Positions 1 through 64,000 of a DNA stretch of 64,000 nucleotides are shown in pieces (position 1 is the first letter of the stretch; the number at the start of each line of letters is the position of its first letter). Below the pieces are notes generated by a model, which saw nothing but the letters and a program-made list of their open reading frames with translations, was not told the DNA's origin and made no database searches. This DNA is from Gemmatimonadaceae bacterium (GTDB lineage Bacteria > Gemmatimonadota > Gemmatimonadetes > Gemmatimonadales > Gemmatimonadaceae): positions 1 through 64,000 of the forward strand of contig JAUQWM010000002.1 of NCBI GenBank assembly GCA_030835125.1, in the 5' to 3' direction. Position numbers and translations under genes: made by a program.

Positions 1-417
1 GAGCTGGCCGCGGCGATGCCCAGCCTGGACGCGCGCGACCAGGCCGCGTTCACGGAACGCGTCCGTTCGGTATCGATCGAGCGCGGCCTGCTGGAGCGGT
101 GCAACGACCTCGTGGTCCAGCCGGGGGACTTCGGATGGGACGATGTCGGGACCTGGGCCGCCCTGCGCCGCGCGCGTGAACTGGACGACACCGGCAACGG
201 CACCTCCGGCCGGGCCCATTTCCTCGATGCGAGCGGGAACGTGGTCCACGCCGAGGGGGCGCCGGTGGTGCTGTACGGCGTCGACGGGTTGCTGGTGGTG
301 ACGCTCCCCGGGTTGACGTTCGTGACCACGCTGGAGCGCGCCGCCGAGTTGCGCCCGCTGATCGACTCGCTGCCGCCGGACCTGCGTCGCACGGGCCCGG
401 GTGGCCCGGCCGCCTAA
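1..417 (+). CDS. manC: Mannose-1-phosphate guanylyltransferase, C-terminal part
   Basis: The window opens inside this gene; the frame is open from base 1 and ends at TAA 415-417. The enzyme makes GDP-mannose from mannose-1-phosphate and GTP in the cytoplasm, supplying mannosyl donors for exopolysaccharide or glycan synthesis. The visible part carries the family's signature: a SIERGLLE segment, then the acidic metal/sugar-binding block DFGWDDVGTW, followed by the C-terminal part of the nucleotidyltransferase fold and a short tail. There is no phosphomannose isomerase cupin domain, so this is the short single-function form. The stop codon lies inside a copy of the octamer GCCTAACG (412-419). 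The N-terminal GTP-binding region is outside the window. Confidence 0.85.
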   Translation, partial: ELAAAMPSLDARDQAAFTERVRSVSIERGLLERCNDLVVQPGDFGWDDVGTWAALRRARELDDTGNGTSGRAHFLDASGNVVHAEGAPVVLYGVDGLLVVTLPGLTFVTTLERAAELRPLIDSLPPDLRRTGPGGPAA

Positions 418-454
418 CGCGGCAGGCTGAAACGCGACCCCATCCCGTGCCGTA

Positions 455-1225
455 GTGCCAGGACCCATGCCCCCCGTCCGCCCGGCCGCCCCCCCGCGGC
501 AGTCCTACTGGGAACTCAGCCGGTCGCCACGGTACAGCATGGCGTTCGCGCTGCCGCTCCTGCTCCTGTACGAGGCGCTGGCGGTCGTCGTGAACGAGGG
601 CACGGGGCTGGGCATCCGGAACGGCGCCGACGTGCTCCTGCGCAGCATGGCGGCGGCGGTGCTCGGGGAACGCGGACCGCTGCTGTTCGGGGCCCTGGTC
701 GCGCTGGTCATCGCCGGCATCGCCATCCGCGACGCGCGCGGGAAGGACGGGCCGCGGCCGCGGATCATCGCCGTCATGCTCGCCGAGTCGGCCGTCCTGG
801 CGCTCGTGTTCGGGCTCGTCGTCGGCGTGGTGACCGCGCAACTGCTCGACGCGCTCCCCACCCTGTCGATCGCCCAGCCGGAGGCCATGGCCTGGCCGGT
901 CATGCTGATGGTGTCGTTAGGCGCCGGGGTGTACGAGGAACTGGTCTTCCGGGTCCTGCTGGTTTCGGGCCTCCTCGTGGGCGCGCGGACCCTCCTCGGG
1001 ATGGGCCGCGGGACCGCGACGGCGTTCGCGGTGGTCCTCGGGGCCCTCATCTTCTCGGCGTTCCATTACATCGGCCCCTACGGCGACCCGCTCGAGCTGC
1101 CGTCGTTCATCTTCCGGAGCGTGGCCGGGTTGGCCTTCAGTGGGCTCTATGTCACGCGCGGATTCGGCATCACCGCGTGGACCCACGCGCTCTACGACGT
1201 CTTCCTCCTCGCGGCGCGCGGCTGA
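455..1225 (+). CDS. CPBP family intramembrane metalloprotease
   Basis: Membrane-embedded protease of the CPBP/CAAX-protease (ABI) family, with several hydrophobic segments. The first catalytic motif is YEELVFR near residue 160 (paired glutamates plus arginine) and the second is the FSAFH block near residue 200. Bacterial members act on membrane-bound peptides or in bacteriocin self-immunity; the substrate here cannot be read from the sequence. The start could be GTG 455 or ATG 467; AGGA lies just ahead of the ATG but very close to it. It follows the mannose-1-phosphate enzyme by about 40 bases, so the two may be co-transcribed. The Ser-Leu-Gly before the catalytic motif uses the rare TTA codon inside a CGTTAGGC octamer (915-922). 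Confidence 0.85.
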   Translation: MPGPMPPVRPAAPPRQSYWELSRSPRYSMAFALPLLLLYEALAVVVNEGTGLGIRNGADVLLRSMAAAVLGERGPLLFGALVALVIAGIAIRDARGKDGPRPRIIAVMLAESAVLALVFGLVVGVVTAQLLDALPTLSIAQPEAMAWPVMLMVSLGAGVYEELVFRVLLVSGLLVGARTLLGMGRGTATAFAVVLGALIFSAFHYIGPYGDPLELPSFIFRSVAGLAFSGLYVTRGFGITAWTHALYDVFLLAARG

Positions 1226-1304
1226 CAGGGGGGCGGCGCCCCGGTAACTTCCTGCGGTGCGCCGGCATCGGCCCGCGCCCACGTGAACCGCCCGCCCCGT
1301 CGAG

Positions 1305-2366
1305 ATGAATCGCCACGCCGTCCTGTGTGCAGCGGCCATGCTGGCCGCCTGTGCCCCTCCGTCGTCCACGGCCACGACCGCGCCAGTGGCGGCGGCCTCG
1401 CCGGCGCCGGGCCGGGTGCGCATGCTCCTCGGCGCGCTCGCCCACGATTCCATGGAAGGCCGCCGCGTCGCCTCGCCTGGTGAGGCCCGCGCCGCGCGGT
1501 TCATCGCCGCGCGCTTCCGCGAGGCGGGACTCGAACCTGCGGGTGACAGCGGCTTCTTCCAGCGATTGCCGCTGGCCCTCGTCACCACCAGGACCCGGCT
1601 CGCCAACGGGCAGGAACGCGTCCGGACCGGTCCGAGGCTCATGCCATCCTTCGCCGACCTGGACACGGTGCCCGCGGAGCGGCGCCTGCAGAGCGTGAAC
1701 GTGGTCGGGATCCTCCGCGGGTCCGACCCGGCGCTCGCGTCCGAGGTCGTGGTCGTGGGCGCGCACTTCGACCACGTCGGCATCCAGCCGGCCGTCAATG
1801 GCGACTCGATCGCCAACGGCGCCGACGACGATGCGTCCGGGACGGTTGCCGTCATGGAGGCCGCGCGCTTGAGCGCCGCGGGACCACGACCGAAGCGCAC
1901 CATCGTCTTCGCGGCGTTCACCGGGGAAGAATCCGGCACGCTGGGCGTGCGCTGGTATGCCCTGCATCCGACCGTGCCCCTCGACCGCATCGCCGCGGAC
2001 ATCCAGGTGGAGATGATCGGCCGCCCCGACACCGCCGCCGGCGGCCCGGGCAAGGCCTGGCTCACCGGGTTCGAGCGGTCCACCATGGGGGCGACGCTCG
2101 CTGCCGCCGGGCTGCCAGTAGTAGCGGATCCCCGGCCGCAGCAGAGCTTCTTCACCCGCAGCGACAACATCGTCTTCGCGCGCCAGGGCGTCGTCGCCCA
2201 CACGCTGTCGTCGTTCAACCTCCACGCCGAGTACCACACGGTGAAGGATGAGGTGGCGCTGGTGGACTTCGACCACATGACCGCCATGGTGGACCTCGTC
2301 GCGCGCGCCGTGCGGACGGTCGCCGATGGTCCGCGCCTGACGTGGAACCCGGGCGGGAAGCCGTAG
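1305..2366 (+). CDS. M28 family zinc aminopeptidase lipoprotein
   Basis: Exported zinc peptidase of 353 residues. The N-terminus is a lipoprotein signal with lipobox LAAC, so the protein should be anchored to a membrane facing the periplasm or outside. The M28 fold is shown by GAHFDH near residue 152 (first zinc histidine), NGADDDASG near 173 (bridging aspartate), TGEESG near 205 (catalytic glutamate plus metal glutamate), a later EMIGRPD block and the C-terminal AEYHTVKDE histidine. Such enzymes remove N-terminal residues from peptides taken from the environment. The gene stands alone; the gap after it is filled with heptamer repeats. Confidence 0.9.
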   Translation: MNRHAVLCAAAMLAACAPPSSTATTAPVAAASPAPGRVRMLLGALAHDSMEGRRVASPGEARAARFIAARFREAGLEPAGDSGFFQRLPLALVTTRTRLANGQERVRTGPRLMPSFADLDTVPAERRLQSVNVVGILRGSDPALASEVVVVGAHFDHVGIQPAVNGDSIANGADDDASGTVAVMEAARLSAAGPRPKRTIVFAAFTGEESGTLGVRWYALHPTVPLDRIAADIQVEMIGRPDTAAGGPGKAWLTGFERSTMGATLAAAGLPVVADPRPQQSFFTRSDNIVFARQGVVAHTLSSFNLHAEYHTVKDEVALVDFDHMTAMVDLVARAVRTVADGPRLTWNPGGKP

Positions 2367-2375
2367 CGAAAAGAC

Positions 2376-2458
2376 AGGCATCAGGCATCGAGCCGGGCAT
2401 CAGGCATCGGGCATCGGGCATCGGGCCGGGCATCAGGCATCAGGCATCGGGCATCAGG
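2376..2458. repeat. Heptanucleotide tandem array, unit GCATCRG
   Basis: Run of 7-bp units GCATCAG, GCATCGG and GCATCGA with occasional CCGG interruptions, in the gap between the M28 peptidase and the PLP enzyme. The same unit family appears inverted at 11746-11773. Confidence 0.9.
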
Positions 2459-2468
2459 TTGCGGTTGC

Positions 2469-2489
2469 GAGTCACGAGTCACGAGTCAC
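2469..2489. repeat. Heptanucleotide tandem array, unit GAGTCAC (3 copies)
   Basis: Three perfect GAGTCAC units ending 20 bases before the start codon of the next gene, where a ribosome-binding site would normally lie nearby. The unit recurs at 24622 and in degenerate form at 27093. Confidence 0.9.
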
Positions 2490-2508
2490 GAATTAACGAC
2501 AGACCTCC

Positions 2509-3627
2509 ATGAGATTCGAGACCCTGTGTGTGCACGCTGGGACCGGTCCGGACCAGGTCACTGGTGCCGTGGCTCCGCCGATCCATCTCTCGACGACCTT
2601 CGAGCGCGATGCCGACGGGGAGTTCCGCCGCGGCTTCAAGTACGCGCGGGACCTCAACCCCACTCGTCAGGCACTCGAGCGTGCGATGGCCGCCGTCGAG
2701 GGCGGGGCGGCCGCGTTGGCGTTCGCGTCGGGCCAGGCCGCGACCAGCGCGGTCTTCCAGGCCCTCCGCCCCGGCGATCACGTCATCCTCCCGGATGCCG
2801 TCTACTACGGCACGCCGAAGCTCGTCCAGGACCTGTTCGTTCCGTGGGGACTCTCCTGCTCGACGGTCCGCATGGACGACCTCGACGCGGTGCGCGCCGC
2901 GATCCGCGCGGAAACGCGGCTCATCTGGGTCGAGACGCCCTCCAATCCCCTCCTCACCATCACCGACATCGCCGGCATCGTCGCCATCGGCCGTGACGCC
3001 GGGGCCCGCGTTGCCGTGGACAACACCTGGGCGACCCCGGTCGGTCAGCGCCCGATCGAACTCGGCGCCGACATCGCCATGCACGCCAGCACCAAGTACC
3101 TCGGCGGGCATTCCGACGTCATGGGCGGCCTGCTGGTGGCACGGGAGGATGATGAGTTCTTTGCCCGCGTCCGGTCCATCCAGGCGACGGCCGGCGGAAT
3201 CGCCGCGCCGTTCGATTCGTGGCTAATCCTGCGCGGGCTCAAGACCCTTCCATGGCGGGTGCGGGCGCAGACCGAAAACGCCCGCGCGGTCACGTCGTTC
3301 CTCGCCTCCCACCCGCGGGTCAGCGCCGTCCATTACTCTGGACTGGCTTCTCACGCCGGCCATGCCATCGCCGCGCGACAGATGCGGCTTTTCGGGGGGA
3401 TGGCCTCATTCGAGGTCCGGGGCGGCCGCGCCGACGCCATGGGCGTCGCGTCCAGGTGTCGGGTATTCACCCGCGCCACGAGCCTGGGGGGCGCGGAGAG
3501 CCTCATCGAGCATCGGGCGTCAATCGAGGGTCCCACCACGCGCGCGCCCGAGGGCCTCCTGCGCATTTCGCTCGGTCTCGAGCATCCGGATGACCTGGTC
3601 GAGGATTTATCCGAGGCCCTTGGATGA
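2509..3627 (+). CDS. PLP-dependent trans-sulfuration enzyme (cystathionine gamma-synthase/lyase family)
   Basis: Cytoplasmic pyridoxal-phosphate enzyme of the Cys/Met metabolism family, 372 residues, near the usual length of about 380. The Schiff-base lysine is K196 in STKYLGGH; upstream are the cofactor-contacting FASGQAA and VDNTWATP blocks, and near the end is the family block SLGGAESLIEH. It catalyses beta- or gamma-elimination or replacement on cystathionine or an O-acylhomoserine; sequence alone does not separate gamma-synthase, gamma-lyase and beta-lyase. There is no convincing Shine-Dalgarno ahead of ATG 2509. No methionine or cysteine pathway gene is next to it, so it gets no help from context. 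Confidence 0.88.
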   Translation: MRFETLCVHAGTGPDQVTGAVAPPIHLSTTFERDADGEFRRGFKYARDLNPTRQALERAMAAVEGGAAALAFASGQAATSAVFQALRPGDHVILPDAVYYGTPKLVQDLFVPWGLSCSTVRMDDLDAVRAAIRAETRLIWVETPSNPLLTITDIAGIVAIGRDAGARVAVDNTWATPVGQRPIELGADIAMHASTKYLGGHSDVMGGLLVAREDDEFFARVRSIQATAGGIAAPFDSWLILRGLKTLPWRVRAQTENARAVTSFLASHPRVSAVHYSGLASHAGHAIAARQMRLFGGMASFEVRGGRADAMGVASRCRVFTRATSLGGAESLIEHRASIEGPTTRAPEGLLRISLGLEHPDDLVEDLSEALG

Positions 3628-3810
3628 ACAATCCGGGCGGGAACGGCATGGCCCAGTCCGGGTACACCAGCGGTTCGCATTCTCGATCGATCGATCGCTC
3701 GCGCCCGCGCGTTCCGGACCATGCCGTTTCGTCGTCCGGGAGCAGTGGCTGCAGGGTGTCTGCCTTCAGGTTCGCGTGATCCGTACCGTTCGCCGCTGCC
3801 GAGGAATTCC

Positions 3811-5778
3811 GTGCCCGTGAAACGACTGATGCTCCTGGCGGCCGCGTTCGCGCTCGCCGCCTGTAACGATGGACCGACGACGCCCGTGGCCACGGCCGCG
3901 GTGGTCGCGATCACCACGCCGCAGACGGTCCTGGTGGTCGGGGGCACCGTGACGCTCACGGCGACCGTGTATGATGGTGCCGGCAAGAAGATCCCGAACG
4001 CCCAGGTCACGTGGCGCAGCCTCAGCCCGACGGTAGCGTCCGTCTCGGGCTCCGGTCTCGTGACCGGCGTGGGAACGGGTCAGGTCACGATCGAGGCGGA
4101 GTCGTCAGGCAAGGTCGGCTCTGTTGCGTTGACCGTCGACCCCGATCCGTGCACCAATCCCATCGCCCTGAACGTGGGTCAGGTGCGCATCCTCTCGGGC
4201 CCGGCAGCCGTCGCCTGCGTGACGCTGGCCGCGACGACCGGCCCGTCCGACTACCTCTTTGTGACGGCCAACGCCGAGCAGGCCCAGGACAACACCGCGT
4301 TCTACTCGGTGGCGCTCCAGTTGGGCAACGTGAACGCCATGGCATCGGCAATGGGCGCGCTGGCCTTCGATCCGCGCGCCTTCCTGGAATTGCAGGCCAT
4401 CGAGCAGGTCGACCGTGCCGAGGAACGCCTGCGCGCACAGGAGCGCTCCCTGTTCCGGCGCGTGCATCCGGCTGTGGGCGACGATCGCCAGCCGCAGGCC
4501 GCGCTGTCGGTTTCGGCGGCGATCGCCGCCGAGGGGGACACCGTCACCCTCCGCGTGCCGGACCTCAATTCTTCGAACCTCTGCACGTCCTACAAGGACA
4601 TCCGCGGCGCGGTGAAGAAGGTGACGGCCCACGTGACGATCGTGCAGGACGTGGCGTCGCCGACGACCGGATTCACGGCCACCGACTTCACCGAGATCGG
4701 CCAGGAATTCGAGTCCCTGATCTACCCGACCACGCGGAACTACTTCGGGAACGAGACCGACCGGAACGCCGACGGGCGCGTCACGATCCTCTATACGCCC
4801 GAGGTGAACAAGGCCACGGCGCAGGGTGCCGCCGGATTCGTCGCCGGGTTCTTCTGGGCGGGGGACCTGGTGAAGAAGACGGAATGGGAGCAACTCGACA
4901 TCCCGTGCCCGCAGACCAACGAACAGGAAGTGTTCTACATGCTGGTCCCCGATCCCGCCGGGACGATCAACGGGAACCAGCGCTCGGTGTCGCTCGTCCG
5001 CCAGAACACGCGCGGCACGATCGCCCACGAGTTCCAGCACATGATCAACCAGGGGCAGCGCCTGCTGAACCCGGTTGTGGACAGCGCCGAGACGGTGTGG
5101 CTCAACGAGGGCCTCTCGCACTTCGCGGAGGAGGTCACCGGCCGCGCCAAGCGCGGGTTCTCCGACTTCCAGAAGCTGACGTTCGAGGACGTGAATCCGG
5201 GCGGGCAGTCGGGTGATGACTACAACGCGTTCTTCCGCCAGAACCTCGCGCGGTACCGGGCCTGGATGCAGCGCCCCGACACCTCGTCCCCGACGTCGAA
5301 CTCGGCGGCCGGCCAACTCGCGCCGCGCGGCGCGGCGTGGATGCTGTTGCGGTACGCCGCCGACTTCCATGGCGGCGGCAACCTGAAGGCGTTCCTGCGG
5401 AGCGTGGTCGCGGGCCCCGATGTCGGACTGCGCAACCTGCTCCAGCATGCCAACGGCGCCCAGTTTGACGACTTGTTGAGCGGCTGGCTTGTGAGTCAGT
5501 TCACGGATGGGTTGAACGTGCCGGGCCTTCCGGCGCGCTTCACCATGGCGAGTTGGGCGGTGCGCGACGCGATGGCCGGCGTGAACAACAACGTGTTCCC
5601 GCTGCTCGTGACGCCGCTCCCGGCTCAGGTGGACACGAAGTCCATTTCAGGCTCGGGGAATTACTTCCGGCTGATCCGGACCGCGGCCTCCGGCGAGACG
5701 ACGTTCCGGATGGTGGCACCGGGCGGCTCGCAGGTTGGGTTTGCGGGAGCCAGGGTATATGTCGTCAGGATAGGATAG
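3811..5778 (+). CDS. Secreted lipoprotein with Ig-like (Big2) domain and M30-like metalloprotease domain
   Basis: Surface-directed lipoprotein of about 655 residues. I start it at GTG 3811 (GTG 3817 is also possible), behind GAGGAA, because translation from there gives a clean signal peptide ending in lipobox LAAC. Next comes a bacterial Ig-like fold of the Big2 type (roughly residues 25-110, block TVTLTATVYDGAG). The C-terminal half holds a zinc-protease site HEFQH at 406-410 followed by NEGLSHFAEE, as in hyicolysin-type M30 peptidases. The likely role is degradation of extracellular protein, the Ig domain acting as a spacer or adhesion module. It converges on the exporter gene downstream. 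Confidence 0.82.
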   Translation: MPVKRLMLLAAAFALAACNDGPTTPVATAAVVAITTPQTVLVVGGTVTLTATVYDGAGKKIPNAQVTWRSLSPTVASVSGSGLVTGVGTGQVTIEAESSGKVGSVALTVDPDPCTNPIALNVGQVRILSGPAAVACVTLAATTGPSDYLFVTANAEQAQDNTAFYSVALQLGNVNAMASAMGALAFDPRAFLELQAIEQVDRAEERLRAQERSLFRRVHPAVGDDRQPQAALSVSAAIAAEGDTVTLRVPDLNSSNLCTSYKDIRGAVKKVTAHVTIVQDVASPTTGFTATDFTEIGQEFESLIYPTTRNYFGNETDRNADGRVTILYTPEVNKATAQGAAGFVAGFFWAGDLVKKTEWEQLDIPCPQTNEQEVFYMLVPDPAGTINGNQRSVSLVRQNTRGTIAHEFQHMINQGQRLLNPVVDSAETVWLNEGLSHFAEEVTGRAKRGFSDFQKLTFEDVNPGGQSGDDYNAFFRQNLARYRAWMQRPDTSSPTSNSAAGQLAPRGAAWMLLRYAADFHGGGNLKAFLRSVVAGPDVGLRNLLQHANGAQFDDLLSGWLVSQFTDGLNVPGLPARFTMASWAVRDAMAGVNNNVFPLLVTPLPAQVDTKSISGSGNYFRLIRTAASGETTFRMVAPGGSQVGFAGARVYVVRIG

Positions 5779-5804
5779 CGGCTGCGGAGAGACGGACGGC
5801 TGGC

Positions 5805-5982
5805 GGGGAGCTGCGTACTGATAGCCCCAGCAGAAGCGCTGCGTACTGATTGCCACGGGCTGGGCCTGCCGCAGCGTGCTGGAGCTGGTGGGGAAGCCGC
5901 GTTAGGCATCCCCCAGCCCCCAGCCCCCAGCCCCAGCCCGCAGTCCCAGCAGCAGCAGGCAGCAATCAGCACGCAGCTCCCC
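5805..5982. repeat. Long inverted repeat with CAGCCCC heptamers between convergent genes
   Basis: An 18-base arm at 5805-5822 (GGGGAGCTGCGTACTGAT) has its reverse complement, with one mismatch, at 5965-5982, directly at the stop codon of the convergent permease gene. Inside are three CAGCCCC heptamers (5914-5934) with a further CAGTCCC, and a CGTTAGGC octamer at 5900-5907. The transcript could fold into a long stem between the two gene ends and may act as a two-way terminator. Related words (GCTGCGTGCTG, AGCAATCA.CACGCAGC) occur at 10.8 kb and 21.0 kb. Confidence 0.8.
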
Positions 5983-8546
5983 TATTGCTCCCGGAGTGCC
6001 GCCATCGGCGTTTCCCGGAACACGTCCCGCCCGGCCAGTAGCCCGATCGAGACCGTCAGCAGCAGCAGCAGCCCGGCGATCGTGCCCGCCTCGAGGAACG
6101 CCGGCTCGAACGGCCGCTCGAAGACGAAGCGCAGCAGCAGCCAGGCGCCACCGAACGACAGCACCATGCCCGCCAGGCTGCCGAGGATCCCGAGCAGGGC
6201 ATACTCGGAGAACAGGATCCGCGTGATCTGGCGGCGGGTCGCGCCGAGGGTCTTGAGCAGCACTCCCTCGCGCACGCGGTCGCGCCGGGTGGCCGACACC
6301 GCCGAGAACAGCACCGGCACGCCCATCGCGAGGCTGAAGATCGCCAGGAACCGGATCGCGGTCGTGGCGCGTTGCGAGATCTCGGCCACCGTCCGCTTGA
6401 CGAGGGACAGGTCCAGGCTCGCCACGTTAGGGTAGCGGCGCACCACGTCGCGCTGCAGCGCCGCCACGGCCGAGTCGCCGGGCGCGACCAGCATCGCGGC
6501 ATACGTCTCCGGGGCCCCGGCGAGGGCCTCGGGCTCGAAGACGGCGAAGAAGTTCAGCTCGAAGCGCTGCCAGTTCACCTCGCGCAGGCTCGTGATGACG
6601 GTCGGCACCTTGATGCCCTGCACGTCCCAGGTGATGGTGTCGCCAAGGGCGGCGCCGAGCGAGGTCGCCACCTCGGTCTCCATCGAGACCTGCCGCGTGC
6701 CGCCCGGCGCGGTCGGCCGGTCGCCGAACCAGGTGCCGGCGAGCACCTTCTCCGAGGCGGTCACGTCGCGGCGGTACGTCGAGCGGTACTCGCGGCGGAA
6801 GGCCCACGATCCCTCGCGTCGCCGCGTGGAGTCGGCCAGGATCTCCGCCACCGGGCGTCCATTGAGTGCGGCCACGCGCATGGTGATGATCGGGACGCGC
6901 GCCACGTACTCGTGCCGCTGCGCCGCCACGATCGAGTCGATGCCCGGCATCTGGTCGCCCTGGATGTCGAAGAACACCAGGTTGCCACGGGCGTTGAACT
7001 CCGCCTGGCGGAACGTCGCCAGCAGGTTGGACTGGACGAGGTAGAGCGTGGTGACCAGGAACGCGCCGAAGCCGAGGGACAGCACCACGCTCCGCGTCTG
7101 GTTGCCCGGCCGGTACAGGTTTGCCACGCCCTGCCTGACGACGTACGGCCAGCCGGCGCGGATCATCCGTCGCGCCGCGAACGTGAGCACCGCCGCGCTC
7201 GCGGTCAGCGCCAGGAGGGCACCGGCGATCCCGCCGCTGAAGGCGAACAGCTCCTCGGGATTCTCGGCGCGCGTCGCCGAGAGGCCGACCACGGAGAGCG
7301 CCACGAGGACGTTGACCAGGACGAGCGGCGGGTCGCGCCACCAGCGGCGGGCGCGGCCGCCGTCATCGCCCTTCCGGAGCGCCTGCAGCGGCGAGACGCG
7401 GCGCAGCGCCAGCAGCGGCCGGAGCGCGAACGCCAGCGCGATCCACAGGCCCAGCAGCATCCCCATGCCGATCGCGCGCGGCTCGAGCCGGACCTGCACC
7501 TCCACCGGGAGCACGTCCCCGATCGCCCCGGGGAGGAGGAACTGGATCCCCACGCCTAACGCCGCGCCGAAGGCCGCGCCGAGCAGGCCCATCGCCGCGG
7601 CCTGGGTGATGTAGATGACCATGACCTGCCGGGTCGTCGCGCCCAGGCAGCGGAGTACGGCGACGGTGTCGATCTTCCGCATCACCCAGGCGTTGACGCC
7701 GCTGGCCACGCCCACGCCGCCGAGGAGCAGGGCGATGATGCCGACCAGCCCGAGGAAGTTCGACAGCTCCTGGATCCCCTCGGTGATGTTCGATTCCTGC
7801 TGGCGGATCGTGCGCGCCCGCAGTTGCGCGGTGTCGAGGCGCGGGCGGAGGTCCTTGACCAGGTCGTCGGGACTCCCGGACTCGAGCCGGGCGTAGGCCT
7901 CGAAGTCCCCGCGGCTGCCGGTGATGAGGAGGCGGGTGCCGGCCATGTGCTCCTCGGCCATGAAGAGCCGCGGCGCCATCGCACCGGCGATGCCCGGGTC
8001 CCCCGGCACCTGGTCGAGCGCCCCCAGCACCTCGAACGTGAGGTAGCCGATGGAGATCGTGTCCCCGGGGCGCGCGTCGAGTCCCATCATCAGCGACGGG
8101 TCGAGCAGGACGTTGCGACCCTGGCGCAGTCGCTCCCACTGGCCGGCGGGGCGCGTGGTGATGGTGCCGTAGAGCGGGTATCCGGGGCCGACCGCGCGCA
8201 CGTTGGCCAGGCGCGTGGTGTTGGTGCGCGGCGCGTACGCCATCGAGGCGAACGAGGTCTGCCGGGTGATCGTCGCGCCCCGGGCGCGGAACTCCTCCAG
8301 CACCGAGTCGGCGGCCGGCGTCCAGGCGCGCGTGGAGAACACGATGTCCCCGCCGACCAGCGCCCGCGACTGCTCGCGGACCGAGCGGGTGATGTTGCCG
8401 GCGAACGAGTCGATCGCCACCAGCGCCGCCACACCTAACGAGATGGCCGACATGTAGAGCAGCAGCTTGCGCCGCGTGCTGCGCGACTCGCGCCAGGCGA
8501 GCCCGAACAGGGGGGCGAGCCGCGGACGAGGGCCGGCCGGGGTCAT
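5982..8546 (-). CDS. ybbP: ABC exporter permease, YbbP-like (two FtsX domains)
   Basis: Inner-membrane permease of 854 residues with two FtsX-type domains, each made of a periplasmic MacB-like section and a three-helix membrane block; a first membrane segment lies near residues 28-48. Size and domain plan match E. coli YbbP. The start ATG 8546-8544 overlaps the stop of the ATPase gene as ATGA, so translation is coupled. Gene neighbourhood supports the call: ATPase upstream and a TesA-like esterase divergent, the same trio as ybbA-ybbP-tesA in enterobacteria. The substrate is unknown; a role in lipid or lipoprotein traffic is inferred from the family and the esterase neighbour. Confidence 0.88.
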   Translation of the reverse strand: MTPAGPRPRLAPLFGLAWRESRSTRRKLLLYMSAISLGVAALVAIDSFAGNITRSVREQSRALVGGDIVFSTRAWTPAADSVLEEFRARGATITRQTSFASMAYAPRTNTTRLANVRAVGPGYPLYGTITTRPAGQWERLRQGRNVLLDPSLMMGLDARPGDTISIGYLTFEVLGALDQVPGDPGIAGAMAPRLFMAEEHMAGTRLLITGSRGDFEAYARLESGSPDDLVKDLRPRLDTAQLRARTIRQQESNITEGIQELSNFLGLVGIIALLLGGVGVASGVNAWVMRKIDTVAVLRCLGATTRQVMVIYITQAAAMGLLGAAFGAALGVGIQFLLPGAIGDVLPVEVQVRLEPRAIGMGMLLGLWIALAFALRPLLALRRVSPLQALRKGDDGGRARRWWRDPPLVLVNVLVALSVVGLSATRAENPEELFAFSGGIAGALLALTASAAVLTFAARRMIRAGWPYVVRQGVANLYRPGNQTRSVVLSLGFGAFLVTTLYLVQSNLLATFRQAEFNARGNLVFFDIQGDQMPGIDSIVAAQRHEYVARVPIITMRVAALNGRPVAEILADSTRRREGSWAFRREYRSTYRRDVTASEKVLAGTWFGDRPTAPGGTRQVSMETEVATSLGAALGDTITWDVQGIKVPTVITSLREVNWQRFELNFFAVFEPEALAGAPETYAAMLVAPGDSAVAALQRDVVRRYPNVASLDLSLVKRTVAEISQRATTAIRFLAIFSLAMGVPVLFSAVSATRRDRVREGVLLKTLGATRRQITRILFSEYALLGILGSLAGMVLSFGGAWLLLRFVFERPFEPAFLEAGTIAGLLLLLTVSIGLLAGRDVFRETPMAALREQ

Positions 8547-9244
8547 GGTCCCGTCCCCGGTCCCGCGTCCCCCGTTCCGTTCGTGTCCTCGACGACCAGC
8601 CCGTCGGCGAGCCGGATCAGGCGCTGGGCCCGCCGGGCCAGCCCCAGGTCGTGCGTCACCAGCACGATCGTGGTGCGGGACTCGCGGTTCAGCTCCTCCA
8701 GCAGTTCCACGATGCGCGCGCCGGTGCTGCCGTCGAGGTTCCCGGTGGGCTCGTCGGCGAACAGGATGGCCGGCCGGTTGGAGAAGGCGCGGGCGATCGC
8801 CACGCGCTGCTGCTCGCCCCCCGAGAGCTGCGTCGGGAGGTGGTCGAGCCGGTCGCCCAGTCCCACGCGCTCGAGCAGTTCCCGGGCGCGGTGCGACGCG
8901 CCGGAATCGCCGCGGAGTTCCAGCGGCACCTGCACGTTCTCGAGCGCATTCAGGGTCGGGATCAGTTGAAAGCTCTGGAACACGAACCCAACTTTCTGTC
9001 CGCGAAGCCGGGCGCGCTCGTCTTCGGTCATCGCCGTCAGGTCGGCGTCGTCGAGGAGCACGCGGCCCCGCGACGGCGTATCGAGCCCGGCCAGGAGGCC
9101 GAGCAACGTCGTCTTCCCGCTGCCGGATGGGCCCACGATGGCGACGAATGTGCCCTGTGGAATCGTGAACGAAACGTCCCGCAGCACGGTCAGGTGGTGC
9201 GAGCCGCTGTCAAATTCCTTGGTGAGGCCCTGCGCGACGAGCAT
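8543..9244 (-). CDS. ybbA: ABC transporter ATP-binding protein, YbbA/LolD-type
   Basis: Cytoplasmic ATPase of 233 residues that powers the adjacent permease. It has Walker A GPSGSGKTT, signature LSGGEQQR, and Walker B ILFADEPTGNLD, the 'GNLD' extension typical of the LolD/MacB/YbbA subgroup. An open frame continues further upstream, but the protein family begins at the MLVAQGLTKEF segment, so I place the start at ATG 9244. That codon overlaps the start codon of the divergent esterase gene (both share the four bases CATG at 9242-9245). A longer product starting farther upstream cannot be excluded but would lie antisense within the esterase signal region. Confidence 0.92.
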   Translation of the reverse strand: MLVAQGLTKEFDSGSHHLTVLRDVSFTIPQGTFVAIVGPSGSGKTTLLGLLAGLDTPSRGRVLLDDADLTAMTEDERARLRGQKVGFVFQSFQLIPTLNALENVQVPLELRGDSGASHRARELLERVGLGDRLDHLPTQLSGGEQQRVAIARAFSNRPAILFADEPTGNLDGSTGARIVELLEELNRESRTTIVLVTHDLGLARRAQRLIRLADGLVVEDTNGTGDAGPGTGP

Positions 9245-9953
9245 GCGATTCGGATTGAGAGCGATGGTGGCGGCCGGCGCGTTCGTGCTGGTCGCGTCGT
9301 CAGGCTGCGGGCCGAACGGTCCGGAACCGGCGAAAGATACGGCAGGGGACACCGCCGCCGGCGTTCGCCCGTCGCCGGCCGTCCCGACGGCGGCAGACCC
9401 GCGCCCCACGATGCTGATCGTCGGCACGTCGCTGACGGCGGGACTCGGCGTCGACCCGGACAGCGCCTACCCCGCGATCCTGCAGCGCAAGCTCGACTCC
9501 GCCGGCATCGCGCTCCGGGTCGTGAATGCGGGCTTCAGCGGGGAGACCTCGGCCGGCGCACTCCGGCGCATCGAGTGGCTGCTGAAGGACACCGCGGCCG
9601 TGGTCATGATCGAGACGGGTGCCAACGATGGCCTGCGGGGTCAGGATGTGGACTCCACGCGCGCGACCCTGAGGGCGATCGTTCGCCGCGTGAAAGCTGC
9701 GCTGCCGGAAGCCACGATCGTACTCGCCCAGATGGAGTCTCCGCCGAACCTCGGTGAGCGCTATACGACGGCGTTTCGCGCCATGTTTCCCGCGGTGGCG
9801 AGCGAGGAAGGCGTGGTCCTGCTCCCGTTCCTGCTGGATGGTGTCGCCGGGGTTCCCGAGCTGAACCAGGGGGATGGGATCCACCCGAATGAGGAAGGGG
9901 CGCGCAGGGTGGCCGAGAACGTCTTCACCTCACTCCGTTCGGTGCTGCGCTAA
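9243..9953 (+). CDS. tesA: SGNH/GDSL arylesterase / lysophospholipase, TesA-like lipoprotein
   Basis: Exported esterase of 236 residues, of the SGNH hydrolase family. Start ATG 9243 gives a basic N-terminus (MRFGLR), a hydrophobic stretch and a lipobox-like SSGC. Block I is VGTSLTAGLG: the nucleophilic serine is present, but the usual GDS is GTS. Block III is TGAND and block V is DGIHPN, giving the catalytic Asp and His. It should cleave acyl or lysophospholipid esters in the envelope. It is divergent from ybbA/ybbP, matching the classical tesA context. The two start codons overlap, so each gene's leader lies inside the other gene. Confidence 0.88.
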   Translation: MRFGLRAMVAAGAFVLVASSGCGPNGPEPAKDTAGDTAAGVRPSPAVPTAADPRPTMLIVGTSLTAGLGVDPDSAYPAILQRKLDSAGIALRVVNAGFSGETSAGALRRIEWLLKDTAAVVMIETGANDGLRGQDVDSTRATLRAIVRRVKAALPEATIVLAQMESPPNLGERYTTAFRAMFPAVASEEGVVLLPFLLDGVAGVPELNQGDGIHPNEEGARRVAENVFTSLRSVLR

Positions 9954-10176
9954 CGGGGGCCGGGGATGAAGGTCATAGGAGGCAGTTCGACGCGGGCTCG
10001 CCTCTCTGCGCTTTGCGCCCTGCGCTCACTCCGGTCCTCGCCGCCGCCTGCGACGCGTGCCCGTCTCTTGAGAGTGCGCAATCGTGGCTGCGTGGGTTGA
10101 CGGGCGGGAACCTGTCCGCTAACATCAATGGCTACCTAGCTTTACACTGATTCAACGTCCAGAGACACGCGGTCCA
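9954..10176. other. Intergenic region with three TGCGCYY heptamers
   Basis: Gap between the esterase gene and efp. It holds three heptamers TGCGCTT, TGCGCCC and TGCGCTC at 10007-10027 (reverse complement resembles the GCGCAAG array at 52084). The last 70 bases are AT-richer and probably hold the efp promoter and leader; I cannot assign -35 and -10 boxes with confidence. Confidence 0.5.
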
Positions 10177-10743
10177 ATGGCTATTCCAGCAACCCAGATT
10201 CGGCGCGGCATGGTGATTGTTTTCGAGGGCCAGCCCTGCCGGATCGTCGATTTCCGCCATCACACGCCGGGCAACCTCCGTGCGATGGTGCAGGCCAAGC
10301 TCAAGAACATCCGGACCGGCGCCGGTTTCGAGCATCGCTTCCGTGCCGACGACTCGGTCGAGAGGGCGTCGATGGAAACGCACGACCTGGAGTTCCTGTA
10401 CCAGGGCGGCGACACGTACCACTTCATGAACGTCGAGAACTACGACCAGCTCGAGATGGACGCCGAGACGCTTGGCGACAACGCGCAGTGGATGGTGCCG
10501 AATATGCGACTGCAGGCCGAGTTCTACGACGGGCGGCCGGTCGCTATCACCATGCCGCAGGCGTTGACGTTCGAGATTGTCGATACGTCTCCGGTGATGA
10601 AGACCGCGACGAAGACGTCGTCGTTCAAGCCGGCGAAGCTCGAGAACGGCGTCACCATCCAGGTGCCGGAGTTCATTCCGTCGGGTGTCCGCGTGCGGGT
10701 CAATCCCAACACGGGTGAGTACCTGGATCGCGCGAAGGACTGA
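10177..10743 (+). CDS. efp: Translation elongation factor P
   Basis: EF-P, 188 residues, the normal length, with the three beta-barrel domains (KOW-like N-terminal barrel, central OB domain, C-terminal OB domain ending in GVRVRVNPNTGEYL). It binds the ribosome between P and E sites and rescues stalling at consecutive prolines. At the tip of the domain I loop, where E. coli has the modified lysine K34, the sequence is HTPGNLRA, so asparagine (N33) sits there and neither lysine nor the rhamnosylated arginine of the other branch is present. I recall this TPGN loop from Acidobacteria-like proteins, so it is probably a natural subtype. The gene precedes the tRNA cluster. Confidence 0.95.
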   Translation: MAIPATQIRRGMVIVFEGQPCRIVDFRHHTPGNLRAMVQAKLKNIRTGAGFEHRFRADDSVERASMETHDLEFLYQGGDTYHFMNVENYDQLEMDAETLGDNAQWMVPNMRLQAEFYDGRPVAITMPQALTFEIVDTSPVMKTATKTSSFKPAKLENGVTIQVPEFIPSGVRVRVNPNTGEYLDRAKD

Positions 10744-10796
10744 GGAGTCCGCTGGTTGATTCGACCAGTTGGCCGCTTTAAGATCCAAGCCTCAGT

Positions 10797-10890
10797 ACGG
10801 AGTGCTGGAGCTGGTTGCTCGCCGGTTCCAGATCCCGCTGCGGAGTGCTGGTGGTGGGAGCTGAATGCGGGTTGCTGCGTGCTGGTGTTA
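10797..10890. repeat. Degenerate GCTGCGTGCTGG-type repeat
   Basis: Between efp and tRNA-His, variants of GGAGTGCTGG, GTGCTGGTG and GCTGCGTGCTGG recur at short distance. The words match those in the inverted repeat at 5805-5982 and the tract at 21.0 kb, so this looks like a third member of a dispersed family rather than unique DNA. Confidence 0.5.
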
Positions 10891-10891
10891 C

Positions 10892-10967
10892 GGTGACTGT
10901 AGCTCAATTGGTTAGAGCACCGGACTGTGGCTCCGGGGGTTGCGGGTTCAAGTCCCGTCAGTCACCC
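10892..10967 (+). tRNA. tRNA-His (GTG)
   Basis: Cloverleaf with acceptor GTGACTG/CAGTCAC, an extra 5' G opposite the discriminator C as in all tRNA-His, a D arm beginning TAGCTCAATTGG, anticodon GTG in the loop between CGGA and TCCG, and T arm GGGTTCAAGTCCC. The 3' CCA is not encoded. First gene of an eight-tRNA cluster. Confidence 0.95.
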
Positions 10968-10981
10968 CTGAAAACGGACGT

Positions 10982-11054
10982 AGGTCGGTAGCTCAATTGG
11001 TAGAGCACTGGTCTCCAAAACCAGCGGTTGGGGGTTCGAGTCCCTCCCGGCCTG
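10982..11054 (+). tRNA. tRNA-Trp (CCA anticodon)
   Basis: Acceptor AGGTCGG/CCGGCCT, anticodon stem CTGGT/ACCAG with anticodon CCA, T loop GGTTCGAGTCC. It reads UGG. The 3' CCA tail is not encoded. Confidence 0.95.
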
Positions 11055-11145
11055 TTTGAACGAGATGGGGGACGGGAGAGGGGGTGACGTGAGAAGGGGA
11101 TCGAGCTTCTTTCGTCGCCGGTTCCCGTCCGCTGTCAGCAGTGAT

Positions 11146-11218
11146 GGCGGTATCGTCTAGAGGCCCAGGACACAGCCCTCTCAAGGCTGGAACACGGGTT
11201 CGAATCCCGTTACCGCTA
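11146..11218 (+). tRNA. tRNA-Glu (CTC)
   Basis: Acceptor GGCGGTA/TACCGCT, anticodon stem CAGCC/GGCTG with loop CTCTCAA (anticodon CTC), T arm GGGTTCGAATCCC. It reads GAG. It shares the cluster with a second glutamate tRNA. Confidence 0.94.
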
Positions 11219-11260
11219 TGAACAAGGGCAGGGGTGGCAGAAGGTGGCCGGGGTCCTCCC

Positions 11261-11287
11261 GTCTCCAGTCCGCCGTCCCGGTCCGCC
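11261..11287. repeat. Degenerate GTCCGCC heptamers in tRNA spacer
   Basis: GTCTCCA, GTCCGCC, GTCCCG and GTCCGCC follow one another in the spacer between the two glutamate tRNA genes; one unit is a base short. Weak example of the heptamer pattern seen elsewhere. Confidence 0.4.
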
Positions 11288-11294
11288 GTGAGAG

Positions 11295-11366
11295 GGCCCC
11301 ATCGTCTATCGGTTAGGACGGCACTCTTTCAAGGTGCAGAGAGGGGTTCGACTCCCCTTGGGGCTG
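11295..11366 (+). tRNA. tRNA-Glu (TTC)
   Basis: Acceptor GGCCCCA/TGGGGCT, anticodon stem GCACT/GGTGC with loop CTTTCAA (anticodon TTC), T arm GGGGTTCGACTCCCC. It reads GAA and, by wobble, GAG. A CGTTAGGC octamer sits in the spacer after it (11382-11389). Confidence 0.94.
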
Positions 11367-11401
11367 TGCAAGGGGTTTGCGCGTTAGGCAGGATGTCGTT
11401 G

Positions 11402-11475
11402 GGGGCTGTAGCTCAGCTGGTTAGAGTGCCGGTCTGTCACACCGGAGGTCGCGGGTTCGATCCCCGTCAGCCCCG
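11402..11475 (+). tRNA. tRNA-Asp (GTC)
   Basis: Acceptor GGGGCTG/CAGCCCC, anticodon stem CCGGT/ACCGG with loop CTGTCAC (anticodon GTC), T arm CGGGTTCGATCCCCG. Confidence 0.95.
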
Positions 11476-11482
11476 CTTGAAT

Positions 11483-11517
11483 GCAGAGTGCAGAGCGCAG
11501 ATTGCAGATTGCAGAAC
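11483..11517. repeat. Heptanucleotide array, unit GCAGAGT/GCAGATT (5 copies)
   Basis: Five consecutive 7-mers GCAGAGT, GCAGAGC, GCAGATT, GCAGATT, GCAGAAC immediately after tRNA-Asp. The same unit forms the long arrays at 56004 and 61793. Confidence 0.85.
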
Positions 11518-11570
11518 AAGGCTTGCAGGCCAGCGACCTGGTACGGGATTCCGTATCTCGCTGCCAATCC

Positions 11571-11605
11571 GCAATCCGCAATCCGCACTCAGCAATCCGC
11601 AATTG
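11571..11605. repeat. Heptanucleotide array, unit GCAATCC (5 copies)
   Basis: GCAATCC, GCAATCC, GCACTCA, GCAATCC and GCAATTG in the spacer just ahead of tRNA-Leu, the second array in the same spacer but with a different unit. Confidence 0.85.
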
Positions 11606-11608
11606 ATC

Positions 11609-11690
11609 GCCCTGGTGGTGAAATTGGTAGACACGCCATCTTGAGGGGGTGGTGCCGCAAGGCGTCGCGGTTCGAGTCCGCGCCAGGGCA
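11609..11690 (+). tRNA. tRNA-Leu (GAG)
   Basis: Class II tRNA with a long variable arm. Acceptor GCCCTGG/CCAGGGC, anticodon stem CCATC/GGTGG with loop TTGAGGG (anticodon GAG), variable arm TGCCGCAAGGCGTC, T arm GCGGTTCGAGTCCGC. Confidence 0.95.
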
Positions 11691-11701
11691 TGAGAGAAGC
11701 G

Positions 11702-11773
11702 AGGCACCAGGCAACAGGCATCGGACAACAGGTGGTGCGTTACCCGATGCCTGATGCCCGATACCTGATGCCT
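11702..11773. repeat. Heptamer array GATGCCT with inverted partner
   Basis: Four 7-mers GATGCCT, GATGCCC, GATACCT and GATGCCT at 11746-11773. The first pairs with CAGGCATCGG at 11715-11724 to give a 10-bp hairpin arm. The unit is the reverse complement of the GCATCRG family at 2376. Confidence 0.8.
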
Positions 11774-11781
11774 TGCACCTC

Positions 11782-11853
11782 GCCAGCGTAGCTCAGTGGT
11801 AGAGCACCCGATTCGTAATCGGGCGGTCGTCGGTTCAATCCCGACCGCTGGCT
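11782..11853 (+). tRNA. tRNA-Thr (CGT)
   Basis: Acceptor GCCAGCG/CGCTGGC, anticodon stem CCCGA/TCGGG with loop TTCGTAA (anticodon CGT), T arm CGGTTCAATCCCG. It reads ACG, a frequent threonine codon in this GC-rich DNA. Confidence 0.95.
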
Positions 11854-11861
11854 CTGAACGA

Positions 11862-11889
11862 GTTGAGAGTTGAGAGTTGGGAGTTGAGA
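11862..11889. repeat. Heptanucleotide array, unit GTTGAGA (4 copies)
   Basis: GTTGAGA, GTTGAGA, GTTGGGA, GTTGAGA in the spacer between tRNA-Thr and tRNA-Gly. Confidence 0.85.
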
Positions 11890-11927
11890 GTGGTCAGATC
11901 TTCTGCAGTCCTGGATTTCGTGAAGTT

Positions 11928-12000
<73 letters not shown>

Positions 12001-12029
12001 CTGTTCCCCTTGTGCGCAGATGATGAAAG

Positions 12030-12065
12030 GCGGCCTCCACACTGGCGTGTGGGGGCCGCTTTTTC
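12030..12065 (+). terminator. Rho-independent terminator of the tRNA cluster
   Basis: 13-bp GC-rich stem with one G-T pair (12030-12042 with 12047-12059), loop TGGC, followed by TTTTT at 12060-12064. It closes the His-to-Gly tRNA cluster. Confidence 0.9.
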
Positions 12066-12192
12066 CATGCCGGGGGCGGGACAGGGCACCGGGAGGCACG
12101 GCTGAAACCGGCCCGCCGGCCTTCGCGTATGGGATGCCCATAGGACGTGGGAACCCCGACATTGTGCCCCGCGGCCCCCGTCGCTACGCTCA

Positions 12193-12207
12193 TATTGGAA
12201 TCCAATA
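12193..12207. promoter_or_regulatory. Candidate PadR operator overlapping the ribosome-binding site
   Basis: Perfect 15-bp dyad TATTGGA-A-TCCAATA ending at the first base of AGGA (12207-12210), the probable Shine-Dalgarno of padR (ATG 12217). A PadR dimer bound here would block its own expression and that of the coupled permease. That the regulator binds this site is inference. Confidence 0.6.
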
Positions 12208-12216
12208 GGAAAGACC

Positions 12217-12561
12217 ATGGCCGACAAGCTCGACGTGAAGCAGGGCACCCTCGCCCTCATGATCCTCAGGACCCTCGACGTCCTCGGGCCCCTGCACGGC
12301 TACGGCGTTGCCCGCCGCATCGAGGAGACCAGCAGGAACCGGCTGACCCTCAACTACGGCACCCTGTACCCGGCGCTCCTCAAGCTCGAACAGGAAGGCT
12401 TCATCAGCGGGGAATGGCGGCCGTCGGAAAACAACCGCCGGGCGAAGTACTACGCGCTCACGCCCGCGGGACGGAAGCAGTTGGCGCGCGAGACGCGCGA
12501 GTGGCACGAGACCGCCGACCTCATCGCCGCCTTCCTTGCCCCGCGCCGGGAGGCCCGATGA
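12217..12561 (+). CDS. PadR family transcriptional regulator
   Basis: Small winged-helix repressor of 114 residues. It shows the subfamily's blocks PLHGYGVARRI (helix leading into the wing), GTLYPALLKLEQEGF (recognition helix) and SENNRRAKYYALT (wing), and ends with a short dimerisation helix. This is the short PadR form that partners ADOP permeases. AGGA precedes ATG 12217, and a perfect dyad touches that ribosome-binding site. The stop codon overlaps the permease start by four bases (ATGA), so the two are one operon; auto-repression with release by an envelope-stress or antimicrobial ligand is the likely logic. Confidence 0.93.
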   Translation: MADKLDVKQGTLALMILRTLDVLGPLHGYGVARRIEETSRNRLTLNYGTLYPALLKLEQEGFISGEWRPSENNRRAKYYALTPAGRKQLARETREWHETADLIAAFLAPRREAR

Positions 12562-15245
12562 TGCGCCTTCGCGAAGGCCTGGCACGCCTCACCGGCGCCT
12601 TCAGGCGGCACAGGGCCGAGGACGACCTGCACGCCGAGTTCGAGTCCCACCTCGAGATGGAAACCGCCGAGTACATCCGTCGGGGCATGGCCCCTGACGA
12701 GGCGCGACGGCAGGCGCTCATCGCGTCAGGCGGCCTGACGCAGGCGACCGAGGCGGTTCGCGCCCAGCGCGGCATTCCGTGGCTGGAGGGCATCACGACC
12801 GACCTCCGGTATGCCTTTCGCGCCCTGCGGCACAGTCCGGCCTTCACCACGGTCGTGGTCCTCACGCTCGCGCTGGGCATCGGGGCCAATACGGCCATCT
12901 TCGGCGTCGTTCGCGCGGTCGTCCTGAAGCCGCTGCCCCACCGCGACGGGGACCGCCTGGTCTACCTCCGGCAATCGCACGACGGCCCCGGCGGCGAGAG
13001 CATCCTGTTCTCCGTCCCCGAGGTGCGGGACTACCGCGAGGGCACGAAGACGTTAGGCGGCATCGCCGAATACTCGCCGTTCACGTTCACCCTCCGCGAC
13101 GGGAATGACGCGCTGCGGGTCACCGCCGGGCTGGTTACGGGCAACTTCTTCCAGGTGATGGGACTCTCCCCGATCCTCGGCCGCGTCACCGATGCCACCG
13201 ACGACGGGGCCGGCGTGCCGCCGGTCATGGTCCTGACGCACGAGTACTGGATGCGGCGATTCAACGGCGACTCGAGCGTGATCGGCCGGCTGGTGAAGGT
13301 CGACAGCCGGACCGTGCCGGTGATCGGCGTGCTCGAGCCGGCACCCTACTTCCCCGACCGGGTGGATGTGTTCTTCAACATGGTGATCAGCGATCATCAC
13401 GTCAGCGCCGCAATGGTGCAGGGACGAACGCACCGCATGACCGAGATGATCGCCCGGCTCGCCCCCGAGGCGACCGTGGAGCAGGTGCGGGCCGAGGTCG
13501 CCGCGGTCCACGAGCGGGTCGTGACCGAGCACCGGGAGGCGTACGACCCGGCCTCACACTTCCGCGTGGCGGTGATCCCGTTCCGGGAGGCGCTGGGGGC
13601 CCGCGCCCAGCTCATGCTGTGGCTCCTCGTCGGCGCGGCCGCGTTCGTCCTGGTCATCGCCGCGGCCAACGTGACGAACCTGACGCTCATGCGTGGCGTC
13701 CGCCGCGAGCCCGAACTCGTCGCCCGCGCGGCGCTGGGCGCCGGGTCCTCCCGGTTGCGCCGGCTGCTGCTCGCCGAGAACCTGCTGCTCACCCTCATGG
13801 GCGCGGTCCTCGGCGTCATGCTCGCGGTCGCGGGGACGGGACTCCTCGTCTCGTTCCTCAACCGCTACTCGGCGCGCGCCGGCGAGATCCGCCTCGATGG
13901 CGCGGTGCTCGGGTTCACGCTGGCGATGTCGGTCGCGCTGGCGCTGTTGCTGTCGTACGTCGCCGCGCTCCCGAAGGAAGGCGCGTTCGCGGCGCTGATC
14001 TCGGCGGGTGGGCGTCGCGTCAGCGGGAGTGCGCGGAAGCACCGGCTGCAGCGCGGATTGGTGGTGGCACAGGTCGCCGTATCGGTGGTGCTCCTGGCGG
14101 GCGCGGGATTGCTGACCCGCACGATGGTCCAGTTGTCACAGGTCAGCACGGGGCTTCGCACGGAAGAAGTGCTGACGATGAACGTTCCGCTGCTCGAACT
14201 CTCGGACGCGAGAATCCTGGGCGCCGACGCGGCGGCGAAGGAGCGATACCAGCGCATGCTGCAGGAGCTTCGCGCCCTGCCGGGCGTCCGGGCGGTCGGG
14301 CTGGGATCGCCGTCTCCGCTCCGTCGCTCCACGGTCGTGTTCGAGGTCAAGGCGGAGGGCAAGGTGCTTGCCGTTGGCGAGGCGATGCCGCGCGGCGAGC
14401 TGCGGACCGCGGATCCCGGGTTCTTCAGTGCCGCCGGCATCCCGGTGCTTCGCGGTCGTGCATTCACCGAGAGCGACCGGGCGGAGTCGGGCAGGGTCGT
14501 GATCATCAACGAGACGCTGGCGAACCGGTACTGGCCCGGTGAGGACCCCGTCGGTCAGCGGATGGCGTGGACGGGCGACGTGCTGCGGTTCACGCCGATC
14601 AGCGGCGACTGGCGCACGGTCGTCGGGGTGGTTGGCAACACCCAGGACGGCGGGCTGGATACGGAGCCGCGTCCCGTCGTCTTCATGCCCTTCACCCAGA
14701 TGATGGCCATCGGCGGCGGGTTCGTCATCCGCGCCGACAGCAACATCGCGCGGCTGGCTCCGGCCGCCACGCGCGTGGTGAGGCGGATCGTCCCCACCGC
14801 GCTCATCGAGAACGTGATGACCGTCGCACAGATCAAGGACCAGAGCGTGGCCCCCCGGCGCGTCAACGCGGCCCTGGTATCGGCGTTCGGGCTTCTTGCG
14901 GTGATCATCGCCGCGGTGGGCATCGCGGGCGTGCTGGCATTCTCGGTGAGCGCCCGCACGAACGAGATCGGGATTCGGATGAGCCTTGGCGCGGACGGGG
15001 GCATGGTCCAGCGCATGATCCTGCGGGAGGGAGGAGCGCTCCTCGCGATCGGGACCGTGGTGGGCATCGCGGTCGCGTTCTTCGCGACCCGCGCAATCCG
15101 CGGACTCCTGTTCGGCGTGACGCCGAACGACCCGCTCACGCTCGTTGGCGTCGCGTTGATGATGGCGGCCATCGGCATCGTGGCCTGCTGGATTCCGGCG
15201 TCACGCGCGGCGCGGATCGACCCGGCCATCACGATGCGTTCCTAG
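12558..15245 (+). CDS. ADOP-type permease (FtsX/MacB domains, with PadR partner)
   Basis: Inner-membrane permease of 895 residues in the family often called acidobacterial duplicated orphan permeases. The first 80 or so residues form the family's N-terminal helical part (EFESHLEMETAEY). Next come a membrane segment near residue 100 (TLALGIGANTAIF), a MacB-type periplasmic domain, three helices, a second periplasmic domain and the final three helices ending with the motif RIDPAITMR. No ATPase is adjacent, which is normal for this family; how it is energised and what it moves are unknown. Start ATG 12558 overlaps the padR stop. Octamers CGTCAGGC and GCCTGACG face each other at 12724-12740 and CGTTAGGC lies at 13051. 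Confidence 0.9.
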   Translation: MMRLREGLARLTGAFRRHRAEDDLHAEFESHLEMETAEYIRRGMAPDEARRQALIASGGLTQATEAVRAQRGIPWLEGITTDLRYAFRALRHSPAFTTVVVLTLALGIGANTAIFGVVRAVVLKPLPHRDGDRLVYLRQSHDGPGGESILFSVPEVRDYREGTKTLGGIAEYSPFTFTLRDGNDALRVTAGLVTGNFFQVMGLSPILGRVTDATDDGAGVPPVMVLTHEYWMRRFNGDSSVIGRLVKVDSRTVPVIGVLEPAPYFPDRVDVFFNMVISDHHVSAAMVQGRTHRMTEMIARLAPEATVEQVRAEVAAVHERVVTEHREAYDPASHFRVAVIPFREALGARAQLMLWLLVGAAAFVLVIAAANVTNLTLMRGVRREPELVARAALGAGSSRLRRLLLAENLLLTLMGAVLGVMLAVAGTGLLVSFLNRYSARAGEIRLDGAVLGFTLAMSVALALLLSYVAALPKEGAFAALISAGGRRVSGSARKHRLQRGLVVAQVAVSVVLLAGAGLLTRTMVQLSQVSTGLRTEEVLTMNVPLLELSDARILGADAAAKERYQRMLQELRALPGVRAVGLGSPSPLRRSTVVFEVKAEGKVLAVGEAMPRGELRTADPGFFSAAGIPVLRGRAFTESDRAESGRVVIINETLANRYWPGEDPVGQRMAWTGDVLRFTPISGDWRTVVGVVGNTQDGGLDTEPRPVVFMPFTQMMAIGGGFVIRADSNIARLAPAATRVVRRIVPTALIENVMTVAQIKDQSVAPRRVNAALVSAFGLLAVIIAAVGIAGVLAFSVSARTNEIGIRMSLGADGGMVQRMILREGGALLAIGTVVGIAVAFFATRAIRGLLFGVTPNDPLTLVGVALMMAAIGIVACWIPASRAARIDPAITMRS

Positions 15246-15301
15246 GGAAGCGACCGGCTTCCGGCGGTCGACCACATCGTGGCGGCATCGGCGGTGCCGA
15301 A

Positions 15302-15363
15302 GCCCGGCGAGCCTTGGTGCGCCAATCGCCGGGCGGCGGCCGGCGCCTGACATCCAGGCGCCG
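15302..15363. terminator. Two GC-rich hairpins between convergent genes
   Basis: GCCCGGCGA (15302-15310) pairs with TCGCCGGGC (15326-15334), and CGGCGCCTG (15341-15349) with CAGGCGCCG (15355-15363). Neither has a T-tract; together they may terminate transcription from both sides. Confidence 0.5.
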
Positions 15364-15375
15364 CGCCATGACTCG

Positions 15376-15672
15376 TCAGGCAGGCGGGGCGTCGCGGTCC
15401 ATCCGGTCGCGCAGCTTCTGGTACCCGTCCTTCAGGTCCTTCAGCCAGCCGCTCGTCCGCTCCCTCGCCTCGTCCATCGCGTCGTCGATCTGGTCGTCTG
15501 CCTTGTCGGCCCAGACGGCCGCGCGGGACCTCAGGTCGTCGAGCTTCGTGTCGAGCTCCGCCAGTTCATCCCGGAGCTCCGCCTTCCCGAGTGCCGCCTT
15601 CACCCGCAGTTCGTCACGCTCCCGCTGCAGGTCGTGCACCAGTTCGTCCATGCGCTCTTTCCATGTCGCCAT
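15376..15672 (-). CDS. Small charged coiled-coil protein, unknown function
   Basis: 98-residue, highly charged helical protein without a signal peptide. Starting at ATG 15672 (MATWKERMDEL), behind a GGGAGGG Shine-Dalgarno, it has an almost continuous heptad pattern of Leu, Ala and Val with acidic and basic residues between, suggesting a coiled coil for most of its length, and ends in DRDAPPA. I do not recognise a named family; it recalls small stress-related or histone-like helical proteins, but that is only a resemblance. An upstream open extension lacks protein-like character. Confidence 0.65.
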   Translation of the reverse strand: MATWKERMDELVHDLQRERDELRVKAALGKAELRDELAELDTKLDDLRSRAAVWADKADDQIDDAMDEARERTSGWLKDLKDGYQKLRDRMDRDAPPA

Positions 15673-15704
15673 GTGTCCCTCCCGGGGTTTGCACCGAAGG
15701 AATC

Positions 15705-16313
15705 TCAGCCGCCACCGTCCGCTGGCAGTCCCTGGATCTCCGTGAATCGTGCCGTCCACACCTGCATTCGCACCGGCGAGCCGGGCGTCTCACTCACGGT
15801 CGCCTGCAATCGGAAGCCCAGGCGTCGGGGAACTCCGGAACTTGGGGTGTTGCGCTCGTCACACCAGACCTCGACACACCCGAACCTCGGTACCCTCGCC
15901 GCCAGGCCAAGGACCGCGCGCGCCGCTTCGGTCACCAGTCCCTGACCAGCCGCATCGGCTCGCACCCAGTACCCGAGTTCGACGCGATCCGCATCAGCGA
16001 ACTCGACGCGCCCGGTCTCCCGGCGAGGGAACAGACCTGCCTCGCCAAGGACGCGCCCGTCGAGCGCGAACGCGCCGAACCGCCAGTTCCGGTTCGCGTC
16101 GAAGTCTTCCGCGAAGCCCGCCAGCCGGGCTGCGAGGTCCGGGAGCGGCGCGGGAGCGACGACGCGCGCAGGCACCCACGCCAGCAACCAGTCGCGGTTC
16201 GCCTCCAGCACTGGCAACAACGCGTCGGCATCCGACGCCTGCCACGGCCGCAAGAGAAGCCGCGGCGTGGTCACCCTCCGCGGAAAAACCTCAACCGACG
16301 CAGCTCCGGCCAC
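15705..16313 (-). CDS. GNAT family N-acetyltransferase (RimJ/RimL-like)
   Basis: Cytoplasmic acetyl-CoA-dependent acyltransferase of 202 residues. The N-terminal segment TPRLLLRPW is the hallmark of the Acetyltransf_3 (RimJ/RimL) subgroup. The acetyl-CoA loop is LGYWVRADAAGQGLVTEA, and the later DERNTPSSGVPRRLGF corresponds to the conserved 'N..S......LGF' motif. Members acetylate ribosomal protein N-termini, other proteins or small amines; the substrate is not evident. Translation starts at GTG 16313. It precedes the coiled-coil gene on the same strand by about 30 bases, possibly co-transcribed. Confidence 0.88.
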   Translation of the reverse strand: MAGAASVEVFPRRVTTPRLLLRPWQASDADALLPVLEANRDWLLAWVPARVVAPAPLPDLAARLAGFAEDFDANRNWRFGAFALDGRVLGEAGLFPRRETGRVEFADADRVELGYWVRADAAGQGLVTEAARAVLGLAARVPRFGCVEVWCDERNTPSSGVPRRLGFRLQATVSETPGSPVRMQVWTARFTEIQGLPADGGG

Positions 16314-16443
16314 GAATCACTCCCGCCCGGTGTCCGTCACGCAGCGTTTCCCGGTATCACCGCGCTTCCGCATCGCCGCTGAGCCCACCGCACCATTCCC
16401 GCCATCCGGGTAGCAGGAACAGCCCAACCATCGCGAGGACATC

Positions 16444-16680
16444 ATGCAGCCGTGCGAGCTCTGCGGGAACACGTATGACAAGTCGTTCGAGGTCAAGTCA
16501 GCCGACGGTTCCATCCACATCTTCGACAGCTTTGAATGCGCGATCCACGTACTGGCGCCGACGTGCAGTCATTGTGACTGCCGGATCATCGGGCACGGCA
16601 TCGAGGCCGACGGGGATTTCTACTGCTGCGCCCACTGCGCCCGTCACAGCGGCGTCGAGGAAGTCGTCGATCGCGTCTGA
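16444..16680 (+). CDS. Small cysteine-rich zinc-binding protein
   Basis: 78-residue cytoplasmic protein with two metal-binding knuckles: CELCGNTYDKSFEV at the start and CSHCDCRIIGHG in the middle, then a CCAHCARH cluster near the end (nine cysteines in all, plus histidines). Similar small proteins are widespread and unnamed; the pattern suggests zinc binding rather than metallothionein-like storage. It sits between divergent and convergent neighbours and shows no functional link to them. Confidence 0.75.
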   Translation: MQPCELCGNTYDKSFEVKSADGSIHIFDSFECAIHVLAPTCSHCDCRIIGHGIEADGDFYCCAHCARHSGVEEVVDRV

Positions 16681-16691
16681 CGCGTGGCGGC

Positions 16692-17438
16692 TCAGACGAC
16701 CGCTCCGAACAACCGCCCGACCAGGGCGGTCAGGGCCATCGCCAGCGCGCCCCAGAAGGTCACGCGCAATGCGCTGCGCAGGTGGTTGGAGCCACCGACG
16801 CGCGCTGCGAGGCTTCCCAGCAGCGCCAGGAACACCAGCGAGCTTGCCGAGACCGTCAGGATCGCCTTCTCGACAGGCACGAGCGCGGTCACGATGAGCG
16901 GCAACGCGGCGCCCGCCGCAAACGTCGCGGCCGAGGTCAGCGCCGCCTGCACCGGGCGGGCGGCGTGCACGGCGGAGAAGCCGAGTTCGTCGCGGGCGTG
17001 CGCTTCCAGCGCGTTGTGCGCGGTCAGCTCCTCGGCGACCTGCATGGCCAGGTCCGGGTTGAGGCCGCGCCTGGTATAAATGCGCTGCAACTCTTCCAGT
17101 TCCTGCTGCGGGTCTTCTTCCAGTTCGCGAAGCTCGCGCGCGATGTCCGCATGTTCGGTATCGGACTGGGAGCTGACCGAGACATACTCCCCCGCGGCCA
17201 TCGACATGGCTCCCGCGACGAGGCCGGCGACACCGGCCAGGATGACCGCCCCGTGCGTGCTGTTCGCCGCCGCAACGCCGACCACGAGGCTGGCGGTCGA
17301 GACGATCCCGTCATTCGCGCCAAGGACCCCGGCCCGGAGCCAGCCGATGCGCTGGGTGTAGTGGTGGTCCGGGTTCCTCGAGTGCAGCATGCCGGTGGAG
17401 TCCTCTGGCAACGGGCGGGCGGGGAGTGTCGAGGTCAT
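16692..17438 (-). CDS. VIT1/CCC1 family iron or manganese transporter
   Basis: Membrane protein of up to 248 residues. The diagnostic first segment HYTQRIGWLRAGVLGANDGIV (cut here for length: residues 25-45) is followed by an AAGEYVSVSSQSDTE block, which carries the metal-binding glutamate, then a long acidic cytoplasmic helix pair (about residues 95-140) and three further helices. The family moves Fe2+ or Mn2+ out of the cytoplasm by proton exchange and protects against metal excess. Start may be ATG 17438 or ATG 17390; an AGAGGA lies ahead of the latter. Confidence 0.88.
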   Translation of the reverse strand: MTSTLPARPLPEDSTGMLHSRNPDHHYTQRIGWLRAGVLGANDGIVSTASLVVGVAAANSTHGAVILAGVAGLVAGAMSMAAGEYVSVSSQSDTEHADIARELRELEEDPQQELEELQRIYTRRGLNPDLAMQVAEELTAHNALEAHARDELGFSAVHAARPVQAALTSAATFAAGAALPLIVTALVPVEKAILTVSASSLVFLALLGSLAARVGGSNHLRSALRVTFWGALAMALTALVGRLFGAVV

Positions 17439-17463
17439 TGCACGGGTGGGCGAGAATATGGCG

Positions 17464-17481
17464 GGCGCGCCGAAGCGCGCC
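17464..17481 (-). terminator. Hairpin after ftsH
   Basis: Perfect 7-bp stem GGCGCGC/GCGCGCC with CGAA tetraloop between the ftsH stop and the next gene on the same strand. No T-tract, so termination is only probable. Confidence 0.5.
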
Positions 17482-17505
17482 TACCGGCACGGGTCGGTGG
17501 GATGC

Positions 17506-19491
17506 TCACGGCACGATGCGGACCTGTGTCGCCGGGCGCCCGGCGACCAGCTTGGCGCTCTCCAGAACGGGTGCGCGCGGCAGGCCGGTCACGGCGAGGA
17601 TGTCCTCCTCGTCGAGGGTCTCCCGCGCCAGGAGCGCCTCGGCCAGGGCATCCAGTTGGGCGCGGTACCGCTCGAGCAGCTTCACCGCCTGGTCGTGGCA
17701 CTCACCGATGATTCGACGAACCTCCGCGTCGATGGTGCGCGACGTTTCCTCGCTGGCCATGCGCGGTTCGCTGTACCCGGGGACCGGGGCCAGGTAGGGA
17801 TTCTCACGCGGGGCGAGTTGCACCATGCCCAGCTGGTCGCTCATGCCCCAGCGCGTGACCATGCTGCGCGCGAGCTCGGTGGCCTGCTCGATGTCGTTCT
17901 CGGCGCCGGTCGTCCTGGTGCCGTAGACCAGTTCTTCCGACGCGCGGCCCCCGAGCATCCCGGTGATCCGGGCCCTCAGGTAGGCCTCCGGGTAGTTGTA
18001 GCGGTCGCTGTCCGGGCGCTGGTAGGTGACGCCTAACGCCTGGCCCCGCGGGACGATCGACACGCGGTGCACCGGGTCGGCGCCGGGGACGACCAGTCCG
18101 AGGATGGCGTGCCCACCCTCGTGGTACGCGATCCGCTCGCGGTCGGCGAGGGTCAGGAGGAGCGGGCGCTCCGGGCCAAGGATGATCTTCTCGAGCGCGT
18201 CGAGGAAGTCCTTCTGGTGAACGGCATCCTGGTCGCGGCGCGCCGCGAGCAGCGCGCCCTCGTTCACCAGGTTCCGCAGGTCGGCGCCGGCCAGCCCGGG
18301 GGTCGATGCCGCCAGCTCGCCAAGCGTCACGTCGGGCGCGAGGGGCACGCGGCGGGTGTGGACCTTGAGGATCGCCTCGCGCCCCGTGCGATCCGGCAGG
18401 TTGACGACGACGCGGCGGTCGAACCGGCCAGGGCGGAGCAGGGCACGATCGAGCACGTCCGGCTGGTTCGTCGCCGCCAGGATGATGATCCCCTCGCGGC
18501 CGGTGAACCCGTCCATCTCGGCCAGGATCTGGTTCAGCGTCTGTTCCTGCTCGCTGGAGCCGCCCAGCGCGACCATGCCGCGGGCCCGGCCGATGGAGTC
18601 CAGCTCGTCGATGAAGATGATCGCCGGGGCGTGCTCGCGGGCCTGCTTGAAGAGGTCGCGGACCCGTGCCGCGCCCACGCCGACGATCATCTCCACGAAC
18701 TCCGAACCGCTCATCGAGAAGAACGGCACGCCTGCCTCGCCGGCCACAGCGCGCGCGAGCAGTGTCTTTCCGGTTCCAGGCGCGCCGACCAGCAGCACCC
18801 CCTTCGGCGCGGTCCCACCCAGCCGCGTGTACTTGTTCGGGTCCTTGAGGAAGTCCACCACCTCGACCAGTTCGTTCTCCGCTTCGTCGATCCCGGCGAC
18901 ATCCTCGAACGTGACCTTGATGTCCTTCTCCGTATCGAACCGGCGCGCCGTGCTCTTCCCGATGCCGAAGAGTCCCGCGCCGCCCATGCCGCCGGCCTTC
19001 GCCGCGCGCCGGAAGAACCAGACGTACATCCCGATGAGCAGGAGGGCCGGGGCGAAGCTGAAGAGCAGGCTCCAGACGCTGTTGACCTGGATCGGCTCGG
19101 CGCTGATCTCGACGCCATTGGCGACGAGCAGGGCCTCGAGCCCGGGATCGACGAACGCCGGCAGCGTGGTGGAGAAGGTCGTGATGGAGCGCGGCTGCGC
19201 GGTCGAGTCGCTGGACGAGCGATAACTGATCGCCCGCTCGAAGCGCCCGGTGATACTTTCACCGCGGCTGTAGATCCGCGCGACGTTCCCCTTCGTGACT
19301 TCCTGCTTGAAGAGCGTGTACGGGATCTTCCGCGTATCGGGCGCGGGGAAGAAAATCCGCATCAGCGCATAGTTCGCGACCAGGATGGCGATGAAGAGCA
19401 GCCACGAGCGTCGCGGCGGCATGGCCCTGGGCCCGCCGTTCGCCTCCGTCGGCTTGCGATTCGCGCCCGAGTCCTGCGGCGAAGTCGTCAT
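17506..19491 (-). CDS. ftsH: ATP-dependent zinc metalloprotease FtsH
   Basis: Membrane-anchored AAA+ protease, 661 residues. From ATG 19491 (GAGGTGG close upstream) the order is: short basic N-terminus, a membrane helix near residues 31-48, periplasmic domain, second membrane helix near 145-165, AAA+ domain with Walker A GAPGTGKT near 232 and Walker [12 protein letters not shown] near 290, then the zinc site HEGGH near 457. It extracts and degrades damaged membrane proteins and short-lived regulators. The frame stays open about 400 bases upstream of ATG 19491, but that part lacks FtsH character. The VIT-type transporter gene starts 67 bases beyond it on the same strand. Confidence 0.96.
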
Positions 19492-19865
19492 CGGCCACCT
19501 CGTTGAGGGGCCCCGGCGCCGGTCCCGGCGTTCAGGGCGATGCCCCCGGAACGTACGCTCGCGGGGAGGGGACTGGAGGACCGTCCTGCCAACGCCCCCG
19601 GGGTGTAGGGGGTTTCCCGCCATCCATCGATCTACCCGGTTCCCCGCCGTCCGGCCAGTCGTGCCGGGCCCGGCGCAGCGCCATGGCGTTAGGCATGGAG
19701 CGGGAGGGCCCGGCCCCCGTTGCCCGGGTCTCCCCCGCCAGGGGCGAATATCAGCCATCTGCCGGTGGTTATTCGGTGGTCCACCGGCGATCTTTCGTAT
19801 CGCAGGGCGGCGCATCGGGCCGGTCGTCCGGCGGTACCCAGGCCGGCCCTCTGCCCAAGGCACTG
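19492..19865. promoter_or_regulatory. Divergent promoter region, ftsH / fasciclin gene
   Basis: 374 bases without a convincing gene. Frames stay open on both strands because of the high GC, but neither looks like protein. It should carry the ftsH promoter and that of the fasciclin pair. A CGTTAGGC octamer lies at 19687. I cannot assign promoter boxes. Confidence 0.4.
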
Positions 19866-20363
19866 ATGGCCAGCAATGGCGTTGCACCGGACCTGCTGTC
19901 CCCTCCACCCGGTGAACCGACCGCGGGCGCGGGGCCGTCGCCGCGATCGGCGGCTCATGAACACGATATCCTGACCACCGCCGAGGGCTCGAATCGCCTC
20001 GGGACGTTCGTGGACTTCATGCGGGCAGCCGGCCTGGCGAACCTGCTGCTCGGCGACGGTCCCTACACCGTCTTCGCCCCCACCGACCGGGCGTTCGGGA
20101 AGATGACGTTAGGCGCGCGCGACGCGCTGCTGGCAGACCGGGACCGGTTGGGCCGCGTCATGCGCGGCCACATCGTCCCGGGTCGGGTCGGGACGCCGGG
20201 CGGAGACGCCCCGGCGCCGGTCACGACGATCGATGGTGCCACCCTGTACATCACCTTCAACGCGGGCTCGTACCACGTCAGCCATGCCCGCCTGGTCCAG
20301 ACCAGCATCCCGGCGTCGAATGGCGTCCTGCACGCCATCGACGCGGTGCTGCTGGCGCACTGA
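19866..20363 (+). CDS. Fasciclin (FAS1) domain protein
   Basis: One FAS1 domain in 165 residues from ATG 19866. The H1 block YTVFAPTDRAF and the H2-like block NGVLHAIDAVLL near the C-terminus are clear. FAS1 proteins mediate adhesion or cell-surface contacts when exported; this one lacks a visible signal peptide from the chosen start, and an upstream start in the same open frame does not supply one. The true start is therefore uncertain. A second FAS1 gene follows 51 bases later. Confidence 0.82.
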   Translation: MASNGVAPDLLSPPPGEPTAGAGPSPRSAAHEHDILTTAEGSNRLGTFVDFMRAAGLANLLLGDGPYTVFAPTDRAFGKMTLGARDALLADRDRLGRVMRGHIVPGRVGTPGGDAPAPVTTIDGATLYITFNAGSYHVSHARLVQTSIPASNGVLHAIDAVLLAH

Positions 20364-20414
20364 ATACCCGGCTCACCTGGCCGGCATGCACACTCACCCC
20401 TGAATGGGAGAGCC

Positions 20415-20927
20415 ATGAAGAATCCTGCTGCCCGACCGAATGGCGCACCGCTGCCGCCGGCGCCGGACAACACCCCCAAGGTACGCCTCGGCAAGGCCGA
20501 CACGCCGGAAGAGTCGCCGTACGCCGAGTCCCTGCTGGAAATGTGTGGCGCCACGCCACGACTCCAGGCGTTCACCTCCGCGATCGATGCCGCCGGCCTC
20601 GCCGACCTGCTCAAGGGTGATGGCCCGATGACGATCTTCGCCCCGACCGATCGTGCCTTCGAGAAGATCCCGGGGGATGAGCTGGCCGTGCTGCTCGGCG
20701 ACAAGGTCCGGCTCGCGGACCTCATTCGCCATCACGTGGTCGATGGCCGGGTGAAGGCGCCGCGGATCAAGAAGCCGCGGAACGTCACGCCGCAGTTCGG
20801 GAACGAGCTGAAGCTGACCGCTTCCACGGGCGCCTTTCACGTGGATGAGGCCCGCATCGTGAAGACGAATATCCGCGCCTGGAATGGCGTGATTCACGCG
20901 ATCGATACCGTGCTCGACCCCGGCTGA
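20415..20927 (+). CDS. Fasciclin (FAS1) domain protein, second copy
   Basis: 170-residue FAS1 protein with blocks MTIFAPTDRAFEKI and WNGVIHAIDTVL. GGGAG precedes ATG 20415. The N-terminal 40 residues are Pro- and charge-rich, without a signal peptide. It is clearly paralogous to the preceding gene, sharing the APTDRAF and HAIDxVL blocks, but the two have diverged well beyond recent duplication. The pair probably forms one transcript ending at the hairpin at 20950. Confidence 0.85.
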   Translation: MKNPAARPNGAPLPPAPDNTPKVRLGKADTPEESPYAESLLEMCGATPRLQAFTSAIDAAGLADLLKGDGPMTIFAPTDRAFEKIPGDELAVLLGDKVRLADLIRHHVVDGRVKAPRIKKPRNVTPQFGNELKLTASTGAFHVDEARIVKTNIRAWNGVIHAIDTVLDPG

Positions 20928-20949
20928 ACCGAGTTGGTATGAGCCCCCA

Positions 20950-20984
20950 AAGCGCCCCCCGTCGAGTCCCGGCGAGGGGCGCTT
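20950..20984 (+). terminator. Terminator-like hairpin after the fasciclin pair
   Basis: AAGCGCCCCCCGTCG pairs with CGGCGAGGGGCGCTT through a short loop, with two mismatched or wobble positions. Only a weak T-run follows. Confidence 0.65.
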
Positions 20985-20995
20985 CGGTTATGGCC

Positions 20996-21070
20996 CAGCC
21001 CCCAGCCACCAGCCCCAGCCCCAGCACGTCGCTGCAGCCCCAGCCAAGCAGCAATCACCACGCAGCCATC
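20996..21070. repeat. CAGCCCC heptamers and AGCAATCA-type repeat
   Basis: CAGCCCC, CAGCCAC, CAGCCCC at 20996-21016, then further AGCCCC words and AGCAATCACCACGCAGCC. The tract closely resembles the right half of the inverted repeat at 5914-5982. Confidence 0.65.
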
Positions 21071-21304
21071 CCGCAAGCAGTGCCAACTTAGTTCCTCCCC
21101 CCCGTGTCCAACCCTCGCCCCTCAGACAGCCGCCCGTTCGGTTCGTCCCACCCGAGTCGCCCGGCGCCTCCTCCCTCCCGTTGATTGCATGCGAATCCGA
21201 TACCGCCCAAGCCGTTGCCGCTCACGACCCCGGACGCCCCCTTCACGTCGTCGCCCGCGTTCACGCTGAGCATCTCCGCCACCCCGACACCGGGCCGGCG
21301 CGCG

Positions 21305-23698
21305 ATGCGTTTTCGCGCGGCCGCGCTGGTCCTGACCGCCTGGACCGTCTACGGACTCGTCCATGCGGCCTACTGGATCACGACCTCGGTTTCCCGCGAG
21401 AACTGGTCGTGGATGCTGGTCAGCGCCCTCATCATGGCCTGGACGTGGGCCGCGCTGACCCCGCTCCTGTTCGCGCTGGCCCGGGTGGCCGACCCGGCCC
21501 GGATCGGCTGGGCACGGTCACTGGCGGCGCACCTGTTCGCGCTGACCGTGGTGGCGCTGACCATGGGCGCGCTGCGACTCGCGCTCATCATGGCATTCTC
21601 TCCGTCCATGACGGAGGGCTGGCGCGTGCAGTTCGCCGCGGAACTCTGGCCGCGCGCCATCTTCTGGGCCGACGTCAACCTGTTCACGTACCTCGCCGTC
21701 GTCCTCACCGGGCGGGCGCTGGCCTCGCACCGGCGCTACCTCGACCGCACGCTGCGGACCCACGTCCTGGAGACGCAACTGGCGCGGGCCCAGCTCCACT
21801 TCCTCGAGCTGCAGCTCCAGCCGCACTTCCTGTTCAACTCGCTCAACGCGATCCAGGAGCTGGCCCACGAGGCGCCTAACGCCGCGGAACGGATGCTGCG
21901 CCGGCTGCACGCCCTGCTGGCGCGCTCGCTCGAGCGGGCCGGGCAGGACGAGCACTCGCTGGCCGACGAGCTGTCGGCGCTGGAGCCGTACATCGACATC
22001 CAGCGCACGCGCTTCGAGTGGCTGGCCGTGGGGATCCACGTCAACGCCGACACCCGCGCGGCGATGGTGCCACACCTCATCCTGCAGCCGCTGGTGGAGA
22101 ACGCGATCCGACACGGGCTGGCGGTACGCCAGGGGCCGGGCCACATCGAGGTGTTCGCCGAGCGCCGGGGCGACCGGCTCGTCATGCAGGTCCGCGACGA
22201 TGGCGTCGGGCTGTCCGTCAAGGCGGCGGGTGGCCGGTCCGGCATCGGGCTGCGGAACGCCAGCGAGCGGCTCCGCCAGCTGTACGGCAAGGATCACCGC
22301 TTCGAGCTGCGCCCGCGCGAGAACGGGGGCGTGATCGTCGAGATCGACATCCCGTTCCGGAACCAGCCGTCCACGGCGCCGGCGCCGTCGTGGACCGAGA
22401 AGCCGCGCTCGCGCGAGGTGATGCCGGAAGTCACGGTGGAGGAAGTGTCGGCCTGGCGCACCGGGGAGTTCGCGGCCGCCGTGCTGCCGACGCCCGTGTC
22501 CTCTCGGCCGCCGCTCGGGATGGACCGCCCGCGACACGTCCCGCCCGCCGACCCGGCCCGCGAGACCCGGGAGTCGGAGCCGTTGATCGCCGCCGTCGAG
22601 CGCGAGCACGAGCCGTCGGCGCCGTTGCCGATCCGGAGCAGCACGTGGCTGCTGCTGGTGGCCCTCTGGCTCGGCACCGCGGGCCTCTGGACGGTGCAGA
22701 TGCACGGGTACATCTGGCTCACCGATGCGGGGGCCCGGTTCTGGGACTGGAACATCGTCCGCCTGCAGGTGGCGGGCGCAGTGTACTGGACGGTGGCATC
22801 GTCAGGGGTCCTGGCCCTCGCGCGCCGGTTCCGCCTCTACGGCCGTCGCGCCGCCCCGCACCTCGCGCTCCACCTCGGCGTCGCCGTCCTGGTGTCCTTC
22901 GGGTTCCTGTGGGTGCTCCAGACGAGCGGGCTCAACTCGGGACCCATCCTGAACGAGTTCAACGTCAACCCGCTCACCGGGAACTTTTTCCTCTACTTCG
23001 GGCTCCTGGCCTGGTCGCACTCGCGAGACTTCGCCGCGTGGTACCGTGCCCGCGAGCTGGCGTCGGCGGAACTCACGTCGGAGATCGCCCGGTCCCGCTT
23101 CCAGGCCCTCTGCGTCCAGGTGCGCCCGCAGTTCGTCCTCGGCACCCTGGACCTGCTGGCCCGGCTGGTGCACATGGATGTCCCGCGGGCCGACCGGCTG
23201 ATCGTGCGCCTCGCCGACGTCCTCCGCCTGACGCTGGACACCGCTGCCCTGCGTTCGACGACGCTGCAGGACGAGCTCGACCTCGTCAACGCGAGCGTGG
23301 AAGCGCACCGCCTCGGGATCCGCCCCGGCGTGACGCTCCTGACCGACGTGCCCCAGGATACCCTCGGAACGCCGCTCCCCGCGCGCCTGCTGACTACCCT
23401 GGTGGACGACCTCCTGGCCGCGGATTCCGAGGGACAATCGGGCGCGGTGCCGCTGCTCGAGGTGCACATCAGCGCCGAACGGGGGATCGACGCGACACGA
23501 ATCCGTGTCCGCGGCGTAAGTGCAGGACCGGCCGCCGAGGGCGGCCTGCACGACTGGTGGCGGCGGAAGAGCGCCGCCGAGGCGGCCGTGGCCGACGCCG
23601 GCCCGCTCGTGACCGTCGCATTCCCGGACCGCGCCACCGCGGTCCTGATCGTGGCTGACAACCCACCGGCCGCGCGGGTCGAACCCGCCGCCGCCTGA
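21305..23698 (+). CDS. LytS-type sensor histidine kinase with a second, degenerate kinase module
   Basis: Membrane sensor kinase of nearly 800 residues, built as two LytS-like halves. Half one: four membrane helices, a helical phosphoacceptor domain with PHFLFN (His codon 21824-21826) and an ATPase domain with LVENAIRHG and DDGVGL. A Pro- and charge-rich linker follows, then half two: another set of membrane helices, the equivalent block reading PQFVLG (Gln codon 23129-23131), and an ATPase-like tail with LVDDLLA in place of the N box. The second half therefore lacks both phosphoacceptor His and the ATP-binding Asn and is probably a dead, regulatory module. An upstream TTG at 21185 is an alternative start. 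The partner regulator begins 12 bases downstream. Confidence 0.88.
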   Translation: MRFRAAALVLTAWTVYGLVHAAYWITTSVSRENWSWMLVSALIMAWTWAALTPLLFALARVADPARIGWARSLAAHLFALTVVALTMGALRLALIMAFSPSMTEGWRVQFAAELWPRAIFWADVNLFTYLAVVLTGRALASHRRYLDRTLRTHVLETQLARAQLHFLELQLQPHFLFNSLNAIQELAHEAPNAAERMLRRLHALLARSLERAGQDEHSLADELSALEPYIDIQRTRFEWLAVGIHVNADTRAAMVPHLILQPLVENAIRHGLAVRQGPGHIEVFAERRGDRLVMQVRDDGVGLSVKAAGGRSGIGLRNASERLRQLYGKDHRFELRPRENGGVIVEIDIPFRNQPSTAPAPSWTEKPRSREVMPEVTVEEVSAWRTGEFAAAVLPTPVSSRPPLGMDRPRHVPPADPARETRESEPLIAAVEREHEPSAPLPIRSSTWLLLVALWLGTAGLWTVQMHGYIWLTDAGARFWDWNIVRLQVAGAVYWTVASSGVLALARRFRLYGRRAAPHLALHLGVAVLVSFGFLWVLQTSGLNSGPILNEFNVNPLTGNFFLYFGLLAWSHSRDFAAWYRARELASAELTSEIARSRFQALCVQVRPQFVLGTLDLLARLVHMDVPRADRLIVRLADVLRLTLDTAALRSTTLQDELDLVNASVEAHRLGIRPGVTLLTDVPQDTLGTPLPARLLTTLVDDLLAADSEGQSGAVPLLEVHISAERGIDATRIRVRGVSAGPAAEGGLHDWWRRKSAAEAAVADAGPLVTVAFPDRATAVLIVADNPPAARVEPAAA

Positions 23699-23710
23699 CG
23701 AGGAGACGCA

Positions 23711-24556
23711 ATGCCGATGCGCGTGCTGATCGTTGATGACGAGCCCATCGCCCGCCGCCGGATCAGCCGGCTGCTCAAGCTCGAGGACGACGTCGAGGTG
23801 GTGAACGAGGTGGGCAGCGGCACCGACGCGGTCGCCGCCATCCGGGAACAGCGCCCCGACCTCGTCTTCCTCGACGTCCAGATGCCGGACCTCGACGGGT
23901 TCGGCGTGGTCTCGGCGTTAGGCGAGCCCGAGGCGATGCCGGCGATCGTCTTCGTCACGGCGTACAACGAGTACGCGGTGAAGGCGTTCGACGTGAACGC
24001 GGTCGACTACGTGCTCAAGCCGTTCGACGGCGAGCGGTTCCGGTCCGCGTTCCAGCGGGCCCGCACCACCCTCGAGCAGAAGAACTCGGCCGAGGCGGGC
24101 CGGCGCATCAAGGCCTTGCTGGAGGAAGTCCTCGGCGAGCAGCGCGCCCAGGCCCTGGCGACCGCCGGCGCGACCGGCGTTCCCGCCGCGGCGCAGGTGA
24201 CGAATGTCCCCCGCGCGCGGTACCTGGACCGGCTGATGGTGAAGCACGATGGGCGCGTGTTCTTCGTGAAGGTGGCGGACGTCGACTGGTTCGAGGCGTC
24301 GGGGAACTACGTGCGGGTGCACGTCGGCCGCGTGTCGCACCTGATCCGGGAGACGATGCACGGCATCGAGGCCCAGCTCGACCCGAACCTCTTCGCCCGC
24401 ATCCACCGGGCCGTGATCGTGAACATGGACCGGATCCGGGAATTGCAGCCGTGGTTCGCCGGCGACTATATCGTGATCCTCCGCGACGGCCGGCAGCTGA
24501 AGCTGAGCCGGACGTATCGCGAAGCATTGCAGTCCCGAATGCATCGATTGGCGTAA
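23711..24556 (+). CDS. LytTR-family response regulator
   Basis: 281-residue cytoplasmic regulator. The receiver domain carries the acidic pair VDDEP, the phosphorylated aspartate in LVFLDVQMPDLDG and the lysine in VLKPFDGERF. A linker of about 60 residues leads to a LytTR DNA-binding domain (VADVDWFEASGNYVRVH, later RIHRAVIVN). It is the partner of the tandem LytS kinase just upstream; GAGGAG precedes ATG 23711. LytTR proteins bind direct repeats ahead of target promoters; no target is evident here. Confidence 0.94.
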   Translation: MPMRVLIVDDEPIARRRISRLLKLEDDVEVVNEVGSGTDAVAAIREQRPDLVFLDVQMPDLDGFGVVSALGEPEAMPAIVFVTAYNEYAVKAFDVNAVDYVLKPFDGERFRSAFQRARTTLEQKNSAEAGRRIKALLEEVLGEQRAQALATAGATGVPAAAQVTNVPRARYLDRLMVKHDGRVFFVKVADVDWFEASGNYVRVHVGRVSHLIRETMHGIEAQLDPNLFARIHRAVIVNMDRIRELQPWFAGDYIVILRDGRQLKLSRTYREALQSRMHRLA

Positions 24557-24565
24557 CGGGAGTCG

Positions 24566-24607
24566 GAATCCCGATTCCCGCTTCCCCATTCTCGCTTCCC
24601 GATCCCC
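24566..24607. repeat. Heptanucleotide array GATTCCC/GCTTCCC (6 copies)
   Basis: GAATCCC, GATTCCC, GCTTCCC, CATTCTC, GCTTCCC, GATCCCC in unbroken 7-bp register between the response regulator and the hydrolase gene. Confidence 0.8.
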
Positions 24608-24616
24608 AAGGTCGCA

Positions 24617-25789
24617 GTGCCGAGTCACGAGTCACGAATCACGATTCACCTCGGGCGGGCCGCACTACTCTTCCTGTGCGCGCCCGCCCTGCTCAACGCC
24701 CAGACCCTGGAGCACCGCCTCCAGTCCCGCCTCGACTCTGCCCATCGCGCCGGACGGTTTGCCGGCGCCCAGCTCGGCGTGGCGTTGCCGGACGGGTCCA
24801 CGCTGGCGCTGGCCGTCGGCATGGCCGACACCGCCCGCGGCGAGCCGATGACCACGAAGCACCTGCTCCTGCAGGGCAGCGTGGGCAAGACCTATGCCTC
24901 GGCGGTCGCGATGCAGCTCGTCCACGAGGGCCGGTTCTCGCTCGACGACCCGATCGCGAAGTACCTCGGGAGCGAGCCATGGTTCGGCCGGCTGCCTAAC
25001 GCCCAGGCGATCACCGTGCGGCAGCTCATGAACCATACGAGCGGCCTGGTGCGGTACGAGTTCAACGAGCAGTTCACCGCCGACCTCACCGCGTCCCCCG
25101 ACCGGGTCTGGACGCCGCGGGAACTGGTCTCGTACATCCTCGGCACCGCCGCGCCGTTCGCGGCGGGGCAGGGGTGGGACTACTCCGACACGAACTACAT
25201 CGTGCTCGGGATGATCATGGAGAAGGTGACCGGGCGCGCGTACTACGACCTGGCGCGGGAGCGGGTGCTGCGTCCCGCCGGCCTCACGGCCACCGTGCCG
25301 AGCGATGCCCGGGTGATCCGCGGCCTGGCCAACGGGTATGCCGGGCCCAACAACCCGTTCGGCGGCTCGGACGCCATGCTGGTGGATGGGCGGATGGTGA
25401 TCAATCCGCAGTTCGAGTGGACCGGCGGCGGCATGGCGTCGACCGCCGAGGATCTGGCGCGGTGGGGGAAGCGGCTCTACGACGGTGGGGCGTTCGACCC
25501 GTCGATGCTGCCCCGCCTGCTCGACGGCGTTCCCGCCCGGCTTGGCCAGAACACGAAGTACGGGCTCGGCGTGATCATCAGGGAAACACCGTCAGGCACG
25601 CTCTATGGGCACAGCGGCTTCTTCCCCGGCTACCAGGCGGAAATGCTGTACCTGCCGCAGCAGAAGGCGGCGGTGGCGTTCCAGGTGAACTCCAGCGTGC
25701 CTGGGGCGATGGGGCGGGGGATGTCGCCCGGGCGGTTCGCCATCGAGATCGCGGGCATCGTGGCGGAGGAGCTGGCGAAGAAGTGGTAG
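24617..25789 (+). CDS. Serine hydrolase, beta-lactamase class C / DD-peptidase family
   Basis: Exported 390-residue enzyme of the AmpC-like fold. The nucleophile motif is SVGK (S88, K91), the second motif is YSDTN (in the place of YxN) and the third is HSGF (HxG equivalent) near residue 330. After a basic stretch comes a signal peptide ending near LLNAQ. Family members hydrolyse D-Ala peptides, beta-lactams or small esters; the actual substrate is unknown. The only start that includes the signal is GTG 24617, and residues 2-11 are then encoded by four GAGTCAC-type heptamers (24622-24649), so the N-terminus was probably shaped by the repeat. Confidence 0.86.
   Translation: MPSHESRITIHLGRAALLFLCAPALLNAQTLEHRLQSRLDSAHRAGRFAGAQLGVALPDGSTLALAVGMADTARGEPMTTKHLLLQGSVGKTYASAVAMQLVHEGRFSLDDPIAKYLGSEPWFGRLPNAQAITVRQLMNHTSGLVRYEFNEQFTADLTASPDRVWTPRELVSYILGTAAPFAAGQGWDYSDTNYIVLGMIMEKVTGRAYYDLARERVLRPAGLTATVPSDARVIRGLANGYAGPNNPFGGSDAMLVDGRMVINPQFEWTGGGMASTAEDLARWGKRLYDGGAFDPSMLPRLLDGVPARLGQNTKYGLGVIIRETPSGTLYGHSGFFPGYQAEMLYLPQQKAAVAFQVNSSVPGAMGRGMSPGRFAIEIAGIVAEELAKKW
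24622..24649. repeat. Heptanucleotide array GAGTCAC (4 copies) at a gene start
   Basis: GAGTCAC, GAGTCAC, GAATCAC, GATTCAC, read in frame at the start of the hydrolase gene. Same unit as 2469. Confidence 0.85.
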
Positions 25790-25793
25790 CCGA

Positions 25794-25843
25794 GGCTGGA
25801 GGCTCGAGGCTCGAGGCTCGAGGCTCGAGGGCTGGAGGCTGGA
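25794..25843. repeat. Heptanucleotide array GGCTCGA/GGCTGGA (7 copies)
   Basis: One GGCTGGA, four GGCTCGA, then after a one-base slip two more GGCTGGA, starting 5 bases after the hydrolase stop codon. Confidence 0.88.
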
Positions 25844-25948
25844 GGGGAGAGAGCCGAGTGGGCCCTGGCCATCGATGCTGCTGTTTGCCTCTCTCGTTCC
25901 ACCGACTCCGAAGATGCGATGCGGCGCAGACTGCGCGGCGAAACACTC

Positions 25949-27121
25949 TCAGCGCCAGAGTGCGTGGATCTGGGACACTCCCACTTCGTGCAGTTCCAAT
26001 ACGGAAAGAAGCTGGCCGGTTGCGAGATCGACCGTTCGCAAGACAGATCGCTCGAGAGGAATGAACGGATTCGAGTGGCCAGTCAGGACAAAGGCGCGAG
26101 TGCCGTCGGGCGACACCACGAGGTCTTCGATGTGAGTCGGGACGCCCTCATCGATCGCGTGATCCAGCGAGATCGAGCGCCTGAACGTCAGGCTGGGCGC
26201 GTACTCGGACAGGCCGAGGTGCGGTTGAGCAATGTCCTGGATGAAGACTGAAGCGCCGTTGCCGCTCAGTGCGAGGAAGTAGTCGGTCGTGACTGCCGTA
26301 CGTGCCACCACTCCGCCATTCACCAGGTCGACCTTGCCGAGTTCTGTGTCGGTGATGTAGTAGGCCGCAGACTCGTCTGGCGTGAGCACTGCTTTTCGCA
26401 CGCTGGCCGGAACCGCGACGGCATCCAGCAATTCCAGATCCTCTGAATAGAATGCGATGGCCGGGCCGGTCATTGGCGGCGAGGACAGGACGGCAATCGT
26501 TCCCGGGGGATACCGGACGCCGGCCAGCGTGCGGAGTAGTCGGCCATTCAGCCCTGTGGGGAGATAGTGAGTGATCTCGCCACTCGGAATTCCAATCGCC
26601 GCGATTCCTAGCGTATCGTTCCGCGAAACAGGGTAGACAAAGGCTCGCCGCTCGTCTCTCGAGACCCAGACCGCACCGGGCACCCAGGGCTTGTAGTCAC
26701 CAACCTGGCTCGGAACGGACCACTCCCATTGAACGCTTCCGCTCCTGACGTTGATGGTCGCCAGGATCGGTCCGTTCTCGCCGTAACCTCCGACAGCGAG
26801 AACGTCGGACTCCGGACTCATGCTGGTGAGCGCCTGGTTGCCAATAACGGGCCCTATCTCCCCGAGTCGCGCGCTGGACGCCGGGTCTACCACGATCGTT
26901 CGCTGCTTTCCAGGCGGCGGGCCGTAGGAGCCGGTCAGCACGAGACAATCTCCAATCGGGCACTTCACTGGCGGATCAGTTACTGCCTGCGTTGGCGCGT
27001 CACACGACAGCATGGACAACGCGGCGACAAGCAGCAACCGTCGGACCGGGGACAGGGGCTCGGGTGAGCGTGGTGAGCCGCGCAGCAGTGCCGCGTCACG
27101 AGTCACGAAGTCATGAATCAT
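25949..27121 (-). CDS. Lipoprotein with probable beta-propeller fold, unknown function
   Basis: Exported protein of up to 390 residues. A hydrophobic stretch ending in SMLSC marks a lipoprotein signal (Cys near residue 39). The rest shows repeated short strands and segments such as VSPDGTRAFVLTG and VDLATGQLLSVLE, which resemble YVTN/YncE-type propeller blades. No catalytic motif is visible. The DNA is clearly less GC-rich (about 57-60% in several lines) than its neighbours, suggesting separate origin. The first codons, from ATG 27121, lie in degenerate GTCACGA heptamers (27091-27125), so the true start may be the GTG a few codons later. Confidence 0.65.
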   Translation of the reverse strand: MIHDFVTRDAALLRGSPRSPEPLSPVRRLLLVAALSMLSCDAPTQAVTDPPVKCPIGDCLVLTGSYGPPPGKQRTIVVDPASSARLGEIGPVIGNQALTSMSPESDVLAVGGYGENGPILATINVRSGSVQWEWSVPSQVGDYKPWVPGAVWVSRDERRAFVYPVSRNDTLGIAAIGIPSGEITHYLPTGLNGRLLRTLAGVRYPPGTIAVLSSPPMTGPAIAFYSEDLELLDAVAVPASVRKAVLTPDESAAYYITDTELGKVDLVNGGVVARTAVTTDYFLALSGNGASVFIQDIAQPHLGLSEYAPSLTFRRSISLDHAIDEGVPTHIEDLVVSPDGTRAFVLTGHSNPFIPLERSVLRTVDLATGQLLSVLELHEVGVSQIHALWR

Positions 27122-27125
27122 GATT
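27091..27125. repeat. Degenerate GAGTCAC-type heptamers at a gene start
   Basis: On the minus strand ATGATTC, ATGACTT, CGTGACT, CGTGACG follow each other in 7-bp steps over the predicted start of the propeller lipoprotein; third locus of the GAGTCAC family. Confidence 0.55.
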
Positions 27126-27194
27126 CAAGAAACTCCTGCCCCTCGGGTCGCGTACTATCTTAGGTAACCACCGCACGCTCTGGAGCGCATCGAA

Positions 27195-27536
27195 ATGTCC
27201 CTGATCAAGTTCCTCCTCTTCGGCCTGCTGGCGATGTTCGTGCTGCTGCCCGCGGCGGGGATCCTGATGCTGGTCGGCCTGCCGGTGTTCGTCGTGCTGG
27301 CCGTCGTGGGAGTGCCCGTGCTGGGGCTGCTGATGCTGGTCGGGCTTCCCCTCGTCGCGGTCTTCGTGGTCTGCATGGTCGCGCTGGGTCTGGTCTTCGG
27401 GACGCTCGGCCTCGTGGTCGGCCTTGGACTGGCCGCGCTGAAGATCGCCTTCTTTATCGCGCTGCCCGTCTTCGTGATTTCCTGGCTGGTGAGCCGGGCC
27501 GCAGGTCGGAAGCCGGCCGAACGCGCGACGTTCTAG
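27195..27536 (+). CDS. Small hydrophobic membrane protein
   Basis: 113 residues, nearly all Val, Leu, Ala, Gly, Phe and Ile. It appears to contain three to four membrane segments with a short basic tail (SRAAGRKPAERATF). Motifs such as LVGLPV and VGVPVLGLLMLVGLPL form an internal repeat. I do not recognise a family. A perfect hairpin with weak T-run follows, so it is probably a single-gene transcript. Being low-complexity, its protein status rests mainly on frame integrity and a good N-terminus. Confidence 0.6.
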   Translation: MSLIKFLLFGLLAMFVLLPAAGILMLVGLPVFVVLAVVGVPVLGLLMLVGLPLVAVFVVCMVALGLVFGTLGLVVGLGLAALKIAFFIALPVFVISWLVSRAAGRKPAERATF

Positions 27537-27559
27537 GCTCCGGGGATGGGGACCACGGG

Positions 27560-27592
27560 CGGGGCGAATCGCGTGATTCGCCCCGTCTTCGT
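27560..27592 (+). terminator. Rho-independent-like terminator
   Basis: Perfect 11-bp stem CGGGGCGAATC/GATTCGCCCCG with loop GCGT, followed by TCTTCGTTT. Lies between a plus-strand gene and a convergent minus-strand gene. Confidence 0.75.
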
Positions 27593-27604
27593 TTCCCGCA
27601 ACGT

Positions 27605-27952
27605 TCAGCTCGGGCTGCAGTGCATCCGGATGCGGACTTCCAGGAGCGGCTGCCCGGCGCGCCCCACGACGCTGGTGCCCGGGGCGATCGGGGACGCGCG
27701 AACGTAGACCCGTCCGCGTCCTTCTCCCGGGATGGGGAACGTCACCGTGCTCCCGGGTGCAACCTCGCCGATGATCGTGTCCCCCCTGCCGTCCACGTAG
27801 TGGACGTCGTAGGGGAGCGGACGCGGGTTGGCCACCGTCACCAGAACCCGACCGGGGCAGTCGGTGGCTGGGTTGGCTGAGGTCCGGGCCGGTTGGGACG
27901 CGCAGCCGGCGAGCGCCACGAGCGTGAGCGGGAGTACGCCTGGGATTCGCAC
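27605..27952 (-). CDS. Small lipoprotein, unknown function
   Basis: 115-residue exported protein. Translation from GTG 27952 gives a lipoprotein signal with lipobox ALAGC; the mature part reads as a small beta-rich domain (VLVTVANPRPLPYDVHYVD, then PGSTVTFPIPGEG) that resembles a single Ig-like or carbohydrate-binding sandwich. The frame remains open upstream to 28129, but that stretch runs through a heptamer array (28026-28060) and has no protein character. No named family recognised. Confidence 0.6.
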   Translation of the reverse strand: MRIPGVLPLTLVALAGCASQPARTSANPATDCPGRVLVTVANPRPLPYDVHYVDGRGDTIIGEVAPGSTVTFPIPGEGRGRVYVRASPIAPGTSVVGRAGQPLLEVRIRMHCSPS

Positions 27953-28025
27953 GGTTCGCCGGTCCGGGTTGCAGTCGAACTGATGGGTACGCCGGAGTGC
28001 GGGCGGGGGTCCGGTGGGATCGAAA

Positions 28026-28060
28026 GGTTGGAGGTTGGAGGTCGGAGGTCGGAGGTCGCG
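28026..28060. repeat. Heptanucleotide array GGTTGGA/GGTCGGA (5 copies)
   Basis: GGTTGGA twice, GGTCGGA twice, then GGTCGCG, in the gap between two minus-strand lipoprotein genes. Confidence 0.85.
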
Positions 28061-28073
28061 GGATTCTGGCGGT

Positions 28074-28601
28074 TCAGGGATAGCGCCCGTATCCCGGGGG
28101 TCGGGCGTGGGCGTCCCAGAAGTGGCCATTGATCGAGCCGTGGGACATGAGCACGGCGAACTGGCCCCAGATGCAGTAACCGCCGCCGGGGAGGGGCGTG
28201 CGATCGGCGCCGCAGGGACCCACCCAGGCGAATTTGTAGTGCCAGACTTCGCCTGAACCTCCGCGCACGCGTCCGTTCCAGTGGTTGGCCGACCACGCCG
28301 CGTACGGGGGATTGGCCCAGCCCTCGGCGTTGCCGCGGGCCCATTCGCGGTTCCACTTGATCACCAGGTGATCCCGGGCGAAGAAGGGGCTGCCGAGGTA
28401 GAGGCCATCGAGGACGCGGTCGGCGCCGTCCGCGGGCCCGTTGAAGCTCCCCGCGCCCTCGTTGTAGCCGTACTGGTCGTAGCCGAAAGTGGGTTCACCG
28501 AGCTTGCCGGCGAGGGGGGCCAGGGGACTGGTGCTGTCAGCGCAGGCCAGCGCGGCGGCGAGCAGGGGAACAGCGGCGGCCATGCTGAGTCTTCGCGTCA
28601 T
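28074..28601 (-). CDS. Lipoprotein, unknown function
   Basis: 175-residue exported protein from ATG 28601: basic MTRRLS, hydrophobic stretch, lipobox AALAC. The mature part is rich in Gly, Trp and Tyr, with segments DHLVIKWNREW, NAEGWANPPYAAW and EVWHYKFAWVG, and two cysteines (PCGAD, YCIWG) that could form a disulfide. It looks like a secreted beta-sandwich, possibly carbohydrate-related, but no family can be named. It runs opposite to the tRNA-Pro gene downstream. Confidence 0.68.
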   Translation of the reverse strand: MTRRLSMAAAVPLLAAALACADSTSPLAPLAGKLGEPTFGYDQYGYNEGAGSFNGPADGADRVLDGLYLGSPFFARDHLVIKWNREWARGNAEGWANPPYAAWSANHWNGRVRGGSGEVWHYKFAWVGPCGADRTPLPGGGYCIWGQFAVLMSHGSINGHFWDAHARPPGYGRYP

Positions 28602-28792
28602 ACGGCAAGCCTCGATGGGCGGCGGTGTCGCACGTTCGAGGGGCAGCTGGTGGGAGGGCAAGGGGGAAGCTCACATTTCCGGCTGAGACTGCGCTCGGCT
28701 CGGTTCCGTTCGGGGGAAGGGGCCAGTACATTCTGCTTCCTGTCGTTGCTCTGACCTTCGGGTGGGGACGGGAAGGCAGGATCCGGTTTGTA

Positions 28793-28866
28793 CGGGACGT
28801 AGCGCAGTCCGGTAGCGCACCTGAATGGGGTTCAGGGGGTCGCGGGTTCAAATCCCGCCGTCCCGA
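28793..28866 (+). tRNA. tRNA-Pro (GGG)
   Basis: Acceptor CGGGACG/CGTCCCG, anticodon stem CCTGA/TCAGG with loop ATGGGGT (anticodon GGG), T arm GCGGGTTCAAATCCCGC. Single tRNA gene bordering the toxin-antitoxin pocket. Confidence 0.95.
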
Positions 28867-28881
28867 CTTGACGCAAGAAGG

Positions 28882-28913
28882 AGCGGCTGGGCGCCAACGT
28901 GCCCAGCCGCTTT
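28882..28913 (+). terminator. Terminator after tRNA-Pro
   Basis: Perfect 11-bp stem AGCGGCTGGGC/GCCCAGCCGCT with an 8-base loop, followed by TTTCG. Confidence 0.8.
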
Positions 28914-28959
28914 CGCGTCCGGATCACAAGGCGCCCGCGCCTTGACCTGGGGTGATATC

Positions 28960-28992
28960 TATGCGCATACTTCGTGTCTAGACATACGCATA
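28960..28992. promoter_or_regulatory. Candidate toxin-antitoxin operator
   Basis: Inverted arms TATGCGCAT and ATACGCATA (one mismatch) 15 bases apart, flanking a GTCTAGAC palindrome, 14-46 bases ahead of the antitoxin start. A TTGACC at about 28942 could be the -35 box. The position fits auto-repression by the antitoxin or toxin-antitoxin complex. Confidence 0.55.
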
Positions 28993-29005
28993 GCCACCCA
29001 GACTG

Positions 29006-29320
29006 ATGACCAGACCTTTCCGGGGATCGCAGAAGAAGGGCGCCCACGCGATCGGGCAAGCGCAAAAGAAGGCCCGGCGTCGGCCCACCAACCTGTCGCT
29101 CGACCCTGACGCGGTCGCGCGGGGTGAGCGCTACGGGGAACGACATGGCACGAGCCTCTCCCAGCTCGTGACCAGCTTCCTGCACTCGCTCCCCGCCGAG
29201 GGCGAGCCGGTCTCCCGCGAGAGCCTGGCGCCACCTGTGCGCCGGCTTGTCGGCTTGGTCCGAGAAAGCGACGATTCGTCCTACAAGGCCCACCTCGTGA
29301 AGAAGTACGGATCGAGATAG
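29006..29320 (+). CDS. DUF6364-like antitoxin
   Basis: 104-residue basic protein preceding a PIN toxin by three bases. After a positively charged N-terminal tail (GSQKKGAHAIGQAQKKARRR), a short beta strand and helix NLSLDPDAVARGERYG leads to GTSLSQLVTSFLHSL, the ribbon-helix-helix-like core of the DUF6364/VapB-type antitoxins. The C-terminal part (SYKAHLVKKYG) would wrap and block the toxin. It should bind the dyad just upstream for auto-repression. GC content and codon usage match the neighbours reasonably well. Confidence 0.78.
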   Translation: MTRPFRGSQKKGAHAIGQAQKKARRRPTNLSLDPDAVARGERYGERHGTSLSQLVTSFLHSLPAEGEPVSRESLAPPVRRLVGLVRESDDSSYKAHLVKKYGSR

Positions 29321-29323
29321 CCG

Positions 29324-29776
29324 ATGACTCCGGCACGGCACAGTCGCCCGTCGCTCGTCGTCGATACGAATGTCATCCTCGATGTCATCCTCGACCGCGC
29401 GCCATGGGCGAACGAGGGTGCGTTGGTTCTCGATGCGACCGCGCGCGGCGCTGCGCGCGGGTTCGTCGCGTCGCATGCGGTGACGACGGTCCACTATCTC
29501 GTCACCCGCGCACTCGGCCGCGGGCCGGCGAACACGGCGGTCAGCGACCTGCTCGAGGTCCTCGACGTCGTTCCGCTCGGGTCGTCTGACTTCCATCGCG
29601 CCCAAGCCCTCGGGCTGGGTGACTTTGAGGACGCCGTTCAGGTAGCAGCGTACCTCAAGGTCGATGCCACCTATCTGGTAACGCGGAACGCGAAGGACTA
29701 CCGAGGCGCTCCAATCGAGATCCTGAGCCCGGGCGAAGTCCTCGGAATCCTCGGACGCTCGGCGAAGGAACGTTGA
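29324..29776 (+). CDS. vapC: PIN domain toxin (VapC family)
   Basis: 150-residue PIN-fold ribonuclease. The acidic metal site is visible: D in VVDTNVILDV near residue 14, E in the NEGALV helix, D in GDFEDAVQVAAY near 103-106, and the final TRNAKDY block near 127. Such toxins cleave tRNA or rRNA when freed from the antitoxin. All catalytic positions appear intact. It lies directly downstream of its DUF6364-type antitoxin. Confidence 0.88.
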   Translation: MTPARHSRPSLVVDTNVILDVILDRAPWANEGALVLDATARGAARGFVASHAVTTVHYLVTRALGRGPANTAVSDLLEVLDVVPLGSSDFHRAQALGLGDFEDAVQVAAYLKVDATYLVTRNAKDYRGAPIEILSPGEVLGILGRSAKER

Positions 29777-30051
29777 GCGCGCATCCGCACCGCCCACGCG
29801 GGGTCCCCCGTGCCTGTGGCGCCGTTGTCGCTCCACCAGAAAACGTCTACTGCGCACTGAACCGCGGGAAAGAGTAGTCGACCGCACTTCGTAAAACGGT
29901 CAACAAACGGTCAACCGCTCGGCAAAGTCTTAAGTCACATTCAGTTAGCAGTCACGGCTCGCGCCCTCGAAGCGATGTCGATTTCCGGGTCCCTCGTTCG
30001 ACGCCTGTACAGAGCCACACAACAGGTTTCTACTCTCAACTCGAGCCTCCA
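29777..30051. other. AT-richer intergenic region with short direct repeat
   Basis: 275 bases with no gene. Contains a doubled AAACGGTCAAC word (about 29893-29915) and AT-rich stretches likely to include the promoter of the YciI-like gene. No clear -10/-35 pair or terminator. Confidence 0.35.
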
Positions 30052-30417
30052 ATGAAATACCTCACCTTCGTCAAAGGCCCCGAAATCCCGATGGACAAGA
30101 TCCCGCCGGCGATGTTCGCGGTGATGGACCAGTACACCGCCGAACAGGCGAAGAAGGGCGTGTTCCTCTCCGGCGGCGGCCTCGCGCCGAGTGCGCAGTC
30201 GTTTCGGGTCGCGATCCGCGACGGGAAGCTCGTCGTCACCGACGGCCCGTTCACCGAATCGAAAGAGGTGATCGGCGGCTGGGCCTTCGTCTCGCACAAC
30301 TCTCACGAAGACGCGCTTGCCGCCGCGAAGGAGTTCATGGAGCTGCACATCAAGCACTGGCCCGGTTGGGAAGGCACCTGCGAAGTGCGGCCCCTCATGG
30401 ACTATCCGGACCAGTAA
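30052..30417 (+). CDS. YciI-like DGPF-domain protein
   Basis: 121-residue cytoplasmic protein of the YCII-related (DGPF) family. The name-giving motif is present as DGPFTESKEVIGGW, preceded by the strand MKYLTFVKG and followed by the helix EDALAAAKEFMELH. These ferredoxin-like dimers are often encoded with ECF sigma factors and may act as small catalytic or binding proteins; no sigma factor is adjacent here. Function is unknown beyond the fold. Confidence 0.9.
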   Translation: MKYLTFVKGPEIPMDKIPPAMFAVMDQYTAEQAKKGVFLSGGGLAPSAQSFRVAIRDGKLVVTDGPFTESKEVIGGWAFVSHNSHEDALAAAKEFMELHIKHWPGWEGTCEVRPLMDYPDQ

Positions 30418-30546
30418 GTCGTGACCGCGGCATTGGGCGACACCTCCGTCGAGCTGGTCACGGCATGTCCTGAGAGGATCGGCGAGTTACCTTGACGTCG
30501 AAAGCCAACACCCTTACCTCAGTTAAGGATCAATCATGGAGATAAG

Positions 30547-30789
30547 GTGAAGCCGTCCACCGTGACCACCAAGGGACAGATCACCATTCCGAAGGTGGTC
30601 AGGAAGCGGCTGCACCTCGAGCCGGGCGACAGGGTGTATTTCGACGTCCGGGACGACGGGTCGGTGGTCATGGTCGCGTGCAATGAGCCTGTCGAGAACC
30701 TGTTCGGGATGCTCAGGCAGAAGGCTGGAACGCGGCCCATGACCATTGAAGGGATGAACCCGGCCAGCCTGAGCGATCGCGATCGGTGA
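30547..30789 (+). CDS. AbrB/SpoVT-type antitoxin (VapB-like)
   Basis: 80-residue DNA-binding protein with a swapped-hairpin AbrB domain: VTTKGQITIPKVVRKRLHLEPGD is the signature (quoted in part: VTTKGQITIPKVVRK). Start is GTG 30547. The acidic C-terminus would contact a PIN toxin. The stop codon overlaps a GTG start of a PIN-like reading frame that is broken (see the next entry), so this antitoxin is probably an orphan. Confidence 0.85.
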   Translation: MKPSTVTTKGQITIPKVVRKRLHLEPGDRVYFDVRDDGSVVMVACNEPVENLFGMLRQKAGTRPMTIEGMNPASLSDRDR

Positions 30790-30913
30790 TCGCACTCGAT
30801 ACCGGCGCCTCGTGCGCCTCATCGTGCAGGACGACGAGGCGCAGGCTCGAGCGATCGCAGGCCCGTTCGATCCCACCCTCAAGGGCGAAATCGGATTCTG
30901 GATTCTGACCTAG
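30786..30913 (+). pseudogene. Frameshifted, truncated PIN toxin (vapC) remnant
   Basis: From GTG 30786, which overlaps the antitoxin stop as GTGA, the frame starts VIALDT like a PIN toxin. After codon six a one-base loss near 30802-30803 throws it out of frame; the next frame then continues with RRLVRLIVQDDEAQARAIA, exactly the expected second part of the PIN N-terminus (D-T-N-V-L-V-R-L...). It ends at TAG 30911-30913 after about 43 residues, so most of the toxin is gone. Confidence 0.75.
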
Positions 30914-30937
30914 CGGCTGGCGCCCTGGGCCGGGGCT

Positions 30938-33436
30938 TTACGAGTTTCGAAGCGCTGTCATCGGACTCACCCGGCTCGCCCGCATTGCCGGACCCACCGC
31001 CGCGGCAACTGCCACGAGAAGCAGCACGACGGCCGCGCCGAGCAGCGTGCCAGCGTCTCTGGGCGATGTCTCGAACAGCATCGACCGCAGCACCGGTCCC
31101 ACCATCAACGCCACCGCAATCCCGGCGCCCGTGCCGACGGCCGTCATGCGGAGCGCGTCGCGCACCACGAGCATCGCCATGCCACGCGCGGATCCGCCGA
31201 GGGCGAGCCTAACGCCGAGTTCCTGCGTGCGCTGCGACACGAGGTAGGAGATCACTGCGAACAGGCCGACGGCCGCGATCCCCAGCGCGATCACGCCGAA
31301 CAGCGAGAACAGGCTCGCTCCCAGCCGCCACGACCGCAACTGCGGGTCGATCAGCTCCTGGTACGGCTTCACGGCCGCGTACACGGGAACCTGGCTCGAG
31401 CTGTGGATCATCCGCTGGACCGAAGCCGCGAGCCGGGCGGGGTCCCCGGTGACGCGCACCAGCATCGCGTGCACGGTGGGCGCGTCGGCGAACGGCATCT
31501 CCGGCGACTGCGCGAAGGGCACGTAATACTGCATCAGCCGGGCCTCGCTGCCCTCGGTGCGCAGGGAACGCGCGCGCGAGTCACGCACGACGCCCACGAC
31601 CTCCCGGCACGGCAGCAGGGCGGCGGCGCTCATGGGATCGCCGAGGCTGGGATCACCCATCCCCGCGCGGATGCACCGGCCTACGGCACTCCGGTCGGGC
31701 CAGACCTTCCGCGCCATGGTCTCGTTCACCAGCGCGACCAGCGGAGCGCCGCGGACGTCGGCGTCGGTGAACAGCCGCCCCTCGCGGAGCTGGACGTCCA
31801 TCATCGCGAGGTAGTCCGGCGTGGCAGAGTACAGGATGGGCAACTGCTCCACGTTGGGTGGCGGGAGCTGGTAACCGGGAATGTTCACGGGCGGGATGTA
31901 ATGCGAGGCGAAGGGCATTCCCTGGGTCACCGTCGCCCCGGTGACCCCCGGTACGGTCCGCACCCGCGCCACGGCGTCCTCGTACGCCCGGTCCCGCTCG
32001 CGACCGCCTGACGCACCAAGAAAGTCGATGGTGACGTAGAGCAGCCGGGCGGTCGAGAACCCCAGGTCCTGCGCCTGGACGCGCTGCATGCTGCGGACGA
32101 AGAGCCCGGCCCCCACCAGCAGCACGGTGCATAACGCGACCTGGAAGCCCACCAGCGCGTACTGGACGACGAACCGGCTCGAGCTTCCATGACCGCCGCC
32201 GGCGCGCAGGTCGCCCGAGAGGCTGCGATGGCGCCACTGGGCGAGGGGGCTCAGGCCGGCGAGCACGCCGGCGCCCAGTGCGGCGACCACCGCCACCATC
32301 AGCACGCGCGTGTCGACGACGGTCTCCGTCGGCGCCAGCCCGGGCAGGAGCCACACGCGCACCAGGTCACCCAGCCACCGCGACAGGACCAGGCCGACGA
32401 GCGCTCCTGCGAGCGCGAGCGTCACGCTCTCGACGAGCGACTGCCTCGCGAGCAGCCCGGCGCGTGCCCCGAGCGCGATGCGCACCGCAATCTCGTTGCG
32501 CCGCCGCGCCGCGCGGAGCAGCAACAGCGTCCCGGCGTTCGCCGTCGCCATGAGCAGGACCGCGAACGCGACCGCAACCGACCACAGGGCGATGCGCGCC
32601 TGCTGGCTCAGGCGCGACGACGAAGCCCCGACCAGCGGCAGGACCGCGACCCCCAGCAATCGCTCGTCCGGGTAGCGCTCCACGGTTCCACGGATGGCCG
32701 CGGCCACGGTCGCCCCAGCCGCGGACGGCGTGACACCAGGTCGGAGGCGGGCAACGAGGGACACGATGTTCAGTCCGGTATGCGCCCACCAACCGGCTCC
32801 ACGCGAGCGGAACGCTGTCGTGAGGGGAACGTACAGGTCGGTTGCCGCCAGCTCGATGCCGTTGAATCCACGCGCGGTCACGCCAACGATCGTGAGCACC
32901 TGGCCGTCGACCACCAGTTCGGTGCCGAGCGCACCGGGGTCACCGGAGAACCGCCGCTGCCAGAACGCGTGGCTGAGCACCACCACGTCGTTGCCGGCGG
33001 GCAGCGCATCGTCACCGGTCCCGAAGAGACGCCCCGCAGCCGCCCGCGCGCCCAGGGTGGTGAAGTACGCGCCGCCGGCCTGGACGACGGCGACCTGCTC
33101 GAGGTCCGTGCCTCGGCCGAGTGTGACGGTGTCGGCGCGGAATGCCGCGACGCCATCGAACACGGTGGTCGCCGCGGCGGTCACCTCGAAGACCGGATAG
33201 GAAGTGGTGAGGTACGTGAACGGCTCGCCGTCGCCGCCGGCCATGCTGAGCCCCACGCGGGCCACCCGGTCGGCGGCCGCGATGCCTGGTGGGGGTGCCA
33301 GCAGCAGCCGGTTCACCAGGCCGAACATCGCCGCCGCCGACCCGATGGCGAGCGCGAAATTGAGGACGACGCCTGACGCGAAGCCCGGCTCGCGCCGGAA
33401 CGAGCGGAACGCGAAGCGCAGGTCGTGCGCGATCAC
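30938..33436 (-). CDS. ADOP/MacB-type permease without PadR partner
   Basis: Inner-membrane permease of 832 residues with two MacB/FtsX units: first membrane helix at residues 16-40 (GVVLNFALAIGSAAAMFGLV), periplasmic domain, three helices, second periplasmic domain, and final helices ending RVSPMTALRNS. It lacks the N-terminal ADOP extension and has no PadR regulator or ATPase next to it. The start GTG 33436 overlaps the stop of the small secreted protein gene as GTGA, so its translation depends on that gene. The divergent LytS/LytTR pair is the likely regulator (inference). Confidence 0.85.
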   Translation of the reverse strand: MIAHDLRFAFRSFRREPGFASGVVLNFALAIGSAAAMFGLVNRLLLAPPPGIAAADRVARVGLSMAGGDGEPFTYLTTSYPVFEVTAAATTVFDGVAAFRADTVTLGRGTDLEQVAVVQAGGAYFTTLGARAAAGRLFGTGDDALPAGNDVVVLSHAFWQRRFSGDPGALGTELVVDGQVLTIVGVTARGFNGIELAATDLYVPLTTAFRSRGAGWWAHTGLNIVSLVARLRPGVTPSAAGATVAAAIRGTVERYPDERLLGVAVLPLVGASSSRLSQQARIALWSVAVAFAVLLMATANAGTLLLLRAARRRNEIAVRIALGARAGLLARQSLVESVTLALAGALVGLVLSRWLGDLVRVWLLPGLAPTETVVDTRVLMVAVVAALGAGVLAGLSPLAQWRHRSLSGDLRAGGGHGSSSRFVVQYALVGFQVALCTVLLVGAGLFVRSMQRVQAQDLGFSTARLLYVTIDFLGASGGRERDRAYEDAVARVRTVPGVTGATVTQGMPFASHYIPPVNIPGYQLPPPNVEQLPILYSATPDYLAMMDVQLREGRLFTDADVRGAPLVALVNETMARKVWPDRSAVGRCIRAGMGDPSLGDPMSAAALLPCREVVGVVRDSRARSLRTEGSEARLMQYYVPFAQSPEMPFADAPTVHAMLVRVTGDPARLAASVQRMIHSSSQVPVYAAVKPYQELIDPQLRSWRLGASLFSLFGVIALGIAAVGLFAVISYLVSQRTQELGVRLALGGSARGMAMLVVRDALRMTAVGTGAGIAVALMVGPVLRSMLFETSPRDAGTLLGAAVVLLLVAVAAAVGPAMRASRVSPMTALRNS

Positions 33437-33924
33437 TGCGGGCGCTGCCTGACGAGCTTGAACGTTCCGACTGGCGATCGACCGTTTCCCTGGGGCCAAT
33501 CCTTGAGCGCCAAGGTGCCGGCGAGGGTGTCGGTGCCGATCAGCTTCGCCGAGTACACCCAGGACCCGCCGCCACTGTTGGAGTGTTTCCACGACAAGGT
33601 GCCATTGGCGAGCATCATGCCGTCGAAGGGTCCGCGGCTGTTGTCCGGCAACACCTGATACCCGGCGTATGACCCGCTGCTGTCGGCCTCGAAGACCATC
33701 GTTGTGGGCGCATTGATCTCGGGCTCGACACCGTCGCTGATGATGCGGGTGCCCTGCCAGACACCAGCGAACGGGACGCGGCGGTTCATCGGCGTTCCTG
33801 TCGGAGGTGCAGGTGGTGGACCGCCGGGGCTCCGCCGCCGTTCCTGGGCGTCGGCCGAAGTGGATGCACCGAGGATCAGCATCGTGAGCAGGACGAGGCC
33901 GCGCGCAACGGAGTGTCGCTTCAT
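33433..33924 (-). CDS. Secreted protein, unknown function, coupled to permease
   Basis: 163-residue exported protein with a signal peptide ending ADAQ. After a Pro- and Arg-rich stretch the rest is a compact beta-rich domain (FAGVWQGTRI, FEADSSGSYAGYQV, GGGSWVYSAKLIG, DTLAGTLALKDW, VGTFKLV) like a small lipocalin or beta-sandwich. No family name known to me. Its stop codon overlaps the start of the downstream permease, suggesting the two proteins work together, for example as an exported partner of the permease. A GGAGGA lies ahead of ATG 33924. Confidence 0.72.
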   Translation of the reverse strand: MKRHSVARGLVLLTMLILGASTSADAQERRRSPGGPPPAPPTGTPMNRRVPFAGVWQGTRIISDGVEPEINAPTTMVFEADSSGSYAGYQVLPDNSRGPFDGMMLANGTLSWKHSNSGGGSWVYSAKLIGTDTLAGTLALKDWPQGNGRSPVGTFKLVRQRPQ

Positions 33925-34077
33925 TGAGTCCTCCGGGACCTGTGGATTGGGCGAACAGATCGCGAGGCAGCGGCTGGTCCACCATCCCTGTGGGGACAGA
34001 TCGACCGACCGTGGGGACGGGCGTGCTGGCGGTGGGGGGCGCGATGGCGTTACCAGTTCGTTCGGTCGCAAACGCCC
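33925..34077. promoter_or_regulatory. Divergent promoter region
   Basis: 153 bases between the ADOP operon and the LytS kinase gene, both reading outward. A GTGGGGAC word occurs twice (about 33991 and 34012), as would suit a LytTR-type direct repeat, but the match to a known site is not strong. Confidence 0.35.
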
Positions 34078-35211
34078 ATGGTCCCCACGCCCGGAATCCA
34101 GCTCGTTCGCCCGTCGCGGGGCGTCATCCTCGCGATCGGGGCGGTCGTGCTGGCGCTCATCGTGATCGGCTTTGTGGTCACGCTCGGCCAGCCGGCACCC
34201 GTTGCGGGACGCGGGCAGTCGCTCATGCGGATTCCCGCGCCGCCCTCGGACCTGGGGACGCTGCTGCGCCGGCTCGGTGTGGGTTCGGTCGCCTGGTATG
34301 CGTGCGCGCTCGCCATTCCGCCGCTCTGGTGGCTGGCGTACCGATTCCCGCTGACCGGTCCGCACGCGGCGCGCGCGTTGTCGCTGCACCTGTCGGCGGT
34401 CCTGGCCATGATCGGCGCGGCATCGGTTGCGCACTATGTGCGCGCGTACGGTGGGTCGCCTGTCGCGCCGGCGTTCCTGGGCTTCCTGCCGGTGGCGCTG
34501 GCATCGAATGCGGTCCCACTGCTCGCGGTGGCTGCCGTCGTACACGGGCTCGAAGCCCGTCGGCGGGCGGTGCGGAGTGCGCTCGAGACACAGCGCCTGC
34601 GCGCCGAACTCGCCGATTCACGCCTGGCGGCGGTGACGGCCCAACTCCAGCCACACTTCCTGTTCAACACGCTCCAGAGCATCTCGACCCTGATCCATCG
34701 CGATCCGATGGCCGCCGACGCCATGCTGGTCAAGCTGTCGGACCTGCTGCGCGAAGTGCTGCGACGCTCGCAGAGCGGGCTCGTCCCGCTGGACGACGAG
34801 ATCCACATGACGGAGACGTACCTCGACCTCGCGCGGATCCGGTTCGGGGACCGGCTGCGGGTGGTGCTCGACATCGAGGTCGCAACGCGCCGCGCGCTGG
34901 TGCCGGTCCTCCTCCTGCAGCCGCTGGTGGAGAACGCGTTGAAGCACGGCGTCGGGCGCATCGCGGCCGGGGGCTCGGTGGGCGTGTCGTCGCATCGCGT
35001 GGACGGCCACCTCGCGCTCACGGTCTGGGACGACGGCGCGGGCCTCGACCGCGCGGTGCCTGACGAGAGCACCGGCCTGGGGAACACCCGGGAGCGCCTC
35101 CGTCATGCGTTCGGCGACGACCAGGCGCTGACGCTGCGTCCCCGGCCCGCCGGCGGCGTCGAGGTCTCGATCCGCGTGCCGCTCCGATTCGCCGCGGCGG
35201 GACCGTCATGA
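34078..35211 (+). CDS. LytS/YehU-type sensor histidine kinase
   Basis: 377-residue membrane sensor kinase. Membrane segments: 16-37, about 70-90, 98-118 and 130-155. The catalytic part has PHFLFNTLQSIS (phosphoacceptor His), LVENALKHG (N box) and DDGAGL plus GLGNTRERL (G boxes), so it should be active. The stop codon overlaps the start of the partner LytTR regulator (ATGA). It is transcribed divergently from the permease/secreted-protein operon. Confidence 0.93.
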   Translation: MVPTPGIQLVRPSRGVILAIGAVVLALIVIGFVVTLGQPAPVAGRGQSLMRIPAPPSDLGTLLRRLGVGSVAWYACALAIPPLWWLAYRFPLTGPHAARALSLHLSAVLAMIGAASVAHYVRAYGGSPVAPAFLGFLPVALASNAVPLLAVAAVVHGLEARRRAVRSALETQRLRAELADSRLAAVTAQLQPHFLFNTLQSISTLIHRDPMAADAMLVKLSDLLREVLRRSQSGLVPLDDEIHMTETYLDLARIRFGDRLRVVLDIEVATRRALVPVLLLQPLVENALKHGVGRIAAGGSVGVSSHRVDGHLALTVWDDGAGLDRAVPDESTGLGNTRERLRHAFGDDQALTLRPRPAGGVEVSIRVPLRFAAAGPS

Positions 35212-35963
35212 CGAACGTTCGCGTGATCGTCGTGGACGATGAGGCACTGGCGAGGGAGCGGATCAGCGCGCTCGTCCGGGCAACGCCGCGCCTGACGCTG
35301 CTCGGGGAGGCGTCCAACGGGCTGGAGGCGCTGGACCTGATCGAGTCGCTCGCGCCGGACCTGGTGCTGCTCGACGTGGACATGCCCGAACTGAGCGGGT
35401 TCGACGTCGTCGCCTCACGCGGCGACGCAGCGGCGCCGGGCTTCGTGTTCATCACCGCGTACGATGAGTACGCGATCCGGGCCTTCGAGGTCGATGCGGT
35501 CGACTACCTGCTGAAGCCGGTCAGTGCCGAGCGGTTTGCGGTGACGGTCGACCGGGCGCTGGCGCGGCTGGGGAGTGCGGCGGTGGCGCCGATGCGCGTG
35601 GCGCGCGCCATGGCGGCCCGGAGCGGCTACCGGACGCGGTTCGTCGTGCGCCGTGGTTCACGCCACACGTTCGTCGCCGCGGCCGACGTGGCCTGGATCG
35701 ATGTCGAGGACAACTACCTGCAGTTGCACGTCGGGGGACGCCCGCACCTGGTGCGCGGGACGATGAAGGACGCCGAGCAGGAGCTCGATCCGGCGATGTT
35801 CCTGCGCATCCACCGGTCGGCGATGGTCAACGTGAGTCGCATCGCGGCCATCGACGCCCATCCCGCCGGATACAGCGTCCGCCTCACCGACGGGACGACG
35901 CTGCGCACGAGCCGGCAGTACGCCGCGCAGGTGCGCGCCCTGCTGCAGCCCTTCCGGCGCTGA
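35208..35963 (+). CDS. LytTR-family response regulator
   Basis: 251-residue partner of the kinase upstream. Receiver residues: VDDEA, phosphorylation site LVLLDVDMPELSG, lysine LLKPVSAERF. The LytTR domain follows (VAWIDVEDNYLQLHV, RIHRSAMVNVSRI). Start ATG 35208 overlaps the kinase stop. Likely targets are nearby, for example the divergent ADOP operon (inference). Confidence 0.94.
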   Translation: MTNVRVIVVDDEALARERISALVRATPRLTLLGEASNGLEALDLIESLAPDLVLLDVDMPELSGFDVVASRGDAAAPGFVFITAYDEYAIRAFEVDAVDYLLKPVSAERFAVTVDRALARLGSAAVAPMRVARAMAARSGYRTRFVVRRGSRHTFVAAADVAWIDVEDNYLQLHVGGRPHLVRGTMKDAEQELDPAMFLRIHRSAMVNVSRIAAIDAHPAGYSVRLTDGTTLRTSRQYAAQVRALLQPFRR

Positions 35964-35981
35964 CCGCCCCGCCGACCGCGC

Positions 35982-36434
35982 TCAGGTCCGGTAGTACGAC
36001 CGGATCTGGAACAGGATGTACAGCCCGATCAGCGCGCCGATGATGGCACCGACGATCGTCCCGCCCAGCACCCCGCCGACGAAGTCCACGAGCTGCGCAT
36101 AGAACGCGAGCTGCCATCCGGACATCTTCCGCGCGAACATGCCGGGGAGCGCCAGCGCCCGCAGGACCGCCGAGGCCACGAGGAAGACCCACACCACCCC
36201 GAGTCCCGTGCCGGCGCCGACGACCACGAACGGGAGCAGGAAGGTCCCGACGCCTAACGCGACGAGCAGGGCGGGCGCGCTGAGCAGCAGCAGCACGACC
36301 ATGATCCACGGGCCGTACCGGACGATCCACTCCTTCCCGCCGGCGGGGATCTGGAATGGCGCCTTCTGGACGAGGTAGTACTCCAGGAACCCCATGAAGT
36401 CCTTCGGGGCATGGCCGTCAGGATCCTGTGTCAT
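35982..36434 (-). CDS. Membrane protein, unknown function
   Basis: 150-residue inner-membrane protein with a hydrophilic N-terminus (MTQDPDGHAPKDFMGFLEY) and about three to four membrane helices, the last rich in Gly and Ile (GGTIVGAIIGALIGLYILF). I do not recognise a family. It sits between the regulator gene and the sulfatase gene, and shares the strand with the sulfatase, 34 bases after it, so it may be co-transcribed with it. Confidence 0.68.
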   Translation of the reverse strand: MTQDPDGHAPKDFMGFLEYYLVQKAPFQIPAGGKEWIVRYGPWIMVVLLLLSAPALLVALGVGTFLLPFVVVGAGTGLGVVWVFLVASAVLRALALPGMFARKMSGWQLAFYAQLVDFVGGVLGGTIVGAIIGALIGLYILFQIRSYYRT

Positions 36435-36468
36435 GTTCCTCCAGCGTTGGGTCGGCGGAGCGAGCCGA

Positions 36469-38832
36469 CTATTGAACCTTCAGCGTGGCCAGCCGTGCCG
36501 CCAGTTGGGCGACCAGTGCCGCCAGCTGGGGATCCTGCACGCGGTTGGTCATTTCGTACGGGTCGGTAGCGAGGTCGTACAGTTCCTTCTCCCCCGTCAC
36601 CCACTCGGCATACTTCCACGACCCGCTGCGGATGGCCCTCCACCCCGGGCTCGCGTCGACGTTGACGGCCAGCATCTCCATGAGCAGGTCGGTCCGCCAC
36701 GGCGCCACGGGTGAGAGCAGGATGGGCGTGAGGTCGGCCCCATTGGGCGCCAGCGACATCGAGGTGCCGGTCCACGCGGCGATGGTCGGGGCAAGGTCCA
36801 CGAGGCTGACCAGGTGACTGGAAGTACGGCCCGGAATTCCAGGGTACCGGATCACCAGCGGGACGTGGACGGCTTCCTCGTACGGCACGAACTTGTGCTC
36901 GATCCGGTGCTCGCCGTGCATCAGGCCGTTGTCGCTTGCCAGGATCACGAGGGTGGAGTCGAGGCGGCCGGCGGCCTGCACGGCGTTCAGGAGCTTCACG
37001 ATTTCCCGGTCGACCGACCGGAGCGTCTCCTGCTGCGAACGACGGATCGCCTGCTGGTGCGCCGAATCCACCGGGGGGCGGGCGCGCAACCATGCCGGCT
37101 TGCCGGCATCGACCGAGTTGAACGACGGCGCAACCACCAGGGGGTCATTGGCGTACAGCCCCACATCCGCGAGCGCGGGCTTGGCCAGCACGGGCCCGAT
37201 CCCGGTGTGGGGAGAGAACGGGGCATAGTACACGAACAGGGGCTGCGTCGTCGGCCGGCTCGAGATCCACGCCGCGGCGCGGTCCGCGAGGTACGTCGGG
37301 CTGTACGTGCCATTGAATGCGGACGTGGTCCCGTTCTGCGACAACGTGAACGTCCAGTACTGGTCCTCGTCGCTCATCATCGCGTTCCACTCGCTCCATC
37401 CCGGCTGGACCGCCGGCGCGAGCTGGTAGTAGACGTTGAGGTACTTCCCCCAGAGGCCCGTCTGCCATCCGGCGTCGCGCAGGGTGGTCGCGATGGTGGC
37501 CTGCGGGTTGAAGTACGGCGCACCGCCGTTGGACCCGTAACTCCGCCACACCCCGGTGTTGTGGGAGTAGCGGCCGGTAAGTAGCGAGGCACGTGCCGGG
37601 CAGCAGTCAGGTTCCGGCGTGTAGGCGTTGGTGAACGTCACCGACTGCGGAGCGAGTACTGCCATGGTCAACGGCAGGTACGACAGCTGGTCCGCGCGCA
37701 TGTCGTCCAGGAGGACCAGGAGGACGTCCCGGGTTCGTCTGGCCGGTGGCAGCGGCGACGATGGGCTGACCGCCTCGACCGAGAAGTCATCGGCCCACAA
37801 GGTGCCGCCGCCCTTTCCCGTGATGACCTGGACACGGACCGCAACGGCGCTGTGAGGCGCCGTGACGGTGTCGGTGATGGTGGTCCACGCCGTCGTGCCC
37901 TGGATGATCGCGGCGAGGGTGTCCGCGCGAAGCCAGTAGGCCGGACTCCACTCAGCACTACTCGGTCCCGTGCGCCACTCCAGCGCCACGCGGCCTCGCG
38001 TCAGGCCCTGGCTCGAGAGCCAGGCGGAGACGGCATACGTCGAGTCGGGGGTAACGGCGACTTCCTGGGAGACGGAACGGTTCCAGTTGCCATTGGCCTG
38101 CACCTGAACGGCGCCTGCGCCCGAGTGCGTTGGCGTCGCGACGCGCGTGCGTCCGCTCATGCCGATCGAGAACCATGGGCTCGTTCCCGATTCGAATCCC
38201 GGATTCACGACGAGGTTGACGCCGACCGGTGGCGGCGGCGGAGGGGGAGGCGGGGGCGGGGAACTGACCGCCGCGAACGAAGCGTCATCGGCCCACAGGG
38301 TGCCGCTGCCCTTGCCAGCGACAAGCTGGAGACGGACCGCCACTGCGTTCCCGGGCACGGTGACGGTGTCGGTGAGTTCGGTCCACGTGGTCGTGCCCTG
38401 GATGACGGCGGCCAGCGTGTCCGCACGAAGCCACAGTGCAGGGCTCCACTCCGCGCTGCTCAGTCCAGTGCGCCACTCCAGCGCCACGCGGCCCCGGCCA
38501 AGCCCCTGGCTCGCGACCCACACCGAGACGGCGTACAGCGAATCGGGGGTGACCGCGATTTCCTGGGACACCGAGCGGTTCCAGCTGCCATTCGCCTGGA
38601 GCTGCACGGCACTGGCCCCGGCGTGCGCGGGCGAGGCGACGAGTGTCCTTCCACTCATGCCTATCGAGAACCATGGACTCGGCCCGGTCTCGAATCCCGG
38701 GTTCGCGACGAGGTTCACGCCCGGAGAGAACGCGGTATTGGCCGTCGTCGCCAGGCGACCGGCGAGTGATGCCGTGGGCTCATCCGCGCAGCCCGCGAAG
38801 AGGAACAACAGGAAGAAGGCGCGCCTGCGCAT
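36469..38832 (-). CDS. Secreted sulfatase with duplicated N-terminal binding domain
   Basis: 787-residue lipoprotein (lipobox FAGC). Residues about 38-191 form a carbohydrate-binding-like sandwich (NPGFETG...SWNRSVSQE). An 11-proline linker leads to a second, nearly identical copy, and then the alkaline-phosphatase-fold sulfatase domain begins (VLLVLLDDMRADQL). The formylglycine motif is CCPARASLLTGR; metal ligands include the DD pair and SDNGLMHGEH. It should hydrolyse sulfate esters of complex polysaccharides outside the cell. The maturation enzyme (FGE or anSME) is not in the window. Confidence 0.88.
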   Translation of the reverse strand: MRRRAFFLLFLFAGCADEPTASLAGRLATTANTAFSPGVNLVANPGFETGPSPWFSIGMSGRTLVASPAHAGASAVQLQANGSWNRSVSQEIAVTPDSLYAVSVWVASQGLGRGRVALEWRTGLSSAEWSPALWLRADTLAAVIQGTTTWTELTDTVTVPGNAVAVRLQLVAGKGSGTLWADDASFAAVSSPPPPPPPPPPPVGVNLVVNPGFESGTSPWFSIGMSGRTRVATPTHSGAGAVQVQANGNWNRSVSQEVAVTPDSTYAVSAWLSSQGLTRGRVALEWRTGPSSAEWSPAYWLRADTLAAIIQGTTAWTTITDTVTAPHSAVAVRVQVITGKGGGTLWADDFSVEAVSPSSPLPPARRTRDVLLVLLDDMRADQLSYLPLTMAVLAPQSVTFTNAYTPEPDCCPARASLLTGRYSHNTGVWRSYGSNGGAPYFNPQATIATTLRDAGWQTGLWGKYLNVYYQLAPAVQPGWSEWNAMMSDEDQYWTFTLSQNGTTSAFNGTYSPTYLADRAAAWISSRPTTQPLFVYYAPFSPHTGIGPVLAKPALADVGLYANDPLVVAPSFNSVDAGKPAWLRARPPVDSAHQQAIRRSQQETLRSVDREIVKLLNAVQAAGRLDSTLVILASDNGLMHGEHRIEHKFVPYEEAVHVPLVIRYPGIPGRTSSHLVSLVDLAPTIAAWTGTSMSLAPNGADLTPILLSPVAPWRTDLLMEMLAVNVDASPGWRAIRSGSWKYAEWVTGEKELYDLATDPYEMTNRVQDPQLAALVAQLAARLATLKVQ

Positions 38833-39077
38833 GGGTGGAGCCTCGATCGTGGCGGCCGGTCATGGGGCCGGTACGCCAGCACTCTGCTCCGGAACATCAC
38901 GGCGCGTCGTCGTCCGATCGCCTGAACCGCGCGGAGATTACCCGCACACGCAGGTAGGCTTTTCTTCCTCGTTGGAGCTCTCCCCTGCTGACGGTGCCGC
39001 CGGCCCTAACCGCGAGCAGGCCGGCCGGAGAGGGAACTCGGCGCGTCCATGTTTGCGCCGCGGTGCTCACGACCGGC
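38833..39077. other. Intergenic region
   Basis: 245 bases between the sulfatase start and the convergent end of the envelope operon; expected to hold the sulfatase promoter and the operon terminator. No T-tract hairpin or clear promoter boxes seen. Confidence 0.4.
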
Positions 39078-40517
39078 TCAGCCCGGGCAGCGCCCGGCTA
39101 GGACTTCGCCGAATCGTTGCATCATCTCGTCGGCCCAGAGCAACTGGACGGCGCGGTCCAGGTCCGGGCCGGGCTGCAGGTTGAGTGACTCGGCCACCAT
39201 CGCGTTCACGGTGGGCTCCATGCGATGAATGTTCGCCGCCTCGAAGATGATGCGCAGTTGTTCGCGTCCGAGTCGGCCGCGGATGCGCTCATCCAGCATG
39301 AGCCGCGCTGGCTCGGACACGTTGCGAAGCGACCCGATGGGGTAGCGCAACGTGCACGAAGTGGAAGCGGTAAACACGCTTCCATGGGAGAACGTGATGA
39401 AGTCGCCGCGCGGGTACCGCTTCATCTCCGGAGTCGGCATTCCCTCGATCCACCAGGCCTTCTCGCCGCCAAGGCTCCCCCCAACGTCCGCGACCAGTGC
39501 CACCACCTCGGTGCACACACCGGTGGGCTTGTCCCATCCGCCTTTCCGGCAGACGAGGTCGTTCTGGTAGGCGTGGGTGTTGCTATACGCAATGAGGTTC
39601 AGGGCGATCGCCATCACCTCGGCTTCAACCCGGCGTGACCGTGGCCAACCGGGGAGGAGCTTGCCGATTTCGTCGAAGCCGAAGCCGTGATTGTACTGGC
39701 CGCCAAAGCCGAGGAATCCCTTCCCGCGAGTGACCGCGATCCGCTTTCCGTCGAACGGGCGCTCAACCGATGCCAGGGTGAAGATGTGCGGCGTCGCCGA
39801 CTCCATGGCGACCTTCTGGCCGAATGGATCCATGTTGCACCCGAAGCAGCGGACCGTGGCCGGCATGTAGACGCGGTCTACCGGTACGCCAAGGGCCCAG
39901 AAGAGCCGGCTCACGAAAGTCTCCGTGAACATCTCCCGGTATCGCATGGGTGGATCGAATCCCTGGAAGTACTTCACGCGGAGTTCGTCGCCTTCGCGCG
40001 CACTGCCGTCTTCATCCAGCACCTTCTGTCCTCGCGCGTCCAGCAAGTCCCCGTCGTCATCGAAGCTCACGGCGGCTGGGACCAGTTCTCCGGCATCGTC
40101 GTAGAGCTGGTTCCGCTCGTTGGTCCGCATGCACCGGAACTTCAGGCTTCCACCACTCTCGGCCCTTGGCTTCAGCCGGCAATGGACGTCGTCGCTCGCG
40201 CTGAGGGGGAAGTGGCCAGGCGGGCCCGCGCGGAGACGGGCGTCGGTTATAGGGGGAACAGCCGGTGCGACCAGGCTGGCGATGGCGAGGCAGGCCCGCC
40301 GGCTGGCATCGGTGACCTTGACCTTCACGCCATCTCCACCGACGGCAACGACGCACGCCGGCGCTGACGCGGGAGCGCAGCCTGGTCGCGGATCCGCGGT
40401 GGAAGCGCATGCAATCGGTGGCGAGACCGAGTCGGGCGTCGCAGCGTCCGAAGGCGCGGGCTCGGTAGACGCGAGCAGCAGGGCGCCCAGTACGGTGAGT
40501 GGATGCATTGCCAACAT
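39078..40517 (-). CDS. Secreted protein with kinase-like core, last gene of envelope operon
   Basis: 479-residue exported protein, starting at ATG 40517 with a signal peptide. The central part follows the pattern of a family of secreted proteins I recall from Acidobacteria and related phyla: VKYFQG (strand), FTETFVSRLFWALGVPVDRVY (helix; cut here), VRCFGC with paired cysteines, then LNLIAYSNTHAYQNDLVC near 313 and LVADVGGSLG near 340. The last two stand where HipA/FAM20-like kinases have the catalytic loop and the D-x-G metal motif, though the DRH triad is not intact. It may bind or transfer phosphate, or be a dead kinase. It lies 35 bases after the phosphatase gene. Confidence 0.6.
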   Translation of the reverse strand: MLAMHPLTVLGALLLASTEPAPSDAATPDSVSPPIACASTADPRPGCAPASAPACVVAVGGDGVKVKVTDASRRACLAIASLVAPAVPPITDARLRAGPPGHFPLSASDDVHCRLKPRAESGGSLKFRCMRTNERNQLYDDAGELVPAAVSFDDDGDLLDARGQKVLDEDGSAREGDELRVKYFQGFDPPMRYREMFTETFVSRLFWALGVPVDRVYMPATVRCFGCNMDPFGQKVAMESATPHIFTLASVERPFDGKRIAVTRGKGFLGFGGQYNHGFGFDEIGKLLPGWPRSRRVEAEVMAIALNLIAYSNTHAYQNDLVCRKGGWDKPTGVCTEVVALVADVGGSLGGEKAWWIEGMPTPEMKRYPRGDFITFSHGSVFTASTSCTLRYPIGSLRNVSEPARLMLDERIRGRLGREQLRIIFEAANIHRMEPTVNAMVAESLNLQPGPDLDRAVQLLWADEMMQRFGEVLAGRCPG

Positions 40518-40552
40518 CGTGACCTCGAGTGCCTGACGGTGAATGGGGAGCG

Positions 40553-41563
40553 CTAGTGGCACGCGCCGCCGCTGCGATCCCACGCGCGGCCGTTCACTTC
40601 GATGAACGCGCTTCGCCACGCGCCGGCACCCAGGGTCACCATCAGGACGCCGTAGCGTCCCTGGATCTGGTAACGGGAGTTGGCCGCGAGCGGTGTCCGC
40701 AGCCCGCGCAGTATCCCGCCCCCTGTCCCGACGATGATCTGGGTAATCCCGCCGACGGTATCGACCACGCCAGCCGGTGTCATCGGCGCGAAGCGCTCGT
40801 AGTGGTGTTCGTGCCCCGTCAGGACCAGCTCGACGCCGGCATCGAAGAGCGTCTGGTACACTCGCCGCATGACGGCGTCACCTCCGTGCGTCCCCGAAGC
40901 CCAGAGCGGCCGGTGGAAGTACGCGACCGTGCACTTCTTCGGGTTGGCCTTGAGTTCTGCACGGAGCCACGCGCCCTGGTCCGGCACCCCCTCGGGGTCA
41001 ACGGCGGAGAGCGGCAGGGTCTCGGTATTCAGCACAATCGCCCGCCACTCGCCGATGTCGTACGCGTAGTACCCCTTGCCGGGCTCCCCCGCGCGATCAC
41101 CGAAGTACGCGAAATACGCGCTGGCGCCCGCCGTCTGGTATTCGTGGTTGCCGGCGGCCGGCCGGATCCACTTCATGATGCTCCTGGTGGTGTCGCCCCA
41201 CGACGTCCCGAAGCACAGGGTGAACTGCGCCGCGGTTCCGGATGGATAGGCGTTGTCGCCCGTGGTGAAGACGGCATGCACGACCCCGGCGACGCTATCA
41301 GCCGCGAGGACGCTGTCGATGATTGCGGCCGTCAGCTCGTCGCCCGTTGCCTCGCACCGGCCGATGTCACCGGCACCGATCAACACGGACGCGCCACTGA
41401 GGGCGACCTCCTCGGCGGACGCGTCGGCCGACGGCGGTGTCAGGCGGGCGGCAGGCGCACACGCCATCGCAATCACGGGAAGCGTGAGGAGGAGTTGCCT
41501 CGTCAACCGTGCCGGTGGAAGAAGATCGAACCAGCGCGATGGTGGATTCGTATGGACCGTCAT
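40553..41563 (-). CDS. Purple-acid-phosphatase-like metallophosphoesterase lipoprotein
   Basis: 336-residue exported enzyme from ATG 41563 with lipobox IAMAC. All metallophosphoesterase blocks are present: GAGDIGRC, TTGDNAYPSG, AAGNHEYQT, VAYFHRPLW and TGHEHHYERF, so a binuclear metal centre should form. It would hydrolyse phosphate monoesters or diesters in the periplasm or on the surface. The start codon follows four bases after the stop of the kinase-like barrel gene, so it is in the same operon. The combination with the upstream gene is telling: in some Bacteroidota I recall these domains fused in one protein. Confidence 0.87.
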   Translation of the reverse strand: MTVHTNPPSRWFDLLPPARLTRQLLLTLPVIAMACAPAARLTPPSADASAEEVALSGASVLIGAGDIGRCEATGDELTAAIIDSVLAADSVAGVVHAVFTTGDNAYPSGTAAQFTLCFGTSWGDTTRSIMKWIRPAAGNHEYQTAGASAYFAYFGDRAGEPGKGYYAYDIGEWRAIVLNTETLPLSAVDPEGVPDQGAWLRAELKANPKKCTVAYFHRPLWASGTHGGDAVMRRVYQTLFDAGVELVLTGHEHHYERFAPMTPAGVVDTVGGITQIIVGTGGGILRGLRTPLAANSRYQIQGRYGVLMVTLGAGAWRSAFIEVNGRAWDRSGGACH

Positions 41564-41567
41564 TGAG

Positions 41568-44186
41568 TCAGTAGTCGAAGCCAAGACCAAACAGCCACCG
41601 GCGCTCGGGCCGGTTCGTCGCCATCAGGGTGATGCTCGTCCCCGGGCTGAGGACGCCGAGCCAGAACCCTCCCCCGGTGCCGGAGTGCCACCCGCCAGGC
41701 GACGCTCCGTCCACGAACACGCGGCCCGCCTCGATGAAGCCGATGGCGCCGATGTTCACGGGCAGGATGAACGGGAAAGCCGCGATGGGGAGTCGCAGTT
41801 CCGCGGAGCCATGGATCGCCGCATCGCCGGCAAATCGCTGACGCGGCGCCGTGCGCAGCGAATGCGAGCCGCCAAGGAACGCCGCATCGAAGTACGGGAT
41901 GTCACCCCACAGCTTTTCGATGCCGCCGCGGAGCGCCAGCAGGGGAGTGGTCAGGATCGGGATCGCGACGTGGATGATCCCAACGGCCCCGACGCCGGCA
42001 TATGTCCCAGTCGCATCCCATATCGCCGGATACGCGCTGCCGGTTGCCTCGCCGATGACGGCGGATTGCCATGGTGACTTGCTTGCGCCGCCGCCAGCCA
42101 GGCGAGCCGCGGTCGCCGTCGGGTTCTGTCGTGAGTCGTAGTTGAACCTGAGCTGCAGGCCGGCCTGGCCGAATCGCGAGAAGCCGTACGGCTGGTCGGT
42201 GGACAGCAACTGACCGGGGACACTGTCGCTCCGCGTATATCGCACGATTGGCCCGAGCGACACGTCGCTCGCGGGACCGAGCGCCCAGCCGAGCGCCGGG
42301 CGAAACATCCACTGTGTCTGGCTGACATCGTGGGATGCATCGTCGCGGTCGGGTACGTCGTTGCCGAAGCCCATGAACCGGCCGACGCCGAGTTGCGACA
42401 TGCCGCTCTCGCTCAACACGTGGACTGCGGATTCCTCGAAGCGATGGTCGGTCTCCAGCGTGATGCCGAACCCGCTGATGCTGGTCGAGTATCCGGCCTC
42501 GAGCGCGATCCTGCTCCGGTAAGGGATGGTCCGGAATCCATACTCGGTGCGCACGATGCCGAGTTGTGGCACGAGCCCGAGGTCGCGCCCGGTCTTGATG
42601 CCGAAGGTGGGCCGCGTGCTCCTGCCGTAATCGCGCTGCGCCGGCAGGAACTGGCCGTATGCGGGAAGCAGTGGCCGCCGGTTGAAGGCCTTGTGCGACT
42701 TGAAGCTGTCCGTCGGGTACCGGATCCCGCTCACCCGCCCGGCATCGTAGAATCGCGTGGGCGACCCGCGACCGTTCCCGGACGCAGCATCGATCATTGC
42801 GTTGTCGCCGTTGCCGCCGATCACGCGCACCAGGATTCCTGGTCCGGCGCTGCCGGTGACGAGCGCGGTGTCCGCTCCCTCGTGCAGGTACAGGCGGACT
42901 TCCTTCGTCACGGCCGGATCGAAACGACGGACCACCCACCGCGGGGCGTCGCCGGATCGCAGCCTGATGGCGACGGTCCCGTCGCTGAAGCGCTCGATCG
43001 TGGCCTTCTCCGCGGCGTCCGTCGCATGGATGTCCTGGACGCGGAAGAGCGCGCGGTAGTACCGATCGGCGGAGGCTGGAAGGCGATCGCGACGGGACAT
43101 GAGCCGGGCGGCGAGGGCGGGGACCGATGCCCGATATGGTGCCGGAATGTCGCGGAACGCGGCGTCGATGACCGAGTCGGTAATCACGCTCACGAGGTGT
43201 GTCGCCACGGAATCCCAGGCCGGCTTGTCGAGGCCTCCCAGCAGTCGCCGATCGAGCTCGCTGGCGTTCTGGAACAGGGCGGACACGTCAGGCAGGGTCG
43301 CGTCAAACGTGACCAGGTCCGGTTTCGCCAACCGTGCCACGCCGAGCAACCAGCCCTGGTGCGAGACGAGGACCTTGTCGCGATCGCGAGAGATCGGCAC
43401 CCACGGCGACCCGGCCTCGGATCCCAGGCGGGCCCACTTCCACTGGTCCGGGTGCCGGTCGTTGTCGCCGAGGAGCAGGTCGACCAACCGGGCACGCAGG
43501 AGCGCGTGCGCGTCGATCCGCTCGGTCGGGTCCTCGTTGAGGCGTTTCAGCAACTCTTCGCTGTCGATGATCTTGAGCGCCCCGGCAAACCCGGGCGCAT
43601 CATCCGGTACCTTGGGTGACTCCTCGATCATGCCGAGCATCCCGGCGAACTCCTTGCGAAACTCCCCGAGGCGCGCATCGTCTGGCATCACGACCAGGAC
43701 GGGTTCGGGATGCAGGACCCCGGCGGCTTCGAGAATCGCGGGCGGGATGAGGGGAGCAACCGGATACGAGGCGCTCAGGCCATCGGCCAACGCGGATTCG
43801 ACGATGGTTCCCTGGAATCCCTCCAGGTCCATCAGGAGCGCCTTGTGTACGGGTCGGAAGACGAACTCGGCGTCGCCTGACGTGACAAGGTGAAGTGTCC
43901 TGGTCTGGGCCCCGCCACCGGTCTTCGTCGGGAGCAAGCCACCTGCGAACTTCGCCAGGTCCAGGAATGGCACCGTGATCGGTGCGGCCCACAGGTCACG
44001 ATAATTGTCGCCCAGCATGAGGCGGTGCAGCCTGCCGGCACCGTACTCCCTGCTGGCCCGGACCGTCGTGTCGGCATGAGGGGGTGGTCGTGGACCGGTC
44101 TGGCTCGTGGCGACCGCTGACCAACCCACCGCCAGCATCGCGGCTATCGCGAGTGAAGCGCGTGCGATGCCTCGGACGGCGCTCAT
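41568..44186 (-). CDS. Kinase-like domain fused to an outer-membrane beta-barrel (BamA/D15-like C-terminus)
   Basis: 872 residues. After a signal peptide the N-terminal half (about 45-350) resembles atypical secreted kinases: FVFRPVHK (Lys of an ATP-binding strand), LLLGDNDRHPDQWKWARL near 239 (DRH catalytic loop, as in FAM20-like and HipA-like kinases) and ISRDRDKVL near 265 (metal-binding aspartate position). The C-terminal half (about 480-872) has long amphipathic strands ending in LFGLGFDY and the block GGSHSLRTAPRQRF, like the Omp85/D15 'surface antigen' barrels. It should place a phosphotransferase-like domain at the outer membrane. Start ATG 44186 overlaps the upstream stop (ATGA). Confidence 0.75.
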   Translation of the reverse strand: MSAVRGIARASLAIAAMLAVGWSAVATSQTGPRPPPHADTTVRASREYGAGRLHRLMLGDNYRDLWAAPITVPFLDLAKFAGGLLPTKTGGGAQTRTLHLVTSGDAEFVFRPVHKALLMDLEGFQGTIVESALADGLSASYPVAPLIPPAILEAAGVLHPEPVLVVMPDDARLGEFRKEFAGMLGMIEESPKVPDDAPGFAGALKIIDSEELLKRLNEDPTERIDAHALLRARLVDLLLGDNDRHPDQWKWARLGSEAGSPWVPISRDRDKVLVSHQGWLLGVARLAKPDLVTFDATLPDVSALFQNASELDRRLLGGLDKPAWDSVATHLVSVITDSVIDAAFRDIPAPYRASVPALAARLMSRRDRLPASADRYYRALFRVQDIHATDAAEKATIERFSDGTVAIRLRSGDAPRWVVRRFDPAVTKEVRLYLHEGADTALVTGSAGPGILVRVIGGNGDNAMIDAASGNGRGSPTRFYDAGRVSGIRYPTDSFKSHKAFNRRPLLPAYGQFLPAQRDYGRSTRPTFGIKTGRDLGLVPQLGIVRTEYGFRTIPYRSRIALEAGYSTSISGFGITLETDHRFEESAVHVLSESGMSQLGVGRFMGFGNDVPDRDDASHDVSQTQWMFRPALGWALGPASDVSLGPIVRYTRSDSVPGQLLSTDQPYGFSRFGQAGLQLRFNYDSRQNPTATAARLAGGGASKSPWQSAVIGEATGSAYPAIWDATGTYAGVGAVGIIHVAIPILTTPLLALRGGIEKLWGDIPYFDAAFLGGSHSLRTAPRQRFAGDAAIHGSAELRLPIAAFPFILPVNIGAIGFIEAGRVFVDGASPGGWHSGTGGGFWLGVLSPGTSITLMATNRPERRWLFGLGFDY

Positions 44187-45106
44187 GGTTTCACCGGCGC
44201 GACGGCCGTCAGCGGCCAGTGGTACAGCGTCAGCGTCGCGGCCCGCGTGGTCGCCTCATCGCCGACGATCAGGATGCCCTCGGCGGTGAGGGCGACCGCC
44301 TCTGCCTGGGCATGCACCCCGGGAAGCGTCGTGGATCGCACGACTTCCCCCCGGGGCGTGATGACGATCAGGGCACGCTCCTGCGCGGCGATGATCACGT
44401 AGTTCCCGGTTGCCGGATCGACCGTGATGTCCGACGGATGCAGTTGCTTCCAGGGATTCGTCCCGATCACCCGGCTGAGCGGAATCGTGAGTGGCGCAAG
44501 CGGCTCATCACCGGGTCGCAGGCGCCACCGATACACCACGAGATGTCCCCGCAGGTCCCGCGTGGCGACGTCCTTGCACGCGAGGAGGAACGCGTCCAGT
44601 GATGGATCCCAAGCTACTCCCTCGAACTCACACTGGCCCTCGAGTTGCGTGTCGTGAGCGCTGAAGCGTACCTGTTCGCCGGCGGCGCCCTCCGCGAACT
44701 CATACAGCATCCCGGAACTCGACACCACGAAGAGCCGCCGCTCGGCGGTCGTCATGCCCTCGAAGTCGTCCGTTGCTTCAGACTTGAGCGTGCCGATGGT
44801 GAAGCGCTTGAGCACGACGCCGCGGCGGGGGTCGATGCGGAAGATCTGCCCTCGCTCGTCCCCATGGGCAAACACCGATCCATCCGTGGCGAGCGCGAGT
44901 CCGGAGATCTCACCGAGCTCGCGTGGCAGGATCCACCGGGCGAGCACTCGCATGGCAGTGGGATTCGCGCTGGTGCTCGCGAGGCCGATCGCGAAGCGCC
45001 GGTCCCGGTTGTCCAGTTCGGATCGGAGCGCGTCCCGAGCTGATGGGCGGCATGCCCCAAGCGCCACGAGGCATCCCAGAAACGCGCACGCCAAGCGGGA
45101 GCTCAT
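44183..45106 (-). CDS. SdiA-regulated-like beta-propeller lipoprotein
   Basis: 307-residue lipoprotein (lipobox ALGAC). The mature part reads as a six-bladed-propeller protein of the SdiA-regulated type: ISGLALATDGSVFAHGDERG, DDFEGMTTAERRLFVVSSSG and CEFEGVAWDP, each repeating the 'D.EG......L' pattern. It may be a phosphodiesterase- or esterase-like binding protein; no catalytic residues are obvious. Its stop and start overlap both neighbours (ATGA), placing it firmly in the operon. Confidence 0.75.
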   Translation of the reverse strand: MSSRLACAFLGCLVALGACRPSARDALRSELDNRDRRFAIGLASTSANPTAMRVLARWILPRELGEISGLALATDGSVFAHGDERGQIFRIDPRRGVVLKRFTIGTLKSEATDDFEGMTTAERRLFVVSSSGMLYEFAEGAAGEQVRFSAHDTQLEGQCEFEGVAWDPSLDAFLLACKDVATRDLRGHLVVYRWRLRPGDEPLAPLTIPLSRVIGTNPWKQLHPSDITVDPATGNYVIIAAQERALIVITPRGEVVRSTTLPGVHAQAEAVALTAEGILIVGDEATTRAATLTLYHWPLTAVAPVKP

Positions 45107-46188
45107 TGGCTCCCGTTTTCCGCCGCTTTCGCAGCCTTGTCGCCAAGTTCGAGATCGACGGCCGAGATGCGATCGCCGGCACGGTCGCGGATGGCGGACG
45201 CGATGTCGGCGCCGTTCGTGGACTTGCCGACCCGGACGAGGTAGTAGACCTCGGAAGGTTTGCCGGTGTGGATCACCACTTCATCGAGCATCCACCGCTT
45301 GGTCAGCTTGTCCAGGACCTTCGGCAACATGGCCTGCGCCTCGTCCACCTTGTCGCTGGCTACCGACAGGATCGCGTTGTACCGCGGCTTCTTCTTTTTC
45401 GGGCCGGTGACTGCACGGACCCGGTCGAACCGCTCGCCCAGCGCCTCGAGCTTCCGTGGCGAGAGCGCGAGCAACACATCGCGATCCGGCACGGCATCGC
45501 CGTTGGTCTTGGCGAGCTTGCCGAGCGGCTCGCTCCACTGCGAGGCTGCGGTGGGCACGAGGGCGGTTCGCCCGAAGTCATACCGCCAGGTCAGCAGCAC
45601 CACGAAGTTGAAGGCGACGGAGAACATGCCACCCAGGCCGAGCATCTGAACGCCGCCGGCGAACCCGATCACGATCGCCAGGAAGATGAACACGATGTCC
45701 CGCGTCGTATCGAGCGTCGTCCGGAATCGCACGGCCGCCACCACGCCCGCCAGGCTGAAGGCGAGGGCGAGGCTGTTCTGCACGATGGAAACGATGCCGG
45801 CGACCACGATCGGTAGGATGAAGAGCGTGTGCACCACGTCCTGATTGTGACCGGGGGTATTCCTGGCCCACATGTACACCCATGTCACCGGCAACATGAG
45901 CGCGAGGATGCCGAGCAGGATCAGTGACGTGCTGACGACCAGCGCGCCCAGTGAGCCCTGGCCGAAGAACACCTCGCGCAAGGGTGCCGGGTTCAGGCCG
46001 TCCTGGAGAACCTGCGAAGTCGCCGTTGCGACGGCGTCACCTCCGGTCAAGAGGGCGTTCATTCCGGGGTATGCCCACAGGAGCGCGGCCACCACCGCCA
46101 GGAGGATCGCGTAGTACGCCACCAATCGCTTGACTGGCTTGGACGAGCTCAGCGTGACCACGTCGAGGAGCCGTTTCAGCACTGCCAT
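45103..46188 (-). CDS. DUF4956 membrane protein, first gene of envelope operon
   Basis: 361-residue inner-membrane protein: two membrane helices at the start, then three in the DUF4956 core (block FSLAGVVAAVRFRTTLDTTRD, cut here for length), and a cytoplasmic C-terminal domain of about 150 residues (VSDKVDEAQAML, VYYLVRVGKS). DUF4956 genes often sit beside polyphosphate-polymerase (VTC-like) or CotH-kinase genes, which fits the kinase-like partners here. ATG 46188 has AGGA seven bases upstream. It is the promoter-proximal gene of the five-gene operon. Confidence 0.82.
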   Translation of the reverse strand: MAVLKRLLDVVTLSSSKPVKRLVAYYAILLAVVAALLWAYPGMNALLTGGDAVATATSQVLQDGLNPAPLREVFFGQGSLGALVVSTSLILLGILALMLPVTWVYMWARNTPGHNQDVVHTLFILPIVVAGIVSIVQNSLALAFSLAGVVAAVRFRTTLDTTRDIVFIFLAIVIGFAGGVQMLGLGGMFSVAFNFVVLLTWRYDFGRTALVPTAASQWSEPLGKLAKTNGDAVPDRDVLLALSPRKLEALGERFDRVRAVTGPKKKKPRYNAILSVASDKVDEAQAMLPKVLDKLTKRWMLDEVVIHTGKPSEVYYLVRVGKSTNGADIASAIRDRAGDRISAVDLELGDKAAKAAENGSQ

Positions 46189-46630
46189 TGGGATGTCCTG
46201 TCGGAGACTCGGCCCGCGCACAAGGTGTGAGCGACTCGGAACCGCGCGGCGTCAATGCTGCCGACCCACGGTATGGCGGGGAGGCGGCCGCCCTGTAAGG
46301 CAGCCCTCTACGAAGGGTAGGTACCAGCCCGGCAGGAACCTATCGCTTCTCGGGACGATGGAGATCTAGACCGGAAGGACCAGGTCGGGCGGAATGCGGT
46401 GTCGCCGCATTGCTGGAAGGGCGAACGCGAGCGGGACGTCAACGGCCCCGCGTTGCCGCCGCTGATCCCGCAGCAGGAGCGAGGGCGAGTCAATCCTTCT
46501 CATCACTGTGCGGGCGTACTGGGCCGTGGCATACTCCAGCCTCGACCGGAACCCGAGCACGATTCACCGGATCGCCGCGGGTGCGACACGGGTGAATTCG
46601 CTGGCTCCTTTTCGACCCGAGGTGCAGCAT
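46189..46630. promoter_or_regulatory. Divergent promoter region, DUF4956 operon / PAS kinase
   Basis: About 440 bases. No protein-like frame, no heptamer array and no octamer here. It must carry the operon promoter and that of the PAS kinase; AT-richer segments lie near 46330-46370, but I cannot name boxes. Confidence 0.4.
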
Positions 46631-47914
46631 ATGGGCTCGCGCAGCATCGGCGGTGCCAACGCATCCAACGGAGGCTCCGGGTCTCCAGCGTCCAACGGAA
46701 ACCCCGCGACTTCCGGCTCACGACCGTCACCGGACGGTGGCCACCCCGAGCCCCGCCAGCCCGTGCGACGCGATGCCGTCGACCAGCGGCAGGCCAGCGA
46801 GGTCCACTACCGACGCCTGTTCGAGACGGCGCCCGATGGGATCCTGGTCGTCGACGCCGAGTCCGGCCGCATCCTCGATGTCAATCCGTCACTGGCGAAC
46901 CTGCTGGGCATTACCCACGACGAGTGCGTGGGCAAGGAACCGTGGGAAGTGGGATTGATGAACACCGGCGAGCAGCTCACCGCCACAGAGCGGCCTGACA
47001 TCGGCCACCTGGATCATGGGGATGTCGTGCTGCACAGCCTGTCGCATGCCGGGGGGATCAACGTCGACGTCACCAGCACCAACTATCGCGACGGCGACCA
47101 CCCGGTCGTCCAGTGGCTGGTGCGGGATGTCTCGGTGGAGAGAACGGCGGCGCTTGCGGCGGCACAACACGCGGAGACGCTGGCGACCGCCGGCCGGCAC
47201 AAGGATGAGTTCCTGGCGGTGCTGTCCCACGAGCTGCGGAATGCCCTGGCCCCGATTGCCAACGCCCTCCTGATCCTGCGGCTCTCGCAGGAGGCGGAGA
47301 GCCCGGTGCCCAACCGGGCACGCTCGATCATCGAGAATCAGGTGGGACACCTGTCGCGCCTCGTCGGCGACCTCCAGGAGATTTCCCTGATCGAGGCCGG
47401 CCGCATGCGGTTCTGGCCCGTGCGCGCGGACATCTGCCGGATCGTCCAGCGGTCGGTCGATGCCGTGTTGTCCTCACATGCCGATGGCAGGCATGAGGTG
47501 TCCCTGTCGCTTCCCGACACGTCCATCTGGCTGGACGCGGACATCGTGCGGATGGAGCAGGTCGTCGTGAACCTCGTCAGCAACGCCGTGAAGTACACGC
47601 TGGACGGTGGACGCATCACGATCTCGGTGAACGTGGTACGTGATCGCGTGGAACTGCGCGTGGCCGACCGTGGCGTCGGTATCGCGCCGGAGGCGCTGCC
47701 GCACGTGTTCGACCTCTTCGTGCAGCCGGGCGATCTCCAGGCCCGGTCCCGCGGCGGCCTTGGCATCGGCCTTCACGTCGTGCAGCGTATCGTCGAGGCG
47801 CACGGTGGCACGGTCGTGGCGCGCAGCGATGGTCTCGGCGCCGGCAGCGAGTTCGTCGTGTCCCTTCCCCTGGCGTCTCCCCTGCCAGCGCGGGAAGGGG
47901 CCGCTCAGCGTTAG
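46631..47914 (+). CDS. Soluble PAS-domain histidine kinase
   Basis: 427 residues without membrane segments. A low-complexity Gly/Ser/Asn/Pro-rich N-terminus of about 45 residues is followed by a PAS domain (YRRLFETAPDGILVVDAESG), the HisKA domain with phosphoacceptor block FLAVLSHELRNALAP, and the ATPase domain with NLVSNAVKY, DRGVGIAPE and GGLGIGLHVV. GAGGT precedes ATG 46631. No response regulator is adjacent, so it is an orphan kinase. The stop codon lies inside a CGTTAGGC octamer (47909-47916). Confidence 0.9.
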   Translation: MGSRSIGGANASNGGSGSPASNGNPATSGSRPSPDGGHPEPRQPVRRDAVDQRQASEVHYRRLFETAPDGILVVDAESGRILDVNPSLANLLGITHDECVGKEPWEVGLMNTGEQLTATERPDIGHLDHGDVVLHSLSHAGGINVDVTSTNYRDGDHPVVQWLVRDVSVERTAALAAAQHAETLATAGRHKDEFLAVLSHELRNALAPIANALLILRLSQEAESPVPNRARSIIENQVGHLSRLVGDLQEISLIEAGRMRFWPVRADICRIVQRSVDAVLSSHADGRHEVSLSLPDTSIWLDADIVRMEQVVVNLVSNAVKYTLDGGRITISVNVVRDRVELRVADRGVGIAPEALPHVFDLFVQPGDLQARSRGGLGIGLHVVQRIVEAHGGTVVARSDGLGAGSEFVVSLPLASPLPAREGAAQR

Positions 47915-48062
47915 GCGACCGGGACCGCTGGCCGAACCGGTCCCAGGCGTGCAGGGCACGATATCGGCCCCGGTCCGCCGACCTCGGGCCGCCCTCGCGT
48001 GTACCACCCTGACCATTCCGCGGCGCGCCCCCGCCACGGCCTGCTTCTCGCGGAGGCACCGA

Positions 48063-49376
48063 ATGCCGAAGACGCGTTCCGCCATCCTGATGGCGGCCTG
48101 CACCATGGTCTGTGGATGCGGGCGATCCGCCGGGCTTCCAGTCTCGGCCGGGATGGGCCCGAGCCCGACCCTGCCGAAGCCGAGCCCGTCGCTCATCCCG
48201 ACCATCAAGGTCGCCAGGGCCGTCGGCTGGACCGCGGCCCAGGCCCCGCGCCCGGCCGAGGGCCTGTCGGTGAACGCCCTGGCCACGGGCCTCGACCACC
48301 CGCGCTGGCTGTACGTCCTGCCTAACGGCGACGTCCTGGTCGCCGAGACGAACGCGCCGGCCCGTCCGCTCGACGGGGGCGGGATCCGCGGCTGGTTCTT
48401 CCGGAAGTACCAGGCAAAGGGCGGCGGCGCCGTGCCGAGCGCCAATCGCATCACGCTGCTGCGGGACGCCGACGGCGACGGCGTGGCCGAGATGAAGGTG
48501 CCATTCCTCGAGCGCCTCCACTCGCCGTTCGGCATGGCGCTGGTCGGGGAGGTCCTCTTCATCGCGAACACCGACGCGGTCGTGCGCTTCCCGTACCGGA
48601 CCGGGGACACTGCGATTGCGGTCCCGCCGGTGAAGGTCGCCGACCTGCCGGGCGGTCTCATCAACCACCACTGGACCAAGAGCCTGATCGCCAGCGCCGA
48701 TGGCCGGAGGCTCTACGTCGGCGTCGGATCCAACAGCAACGCGGCGGAGCGGGGCATGGAGGCGGAGGACGAGCGCGCGTCCATCCTCGAGATCGACGTG
48801 ACGACCGGCATGCACCGGGTGTACGCCTCGGGCCTTCGCAACCCGGTCGGCATGGCGTGGGAGCCGGAGACGCGCATGCTCTGGGTGGCGGTCAACGAAC
48901 GCGATGAGTTGGGGAGCGACCTGGTGCCGGATTACATGACGTCCGTCCGGGACGGCGCGTTCTACGGCTGGCCATGGAGCTACTACGGTCGGGTCGACCA
49001 CTACGTCCAGCCGCAGCGCCCGGACCAGGTCGCCAGGGCGCTGGTGCCCGACTACGCGCTCGGCCCGCATACCGCGTCGTTAGGCCTCGCCTGGTCCGGC
49101 GGGTCGGCGCTGGGGCACGGGTTTGCGACCGGCATGTTCGTCGGCCAGCACGGCTCGTGGAACCGGAACCCGCCCAGCGGCTACCGGGTGATCTTCGTCC
49201 CGTTCAGGGGTGGCGTGCCGGCCGGTGACCCGATCGAGGTCCTCACCGGATTCCTCGAGCCCAACGGCACGGCACACGGACGCCCGGTCGGCGTGGCGGT
49301 CGACCGTCGAGGCGCGCTGCTGGTCGCTGACGACGTGGGGAACGTGATCTGGAGGGTGACTGGCTCGCCGCCGTAG
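48063..49376 (+). CDS. PQQ-dependent sugar dehydrogenase-like (sorbosone dehydrogenase family) lipoprotein
   Basis: 437-residue exported protein, GGAGG six bases ahead of ATG 48063; lipobox MVCGC. The mature part is a six-bladed propeller: blocks LDHPRWLYVLPNGDVLVAET, SPFGMALVGEVLFIANTD, NHHWTKSLIASADGRRLYV, GLRNPVGMAWEP (each quoted in part) and QHGSWNRNPPSGYRV, the pattern of the glucose/sorbosone dehydrogenase family. It probably oxidises a sugar or related alcohol in the periplasm using PQQ and passes electrons to the respiratory chain; the PQQ pathway is not in the window. Confidence 0.85.
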   Translation: MPKTRSAILMAACTMVCGCGRSAGLPVSAGMGPSPTLPKPSPSLIPTIKVARAVGWTAAQAPRPAEGLSVNALATGLDHPRWLYVLPNGDVLVAETNAPARPLDGGGIRGWFFRKYQAKGGGAVPSANRITLLRDADGDGVAEMKVPFLERLHSPFGMALVGEVLFIANTDAVVRFPYRTGDTAIAVPPVKVADLPGGLINHHWTKSLIASADGRRLYVGVGSNSNAAERGMEAEDERASILEIDVTTGMHRVYASGLRNPVGMAWEPETRMLWVAVNERDELGSDLVPDYMTSVRDGAFYGWPWSYYGRVDHYVQPQRPDQVARALVPDYALGPHTASLGLAWSGGSALGHGFATGMFVGQHGSWNRNPPSGYRVIFVPFRGGVPAGDPIEVLTGFLEPNGTAHGRPVGVAVDRRGALLVADDVGNVIWRVTGSPP

Positions 49377-49418
49377 GCGAATCGCAAGTCTTTCATTGTC
49401 AACGAGTTCCGGAATTGG

Positions 49419-49439
49419 GTGTAAGGCAATCGCTTACAC
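49419..49439. promoter_or_regulatory. 21-bp dyad upstream of nirK
   Basis: Perfect inverted repeat GTGTAAG-gcaatcg-CTTACAC about 130 bases ahead of the nitrite reductase gene; candidate operator for a dimeric regulator, for instance the MarR-type protein encoded downstream. Confidence 0.5.
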
Positions 49440-49509
49440 GGCATGACCGTGGAATGCCGACAAGAATTCCAGTGATTTCTGACATGAGTTCCTTCGGCTC
49501 CGAAGCACC

Positions 49510-49525
49510 TTGAACCTGCGTTCAA
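49510..49525. promoter_or_regulatory. TTGAAC-N4-GTTCAA dyad upstream of nirK
   Basis: Perfect inverted repeat TTGAACCTGCGTTCAA 40 bases ahead of ATG 49566. The core GAAC-N4-GTTC resembles Gram-positive-type LexA boxes, while the flanks TTGA..TCAA recall FNR-type half sites (which need a different spacing). Which regulator uses it is open. Confidence 0.5.
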
Positions 49526-49565
49526 TCGGCAGGATTCCCGGAGCAGTGAAGGAGTGAAAGACACC

Positions 49566-50582
49566 ATGCGTATCAGAATCAACCCGATCCCCGTTACGGC
49601 CGCGATCGTCCTCGGCGCCGGGGCTTTTTCGTTCATCGGTGCCCGCCGGGCCGACACTGTGGAGCGCATCGATTTCAGCACGACCCGCGTGGCGACGTCG
49701 CCCGCGTACGATGCCCGGCTGGCGCCGGCCACGCGCGCGACCATCCGTGAGTTCATCATTCCCGTCACCCACGACACGATCGAGATCGCCGGTGGCGTGA
49801 AGTACGAGGGGTGGACGTTCGGTGGCACGGTGCCCGGCCCGACCATCCGCGTTCGCGAGGGCGACCTGGTGCGCGTCAAGGTCGTGAACCGCTCGCCGAT
49901 GCCCCACTCGATCGACTTCCACTCGGCGCGCATCCCGGCCAACGTCGCCTATCGCACCTTCATGCCCAACGACACCGTGAGCTTCGAGTTCACGGCCAGG
50001 GACCCGGGCGCGTACCTGGTGCACTGCGGCACGCCGCCGGTCACGATGCACATCATGCAGGGGATGTATTTCGCGGTGATCGTCGACCCGCGCGAAGGCT
50101 GGGGCACGTGGGCGGACAAGGAATTCGTGATCGTCCAGAGCGAGTTCTACGCGAAGGAGGACACGGCCACGCACCGGCACGGGCCGGACTGGACCGCGGC
50201 GATGGCGAAGCAGGCGTCGCAGGTGACGTTCAACGGCCGTGCCTTCCAGTACAAGGACAACCCGCTCAAGGTGGACGTCGGGGACCGGGTGCGCTTCTTC
50301 GTGGTGAACGCCGGGCCAACGTTCCGCAGCGACTTCCATATCGTCGGCGCCATCTTCGATCGGGTCTATCCCGACGGCACGCCACGCCATGCCATGGAGC
50401 GCGTGCAGACCTGGACGATCCCGGCGGGTGGCGGGGCGGTTTTCGAGACGGTCTTCTCGAAGGACGGATCTGGAGAAGGACTCTATCCCTTCGTCACCCA
50501 CAGCTTCGCGGACGCGGAGAAGGGGGCGGTGGGCATCATCAGGGTCGGGACACCGAAGACCTTCGCCAAGATGGACCACTAG
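49566..50582 (+). CDS. nirK: Copper-containing nitrite reductase, NirK/AniA-like
   Basis: Exported two-cupredoxin-domain enzyme of 338 residues that reduces nitrite to nitric oxide. The copper ligands are all visible: HSIDFH (type 1 His, catalytic Asp, type 2 His), VHCGTPPVTMHIMQGM (type 2 His, type 1 Cys, His and Met) and, in domain two, DFHIVGAIFDRVY (active-site His) and THSFADAEKGAVG (type 2 His). The spacing matches the AniA-type class II enzymes. GTG 49554 is an alternative start, but ATG 49566 gives the proper signal peptide. Two dyads lie upstream, and a MarR-type gene begins at the last base of the stop codon. Confidence 0.8.
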   Translation: MRIRINPIPVTAAIVLGAGAFSFIGARRADTVERIDFSTTRVATSPAYDARLAPATRATIREFIIPVTHDTIEIAGGVKYEGWTFGGTVPGPTIRVREGDLVRVKVVNRSPMPHSIDFHSARIPANVAYRTFMPNDTVSFEFTARDPGAYLVHCGTPPVTMHIMQGMYFAVIVDPREGWGTWADKEFVIVQSEFYAKEDTATHRHGPDWTAAMAKQASQVTFNGRAFQYKDNPLKVDVGDRVRFFVVNAGPTFRSDFHIVGAIFDRVYPDGTPRHAMERVQTWTIPAGGGAVFETVFSKDGSGEGLYPFVTHSFADAEKGAVGIIRVGTPKTFAKMDH

Positions 50583-51097
50583 TGAACCTGGGCGACGCAG
50601 CGGCCGGCCGCGCGATGGATGCGCTGCGGCGCCTGGTGAGTGCGCTGCGCACCTCGGGTGGAGCGGCCTCGGGAGAGCTGGGCATGAGTGTTGCCCAGCT
50701 CTTCGCGTTACGGGTGATCGGGGCGAGCCCGGGACTCGGGATGGGCGACCTGGCCGCGCGGACCCTCACCACGGCCAGCGCGGCCTCGGAAGTGGCCACG
50801 CGGCTGGTGGACCGGGGACTCGTCAGGCGGGAGCACGATGCGCGGGACCGCCGGCGGGTGGTGGTTCATCTCACGGCGGCGGGGACCGCTGTCCTGGCAC
50901 GCACCGAGGAGACGCTGCCCGAGCGACTCATCGCATCACTGTCGGCGATGAGCCCCGATGTGCGGGTGACGCTGGCCGACGCGCTGGACGCCTGGGTCGC
51001 CGGGGCCGGACTCGCGGCGGTCGCGCCGAGCATGTTCGGCGAAAGCGCGACCCCGGCGGGTGGTGTTCGTGCCGTGGAGCCGGGCCCGGGGGAGTGA
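50582..51097 (+). CDS. MarR family transcriptional regulator
   Basis: 171-residue winged-helix protein from GTG 50582, which shares one base with the nirK stop. The core reads MSVAQLFALRVIGASPGLGMGDLAART (recognition region; cut) and the wing RLVDRGLVRREHDARDRRRVVVHLTAAG, the classical 'D.RDRR...V.LT..G' signature. The C-terminal tail is Ala/Gly-rich. Being coupled to nirK, it is the prime candidate for controlling nitrite reductase, for example through the dyads at 49419 and 49510. Confidence 0.88.
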   Translation: MNLGDAAAGRAMDALRRLVSALRTSGGAASGELGMSVAQLFALRVIGASPGLGMGDLAARTLTTASAASEVATRLVDRGLVRREHDARDRRRVVVHLTAAGTAVLARTEETLPERLIASLSAMSPDVRVTLADALDAWVAGAGLAAVAPSMFGESATPAGGVRAVEPGPGE

Positions 51098-51122
51098 CGC
51101 CCCGGGGGCACCGGGCGCCGAC

Positions 51123-51662
51123 TCAGGCGATCGCCGGGTTCGCCTCGTCGACCGTGGTCTTGCAGGCCGGCTCGCGCAACGGCTTCAGTCTCGGCTCGGC
51201 GCCTAACCAGTAGAGCCCGTTGGCCATGATGCAGAACCCGGTGCCGGCGAACCACACCATGGCGCCCCCCACGAACGCCGTGAAGCCGAGCCACCAGGGG
51301 CTGTGCACCAGCGACAACCCGGACGCGATGGTGAGGTTGATGCCCACCGCGAGGTAAATGCGGCGCTCGAGGAACCAGGCGTCCGTCTGCATGAAGTACG
51401 GCTGGCCAGGCTTCCACCCCTCGCGGGCGAGCATCGGCTCGAAGCCGAACTTTGCCAGCACGTTGCCGACGATGCAGAAGCCGGTGAGCGCGACGGCGAT
51501 CGACGCCCAGGCGGTCGCGACGACGCCAAGGACCCAGAGCGGGCTCACGAGCCAGGCCATGGTGGTGGCGGCGAGCAGAACGATCCCGGCGATGAGCCAG
51601 ACGGTTCGCTCGATGTACCAGCGATTGGTGGGAACGATGTAGACGCCGCTGCGAGTGCTCAT
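51123..51662 (-). CDS. Membrane protein with two DUF2892-like units
   Basis: 179 residues with four membrane helices arranged as two repeats of the YgaP-like (DUF2892) unit: first ERTVWLIAGIVLLAATTMAWLVSPLW...GFCIVGNVLAKFGFEP, second ERRIYLAVGINLTIASGLSLVHSPWW...GFCIMANGLYWLGAEP (both quoted in part). Each unit ends with the GFC block. Such proteins are often associated with sulfur or rhodanese functions; no such gene is adjacent. Function unknown. Confidence 0.85.
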   Translation of the reverse strand: MSTRSGVYIVPTNRWYIERTVWLIAGIVLLAATTMAWLVSPLWVLGVVATAWASIAVALTGFCIVGNVLAKFGFEPMLAREGWKPGQPYFMQTDAWFLERRIYLAVGINLTIASGLSLVHSPWWLGFTAFVGGAMVWFAGTGFCIMANGLYWLGAEPRLKPLREPACKTTVDEANPAIA

Positions 51663-51978
51663 CGGTCCACTCCGGTCATGGGTGACGCGCGGCGCTCGGC
51701 TGGTCGATGCCCATCCGGAGCGCGATACAACACGATGTGTCCCCGGGGCTTGCCCAGCCAGTCCGGGAATTCCCGGGGGTTGCGCACGGTCCCCGGATAT
51801 TGCAGCCTTTACGGCGGCGGCAATCCACGCCGAACCTCAGCGACCCTGCCCCAGCAGGGGTCCATCGAGAGGCAAAGGGGGGCATACTCCCGGATTCGCG
51901 ACGACGTGACCTTTGCGTTGCTGCGCTGCGTGTCGCTGGGGGGCTCGCGGTCGCGGCTCAACCGCAGAGGACATCACG
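51663..51978. promoter_or_regulatory. Divergent intergenic region with 14-bp palindrome
   Basis: 316 bases between the DUF2892 gene and the AHSA1-like gene. The perfect palindrome CCGGGAATTCCCGG (51763-51776) sits 100 bases ahead of the DUF2892 start and may be an operator. A GGTGTCGCTGGG-like stretch precedes the next gene; no clear promoter boxes. Confidence 0.4.
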
Positions 51979-52743
51979 ATGACGACGCAGAAGGACTTCA
52001 AGCGGCTCGTTCGCGGCCGCATGCAGAAGACGGGCGAGTCGTACACGACCGCCCGTGCGCACCTGCTGAGTGCTAAGCATGATGCGCAAGGCGCAGAGAG
52101 CTCGAGCGCAAGGCGCAAGGCGCAAGGCACCAAGGGTGACGGACCGCCGGTTCTGCCTCTTGTGAACGGCAGCGTGCAGGGGCCGGTCGCGCCGGCGGAT
52201 CTCGCGACGATCGCCGGGTTGAGCGACGCGAAGATCAGGGAGAAGACCGGCTGCACCTGGGAGAAGTGGGTCTGGGCGCTGGACCAGGTGAACGCGCACC
52301 AGTGGCCCCACGGCGAAATCGCCCGTTACGTCCGCGAGAAATACAAGGTCACGGGCTGGTGGTCGCAGTACGTGACGGTGGGCTATGAACGGATCCGCGG
52401 ATTGCGCGAGAAAGGGCAGCGCCGGAGCGGCACCTGGGAAGTGTCGAAGAGCCGGACCATCAACGCCGCGGCCGGCACGCTGTTCAGGGCCTTCAAGCAG
52501 CCGAAGCTCCGGTCGTCGTGGCTGAAGGACGGGAAGGCCGTGGTGCGCTCGTCGGTGCCTGGCAAGACGGTGCGCTTCACGTGGGAAGACGGCACGTCGG
52601 TGGAGGCGTACGTCACGCCGAAGGGGCGCTCCAGGGCGGTGGTGTCGGTCGCGCACACGAAGCTTGCGAGCAAGGCGGAGGCCGCCCGGGTGAAAGCCTA
52701 CTGGGAGGAACAGCTCGCGGCCCTGGCTGCGATGGTGGAGTAG
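51979..52743 (+). CDS. Protein with N-terminal DUF4287-like and C-terminal AHSA1/SRPBCC-like domains
   Basis: 254 residues, cytoplasmic. ATG 51979 starts a DUF4287-type helical module (MTTQKDFKRLVRGRMQKTGE...TTARAHLLS). A second helical part follows (SDAKIREKTGCTWEKWVWALDQ, HGEIARYVREKY) and then a START-like AHSA1 domain (INAAAGTLFRAF, VRFTWEDGTSVEAYVTPKGRS), which usually binds a hydrophobic ligand. Between the modules the DNA holds a GCGCAAG heptamer array (52084-52126) read in frame as a Gln/Ala/Arg/Ser-rich linker. Confidence 0.75.
   Translation: MTTQKDFKRLVRGRMQKTGESYTTARAHLLSAKHDAQGAESSSARRKAQGTKGDGPPVLPLVNGSVQGPVAPADLATIAGLSDAKIREKTGCTWEKWVWALDQVNAHQWPHGEIARYVREKYKVTGWWSQYVTVGYERIRGLREKGQRRSGTWEVSKSRTINAAAGTLFRAFKQPKLRSSWLKDGKAVVRSSVPGKTVRFTWEDGTSVEAYVTPKGRSRAVVSVAHTKLASKAEAARVKAYWEEQLAALAAMVE
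52084..52126. repeat. Heptanucleotide array GCGCAAG inside a coding region
   Basis: GCGCAAG, GCGCAGA, an 8-base break, then three GCGCAAG in register. It is translated as part of an interdomain linker. The reverse complement resembles the TGCGCYY units at 10007. Confidence 0.8.
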
Positions 52744-52788
52744 GCGGTACCCATCCACCACAGGGAGGTGTTCGATAGCCTTGGCGGA

Positions 52789-52900
52789 CACCACGGGGGT
52801 CACAGGGGATCACCGAGGCGGTGACGGTCATCGCTCGTTAGGTCTGTCGTTCCCGGTTCTCCTTCCTGCGGTTCCTGTGTCCTCAGTGACCCCCGTGGTG
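52789..52900. repeat. Palindromic intergenic element, copy A
   Basis: Ends are perfect 15-bp inverted repeats CACCACGGGGGTCAC/GTGACCCCCGTGGTG. The interior holds CCTGTGTCCTCA close to the right arm. No open reading frame. Copy B lies 85 bases downstream. Confidence 0.75.
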
Positions 52901-52985
52901 AATACGGTTTGGAGAGACCAGGTCAGAAGGCCGCACGAGGAACCGGCAGAAAGTCTCGAGGTGGTTCACATGAAGAAAGCCTGAG

Positions 52986-53101
52986 CACCACAGGGGTCAC
53001 GGGGGTCCAGAGGGTGCATCCTGAAGTTGACACGGCGTTACCCGGGCAGCCCATCAGGATCTTTCCTTCCGTGCCCCATGTCCTCTGTGACCCCTGTGGT
53101 G
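52986..53101. repeat. Palindromic intergenic element, copy B
   Basis: Ends are perfect 15-bp inverted repeats CACCACAGGGGTCAC/GTGACCCCTGTGGTG, differing from copy A by one compensated base pair: the change is on both arms, so pairing is kept. The interior differs, but the right side keeps TTCC.TG....TGTCCTC.GTGACCCC.GTGGTG. Confidence 0.75.
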
Positions 53102-53318
53102 CAAACAGGCTTGCGAGAGGCGGGTCCGGAACAGAAGTGTCGATCGTTGGAAGCGCAGGAAACGGTGACGTTCAGTCGGAATCGTCCTGAAGGGCTCGAT
53201 CGCCAAATACGGGACGAGGAATCGGCAGGGTGGCCATGGTGACGTGGGTCCAACGCCCCACCCATGCCGCCCTGCGCCCTCGGGGACGACGGACCGTGGG
53301 CGACCTGCCGCACGCTGA

Positions 53319-53810
53319 TCAGTCCATCGCTCGCGCTGCCAGCCACTCCTCCCGGGTCAGCGCGTTGCCGTCCAGTCGTCCGAACTGGGAGACGAGGCGG
53401 AGGCAGGGGCCGGTTGCGGTGACTCGTTCCAGCATGAGCGTCTCGAAGGCGAACCCCAGTACGTGCCTGACGAGAAACCCTCCGTTCCCCCGCCCTCGAT
53501 AGGCCTGGCCAATCGCGACAATGAGTCGTGGCACGCCCTGCACCCCGATGAGGCGGCAGATCCCTGACACCTGGGCCTGATCGGTCAGCACGAATATCCA
53601 GGCCCTGCCTGCTTCCCGTGCTTTCGTTGCCGCCTCGATGTACTCGGCCGCGGCTTCCGGGGAGAGCGGCACACTGATGGCCGCCACCGCGGCGACGTCA
53701 GGTTCGCGGGACAGCGCGCGCAGTCCTTCGACATGTGCCGCGGACAACGGAACGACTCTCCGCGACTCACTCGCGGAGATCTCGGCGGAGCCCTGGCGCG
53801 CGGCCATCAT
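53319..53810 (-). CDS. GNAT family N-acetyltransferase
   Basis: 163-residue acetyltransferase from ATG 53810 (a second ATG follows directly). The segment RVVPLSAAHVEGLRAL is the RimL-like N-terminus; SGICRLIG and the acetyl-CoA loop AIGQAYRGRGNGGFLVRHVL form motif A. The C-terminal part is ATGPCLRLVSQFGRLDGNALTREEW. Substrate unknown. It ends just after the palindromic elements and reads away from the TonB-plug-like gene. Confidence 0.85.
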   Translation of the reverse strand: MMAARQGSAEISASESRRVVPLSAAHVEGLRALSREPDVAAVAAISVPLSPEAAAEYIEAATKAREAGRAWIFVLTDQAQVSGICRLIGVQGVPRLIVAIGQAYRGRGNGGFLVRHVLGFAFETLMLERVTATGPCLRLVSQFGRLDGNALTREEWLAARAMD

Positions 53811-54207
53811 TGCAGTCGCCCGCGAATTCGTGCCGCCTTGGGAGCCACCGGCCGGCGTCCAGTCGCGCGCTTGATGCGGGCCGCGCTGCGGTCGGGAACA
53901 CCACGAGGTGGTCGCGTTCGAGCCGTTTCCGTATGAGGCAGCACCACCACGCGGGCACCCAGCACCAGGGTGTGGAGCAGGATCCAGCGTCGGCGATCCG
54001 GGACAAACATCAACACCTTCCTCGAGAGTGCGGCCAATTCCTCCTCCCAATGTGCCCCTTCGTCGGGAACTGGGCCAGCAAAGGACCTTCCGCGCGTTCC
54101 CCGGGATTGCACGGCGGGCGAGGGATCCGTTTGGCAGCTCGCGATTCTCCCGCGCGGCGAACAGCGCTCCGGAGGCACCAAATCGCTGGGATCGGGTAGC
54201 CGGATCC
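53811..54207. other. Divergent intergenic region
   Basis: 397 bases between two divergent genes. Frames stay open on both strands; one on the minus strand (up to 54181) includes a stretch like FVPDRRRWILLHTLVLGARVV (in part) that might be a small hydrophobic protein, but its ends lack protein character. I treat the stretch as promoter DNA. Confidence 0.4.
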
Positions 54208-54987
54208 GTGTACCGAACCATTCTCGCGCTGCTCCTCGCCGTGGTGAGAGCCACAGGTGCCCAGGCGCCGCCGCCGGCGCAGGGCCCGGACACCACCCGC
54301 GCCGTCATACAGGGCAGCGTGCGCGACTCACTCGGAATCGCCATCGACGGCGCGAGCGTCCTGGTACGGCCCGGTGGACTCATCTTCCGCACCGATTCGG
54401 CTGGCCGGTTCGTGGCGCGCGGCATTCCGGTCGGAAACCTGTCGCTGACGGTGCGACGCCTCGGATTGTCGCCGCTGGAGTCACAGGTGACCGTCCACCC
54501 CGGCACCACGGTGACCGTCGACCTCGTGATGCGGCGCCTCCCGCAGGTCCTGGCCCAGGTGGAGATCAACGCGGCACAGAACCGGCAATGCCCGCGCTTC
54601 TCGCTGGACGGAATCCTCTGCCGGCGCGAGGTCGGCAAGGGCCAATTCATGAATCGCGAGGAAATCGTCGCGACCGGGGCGATCTTCCCGCAACACGTGC
54701 TGCGCGACTTGCCCGGTTTTCGCGTCAACCTCAACGGCGACCCGAGGAGGATCGAGTCCATCGCGGGCTGGCGTTGCATGGAGTTCCTGGTGGACGGGCG
54801 CCCGCCGAGCCGCATCGACCCCGTGCCGCGGGTGCGGGACATGTTCGCGGTGGAGGTCTACCAGCCTGACGAGGCTCCTCCCGAGTACAGGCAGTGGGTC
54901 TGGCGCGGCGCCTACCCGTGCACCCTCGTGATCTTCTGGTCGAGCCGAGTCGGACGACAGGCCAACCGGGTTCCGAGACAGGAGTGA
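54208..54987 (+). CDS. Exported protein with carboxypeptidase-regulatory-like and TonB-plug-like domains
   Basis: 259 residues from GTG 54208. The signal peptide ends near TGAQA. A carboxypeptidase-regulatory-like sandwich (IQGSVRDSLGIAIDGASVLV, RTDSAGRFVARGIP) is followed by a part resembling the start of a TonB receptor plug (MRRLPQVLAQVEI, FLVDGRPPSRIDPVPR). There is no barrel, so it is a stand-alone periplasmic or surface protein rather than a receptor. Related short proteins are common in this kind of genome; function unknown. Confidence 0.75.
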   Translation: MYRTILALLLAVVRATGAQAPPPAQGPDTTRAVIQGSVRDSLGIAIDGASVLVRPGGLIFRTDSAGRFVARGIPVGNLSLTVRRLGLSPLESQVTVHPGTTVTVDLVMRRLPQVLAQVEINAAQNRQCPRFSLDGILCRREVGKGQFMNREEIVATGAIFPQHVLRDLPGFRVNLNGDPRRIESIAGWRCMEFLVDGRPPSRIDPVPRVRDMFAVEVYQPDEAPPEYRQWVWRGAYPCTLVIFWSSRVGRQANRVPRQE

Positions 54988-55039
54988 CCCGGGGCGCCCC
55001 AGCGGTGTGCGCTGAGTCAACGTCGGCGAAGGTCCGGGG

Positions 55040-56002
55040 GTGAGCATTGCGGGCATGCCGCTGATCCGCTTCCCCCACTTCAAGTCCCTCCTGCTCGCCC
55101 TCGTCCTCGGCTGCGGCGCAGACAGCGCCGGGCCCGTCGATCCGCCTGACGAAGAGGGCGCACCGGCCGACTTGCCGGCACGAACGGTCTTCCCGGCCGA
55201 CAACGCGTGGAATCGCGACATCTCCGCGGACCCGGTCGACCCGAATTCGACGAACCTGATTGCCTCCTGCGGGGCGACGCGGAGCCTGCATCCCGACTTC
55301 GGGACGACATACGACGGCGCGCCCTGGGGGATTCCCTACATCACCGTGCGAGGCGACCAGGCACGCGTTCCGGTGAGCTTCTACTACGCTGACGAGAGCG
55401 ATCCAGGGCCGTACCCGATCCCGCCCGGCGCGCCGGTCGAGGGGGGCGCCGCGTCGTCAGGCGATCGCCACGTGATCGTGGTCGACGTCGACAACTGGAT
55501 GCTGTACGAGTTGTTCGACGCGCGGCCGGTGAACGGCGGCACGAGCTGGACGGCCGGGTCGGGGGCCATCTTCGACCTCAGCTCCAATGGGCTGCGACCT
55601 GACGGCTGGACATCGGCCGACGCGGCGGGGCTACCGATCTTCCCGGGCCTGGCCCGGTATGACGAAGTGGCGGCCGGCGCGATTCCCCATGCCCTGCGCT
55701 TCACCTGTCCCGTAACCCGGCGTGCGTACGTGCCGCCGGCGCGACACTGGGCGAGCAACCAGACCGACCCGAACCTCCCGCCGATGGGGATGCGCGTGCG
55801 CCTCAAGGCAAGCGTCGACATCTCGACCTTCCCGCCAGACGCGCAGGTCATTCTGGCCGCCCTCAAGAAGTACGGGATGATCCTGGCCGACAACGGCGGC
55901 GGCTTCTTCGTCAGTGGTGCCCCCGACCCCCGCTGGAACGACGAGGCCATCGACAGCCTCAAGCGGATCAAGGGGGCCGACTTCGAGGTCGTCCGCCCCT
56001 AG
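55040..56002 (+). CDS. Conserved secreted lipoprotein, unknown function
   Basis: 320 residues (or 315 from ATG 55055). Lipobox LVLGC. The mature part contains highly patterned blocks: FPADNAWNRDIS, DESDPGPYPIPPGAPVEGG, GDRHVIVVDVDNWMLYELFDA, GWTSADAAGLPIFPGLARYDEV (in part), PPMGMRVRLKASVDIS and ILADNGGGFFVSG. I recall the same blocks in secreted proteins of many soil bacteria but no assigned function. A beta-rich enzyme or binding fold is likely. A long heptamer array starts two bases after its stop. Confidence 0.78.
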   Translation: MSIAGMPLIRFPHFKSLLLALVLGCGADSAGPVDPPDEEGAPADLPARTVFPADNAWNRDISADPVDPNSTNLIASCGATRSLHPDFGTTYDGAPWGIPYITVRGDQARVPVSFYYADESDPGPYPIPPGAPVEGGAASSGDRHVIVVDVDNWMLYELFDARPVNGGTSWTAGSGAIFDLSSNGLRPDGWTSADAAGLPIFPGLARYDEVAAGAIPHALRFTCPVTRRAYVPPARHWASNQTDPNLPPMGMRVRLKASVDISTFPPDAQVILAALKKYGMILADNGGGFFVSGAPDPRWNDEAIDSLKRIKGADFEVVRP

Positions 56003-56003
56003 G

Positions 56004-56087
56004 GCAGAGTGCAGAGTGCAGAGTGCAGAGTGCAGAGTGCAGAGTGCAGAGTGCAGAGTGCAGAGTGCAGAGTGCACAGCGCAGAGG
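56004..56087. repeat. Heptanucleotide array GCAGAGT (10 perfect plus 2 variant copies)
   Basis: Longest array in the window: ten identical GCAGAGT units (56004-56073), then GCACAGC and GCAGAGG. It fills the gap between two convergent genes. The same unit, same strand, forms the array at 61793. Confidence 0.95.
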
Positions 56088-56104
56088 GCAGGACGGCGTT
56101 GGGG

Positions 56105-58507
56105 CTATTCATAGGCGAGGGCGGTGCGCGCGCTGACGCGCGTGGCACGAACGGCTGGCCAGGCACATGCCAGCAGGGACACCACGACCACGACGCCTAA
56201 CCACACCGCGACCCCGGACCACTGCGGAGCGATCGCGACCGGCGTCTTGAAGAAGATCCGCCCGAACGCGTTCCCGAGCACGATGCCCATCGGTGCGCTC
56301 AGGGGAATGGCAAGCGCCCAGCTGGCCACCGCCACGGCGAGGCCCTCGCCCTGGACCACCAGGTGGATGGCCCCGTGACGCGCCCCGATCGCCCGGAGCA
56401 CCCCGATCTCCCGCGTCCGCTCGAGCACCGCGAGGCTCATGGTCGATGCGAGCGCCAGGCCGCCGACCACCAGCATCAGCCAGCCCATCACCGACAGGAA
56501 CTCGGCCACCATCAGCAGGTGATCCTCGATGGACGCCCGCGTGTCGGCGACCCTGGATGAAGTAACGCGCAGCCCACCGACCAATGGGGTCAGACCCCAT
56601 TGCGTCGGGGTCGCCGACAGCGCCGCATGCACCCGCTCCCTAGTGGTCGCCTGCGCGGCGACGTCGTCCTCCGCGAAGTCCACGGCCGCGCGGGTGGCAC
56701 CGGGATCCCCGGTGACCGCGGCCAGGGCCTCGCGCGAGACCCACGCCGAGCCCAGGACCCCGGCCGCGATGCCAACGATTGTCCACTCACTCGTCACCTC
56801 GCCGATCCTGAGGGTCACGGTGTTTCCCAGCGCGAGCGCGGGTTCGTCCTCGGCCTGCCTGGCGCTCACCACCATCTCGCGGGAGGCGCCATCGGCGAGC
56901 CACCGTCCAGACGTCGGCTGGATGGCCACGAGCCGCGTTCCGACCGGCACTCCAGTGAGGCCCAGGGAAGATCCCCAGGTCCCTTCCGCCCCGACCAGGA
57001 CGCCCGACGCCGCTGACCAGGCCTCGGCGCCCCGCACCCCTGGCACACGGGCGAGCGCCGCCTCCAGCGAATCCACGGGCACGCCGGGCGCGATGCCTAA
57101 CGTCAGGTCATAGGCCATGGCGTCGAAGGTCCGGTCCATCGCGGACCGGATCCCGGCCTTGAGGTTGAGCGCCCCGAGGAAGACCGCGCCGCCCATGGCC
57201 AGCGTGAGCAGGGTGCGGGCCATCCGTCCCCGGCGGCGGAAGGCGTTCCGCACCGAGAGCAGCACGGGCCGGGAGACACCGCCGAGCCGCGTGAGCCAGC
57301 CGGTGCCCTCGGGGCGGGCGCTGACGCCGAAGTCGCGCAGCGCCGCGCTCACCGAGAGCCGGCTGCCGCGCCACACGGGAACGGCGGCGGCGAGCATCGG
57401 CAGCACCGCCCCTACGGCGAGCTGGACGACGATGACCCACACAGGCACCGACGCCGTCGACGCGTCGAAGTTGAGCATGCCCGCGGTGAACCCGGCGTAC
57501 GCCTTGCCGATGGCCGCCGAGGCGGGGATGGCGATCGCCGAGGCCATCACGCCCATGATGCCGGCGACGCCGAGGTACATCGCGGCGACCTGGGCCGGCC
57601 GCGCGCCCACCGCCTTCATGACCGCGATCTCGCGGACCTGCCCGGCGAGCATGGCCTCGACCAGATTGAGCGCGAGCAACGCGCTGAGGATGAGGGCGAG
57701 GATGCCGAAGCCGGCCTGCGTGTAGAGCAGGGAGTTCATCTGGTCGGCGTGGATGTGCTTGCCCGGCACGGGCACGTCGACGTCGCGCACGCGCCCGCCT
57801 GACGAGGCAATCGCCGCCACTAGCCCGGACGCGACGCGCCGGATGCTGTCGCGCGCCAGTGCCGGGTCACGCGTGACGAAACGGATCTCGTCGAGGTGCC
57901 CGCCGGCGCCGAGCCGCGCGAGTGCCGCCGGGGTCACGAACGCATAGACGACGTGTTCCATCCATCCCGGGGCCAGGCCGACGTCGCGCGCGACGCCACT
58001 GACCCGCAGGGGGACGGGAGCCCCTTCACCGACCGCGACGAAGAGGGACTCGCCGACACCGGCCGGCGCGAGGTCGAGGGAGGACCGCTCGATGACGATG
58101 GCGTCATCCGCGACGGGCCACTCGCCCGCCTCGAGGCGGAGGCGCCCGATCCGGCCGTCCGCGAGGTCCTCGCGGGCGAAGAGACGGACGCCGATCCAGC
58201 CGCCGGCGCCTCGGGCGCGCGCCGCCACGGTGCGGCCGGCGGCGACGCTGCCTAACGCAGGGTCGGCGCGGAGGACGGCCAGGAGCGCCGGGGTGACCGC
58301 GTCGACCGTGATCGTGCCTGACGCGGGCGTGCTCGCGACGTAGCCCCGGTCGACCACGTCGCGCACGATCGCCCAGGTGGCGAGGACGGAGCCCGCGCCC
58401 ACGATGCCGATCGCGATCGCGAGGACCACGATCACGGTGCGGGCGCGGTGGATCCAGAGGTCCCGGGCGACCTTGCGCCAGCGCGGGCTGAGCTCAGGCA
58501 CGGGCAT
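56105..58507 (-). CDS. ABC exporter permease (FtsX/MacB type)
   Basis: 800-residue inner-membrane permease from ATG 58507. Membrane helix at about 22-45, long periplasmic domain, three helices in the middle (TQAGFGILALILSALLALN start), a second periplasmic part and three C-terminal helices ending RVSARTALAYE. It belongs to the two-FtsX-domain permeases. Its start overlaps the end of the ATPase gene by 14 bases. The substrate is unknown: lipoprotein, peptide or antibiotic export are all possible. Confidence 0.88.
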   Translation of the reverse strand: MPVPELSPRWRKVARDLWIHRARTVIVVLAIAIGIVGAGSVLATWAIVRDVVDRGYVASTPASGTITVDAVTPALLAVLRADPALGSVAAGRTVAARARGAGGWIGVRLFAREDLADGRIGRLRLEAGEWPVADDAIVIERSSLDLAPAGVGESLFVAVGEGAPVPLRVSGVARDVGLAPGWMEHVVYAFVTPAALARLGAGGHLDEIRFVTRDPALARDSIRRVASGLVAAIASSGGRVRDVDVPVPGKHIHADQMNSLLYTQAGFGILALILSALLALNLVEAMLAGQVREIAVMKAVGARPAQVAAMYLGVAGIMGVMASAIAIPASAAIGKAYAGFTAGMLNFDASTASVPVWVIVVQLAVGAVLPMLAAAVPVWRGSRLSVSAALRDFGVSARPEGTGWLTRLGGVSRPVLLSVRNAFRRRGRMARTLLTLAMGGAVFLGALNLKAGIRSAMDRTFDAMAYDLTLGIAPGVPVDSLEAALARVPGVRGAEAWSAASGVLVGAEGTWGSSLGLTGVPVGTRLVAIQPTSGRWLADGASREMVVSARQAEDEPALALGNTVTLRIGEVTSEWTIVGIAAGVLGSAWVSREALAAVTGDPGATRAAVDFAEDDVAAQATTRERVHAALSATPTQWGLTPLVGGLRVTSSRVADTRASIEDHLLMVAEFLSVMGWLMLVVGGLALASTMSLAVLERTREIGVLRAIGARHGAIHLVVQGEGLAVAVASWALAIPLSAPMGIVLGNAFGRIFFKTPVAIAPQWSGVAVWLGVVVVVSLLACAWPAVRATRVSARTALAYE

Positions 58508-59186
58508 GGACCTCGTCGCCGATGACGACCCCGTCGGCCAGCGAGACGACGCGGGACGCATACGCGCGCGCCGCCGGCGCGTGGGTCGCCATCACCAGGG
58601 TCTGCCCCTCGCGCACCAGTCCATCGAAGAGGGCGAGCACCTCGGCGGACGTGCGGGAATCGAGGTTCCCGGTGGGTTCGTCGGCGAGGAGCACGGGCGG
58701 TTCGTTGGCCAGGGCCCGCGCGATGGCGACACGTTGCTGCTGCCCGCCGGAGAGGGTGTGCGGCAGCTTGTGTGCCTGGTCGGCGACGCCGACGCGCTCG
58801 AGGAGCTGCCTGGCCCGCTGCCGGCGTTCCCGCGCGGCGAACGTGCCGCAGAAGTCCATCGGGAGCATGACATTCTCGAGCGCGGTGAGCGTGGGTAGCA
58901 GCTGGAAGAACTGGAAGACGATGCCGACCGCCGTGCCCCGCCATGCGGACATGGCCCGCTCAGACAGCGTATGGACCGCGGTGCCGGCGACGTGCACGGT
59001 GCCCGAGGTGGGATGGTCGATCCCCGCCAGGAGTCCGAGGAGTGTCGACTTGCCGCTCCCGGACTGGCCGATCACGGTGACGAACTCTCCCCGTTCGATG
59101 TCGAGGGACACGTCCCGCAGCGCCGTGAACGGCCCCGCGGGGGTGTCGAACGTCCGGGCGACGTGGTCGAGCGAGATGAGGGGCAT
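58494..59186 (-). CDS. ABC transporter ATP-binding protein (LolD/MacB type)
   Basis: 230-residue ATPase partner of the permease. Walker A GQSGSGKST, signature LSGGQQQR, Walker B VLLADEPTGNLD and a switch histidine in MATHAP. I place the start at ATG 59186 (MPLISLDHV), where family homology begins. The gene is divergent from a DUF1579-like gene; their gap is 206 bases. Confidence 0.92.
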   Translation of the reverse strand: MPLISLDHVARTFDTPAGPFTALRDVSLDIERGEFVTVIGQSGSGKSTLLGLLAGIDHPTSGTVHVAGTAVHTLSERAMSAWRGTAVGIVFQFFQLLPTLTALENVMLPMDFCGTFAARERRQRARQLLERVGVADQAHKLPHTLSGGQQQRVAIARALANEPPVLLADEPTGNLDSRTSAEVLALFDGLVREGQTLVMATHAPAARAYASRVVSLADGVVIGDEVHARA

Positions 59187-59392
59187 AACGGGTGGAAGGA
59201 GGCGGGATCCGTTCAAACCAGGAGGGATGCACATCGGGTGACACAGGAACCGTACGCGGGCGAGCACGCGCGACGCGAGTCGCCGTCCTGCCGTTCACCG
59301 GCACGGACGGACCATTCAGCGAATGGCGGGTGGAATCGCCGGCTCGACGCCACGATCCTTGGGGCATCCGACGTCAACACAGGAGTGTCACG

Positions 59393-59995
59393 ATGATCCG
59401 CCGCGCCCTCGCCGTCCTTCCCTTGCTCGCCATCCTCACGCTCGCCGCCGATGCCAACGCGCAGCACGACGCGTCAGGCGGAAGCACCCTCGCAACGGCG
59501 CCGGCGGAGGCGAGGCAGTTCGACTTCCTCATCGGCCAATGGTCGCTCGACGTTCGGCCGAAGGTCTCGGGACTGGCGGCCCGGATTCACGGCGCCCCGA
59601 AGTTCACCGGAACCTGGAAGGCCTGGCGTGCCTTCGACGGGTGGGGCATCGAGGACGAGCTGCGCATCCTGGACAGCAGCGGCGGGCTGCGGTCGGTGGC
59701 GCACGCGCTCCGGGTCTTCGACGTGGCGGCCGGGCGCTGGAGCCTGACGACGCTGGACGTCATGCGGGCGCGCTTCACGCCGTCGAGCGCACGCTTCGAG
59801 GGCAGGGAAATGGTCGTGACCGCGACGGCGAAGGACCAGGACGGCAAGGACCACCTCGTGCGGGTCCGCTTTCACGAGATCACCGCGACCGGCTTCCGGT
59901 ACGAGCAGGCGCGGTCCTACGACCAGGGGAAGACCTGGGAGGACCCGACCCTCCGGATCACCGCGCGCCGGACGGCGGCCGCCGCGACGCGCTAG
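59393..59995 (+). CDS. Secreted DUF1579-like protein
   Basis: 200-residue exported protein; AGGAG seven bases ahead of ATG 59393; signal peptide ending ANAQ. The mature part begins ARQFDFLIGQWSLDV, the start motif of the DUF1579-type lipocalin-like proteins, followed by beta strands (FTGTWKAWRAFDG, HALRVFDVAAGRWSLTTLDVM) and ends near TLRITARR. No catalytic motif. It precedes the kinase/regulator pair by nine bases, so the three are probably co-transcribed. Confidence 0.8.
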   Translation: MIRRALAVLPLLAILTLAADANAQHDASGGSTLATAPAEARQFDFLIGQWSLDVRPKVSGLAARIHGAPKFTGTWKAWRAFDGWGIEDELRILDSSGGLRSVAHALRVFDVAAGRWSLTTLDVMRARFTPSSARFEGREMVVTATAKDQDGKDHLVRVRFHEITATGFRYEQARSYDQGKTWEDPTLRITARRTAAAATR

Positions 59996-60004
59996 ACTCC
60001 CTGC

Positions 60005-61060
60005 ATGGCTCGAGGACGCTGGGAGGTCACGGCGACCCGCGCGTCGGCGGGGGTCCTGCTGCTCGCGTGGATTCCGATCTGGGCGCTCTACGCGCTGCTG
60101 ATCGGACCGGCGAACCCCGTGCACCCTGGCGGGACGCTGGCGATGGCGGCGTTGATCGCGTTTCGGAGCATCGGGATCGCGGCGCTGCTCGGGTTCGGGG
60201 TCAAGCGGGTGACGGACCTCGTGCCATGGCCGCACCCGTTCCAGTTGCGGTTCGCGTTGATCCACCTGGGCGGGGCGCTCGTCTACGCGCACGCCTGGTT
60301 CGTGCTGGCCGCCGCGCTGGAGAACTTCCTGCGGCCGGGCGCCCTGCACGCGTACTTTGCGATGATCGTCCCGAACCTCGTGCTCGGGATGTGGCTCTAC
60401 GTCATGATCGCCGGCACCCTGTACGCCGCCCGCGCCGCGCGTGCCGTGGCGCAGGCAGAAGCCAACGCGATCCGCGCCCAGCTCGCGGCGCTGCGATCGC
60501 AACTCAACCCGCACTTCCTCTTCAACGCGCTGCACGCCGTGGTGCAGTTGATTCCCGATCGACCGCGGGATGCGGCGCGTGCCGCGGAGCTGGTCGCGGG
60601 GCTGCTGCGCACGTCGATCGAGGAGGACAGGGACCTGGTCCCCGTGGCCGAGGAACTGGCGTTCGTGCGCCGCTACCTGGAAGTGGAACGGATGCGATTC
60701 GGTGAGCGCCTCGAGGTTCGCATCGACGTCAGCGACGCCGCGTCGCAGGCCGAGGTTCCGTCCTTCGCGATCCAGAGCCTTGTAGAGAATGCCGTCCGGC
60801 ACGGGGCGGCGCCGCGGGTGGCTCCCACGACCGTGACCGTCACCGGCCGGGTCGAGGCGGGTCGGCTGTCCGTGACGGTCGCCGACGATGGCGCCGGCGC
60901 CGCCGGGACCACCGCGCCGGACGCTCGGGGAACCGGGCTCCGTCACCTCCGCGAGCGACTCGGCGTCCTCTTCGGGTCGCAGGCGTCACTCACCGTGGAG
61001 ACCACACCGGGCGCGGGATTCACCGCGCGGCTGTCGCTTCCGGTGGGCGACGCGCGATGA
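60005..61060 (+). CDS. LytS/YehU-type sensor histidine kinase
   Basis: 351 residues. Four membrane segments in the first 140 residues, then PHFLFNALHAVV (phosphoacceptor), LVENAVRHG (N box), DDGAGAAG and GTGLRHLRERL (G boxes); all key residues present. The stop overlaps the start of the LytTR partner (ATGA). It lies downstream of the DUF1579-like gene and close to the ABC exporter. Confidence 0.93.
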   Translation: MARGRWEVTATRASAGVLLLAWIPIWALYALLIGPANPVHPGGTLAMAALIAFRSIGIAALLGFGVKRVTDLVPWPHPFQLRFALIHLGGALVYAHAWFVLAAALENFLRPGALHAYFAMIVPNLVLGMWLYVMIAGTLYAARAARAVAQAEANAIRAQLAALRSQLNPHFLFNALHAVVQLIPDRPRDAARAAELVAGLLRTSIEEDRDLVPVAEELAFVRRYLEVERMRFGERLEVRIDVSDAASQAEVPSFAIQSLVENAVRHGAAPRVAPTTVTVTGRVEAGRLSVTVADDGAGAAGTTAPDARGTGLRHLRERLGVLFGSQASLTVETTPGAGFTARLSLPVGDAR

Positions 61061-61788
61061 AGGTGCGGGCGCTGATCGTCGATGACGAACCGATCGCGCG
61101 CGCGGGCCTGGCCCGGATGCTGTCCACCATCTCATGGGTGGAGTGCGTCGGTGAGGCGTCGAACGGACCGGACGCGGTCGCCGCGATCCAGCGCCTGGCG
61201 CCGGACCTGGTCTTCCTCGACATCCAGATGCCCGGGCTCTCGGGGATCGACGTGCTCCGGCGCGCACCCGTCCGGCACGTCGTGTTCACGACCGCGTGGG
61301 CGCAGCACGCGGTCACGGCCTTCGAGCTGGGCGCCCTGGACTACCTGCTGAAGCCCTTCGGCCCGGAGCGCCTGGCGGTGGCGATGGAGCGGATCCGGTC
61401 GGCGTTAGGCGAGCCGGCCGGGGGCACCGCGGACCGGCTCGGCGAGGCCCTGGCGCAGGGGCCGATGACCCGGCTCTTCGTGCGGCAGGGAACCGCGATC
61501 GTGCCGGTGCCGGTGGTGGATGTCGCCTGGTTCGAGGCCGATGGCGACTACGCCATCGCGCATGCCGGTCGCACCCGGCACGTCATGCACGTCTCGCTCA
61601 ATAGGCTCGAGGCGCGGCTCGAGCCGGCGCGCTTCGCCCGGATTCACCGCACCGCGATCGTGAACCTCGACCACGTGACCGCGTTCCGCGCGCAGCCCGG
61701 CGGGCGACTGGTGGCGGTCATGCGGGACGGCGCCCAGTTGCCGGTCAGCCGGGCGAGGGCACGGACGCTGCGGGCGCTGGGGACGTGA
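61057..61788 (+). CDS. LytTR-family response regulator
   Basis: 243 residues. Receiver: VDDEP, phosphorylated aspartate in LVFLDIQMPGLSG, lysine LLKPFGPERL. LytTR domain: VVDVAWFEADGDYAIAH and RIHRTAIVNLDHV. Start ATG 61057 overlaps the kinase stop. A heptamer array begins five bases after its stop codon. Confidence 0.94.
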   Translation: MKVRALIVDDEPIARAGLARMLSTISWVECVGEASNGPDAVAAIQRLAPDLVFLDIQMPGLSGIDVLRRAPVRHVVFTTAWAQHAVTAFELGALDYLLKPFGPERLAVAMERIRSALGEPAGGTADRLGEALAQGPMTRLFVRQGTAIVPVPVVDVAWFEADGDYAIAHAGRTRHVMHVSLNRLEARLEPARFARIHRTAIVNLDHVTAFRAQPGGRLVAVMRDGAQLPVSRARARTLRALGT

Positions 61789-61792
61789 GAGT

Positions 61793-61848
61793 GCAGAGTG
61801 CAGAGTGCAGAGTGCAGAGTGCAGAGTGCAGAGTGCAGAGTGCAGAGT
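61793..61848. repeat. Heptanucleotide array GCAGAGT (8 perfect copies)
   Basis: Eight identical units between convergent genes, same unit and orientation as the array at 56004. Confidence 0.95.
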
Positions 61849-61853
61849 GACGG

Positions 61854-62432
61854 CTAACGCCTGAGGGCTGGCTCGGAGGCGGCTTCGGGGACCGAGGCGA
61901 CCAGGGAGGTGACGTCCGCGGCGAACTGGTTCACCTGCTTCCAGTCGGTCAACTCGTGGTCGCGACTGGTGTCGGTGTTGCCGCCGTTCCTGGCGGCGGC
62001 GCGCTTCATGTACCAGCGGAGCAGGAACGGGTACTTCGTATAGTTGATCGCGCCGGCGAGGCTCGCCGTCAGCTTAGGCGCCCAGTGCTGGTGCTTCAGG
62101 AAGCCCTCGATCGCCCGCCACGCGGCATTGCGGCCTTCCTGCGAGGCGCTGCCTGCTGAGGCACTGACCTGGAAGTACACGCTGGGTACTTCATTGAGGA
62201 CACCCGCGTTCGCGGACACGAACTGCTGGATGGACTTCTGGGCCCCGCGCGCGATCAGGGATGAACCGACCACGACCGCCGAGTATTGTTTGAGATCCAT
62301 CGACGGATGGTCCTTGGCGGCATTGCAGTACTCGACGGCGGTCCCGGCGGTCTCGAGATCCGCACCGATGCGCCGGGCGATCTTCTCCGTCTGACCGTAT
62401 GAAGTGCCGAAAATGATGAGAACGCGAGACAT
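61854..62432 (-). CDS. Flavodoxin-domain protein, HemG-like
   Basis: 192 residues from ATG 62432 (MSRVLIIFGTSYGQTEKIA: FMN-binding loop TSYGQTEK). The later parts VVVGSSLIARGAQKSIQQFV and YFQVSASAGS fit the flavodoxin fold, and the C-terminal YMKRAAARNGG...DTSRDHELTDW matches HemG-type proteins, including the long insertion typical of them. The family oxidises protoporphyrinogen IX using a quinone as acceptor. No haem biosynthesis gene is adjacent. Confidence 0.85.
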   Translation of the reverse strand: MSRVLIIFGTSYGQTEKIARRIGADLETAGTAVEYCNAAKDHPSMDLKQYSAVVVGSSLIARGAQKSIQQFVSANAGVLNEVPSVYFQVSASAGSASQEGRNAAWRAIEGFLKHQHWAPKLTASLAGAINYTKYPFLLRWYMKRAAARNGGNTDTSRDHELTDWKQVNQFAADVTSLVASVPEAASEPALRR

Positions 62433-62551
62433 GATTCTCCTGGGCTGCCGATGCACCCGTATGATCCGCAAGGCCCCGGGGTGCCTGGATCGGGGGACTG
62501 CGTGGATTGCGTAGGGACATCCCCTATGCGGTTGCCAGAAGCGTCCGCGGC

Positions 62552-63610
62552 ATGACGTTTCGTGGTCTCCTGATGTGGGTGCACCTCGTGCTCGGGCTCA
62601 CCGGCGCGATCGTGCTCGGCATCGCCGGCGTGACCGGCGCATTCATCACGTTCCAGGATCCGCTGCACCGCTGGCTGAATCCGGTGCCGCGCGTGGATAC
62701 GGCCGCTGGCAACGCACCCGACATCCTCGCCATCGTGACGGTCGCCGAAGCACGCGGCGGGTCTCCGGCGACAAGCCTCGAGTTGCGACCACCCGGCGAC
62801 GCAGCGGTCGTCGTGCTGCGCAACCGGACGACGGTGTTTGTCGACCCGGGCAGGGCCACGGTGGAAGGGACGCGACCCCGCCGGTTCGCGAGCCTCTACA
62901 ACCTCACGCGGGTCATGCGCGGACTGCACACGAACCTGCTCCTGGGCGCGAAGGGCCGGCTGGTCGTGACGTTCGTGACACTCGAGGCGCTCGTGCTGAT
63001 CCTGACCGGGCTGTGGCTCTGGTGGCGGAAAAAAGCCTGGAGGTTCGGCCCCTGGCGGGGATCGGCCTTCCGCATTTCGTGGGACCTGCATAACGCGAGC
63101 GGCCTCTGGTTCGCGGCGCCCCTGCTGGCGATGGTCCTCACGGGGCTCCTCATCGCGGTGCCCGGTCCGATCTACCGGGTGGCGGGTGCGGAGCCCGCGC
63201 CGTGGCTGAACCCGCCGGAGTCATTGCCGGCTGCGCCCGGAGCGACCGCGGTCCCGCTGGCGCGCGCGATCGCCGTCGCCGACAGCGTGGAGCCGTCGCT
63301 GCCGGTGGAGGGTCTCGCGATTCCGTCGGTCCCGCGAGCCACGTACGGGGTACGGAAGGCCAACCGGACCGTGTTCGTCGACCAGTACTCCGGGGCAGTG
63401 ATCGAAGTGCGCGCCGACCGAAGGCCCACTGCCGGTGACGACGCCTACCAGGTGGTGGAGGACTTGCACACCGGAGTTCTCCTTGGCCTTCCGGGGACGA
63501 TCCTGATGACCGTCGGCAGCCTGATGTTGTCGGTGATGTCCGTAACGGGCGCTGTCCTGGGCTGGAAACGGGTGCTGATCCTCGCGGGTCGGGTCGGCCG
63601 GGACTCCTGA
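62552..63610 (+). CDS. PepSY-associated transmembrane protein
   Basis: 352 residues from ATG 62552 with four membrane helices: 8-32, one near 130-150, one near 185-207 and the last near 320-342. The order and the LHTNLLLGAKGR and DLHTGVLLGLPGT repeats are those of the PepSY_TM family, which is often linked to siderophore-dependent iron uptake or ferric reduction. The two periplasmic loops are PepSY-like. No TonB receptor is adjacent. An upstream TTG (62507) is possible but unlikely. Confidence 0.85.
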   Translation: MTFRGLLMWVHLVLGLTGAIVLGIAGVTGAFITFQDPLHRWLNPVPRVDTAAGNAPDILAIVTVAEARGGSPATSLELRPPGDAAVVVLRNRTTVFVDPGRATVEGTRPRRFASLYNLTRVMRGLHTNLLLGAKGRLVVTFVTLEALVLILTGLWLWWRKKAWRFGPWRGSAFRISWDLHNASGLWFAAPLLAMVLTGLLIAVPGPIYRVAGAEPAPWLNPPESLPAAPGATAVPLARAIAVADSVEPSLPVEGLAIPSVPRATYGVRKANRTVFVDQYSGAVIEVRADRRPTAGDDAYQVVEDLHTGVLLGLPGTILMTVGSLMLSVMSVTGAVLGWKRVLILAGRVGRDS

Positions 63611-63621
63611 GCGGCGGGCCG

Positions 63622-64000
63622 TCAGGCGGCCCCGCGCGGCTGGCGCGGGGTGTCGATGATCGGGTGGTGGACGACGAGGCAGAGGGCGGACGCGACCGCG
63701 ACCACGGCGAGGGTCGGGGCGTCGTGGCCGAACAGCCACATCATCGGCGTGGCAAGGCCGATGGCCACGAGGCCGCTGGCGGTGAAGTTGCGCGTGACCG
63801 AGTACGCCGCCACGCCGCCGGCGAGGAGGGCGACGCAGGCCACGGGGTCGAGCGCCAGCATCCCCCCGAGCCCCGTGGCGGCGCCCTTGCCTCCGTGGAA
63901 GGCCAGTTGGGCCGGCCAGATATGGCCGACGATCGCCGCCGCGAGGACCGCCGCGCCCGCCCACTCCGGACCGACGACGACGAGGCCGATCATCACCGCC
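63622..64000 (-). CDS. plsY: Glycerol-3-phosphate acyltransferase PlsY, C-terminal part
   Basis: Reads in from the right edge. PlsY adds an acyl chain from acyl-phosphate to glycerol-3-phosphate in the first step of phospholipid synthesis. The visible part includes the family's second motif GHIWPAQLAFHGGKGAATGLG, quoted here in part (FHGGKGAAT), followed by two membrane helices and the final tail RQPRGAA. The N-terminal motif is outside the window. It converges with the PepSY gene. Confidence 0.85.
   Translation of the reverse strand, partial: AVMIGLVVVGPEWAGAAVLAAAIVGHIWPAQLAFHGGKGAATGLGGMLALDPVACVALLAGGVAAYSVTRNFTASGLVAIGLATPMMWLFGHDAPTLAVVAVASALCLVVHHPIIDTPRQPRGAA

Follow-up and report, generated by a model that had tools for sequence, protein, structure and literature searches.

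A conserved tandem histidine kinase-pseudokinase encoded beside a LytTR regulator in Gemmatimonadaceae

Organization of the tandem kinase locus

The window analysed here, a 64,000-nucleotide stretch of a Gemmatimonadaceae bacterium genome (GCA_030835125.1, contig JAUQWM010000002.1), contains a gene whose product carries two kinase modules in succession (Table 1). The domain order is four TM helices, DHp, CA, a linker of 88 residues, four further TM helices, pseudo-DHp and pseudo-CA. The start codon is uncertain: the ATG at 21305 is plausible, and the frame is already open from the TTG at 21185. A response regulator gene starts 12 bases past the kinase stop codon, placing a LytTR regulator beside the kinase as in LytTR two-component systems. 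Two more PF06580 kinases lie within the window (34621-34857 and 60476-60712), and the genome holds six in total, one of them tandem.

Table 1. Positions and supporting evidence for the features of the tandem kinase locus.
Feature	Position	Strand	Evidence
Tandem kinase-pseudokinase gene, 797 aa	21305..23698	+	Single stop-free frame; PF06580 matched twice
First membrane domain, four predicted TM helices, residues ~5-140	21317..21724	+	AlphaFold2 helices, hydropathy
Active DHp, catalytic His174 in PHFLFN (21821-21838)	21776..22024	+	PF06580; His in 22/22 active halves
Active CA: LVENAIRHG (22091-22117), DDGVGL (22196-22213), SGIGLRN (22238-22258)	22025..22360	+	HATPase_c, motifs, GanS fold match
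Linker, near-neutral, pLDDT <50 over most	22361..22624	+	dN/dS in seven pairs; AlphaFold2
WRTGEF linker motif, residues 384-389, sole invariant linker residues in type A	22454..22471	+	Type A alignment
Second membrane domain, four predicted TM helices	22634..23020	+	AlphaFold2, alignment A1
Pseudo-DHp, Gln609 replaces His in RPQFVLG (23123-23143)	23066..23308	+	PF06580; His in 0/24 second halves
Pseudo-CA, N-box Asn lost (LVDDLLA, 23399-23419), HATPase fold in model	23309..23659	+	Alignment A1, motifs, fold comparison
Response regulator, receiver + LytTR	23711..24556	+	Pfam PF00072, PF04397; same position in relatives

An earlier sequence-only reading had described the gene as a tandem LytS kinase with a dead second half, naming PHFLFN and LVENAIRHG in the first module and PQFVLG and LVDDLLA in the second. 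All four motifs were located in the translation, and the second module does have membrane segments of its own, with four TM helices predicted by AlphaFold2 for each half. The label LytS fits the transmitter, which is a PF06580 domain of HPK8-like type, but not the sensor: neither 5TM-5TMR_LYT (PF07694) nor GAF was found in the whole protein or in either half at Pfam E values up to 1, and both belong to the strict definition of the LytS family given in passages of PMC5552118. The chain likewise shows no receiver or HPt Pfam match at E up to 1, which sets it apart from hybrid kinases and phosphorelay proteins. The first half has the catalytic His, N box and G boxes of an active kinase, matches PF06580 at E 4.3e-20, is the only half matched by HATPase_c and, as a model, compares with the GanS fold at Z 15.7.

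The second half retains a predicted kinase fold without the catalytic residues

The second half alone still matches PF06580 (E 1.2e-7; 32.3 bits against a cut-off of 25.2). The N-box Asn is missing from 8/8 second halves in alignment A1 and, a point beyond the sequence-only reading, the DxGxG and GIGLxN boxes, both present in the first half, are absent as well. At the aligned catalytic position, His occupies 22/22 active halves and 31/31 single kinases, compared with 0/24 second halves (24 of the 25 were counted, G170 being cut before the His column), where it is replaced by Glu (10), Pro (7), Gln (6) or Ala (1). No relative with the His restored was therefore found among them, an outcome named in advance as contrary to the idea of a dead copy.

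The kinase ancestry of the second half is evident from profile comparison: second halves match single kinases at E 1.3e-41, whereas five column-shuffled controls gave 0.0077 to 0.83, and GanS was the sole match by sequence in a PDB search with the second-half profile (E 7e-6). The AlphaFold2 model of the whole chain, built from an alignment of 8 rows, places four TM helices, a DHp hairpin and a CA in each half; it is confident per domain only (pLDDT 68.7, pTM 0.45), the relative placement of the halves is not fixed, and the two VIA rows of the structure comparison that span both halves (rmsd 12.1 and 13.2) carry no weight. Modelled alone, the second half reaches a pLDDT of 79.1 and its best match is the GanS kinase core (Z 13.1, 164 residues, rmsd 5.4). 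The pseudo-CA model compares with CA domains at Z about 11, and in these models the pseudo-CA retains the HATPase fold.

Purifying selection on the second half and drift of the linker

Selection was followed by pairwise NG86 estimates of dN/dS with a custom script, and the values are rough, as many pairs are close to saturation in synonymous changes. In the second half, dN/dS was 0.09-0.50 for the membrane domain (seven pairs), 0.10-0.40 for the pseudo-DHp (six pairs; a seventh, of only 23 codons, gave 0.035) and 0.11-0.36 for the pseudo-CA (six pairs). The corresponding values in the first half, from six pairs each, were 0.15-0.53 for the membrane domain, 0.02-0.21 for the active DHp and 0.13-0.39 for the active CA. 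The linker gave 0.30-1.34 (seven pairs). Purifying selection acts on the second half, and the linker is near-neutral. A per-region comparison of six of the nine type A rows (the types are set out below) shows that both membrane domains are conserved and that within the second half the pseudo-DHp is the best conserved region (mean identity 0.65). With its kinase fold, lost catalytic residues and maintenance by selection, the second half qualifies by sequence and modelled fold as a histidine pseudokinase.

Linkers of 20-86 residues occur among the tandem proteins compared. When six full-length type A proteins are aligned, only five positions of the 88-residue linker are invariant, and these all fall inside W-[RK]-T-G-E-F. 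The motif is found in 8/8 type A linkers of the set (one with a terminal Tyr) and also on the G026 contig; it was not found in the compared type B, intermediate or other linkers, of which that of G040a has a partial look-alike. A natural guess is that WRTGEF is a linear docking motif.

Recurrence of the tandem architecture in Gemmatimonadaceae

The same tandem architecture, when sought in relatives, recurs in 10 of the 35 sampled genera of one family, identified as Gemmatimonadaceae from named matches. Our catalogue of 25 tandem proteins comprises 9 of type A, 2 intermediate (G015, G042), 11 of type B and 3 others (G040a, G016a, G102). Type A and intermediate proteins have both pseudo-DHp and pseudo-CA, a layout detected in 11/179 family genomes with the second-half profile (E <= 5e-67) and, with a narrower profile, in 9/395 genomes sampled from the phylum, each of them belonging to that family. 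A named-genome scan with two type A peptide patterns returned 7 loci, all named as Gemmatimonadaceae, Gemmatimonadetes or Roseisolibacter. In type B proteins the active half is followed by a second membrane domain and a pseudo-DHp, where the chain ends without a CA; this lineage thus retains the membrane domain and the pseudo-DHp, including the Pro of PxF. Although type B second halves gave no Pfam match above cut-off in 5/5 tested, their profile matches single kinases at E 2.7e-29 (five shuffled controls, 0.15-0.85) and type A second halves at E 1.3e-33. The tandem layout is therefore easily overlooked in annotation.

Both halves lie in one frame in 22/25 catalogued proteins, and the other three (G026, G042, G107) begin at a contig end. 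In no relative were the halves found as separate genes, which had been set out beforehand as evidence against a tandem protein; they are fused wherever both are visible. An active-half profile run against the 179 family genomes gave 22 matches at E <= 3.3e-115, spread over 20 genomes of 10 genera, followed by a gap to 2.8e-89. Above the gap, 20/22 matches lie in tandem frames and two (G026, G042) run off a contig end, the second half of each starting on another contig, which opens with a repeat of the residues that end the first. Below it, most of the matches listed are single kinases of ~360-530 aa; there are also some longer frames, several of which were inspected and contain one kinase core each (frames such as G163, of 1032 aa, lie outside the inspected set). 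Since the profile was built from 17 of the same tandem proteins, this search tests whether single-module relatives join the clade, and none did. Loss of the second half was not seen above the score gap in the 179 family genomes; the divergent tandem proteins G040a and G102 do not score above it. The nearest relative, G001, the one other genome of the same genus (72% complete), gives no test, as it has no type A match.

A common origin of the halves was addressed with a tree of 75 rows: active halves from 22 of the 25 proteins, the 22 of 25 second halves longer than 200 residues (G016a, G170 and G200 left out) and 31 single kinases, which were collected for their similarity to second halves or for their position and do not amount to a census. 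The active halves form one clade (100/100), as do the second halves (100/99), and the same subgroups are mirrored in both (the window protein with G011; G052 with G201; G029-G053-G199; the type B set), so the halves have been co-inherited since before the genera split. The sequence tree thus shows one origin of the tandem arrangement, with its halves inherited together. The sequence-only reading had the pseudokinase fused to its active ancestor; the fusion stands, but the ancestry is unproven, since second halves are placed among single kinases, apart from their own first halves, while an AU test did not reject a single clade of all tandem halves (p-AU 0.269). Internal duplication and fusion of paralogues are both possible sources of the second half on these sequences.

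The regulator also recurs. A LytTR-type regulator lies <=100 bases downstream in 10/10 type A or intermediate genes whose downstream DNA is visible and in 9/10 type B genes (the exception is G014b), that is, directly downstream in 19/20 visible cases of the main types combined.

A proposed single-chain pseudo-dimer

The tandem kinase-pseudokinase is real and conserved. The dead copy has lost its active site and is nevertheless retained under selection in related bacteria, so it is probably not debris but a permanent partner built into the chain, or a second sensor. As a plausible mechanism, the first half would autophosphorylate on its His and hand the phosphate to the downstream LytTR regulator, while the second half would supply another membrane sensor of four helices together with a non-phosphorylatable DHp hairpin. 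This pseudo-DHp would pair with the active DHp, most simply within one chain, to form an asymmetric, permanent pseudo-dimer that has a single phosphorylatable His, and would set the switching of the active half. We infer the pairing, its intrachain geometry, the sensing and the phosphotransfer to the neighbour, and give this explanation as a whole a probability of about 0.5. The retention pattern fits it: as one lineage lost the second CA and kept the membrane segments and pseudo-DHp, these are suggested to be the working parts, and since the membrane domain and DHp hairpin are kept longest and the nucleotide domain is not, a partner for sensing and pairing fits where a catalyst does not. A more specific version, which we put slightly below even odds, is that a single early fusion in a Gemmatimonadaceae clade created an obligate single-chain histidine-kinase heterodimer, with a one-His bundle, two sensors and one output, in which WRTGEF might dock the halves or the regulator.

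If true, the single-chain heterodimer would be the histidine-kinase counterpart of the layout of JAK kinases, animal protein tyrosine kinases without homology to these proteins in which a kinase and a pseudokinase follow each other along a single chain. Histidine kinases are nearly all symmetric homodimers, so it is hard to ask which protomer senses or phosphorylates and whether one His suffices. A pair that occurs naturally in one chain, has one dead core and is present in many genera would make such questions testable by mutating the halves singly, and it offers graded decay, from Gln or Glu in place of His with a CA to no CA whatsoever.

With the intrachain pseudo-dimer at about even odds, the alternatives rank lower. 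The first of them, which we consider rather unlikely, is that two chains pair active DHp with active DHp while the pseudo halves pair together, serving through the linker as an extra sensor and dimerization handle. Ordinary histidine kinases are homodimers (as also described in passages of PMC12675982), the linker lengths could suit either geometry and both membrane domains are conserved; nothing decisive stands against this arrangement, as a DHp hairpin that outlasts the CA fits it and the intrachain pseudo-dimer alike. Considerably less probable, by analogy with DivL, is that the pseudo half acts as a docking site that binds the regulator, perhaps in phosphorylated form, and gates the active half. 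The DHp is the place where regulators dock, and no other region of the second half is as well conserved as the pseudo-DHp; DivL, a separate dead kinase that still signals, reads a regulator, but according to passages of PMC4211667 it has lost the His only (to Tyr) and keeps all other boxes, whereas here the N and G boxes are gone too. That the second half is a functionless, decaying duplicate agrees with the loss of its catalytic motifs and, in one lineage, of the CA, but is very improbable given purifying selection on all three of its domains while the linker drifts, and given that the membrane domain and pseudo-DHp persist in 10 genera. A fusion of two genes through sequencing or assembly error is scarcely credible with a common frame recurring in separate genomes, and nothing was found in its favour.

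Relation to known kinases

The tandem protein resembles several described systems and differs from each. The HPK8 or LytS-LytTR pairs BtsS/BtsR and YpdA/YpdB share with it the HPK8-like PF06580 transmitter, the membrane kinase and the LytTR regulator; they have one kinase core with 5TM-5TMR_LYT and GAF input (passages of PMC5552118), whereas the protein described here has four plus four TM helices, neither input domain and an extra dead core. The GanS kinase core (6swj, 6swk), the closest solved structure to both halves, is a single active core. FasB/FasC of group A Streptococcus likewise joins an active kinase and a proposed pseudokinase on one regulator, but as two separate heterodimerizing proteins rather than one chain, and FasC keeps a phosphorylated His and has a dispensable kinase domain, whereas here the His is lost; GacS/RetS is mentioned in the same source as another heterodimer of separate proteins (excerpts of PMC12675982). 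ChrS(CA-fs), too, is a separate dead kinase that still signals, and is a laboratory-evolved mutant (part of PMC9491836). Non-hybrid kinases with two transmitter domains numbered 2/15704 in a 2010 survey, as quoted from a section of PMC3018481, and the myxobacterial TRTR and TRTTRT proteins described in part of PMC4603909 include receivers. Among the matches listed in searches of an open library for tandem, dual, degenerate or pseudo histidine kinases and for Gemmatimonadaceae with LytTR, there was no report of a tandem LytS-type kinase-pseudokinase.

Divergent members and neighbouring genes

Three catalogued proteins differ from the main types, and no regulator lies downstream in the two visible cases among them. 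In G040a (L038:46-2652) and G102 (L124:4828-7002), the G1 box of the active half is also unrecognised. Both observations speak against the mechanism proposed above. The G040a frame continues from the pseudo-DHp into an apparent separate secreted or lipoprotein gene, which looks like a frame fusion or a sequence error. The second half of G016a (L039:5566-6063) is short, has fewer membrane helices and carries RPPF instead of RPHF, perhaps a further stage of reduction.

Beyond the regulator, the neighbourhood has nothing common across genera save, weakly, a small hydrophobic ORF. In the window this ORF encodes 113 aa (27195-27536), and look-alikes occur near the tandem kinase in G011, right after the regulator, and in G052; it could be a target gene, or the resemblance could be chance hydrophobic similarity.

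Follow-up and report, generated by a model that had tools for sequence, protein, structure and literature searches.

A conserved Gemmatimonadota gene module with a predicted kinase-Omp85 fusion protein and a possible role in envelope phosphotransfer

We analyzed a stretch of 64,000 nucleotides from a Gemmatimonadaceae bacterium (GCA_030835125.1 JAUQWM010000002.1:1-64000), hereafter referred to as the window. An earlier note, made from the sequence alone, had described a leftward series of five genes, and the five ORFs were found at those coordinates, closely spaced and each in minus-strand orientation. The junctions were also confirmed, with two 4-base ATGA overlaps and a 4-base gap (41564-41567). 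The features are as follows:

45103..46188, minus strand: DUF4956 membrane protein, 361 aa (PF16316, AlphaFold2 model, PPK1 fusion in a relative)
44183..45106, minus strand: SdiA-regulated or phytase-like beta-propeller, likely a lipoprotein with an LGAC lipobox (PF06977, PF13449)
41568..44186, minus strand: KinB (P0003), 872 aa, with a signal peptide, a kinase-fold domain, a beta-strand linker and an Omp85-family barrel
42729..44075, minus strand: KinB residues 38-486, kinase domain and beta-strand linker, the modelled part (AlphaFold2, Foldseek)
43377..43469, minus strand: KinB residues 240-270, from the predicted catalytic loop (GDNDRHPDQW) to the metal-binding motif (RDRD)
40553..41563, minus strand: purple-acid-phosphatase-like metallophosphatase (P0004), likely a lipoprotein (PF00149, 6git, metal motifs)
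39078..40517, minus strand: orphan, probably exported protein (P0005), outside the conserved module

One of the ATGA overlaps joins the SdiA-like gene to the upstream DUF4956 gene, and 4-base overlaps were also found in the relatives at loci L019, L053 and L067. A scan for sigma-70 promoters and terminators gave no signal above chance. All five genes had been read as one operon, with a second kinase encoded at 39078-40517. The four-gene core of this reading is conserved and stood, while the fifth gene was removed from it. The 39078-40517 product had no homologue in the 249 phylum genomes besides its own genome and no relative in the plasmids or viral contigs searched. The five-gene operon was rejected since the last gene is an orphan and its slot is taken by other genes in the neighborhoods of relatives. 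The product gave no match in Pfam or to kinase profiles, and the proposed second kinase was dropped because detectable kinase similarity was absent in these searches.

The family assignments of the other three core genes were borne out by Pfam, for DUF4956 by PF16316 (40.7 bits against a cut-off of 30.6, E 2.6e-10), for the SdiA-regulated protein by PF06977 (33.3 bits against 21, E 3.6e-8) and for the metallophosphatase by PF00149 (37.3 bits against 21.5, E 4.9e-9). The SdiA-like protein also matched PF13449 (Phytase-like) just under the cut-off (E 8.5e-6). The phosphatase matched chain 6git of a purple acid phosphatase with an E-value of 5.5e-4, and its metal-ligand motifs (GDI, GD.AYP, GNH, H and GH.H.YERF) are kept in 16 homologues. 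The AlphaFold2 model of DUF4956, of moderate confidence (pLDDT 76.5), displayed a predicted transmembrane bundle and a C-terminal ferredoxin-like domain. No significant structural match to this model was found in the PDB, and a known channel fold was rejected for this reason.

The kinase-like domain claimed for the 41568-44186 product was confirmed by structure prediction and Foldseek. Residues 38-486 of KinB gave a confident AlphaFold2 model (pLDDT 89.8, pTM 0.90), in which the domain is predicted to adopt a two-lobed kinase fold. The best match in the PDB was CtkA (E 5e-6), followed by HipA (2e-5), PI4KII (6e-5) and CotH (1.5e-4), and 34 matches at E <= 0.001 represented kinases from several families, with probabilities near 1, approximately 10% identity and TM-scores of approximately 0.3-0.5. 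Judged from these structural matches, the predicted kinase fold is near the HipA/CtkA/PI4K/CotH group. FAM20C was absent among the 50 best of 846 fold matches. K115, D268 and D270 are each present in 44 of 44 homologues, and D243 and Q248 each in 43 of 44. The lysine, the catalytic Asp, the Asn/Gln and the metal Asp are all present in KinB, with putative roles assigned by analogy with HipA. KinB had no Pfam match, including to CotH (PF08757), and the 44 homologues yielded a single CotH match (E 0.0066). Membership of KinB in the CotH or HipA family by sequence was rejected, since family HMM support is absent and the likeness is structural only.

The barrel of KinB was confirmed by family HMMs to be of the Omp85 type. 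The NCBIfam model Omp85_fam matched the C-terminal third of 43 of the 44 homologues (best 7.6e-26) and the window KinB with an E-value of 9.9e-10, below that model's cut-off; the Pfam Omp85 model matched 24 of 44. No Pfam match to a POTRA domain before the barrel was obtained in any of the 44 members, and a run of beta-strands links the kinase domain to the barrel in the AlphaFold2 model. The idea of an enzyme acting outside the cytoplasm at the outer membrane was retained in a revised form, in which the enzyme is more likely located on the periplasmic side of this membrane than on the cell surface. In PlpD, a well-studied enzyme-Omp85 fusion, the enzyme domain has been shown to be periplasmic (PMC11116518). 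Because the enzyme part of KinB likewise is N-terminal to an Omp85 barrel, a periplasmic orientation is the most likely one for its kinase domain, by analogy with PlpD.

Relatives of KinB were identified in 84 of 249 Gemmatimonadota genomes. We examined approximately 60 neighborhoods, in a sample that contains many MAGs and is skewed to the closer relatives of the window; genes were predicted with a purpose-written codon-usage caller, and the partners were re-mapped by tblastn to guard against gene calls in the wrong frame. The gene order DUF4956, SdiA-like, KinB and phosphatase was observed at loci L019-L021, L023, L024, L053, L056-L059 and L062. Of the KinB loci, 39 had flanks of 4 kb or more in each direction. 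Among these, DUF4956 was found at 20, a metallophosphatase at 20, PPK1 at 11 and the SdiA-like gene at 10, such that at least one of the four was present at 27 loci and none at 12. DUF4956 and KinB are both encoded in 31 of the sampled genomes, with a distance of at most 10 kb in 23 and on the same strand in 22. By our estimate, the chance expectation for same-strand proximity is roughly 1% for 1-3 copies in approximately 4 Mb, and the co-occurrence of DUF4956 and KinB is far above chance. For the four-gene core, we obtained neither of the two results that the earlier note had named as refuting, predicted structures lacking a kinase fold or a lack of conserved co-occurrence in related genomes. 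We conclude that DUF4956, SdiA-like, KinB and phosphatase constitute a real, conserved module. No transport or lipid gene conserved beside KinB across the phylum was found in the neighborhoods. A second KinB in the window genome comes after an L,D-transpeptidase gene.

We located DUF4956 at 77 places in 121 genomes. KinB is a neighbor at 23 of these and an exported CotH-like protein at 35, with no place having both and 19 having neither of the two (the source genome samples for the DUF4956, KinB and CotH-like positions, used here and in the count of 31 genomes above, overlap and are not identical). We inspected 12 of the 19 places without such a neighbor individually. The second DUF4956 of the window genome has a CotH-like neighbor that scored 28.8 bits against the Pfam CotH cut-off of 23.8. 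Of six exported CotH-like proteins, a single one matched PF08757 itself, and the label for the other five refers to homology to this one. By profile comparison, KinB and the exported CotH-like proteins gave no sign of homology, and since they are unlike, they look like alternative exported partners of one membrane protein. The DUF4956 tree groups strongly by partner, with 4 changes as compared to a mean of 11.9 in shuffles. In this tree, partners were paired with DUF4956 several times independently, and the pairing with KinB has more than one origin.

In many other Gemmatimonadota, a different metallophosphatase, MPE9, precedes KinB. Bacteroidota were sampled via plasmid records only. Here, a Persicobacter protein of 1214 aa combines a Metallophos domain (46-222), the kinase and an Omp85 domain (954-1169), in this order, in a single chain. 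Its N-terminal part matched MPE9 (E 2e-58), and the overlapping upstream gene encodes a homologue of the SdiA-regulated protein. The same layout was observed in Hymenobacter, with the catalytic loop DFGKHEDNW, in which the catalytic Asp is missing. The presence of a metallophosphatase-kinase-Omp85 fusion in another phylum provides strong evidence that the phosphatase and the KinB kinase act together. No DUF4956 was found on the Bacteroidota plasmid records with KinB, and no KinB in the viral contigs searched. The Hymenobacter relatives of KinB are located close to undecaprenyl-diphosphate and PAP2 phosphatases.

A role for polyphosphate had been hinted at through DUF4956, and this hint was much strengthened by the linkage in relatives and by a fusion with a polyphosphate polymerase. 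At approximately 15 loci, a gene beside KinB or DUF4956 encodes a protein of 930-1110 aa in which a CYTH domain precedes a complete PPK1; by Pfam, PPK1 domains were recognized in 15 of 15 polymerase neighbors and CYTH in 11 of 15. In genus g5, the gene after the module is Ppx/GppA, with a convergent PPK1 behind. DUF4956 also adjoins a CYTH-PPK1 polymerase at two loci without KinB (L121, L122) and, at a third (L119), a VTC polymerase with a weak CotH match. In one genome, DUF4956 and PPK1 are joined in a single ORF of 922 aa (L126:3957-6725; DUF4956 52.6 bits, PPK1 domains E down to 1.5e-64). This places the C-terminus of DUF4956 in the cytosol, because the fused PPK1 works on cytosolic ATP. 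There is no polymerase gene in the window's own cluster, and the only PPK1 detected in the window genome lies next to a Ppx-like gene on another contig, C19. PPK1 is missing at 28 of the 39 well-flanked KinB loci.

We tentatively propose, with a confidence somewhat short of even, that the cluster encodes an envelope phosphotransfer module in which polyphosphate is supplied by DUF4956, KinB phosphorylates and the phosphatase reverses the reaction. The conserved linkage, the predicted folds, the motifs and the fusions are observations, from which we infer where in the cell the proteins are, that DUF4956 transports, that polyphosphate is the donor and what kind of substrate is modified. DUF4956 in the inner membrane would couple to a cytosolic polymerase (PPK1, alone or fused to CYTH), and polyphosphate would be passed through it to the periplasm. 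KinB, anchored in the outer membrane by its Omp85-type barrel with the kinase domain in the periplasm, would transfer phosphate from polyphosphate onto an envelope protein, glycan or lipid, and the phosphatase lipoprotein would take it off again. The SdiA-regulated-like propeller may be an accessory, perhaps for substrate binding. The weakest points are the lack of a polymerase in the window cluster, the lack of a channel match for DUF4956 and the 12 of 39 KinB loci without any of the partners. The literature searched yielded no example of an extracytoplasmic kinase that uses polyphosphate.

A kinase-phosphatase pair in the envelope could also use a nucleotide or another phosphate compound as its donor, which we consider somewhat unlikely. 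Polyphosphate would then only be a regulator or chaperone, or DUF4956 would merely tether the polymerase. The characterized HipA, CotH and PI4K kinases use ATP, and a nucleotide donor fits with the fact that the nearest structural relatives of KinB are all nucleotide-using kinases, as well as with the missing polymerase in the window cluster and the loci without PPK1. However, we know of no general ATP source in the periplasm, and polyphosphate polymerases are repeatedly linked or fused to DUF4956, both of which argue against this reading.

It is quite improbable, in our view, that the phosphatase, the phytase-like propeller and the barrel instead liberate phosphate from organic compounds and import it, with the nearby polyphosphate genes serving phosphate storage and the kinase domain being a regulatory or degenerate binding module. 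The metallophosphatase, the near-threshold Phytase-like match and the Ppx and PPK1 neighbors are consistent with such scavenging, and Gemmatimonadota are rich in phosphorus-limitation genes (PMC10581226). Yet the catalytic residues of KinB are nearly invariant, unlike those of a degenerate module, and DUF4956 has exported CotH-like proteins as partners no less often. We regard it as very unlikely that KinB is an Omp85-type biogenesis or transport protein, where the kinase-fold domain takes the place of the POTRA domains and the molecule that it modifies is a transported lipid or polysaccharide, not a protein. Characterized Omp85 proteins mostly have assembly or transport roles, and loss of PlpD changes membrane lipids (PMC11116518). 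The lipid-associated phosphatases near the Hymenobacter relatives, the L,D-transpeptidase gene before the second KinB and the Pel polysaccharide genes beside a Gram-positive cassette (PMC7112168) point in the same direction, but the absence of a conserved transport or lipid gene beside KinB in the phylum argues against it. This explanation also overlaps with the phosphotransfer module proposed above, in which the substrate stays unspecified.

To the question of how bacterial kinases outside the cytoplasm obtain their phosphate donor, the repeated linkage and fusion of DUF4956 to polyphosphate polymerases, together with its linkage to exported atypical kinases, offers a concrete and testable answer. 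More generally, it is possible, if rather doubtful, that bacteria export polyphosphate via DUF4956 as the donor for extracytoplasmic kinases, CotH-like in many lineages and KinB in Gemmatimonadota and Bacteroidota. If true, this would represent a phosphorylation system of the cell envelope that is independent of ATP.

Several known systems resemble parts of the module. In the yeast VTC complex, a membrane domain is tied to a polyphosphate polymerase and moves the polymer across the membrane. The proposal for DUF4956 shares this idea of a polymerase-coupled membrane domain that passes polymer across a membrane, whereas DUF4956 has no significant PDB match and PPK1 is unrelated to VTC4. KinB is like HipA, CtkA, PI4KII and CotH (PDB 3akl, 4pu4, 4hne, 5jda) in its predicted fold, the metal-binding Asp and the catalytic-loop Asp with an Asn/Gln five residues on, but differs in its membrane anchoring by a barrel, the identity of approximately 10% and the lack of a family HMM match. 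With PlpD-type fusions (PMC11116518), KinB shares the signal peptide, the N-terminal enzyme and the C-terminal Omp85 barrel, but the enzyme is a kinase and not a patatin, no POTRA was detected and a beta-strand region lies between the parts. No description of kinase-Omp85 or phosphatase-kinase-Omp85 architectures was found in the open-access literature searched.

The closest parallel is a cassette of cotH, a polyphosphate polymerase and DUF4956 beside Gram-positive Pel genes, the function of which has not been worked out (PMC7112168). VTC, a membrane protein and CotH are also found together at a Clostridium perfringens locus (PMC2879425). Both the Pel-locus cassette and the module link DUF4956 to an exported atypical kinase and a polyphosphate polymerase. 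Unlike in the cassette, the kinase here carries an Omp85 barrel in the same chain and does not belong to CotH by sequence, and the polymerase is CYTH-PPK1 in relatives of the module rather than VTC. The module further includes a metallophosphatase and a propeller lipoprotein and is without Pel genes, and the window cluster lacks the polymerase. The Gram-positive cassette is known already; the present module is a variant of it from diderms, and its kinase architecture is new.

Two further genes of the window were noted beside the conserved module:

36469-38832, sulfatase-like gene, downstream
39078-40517 (-), orphan protein

The sulfatase-like product carries two near-identical N-terminal repeats (NLV.NPGFE.G.SPWFSIGMSGRT...). 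The orphan product is probably exported, and no homologue of it was detected in the 249 phylum genomes besides its own, the plasmids or the viral contigs searched.

The window's genome contains another pair of phosphatase and KinB, the predicted kinase-fold protein with an Omp85-family barrel (contig C12, L054:5148-11685). This pair lacks DUF4956 and is preceded by an L,D-transpeptidase (YkuD) gene and an outer-membrane beta-barrel gene. On contig C20 of this genome (L094:5734-7946), its second DUF4956 gene precedes one for an exported CotH-family protein, a pairing that is repeated across Gemmatimonadota. On a Hymenobacter radiodurans plasmid, phosphatase, kinase and Omp85 form one fused protein (L114:5801-9559), the catalytic loop of which (DFGKHEDNW) is devoid of the catalytic Asp; its gene adjoins one for an undecaprenyl-diphosphate phosphatase.

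Ser/Thr protein kinase (STPK) genes were observed between or adjoining DUF4956 and the CYTH-PPK1 polymerase at L063-L066, L070, L074 and L134. In genome G070 (contig C42, L126:3957-6725), the DUF4956 membrane domain and a complete PPK1 polyphosphate kinase are encoded by a single ORF.
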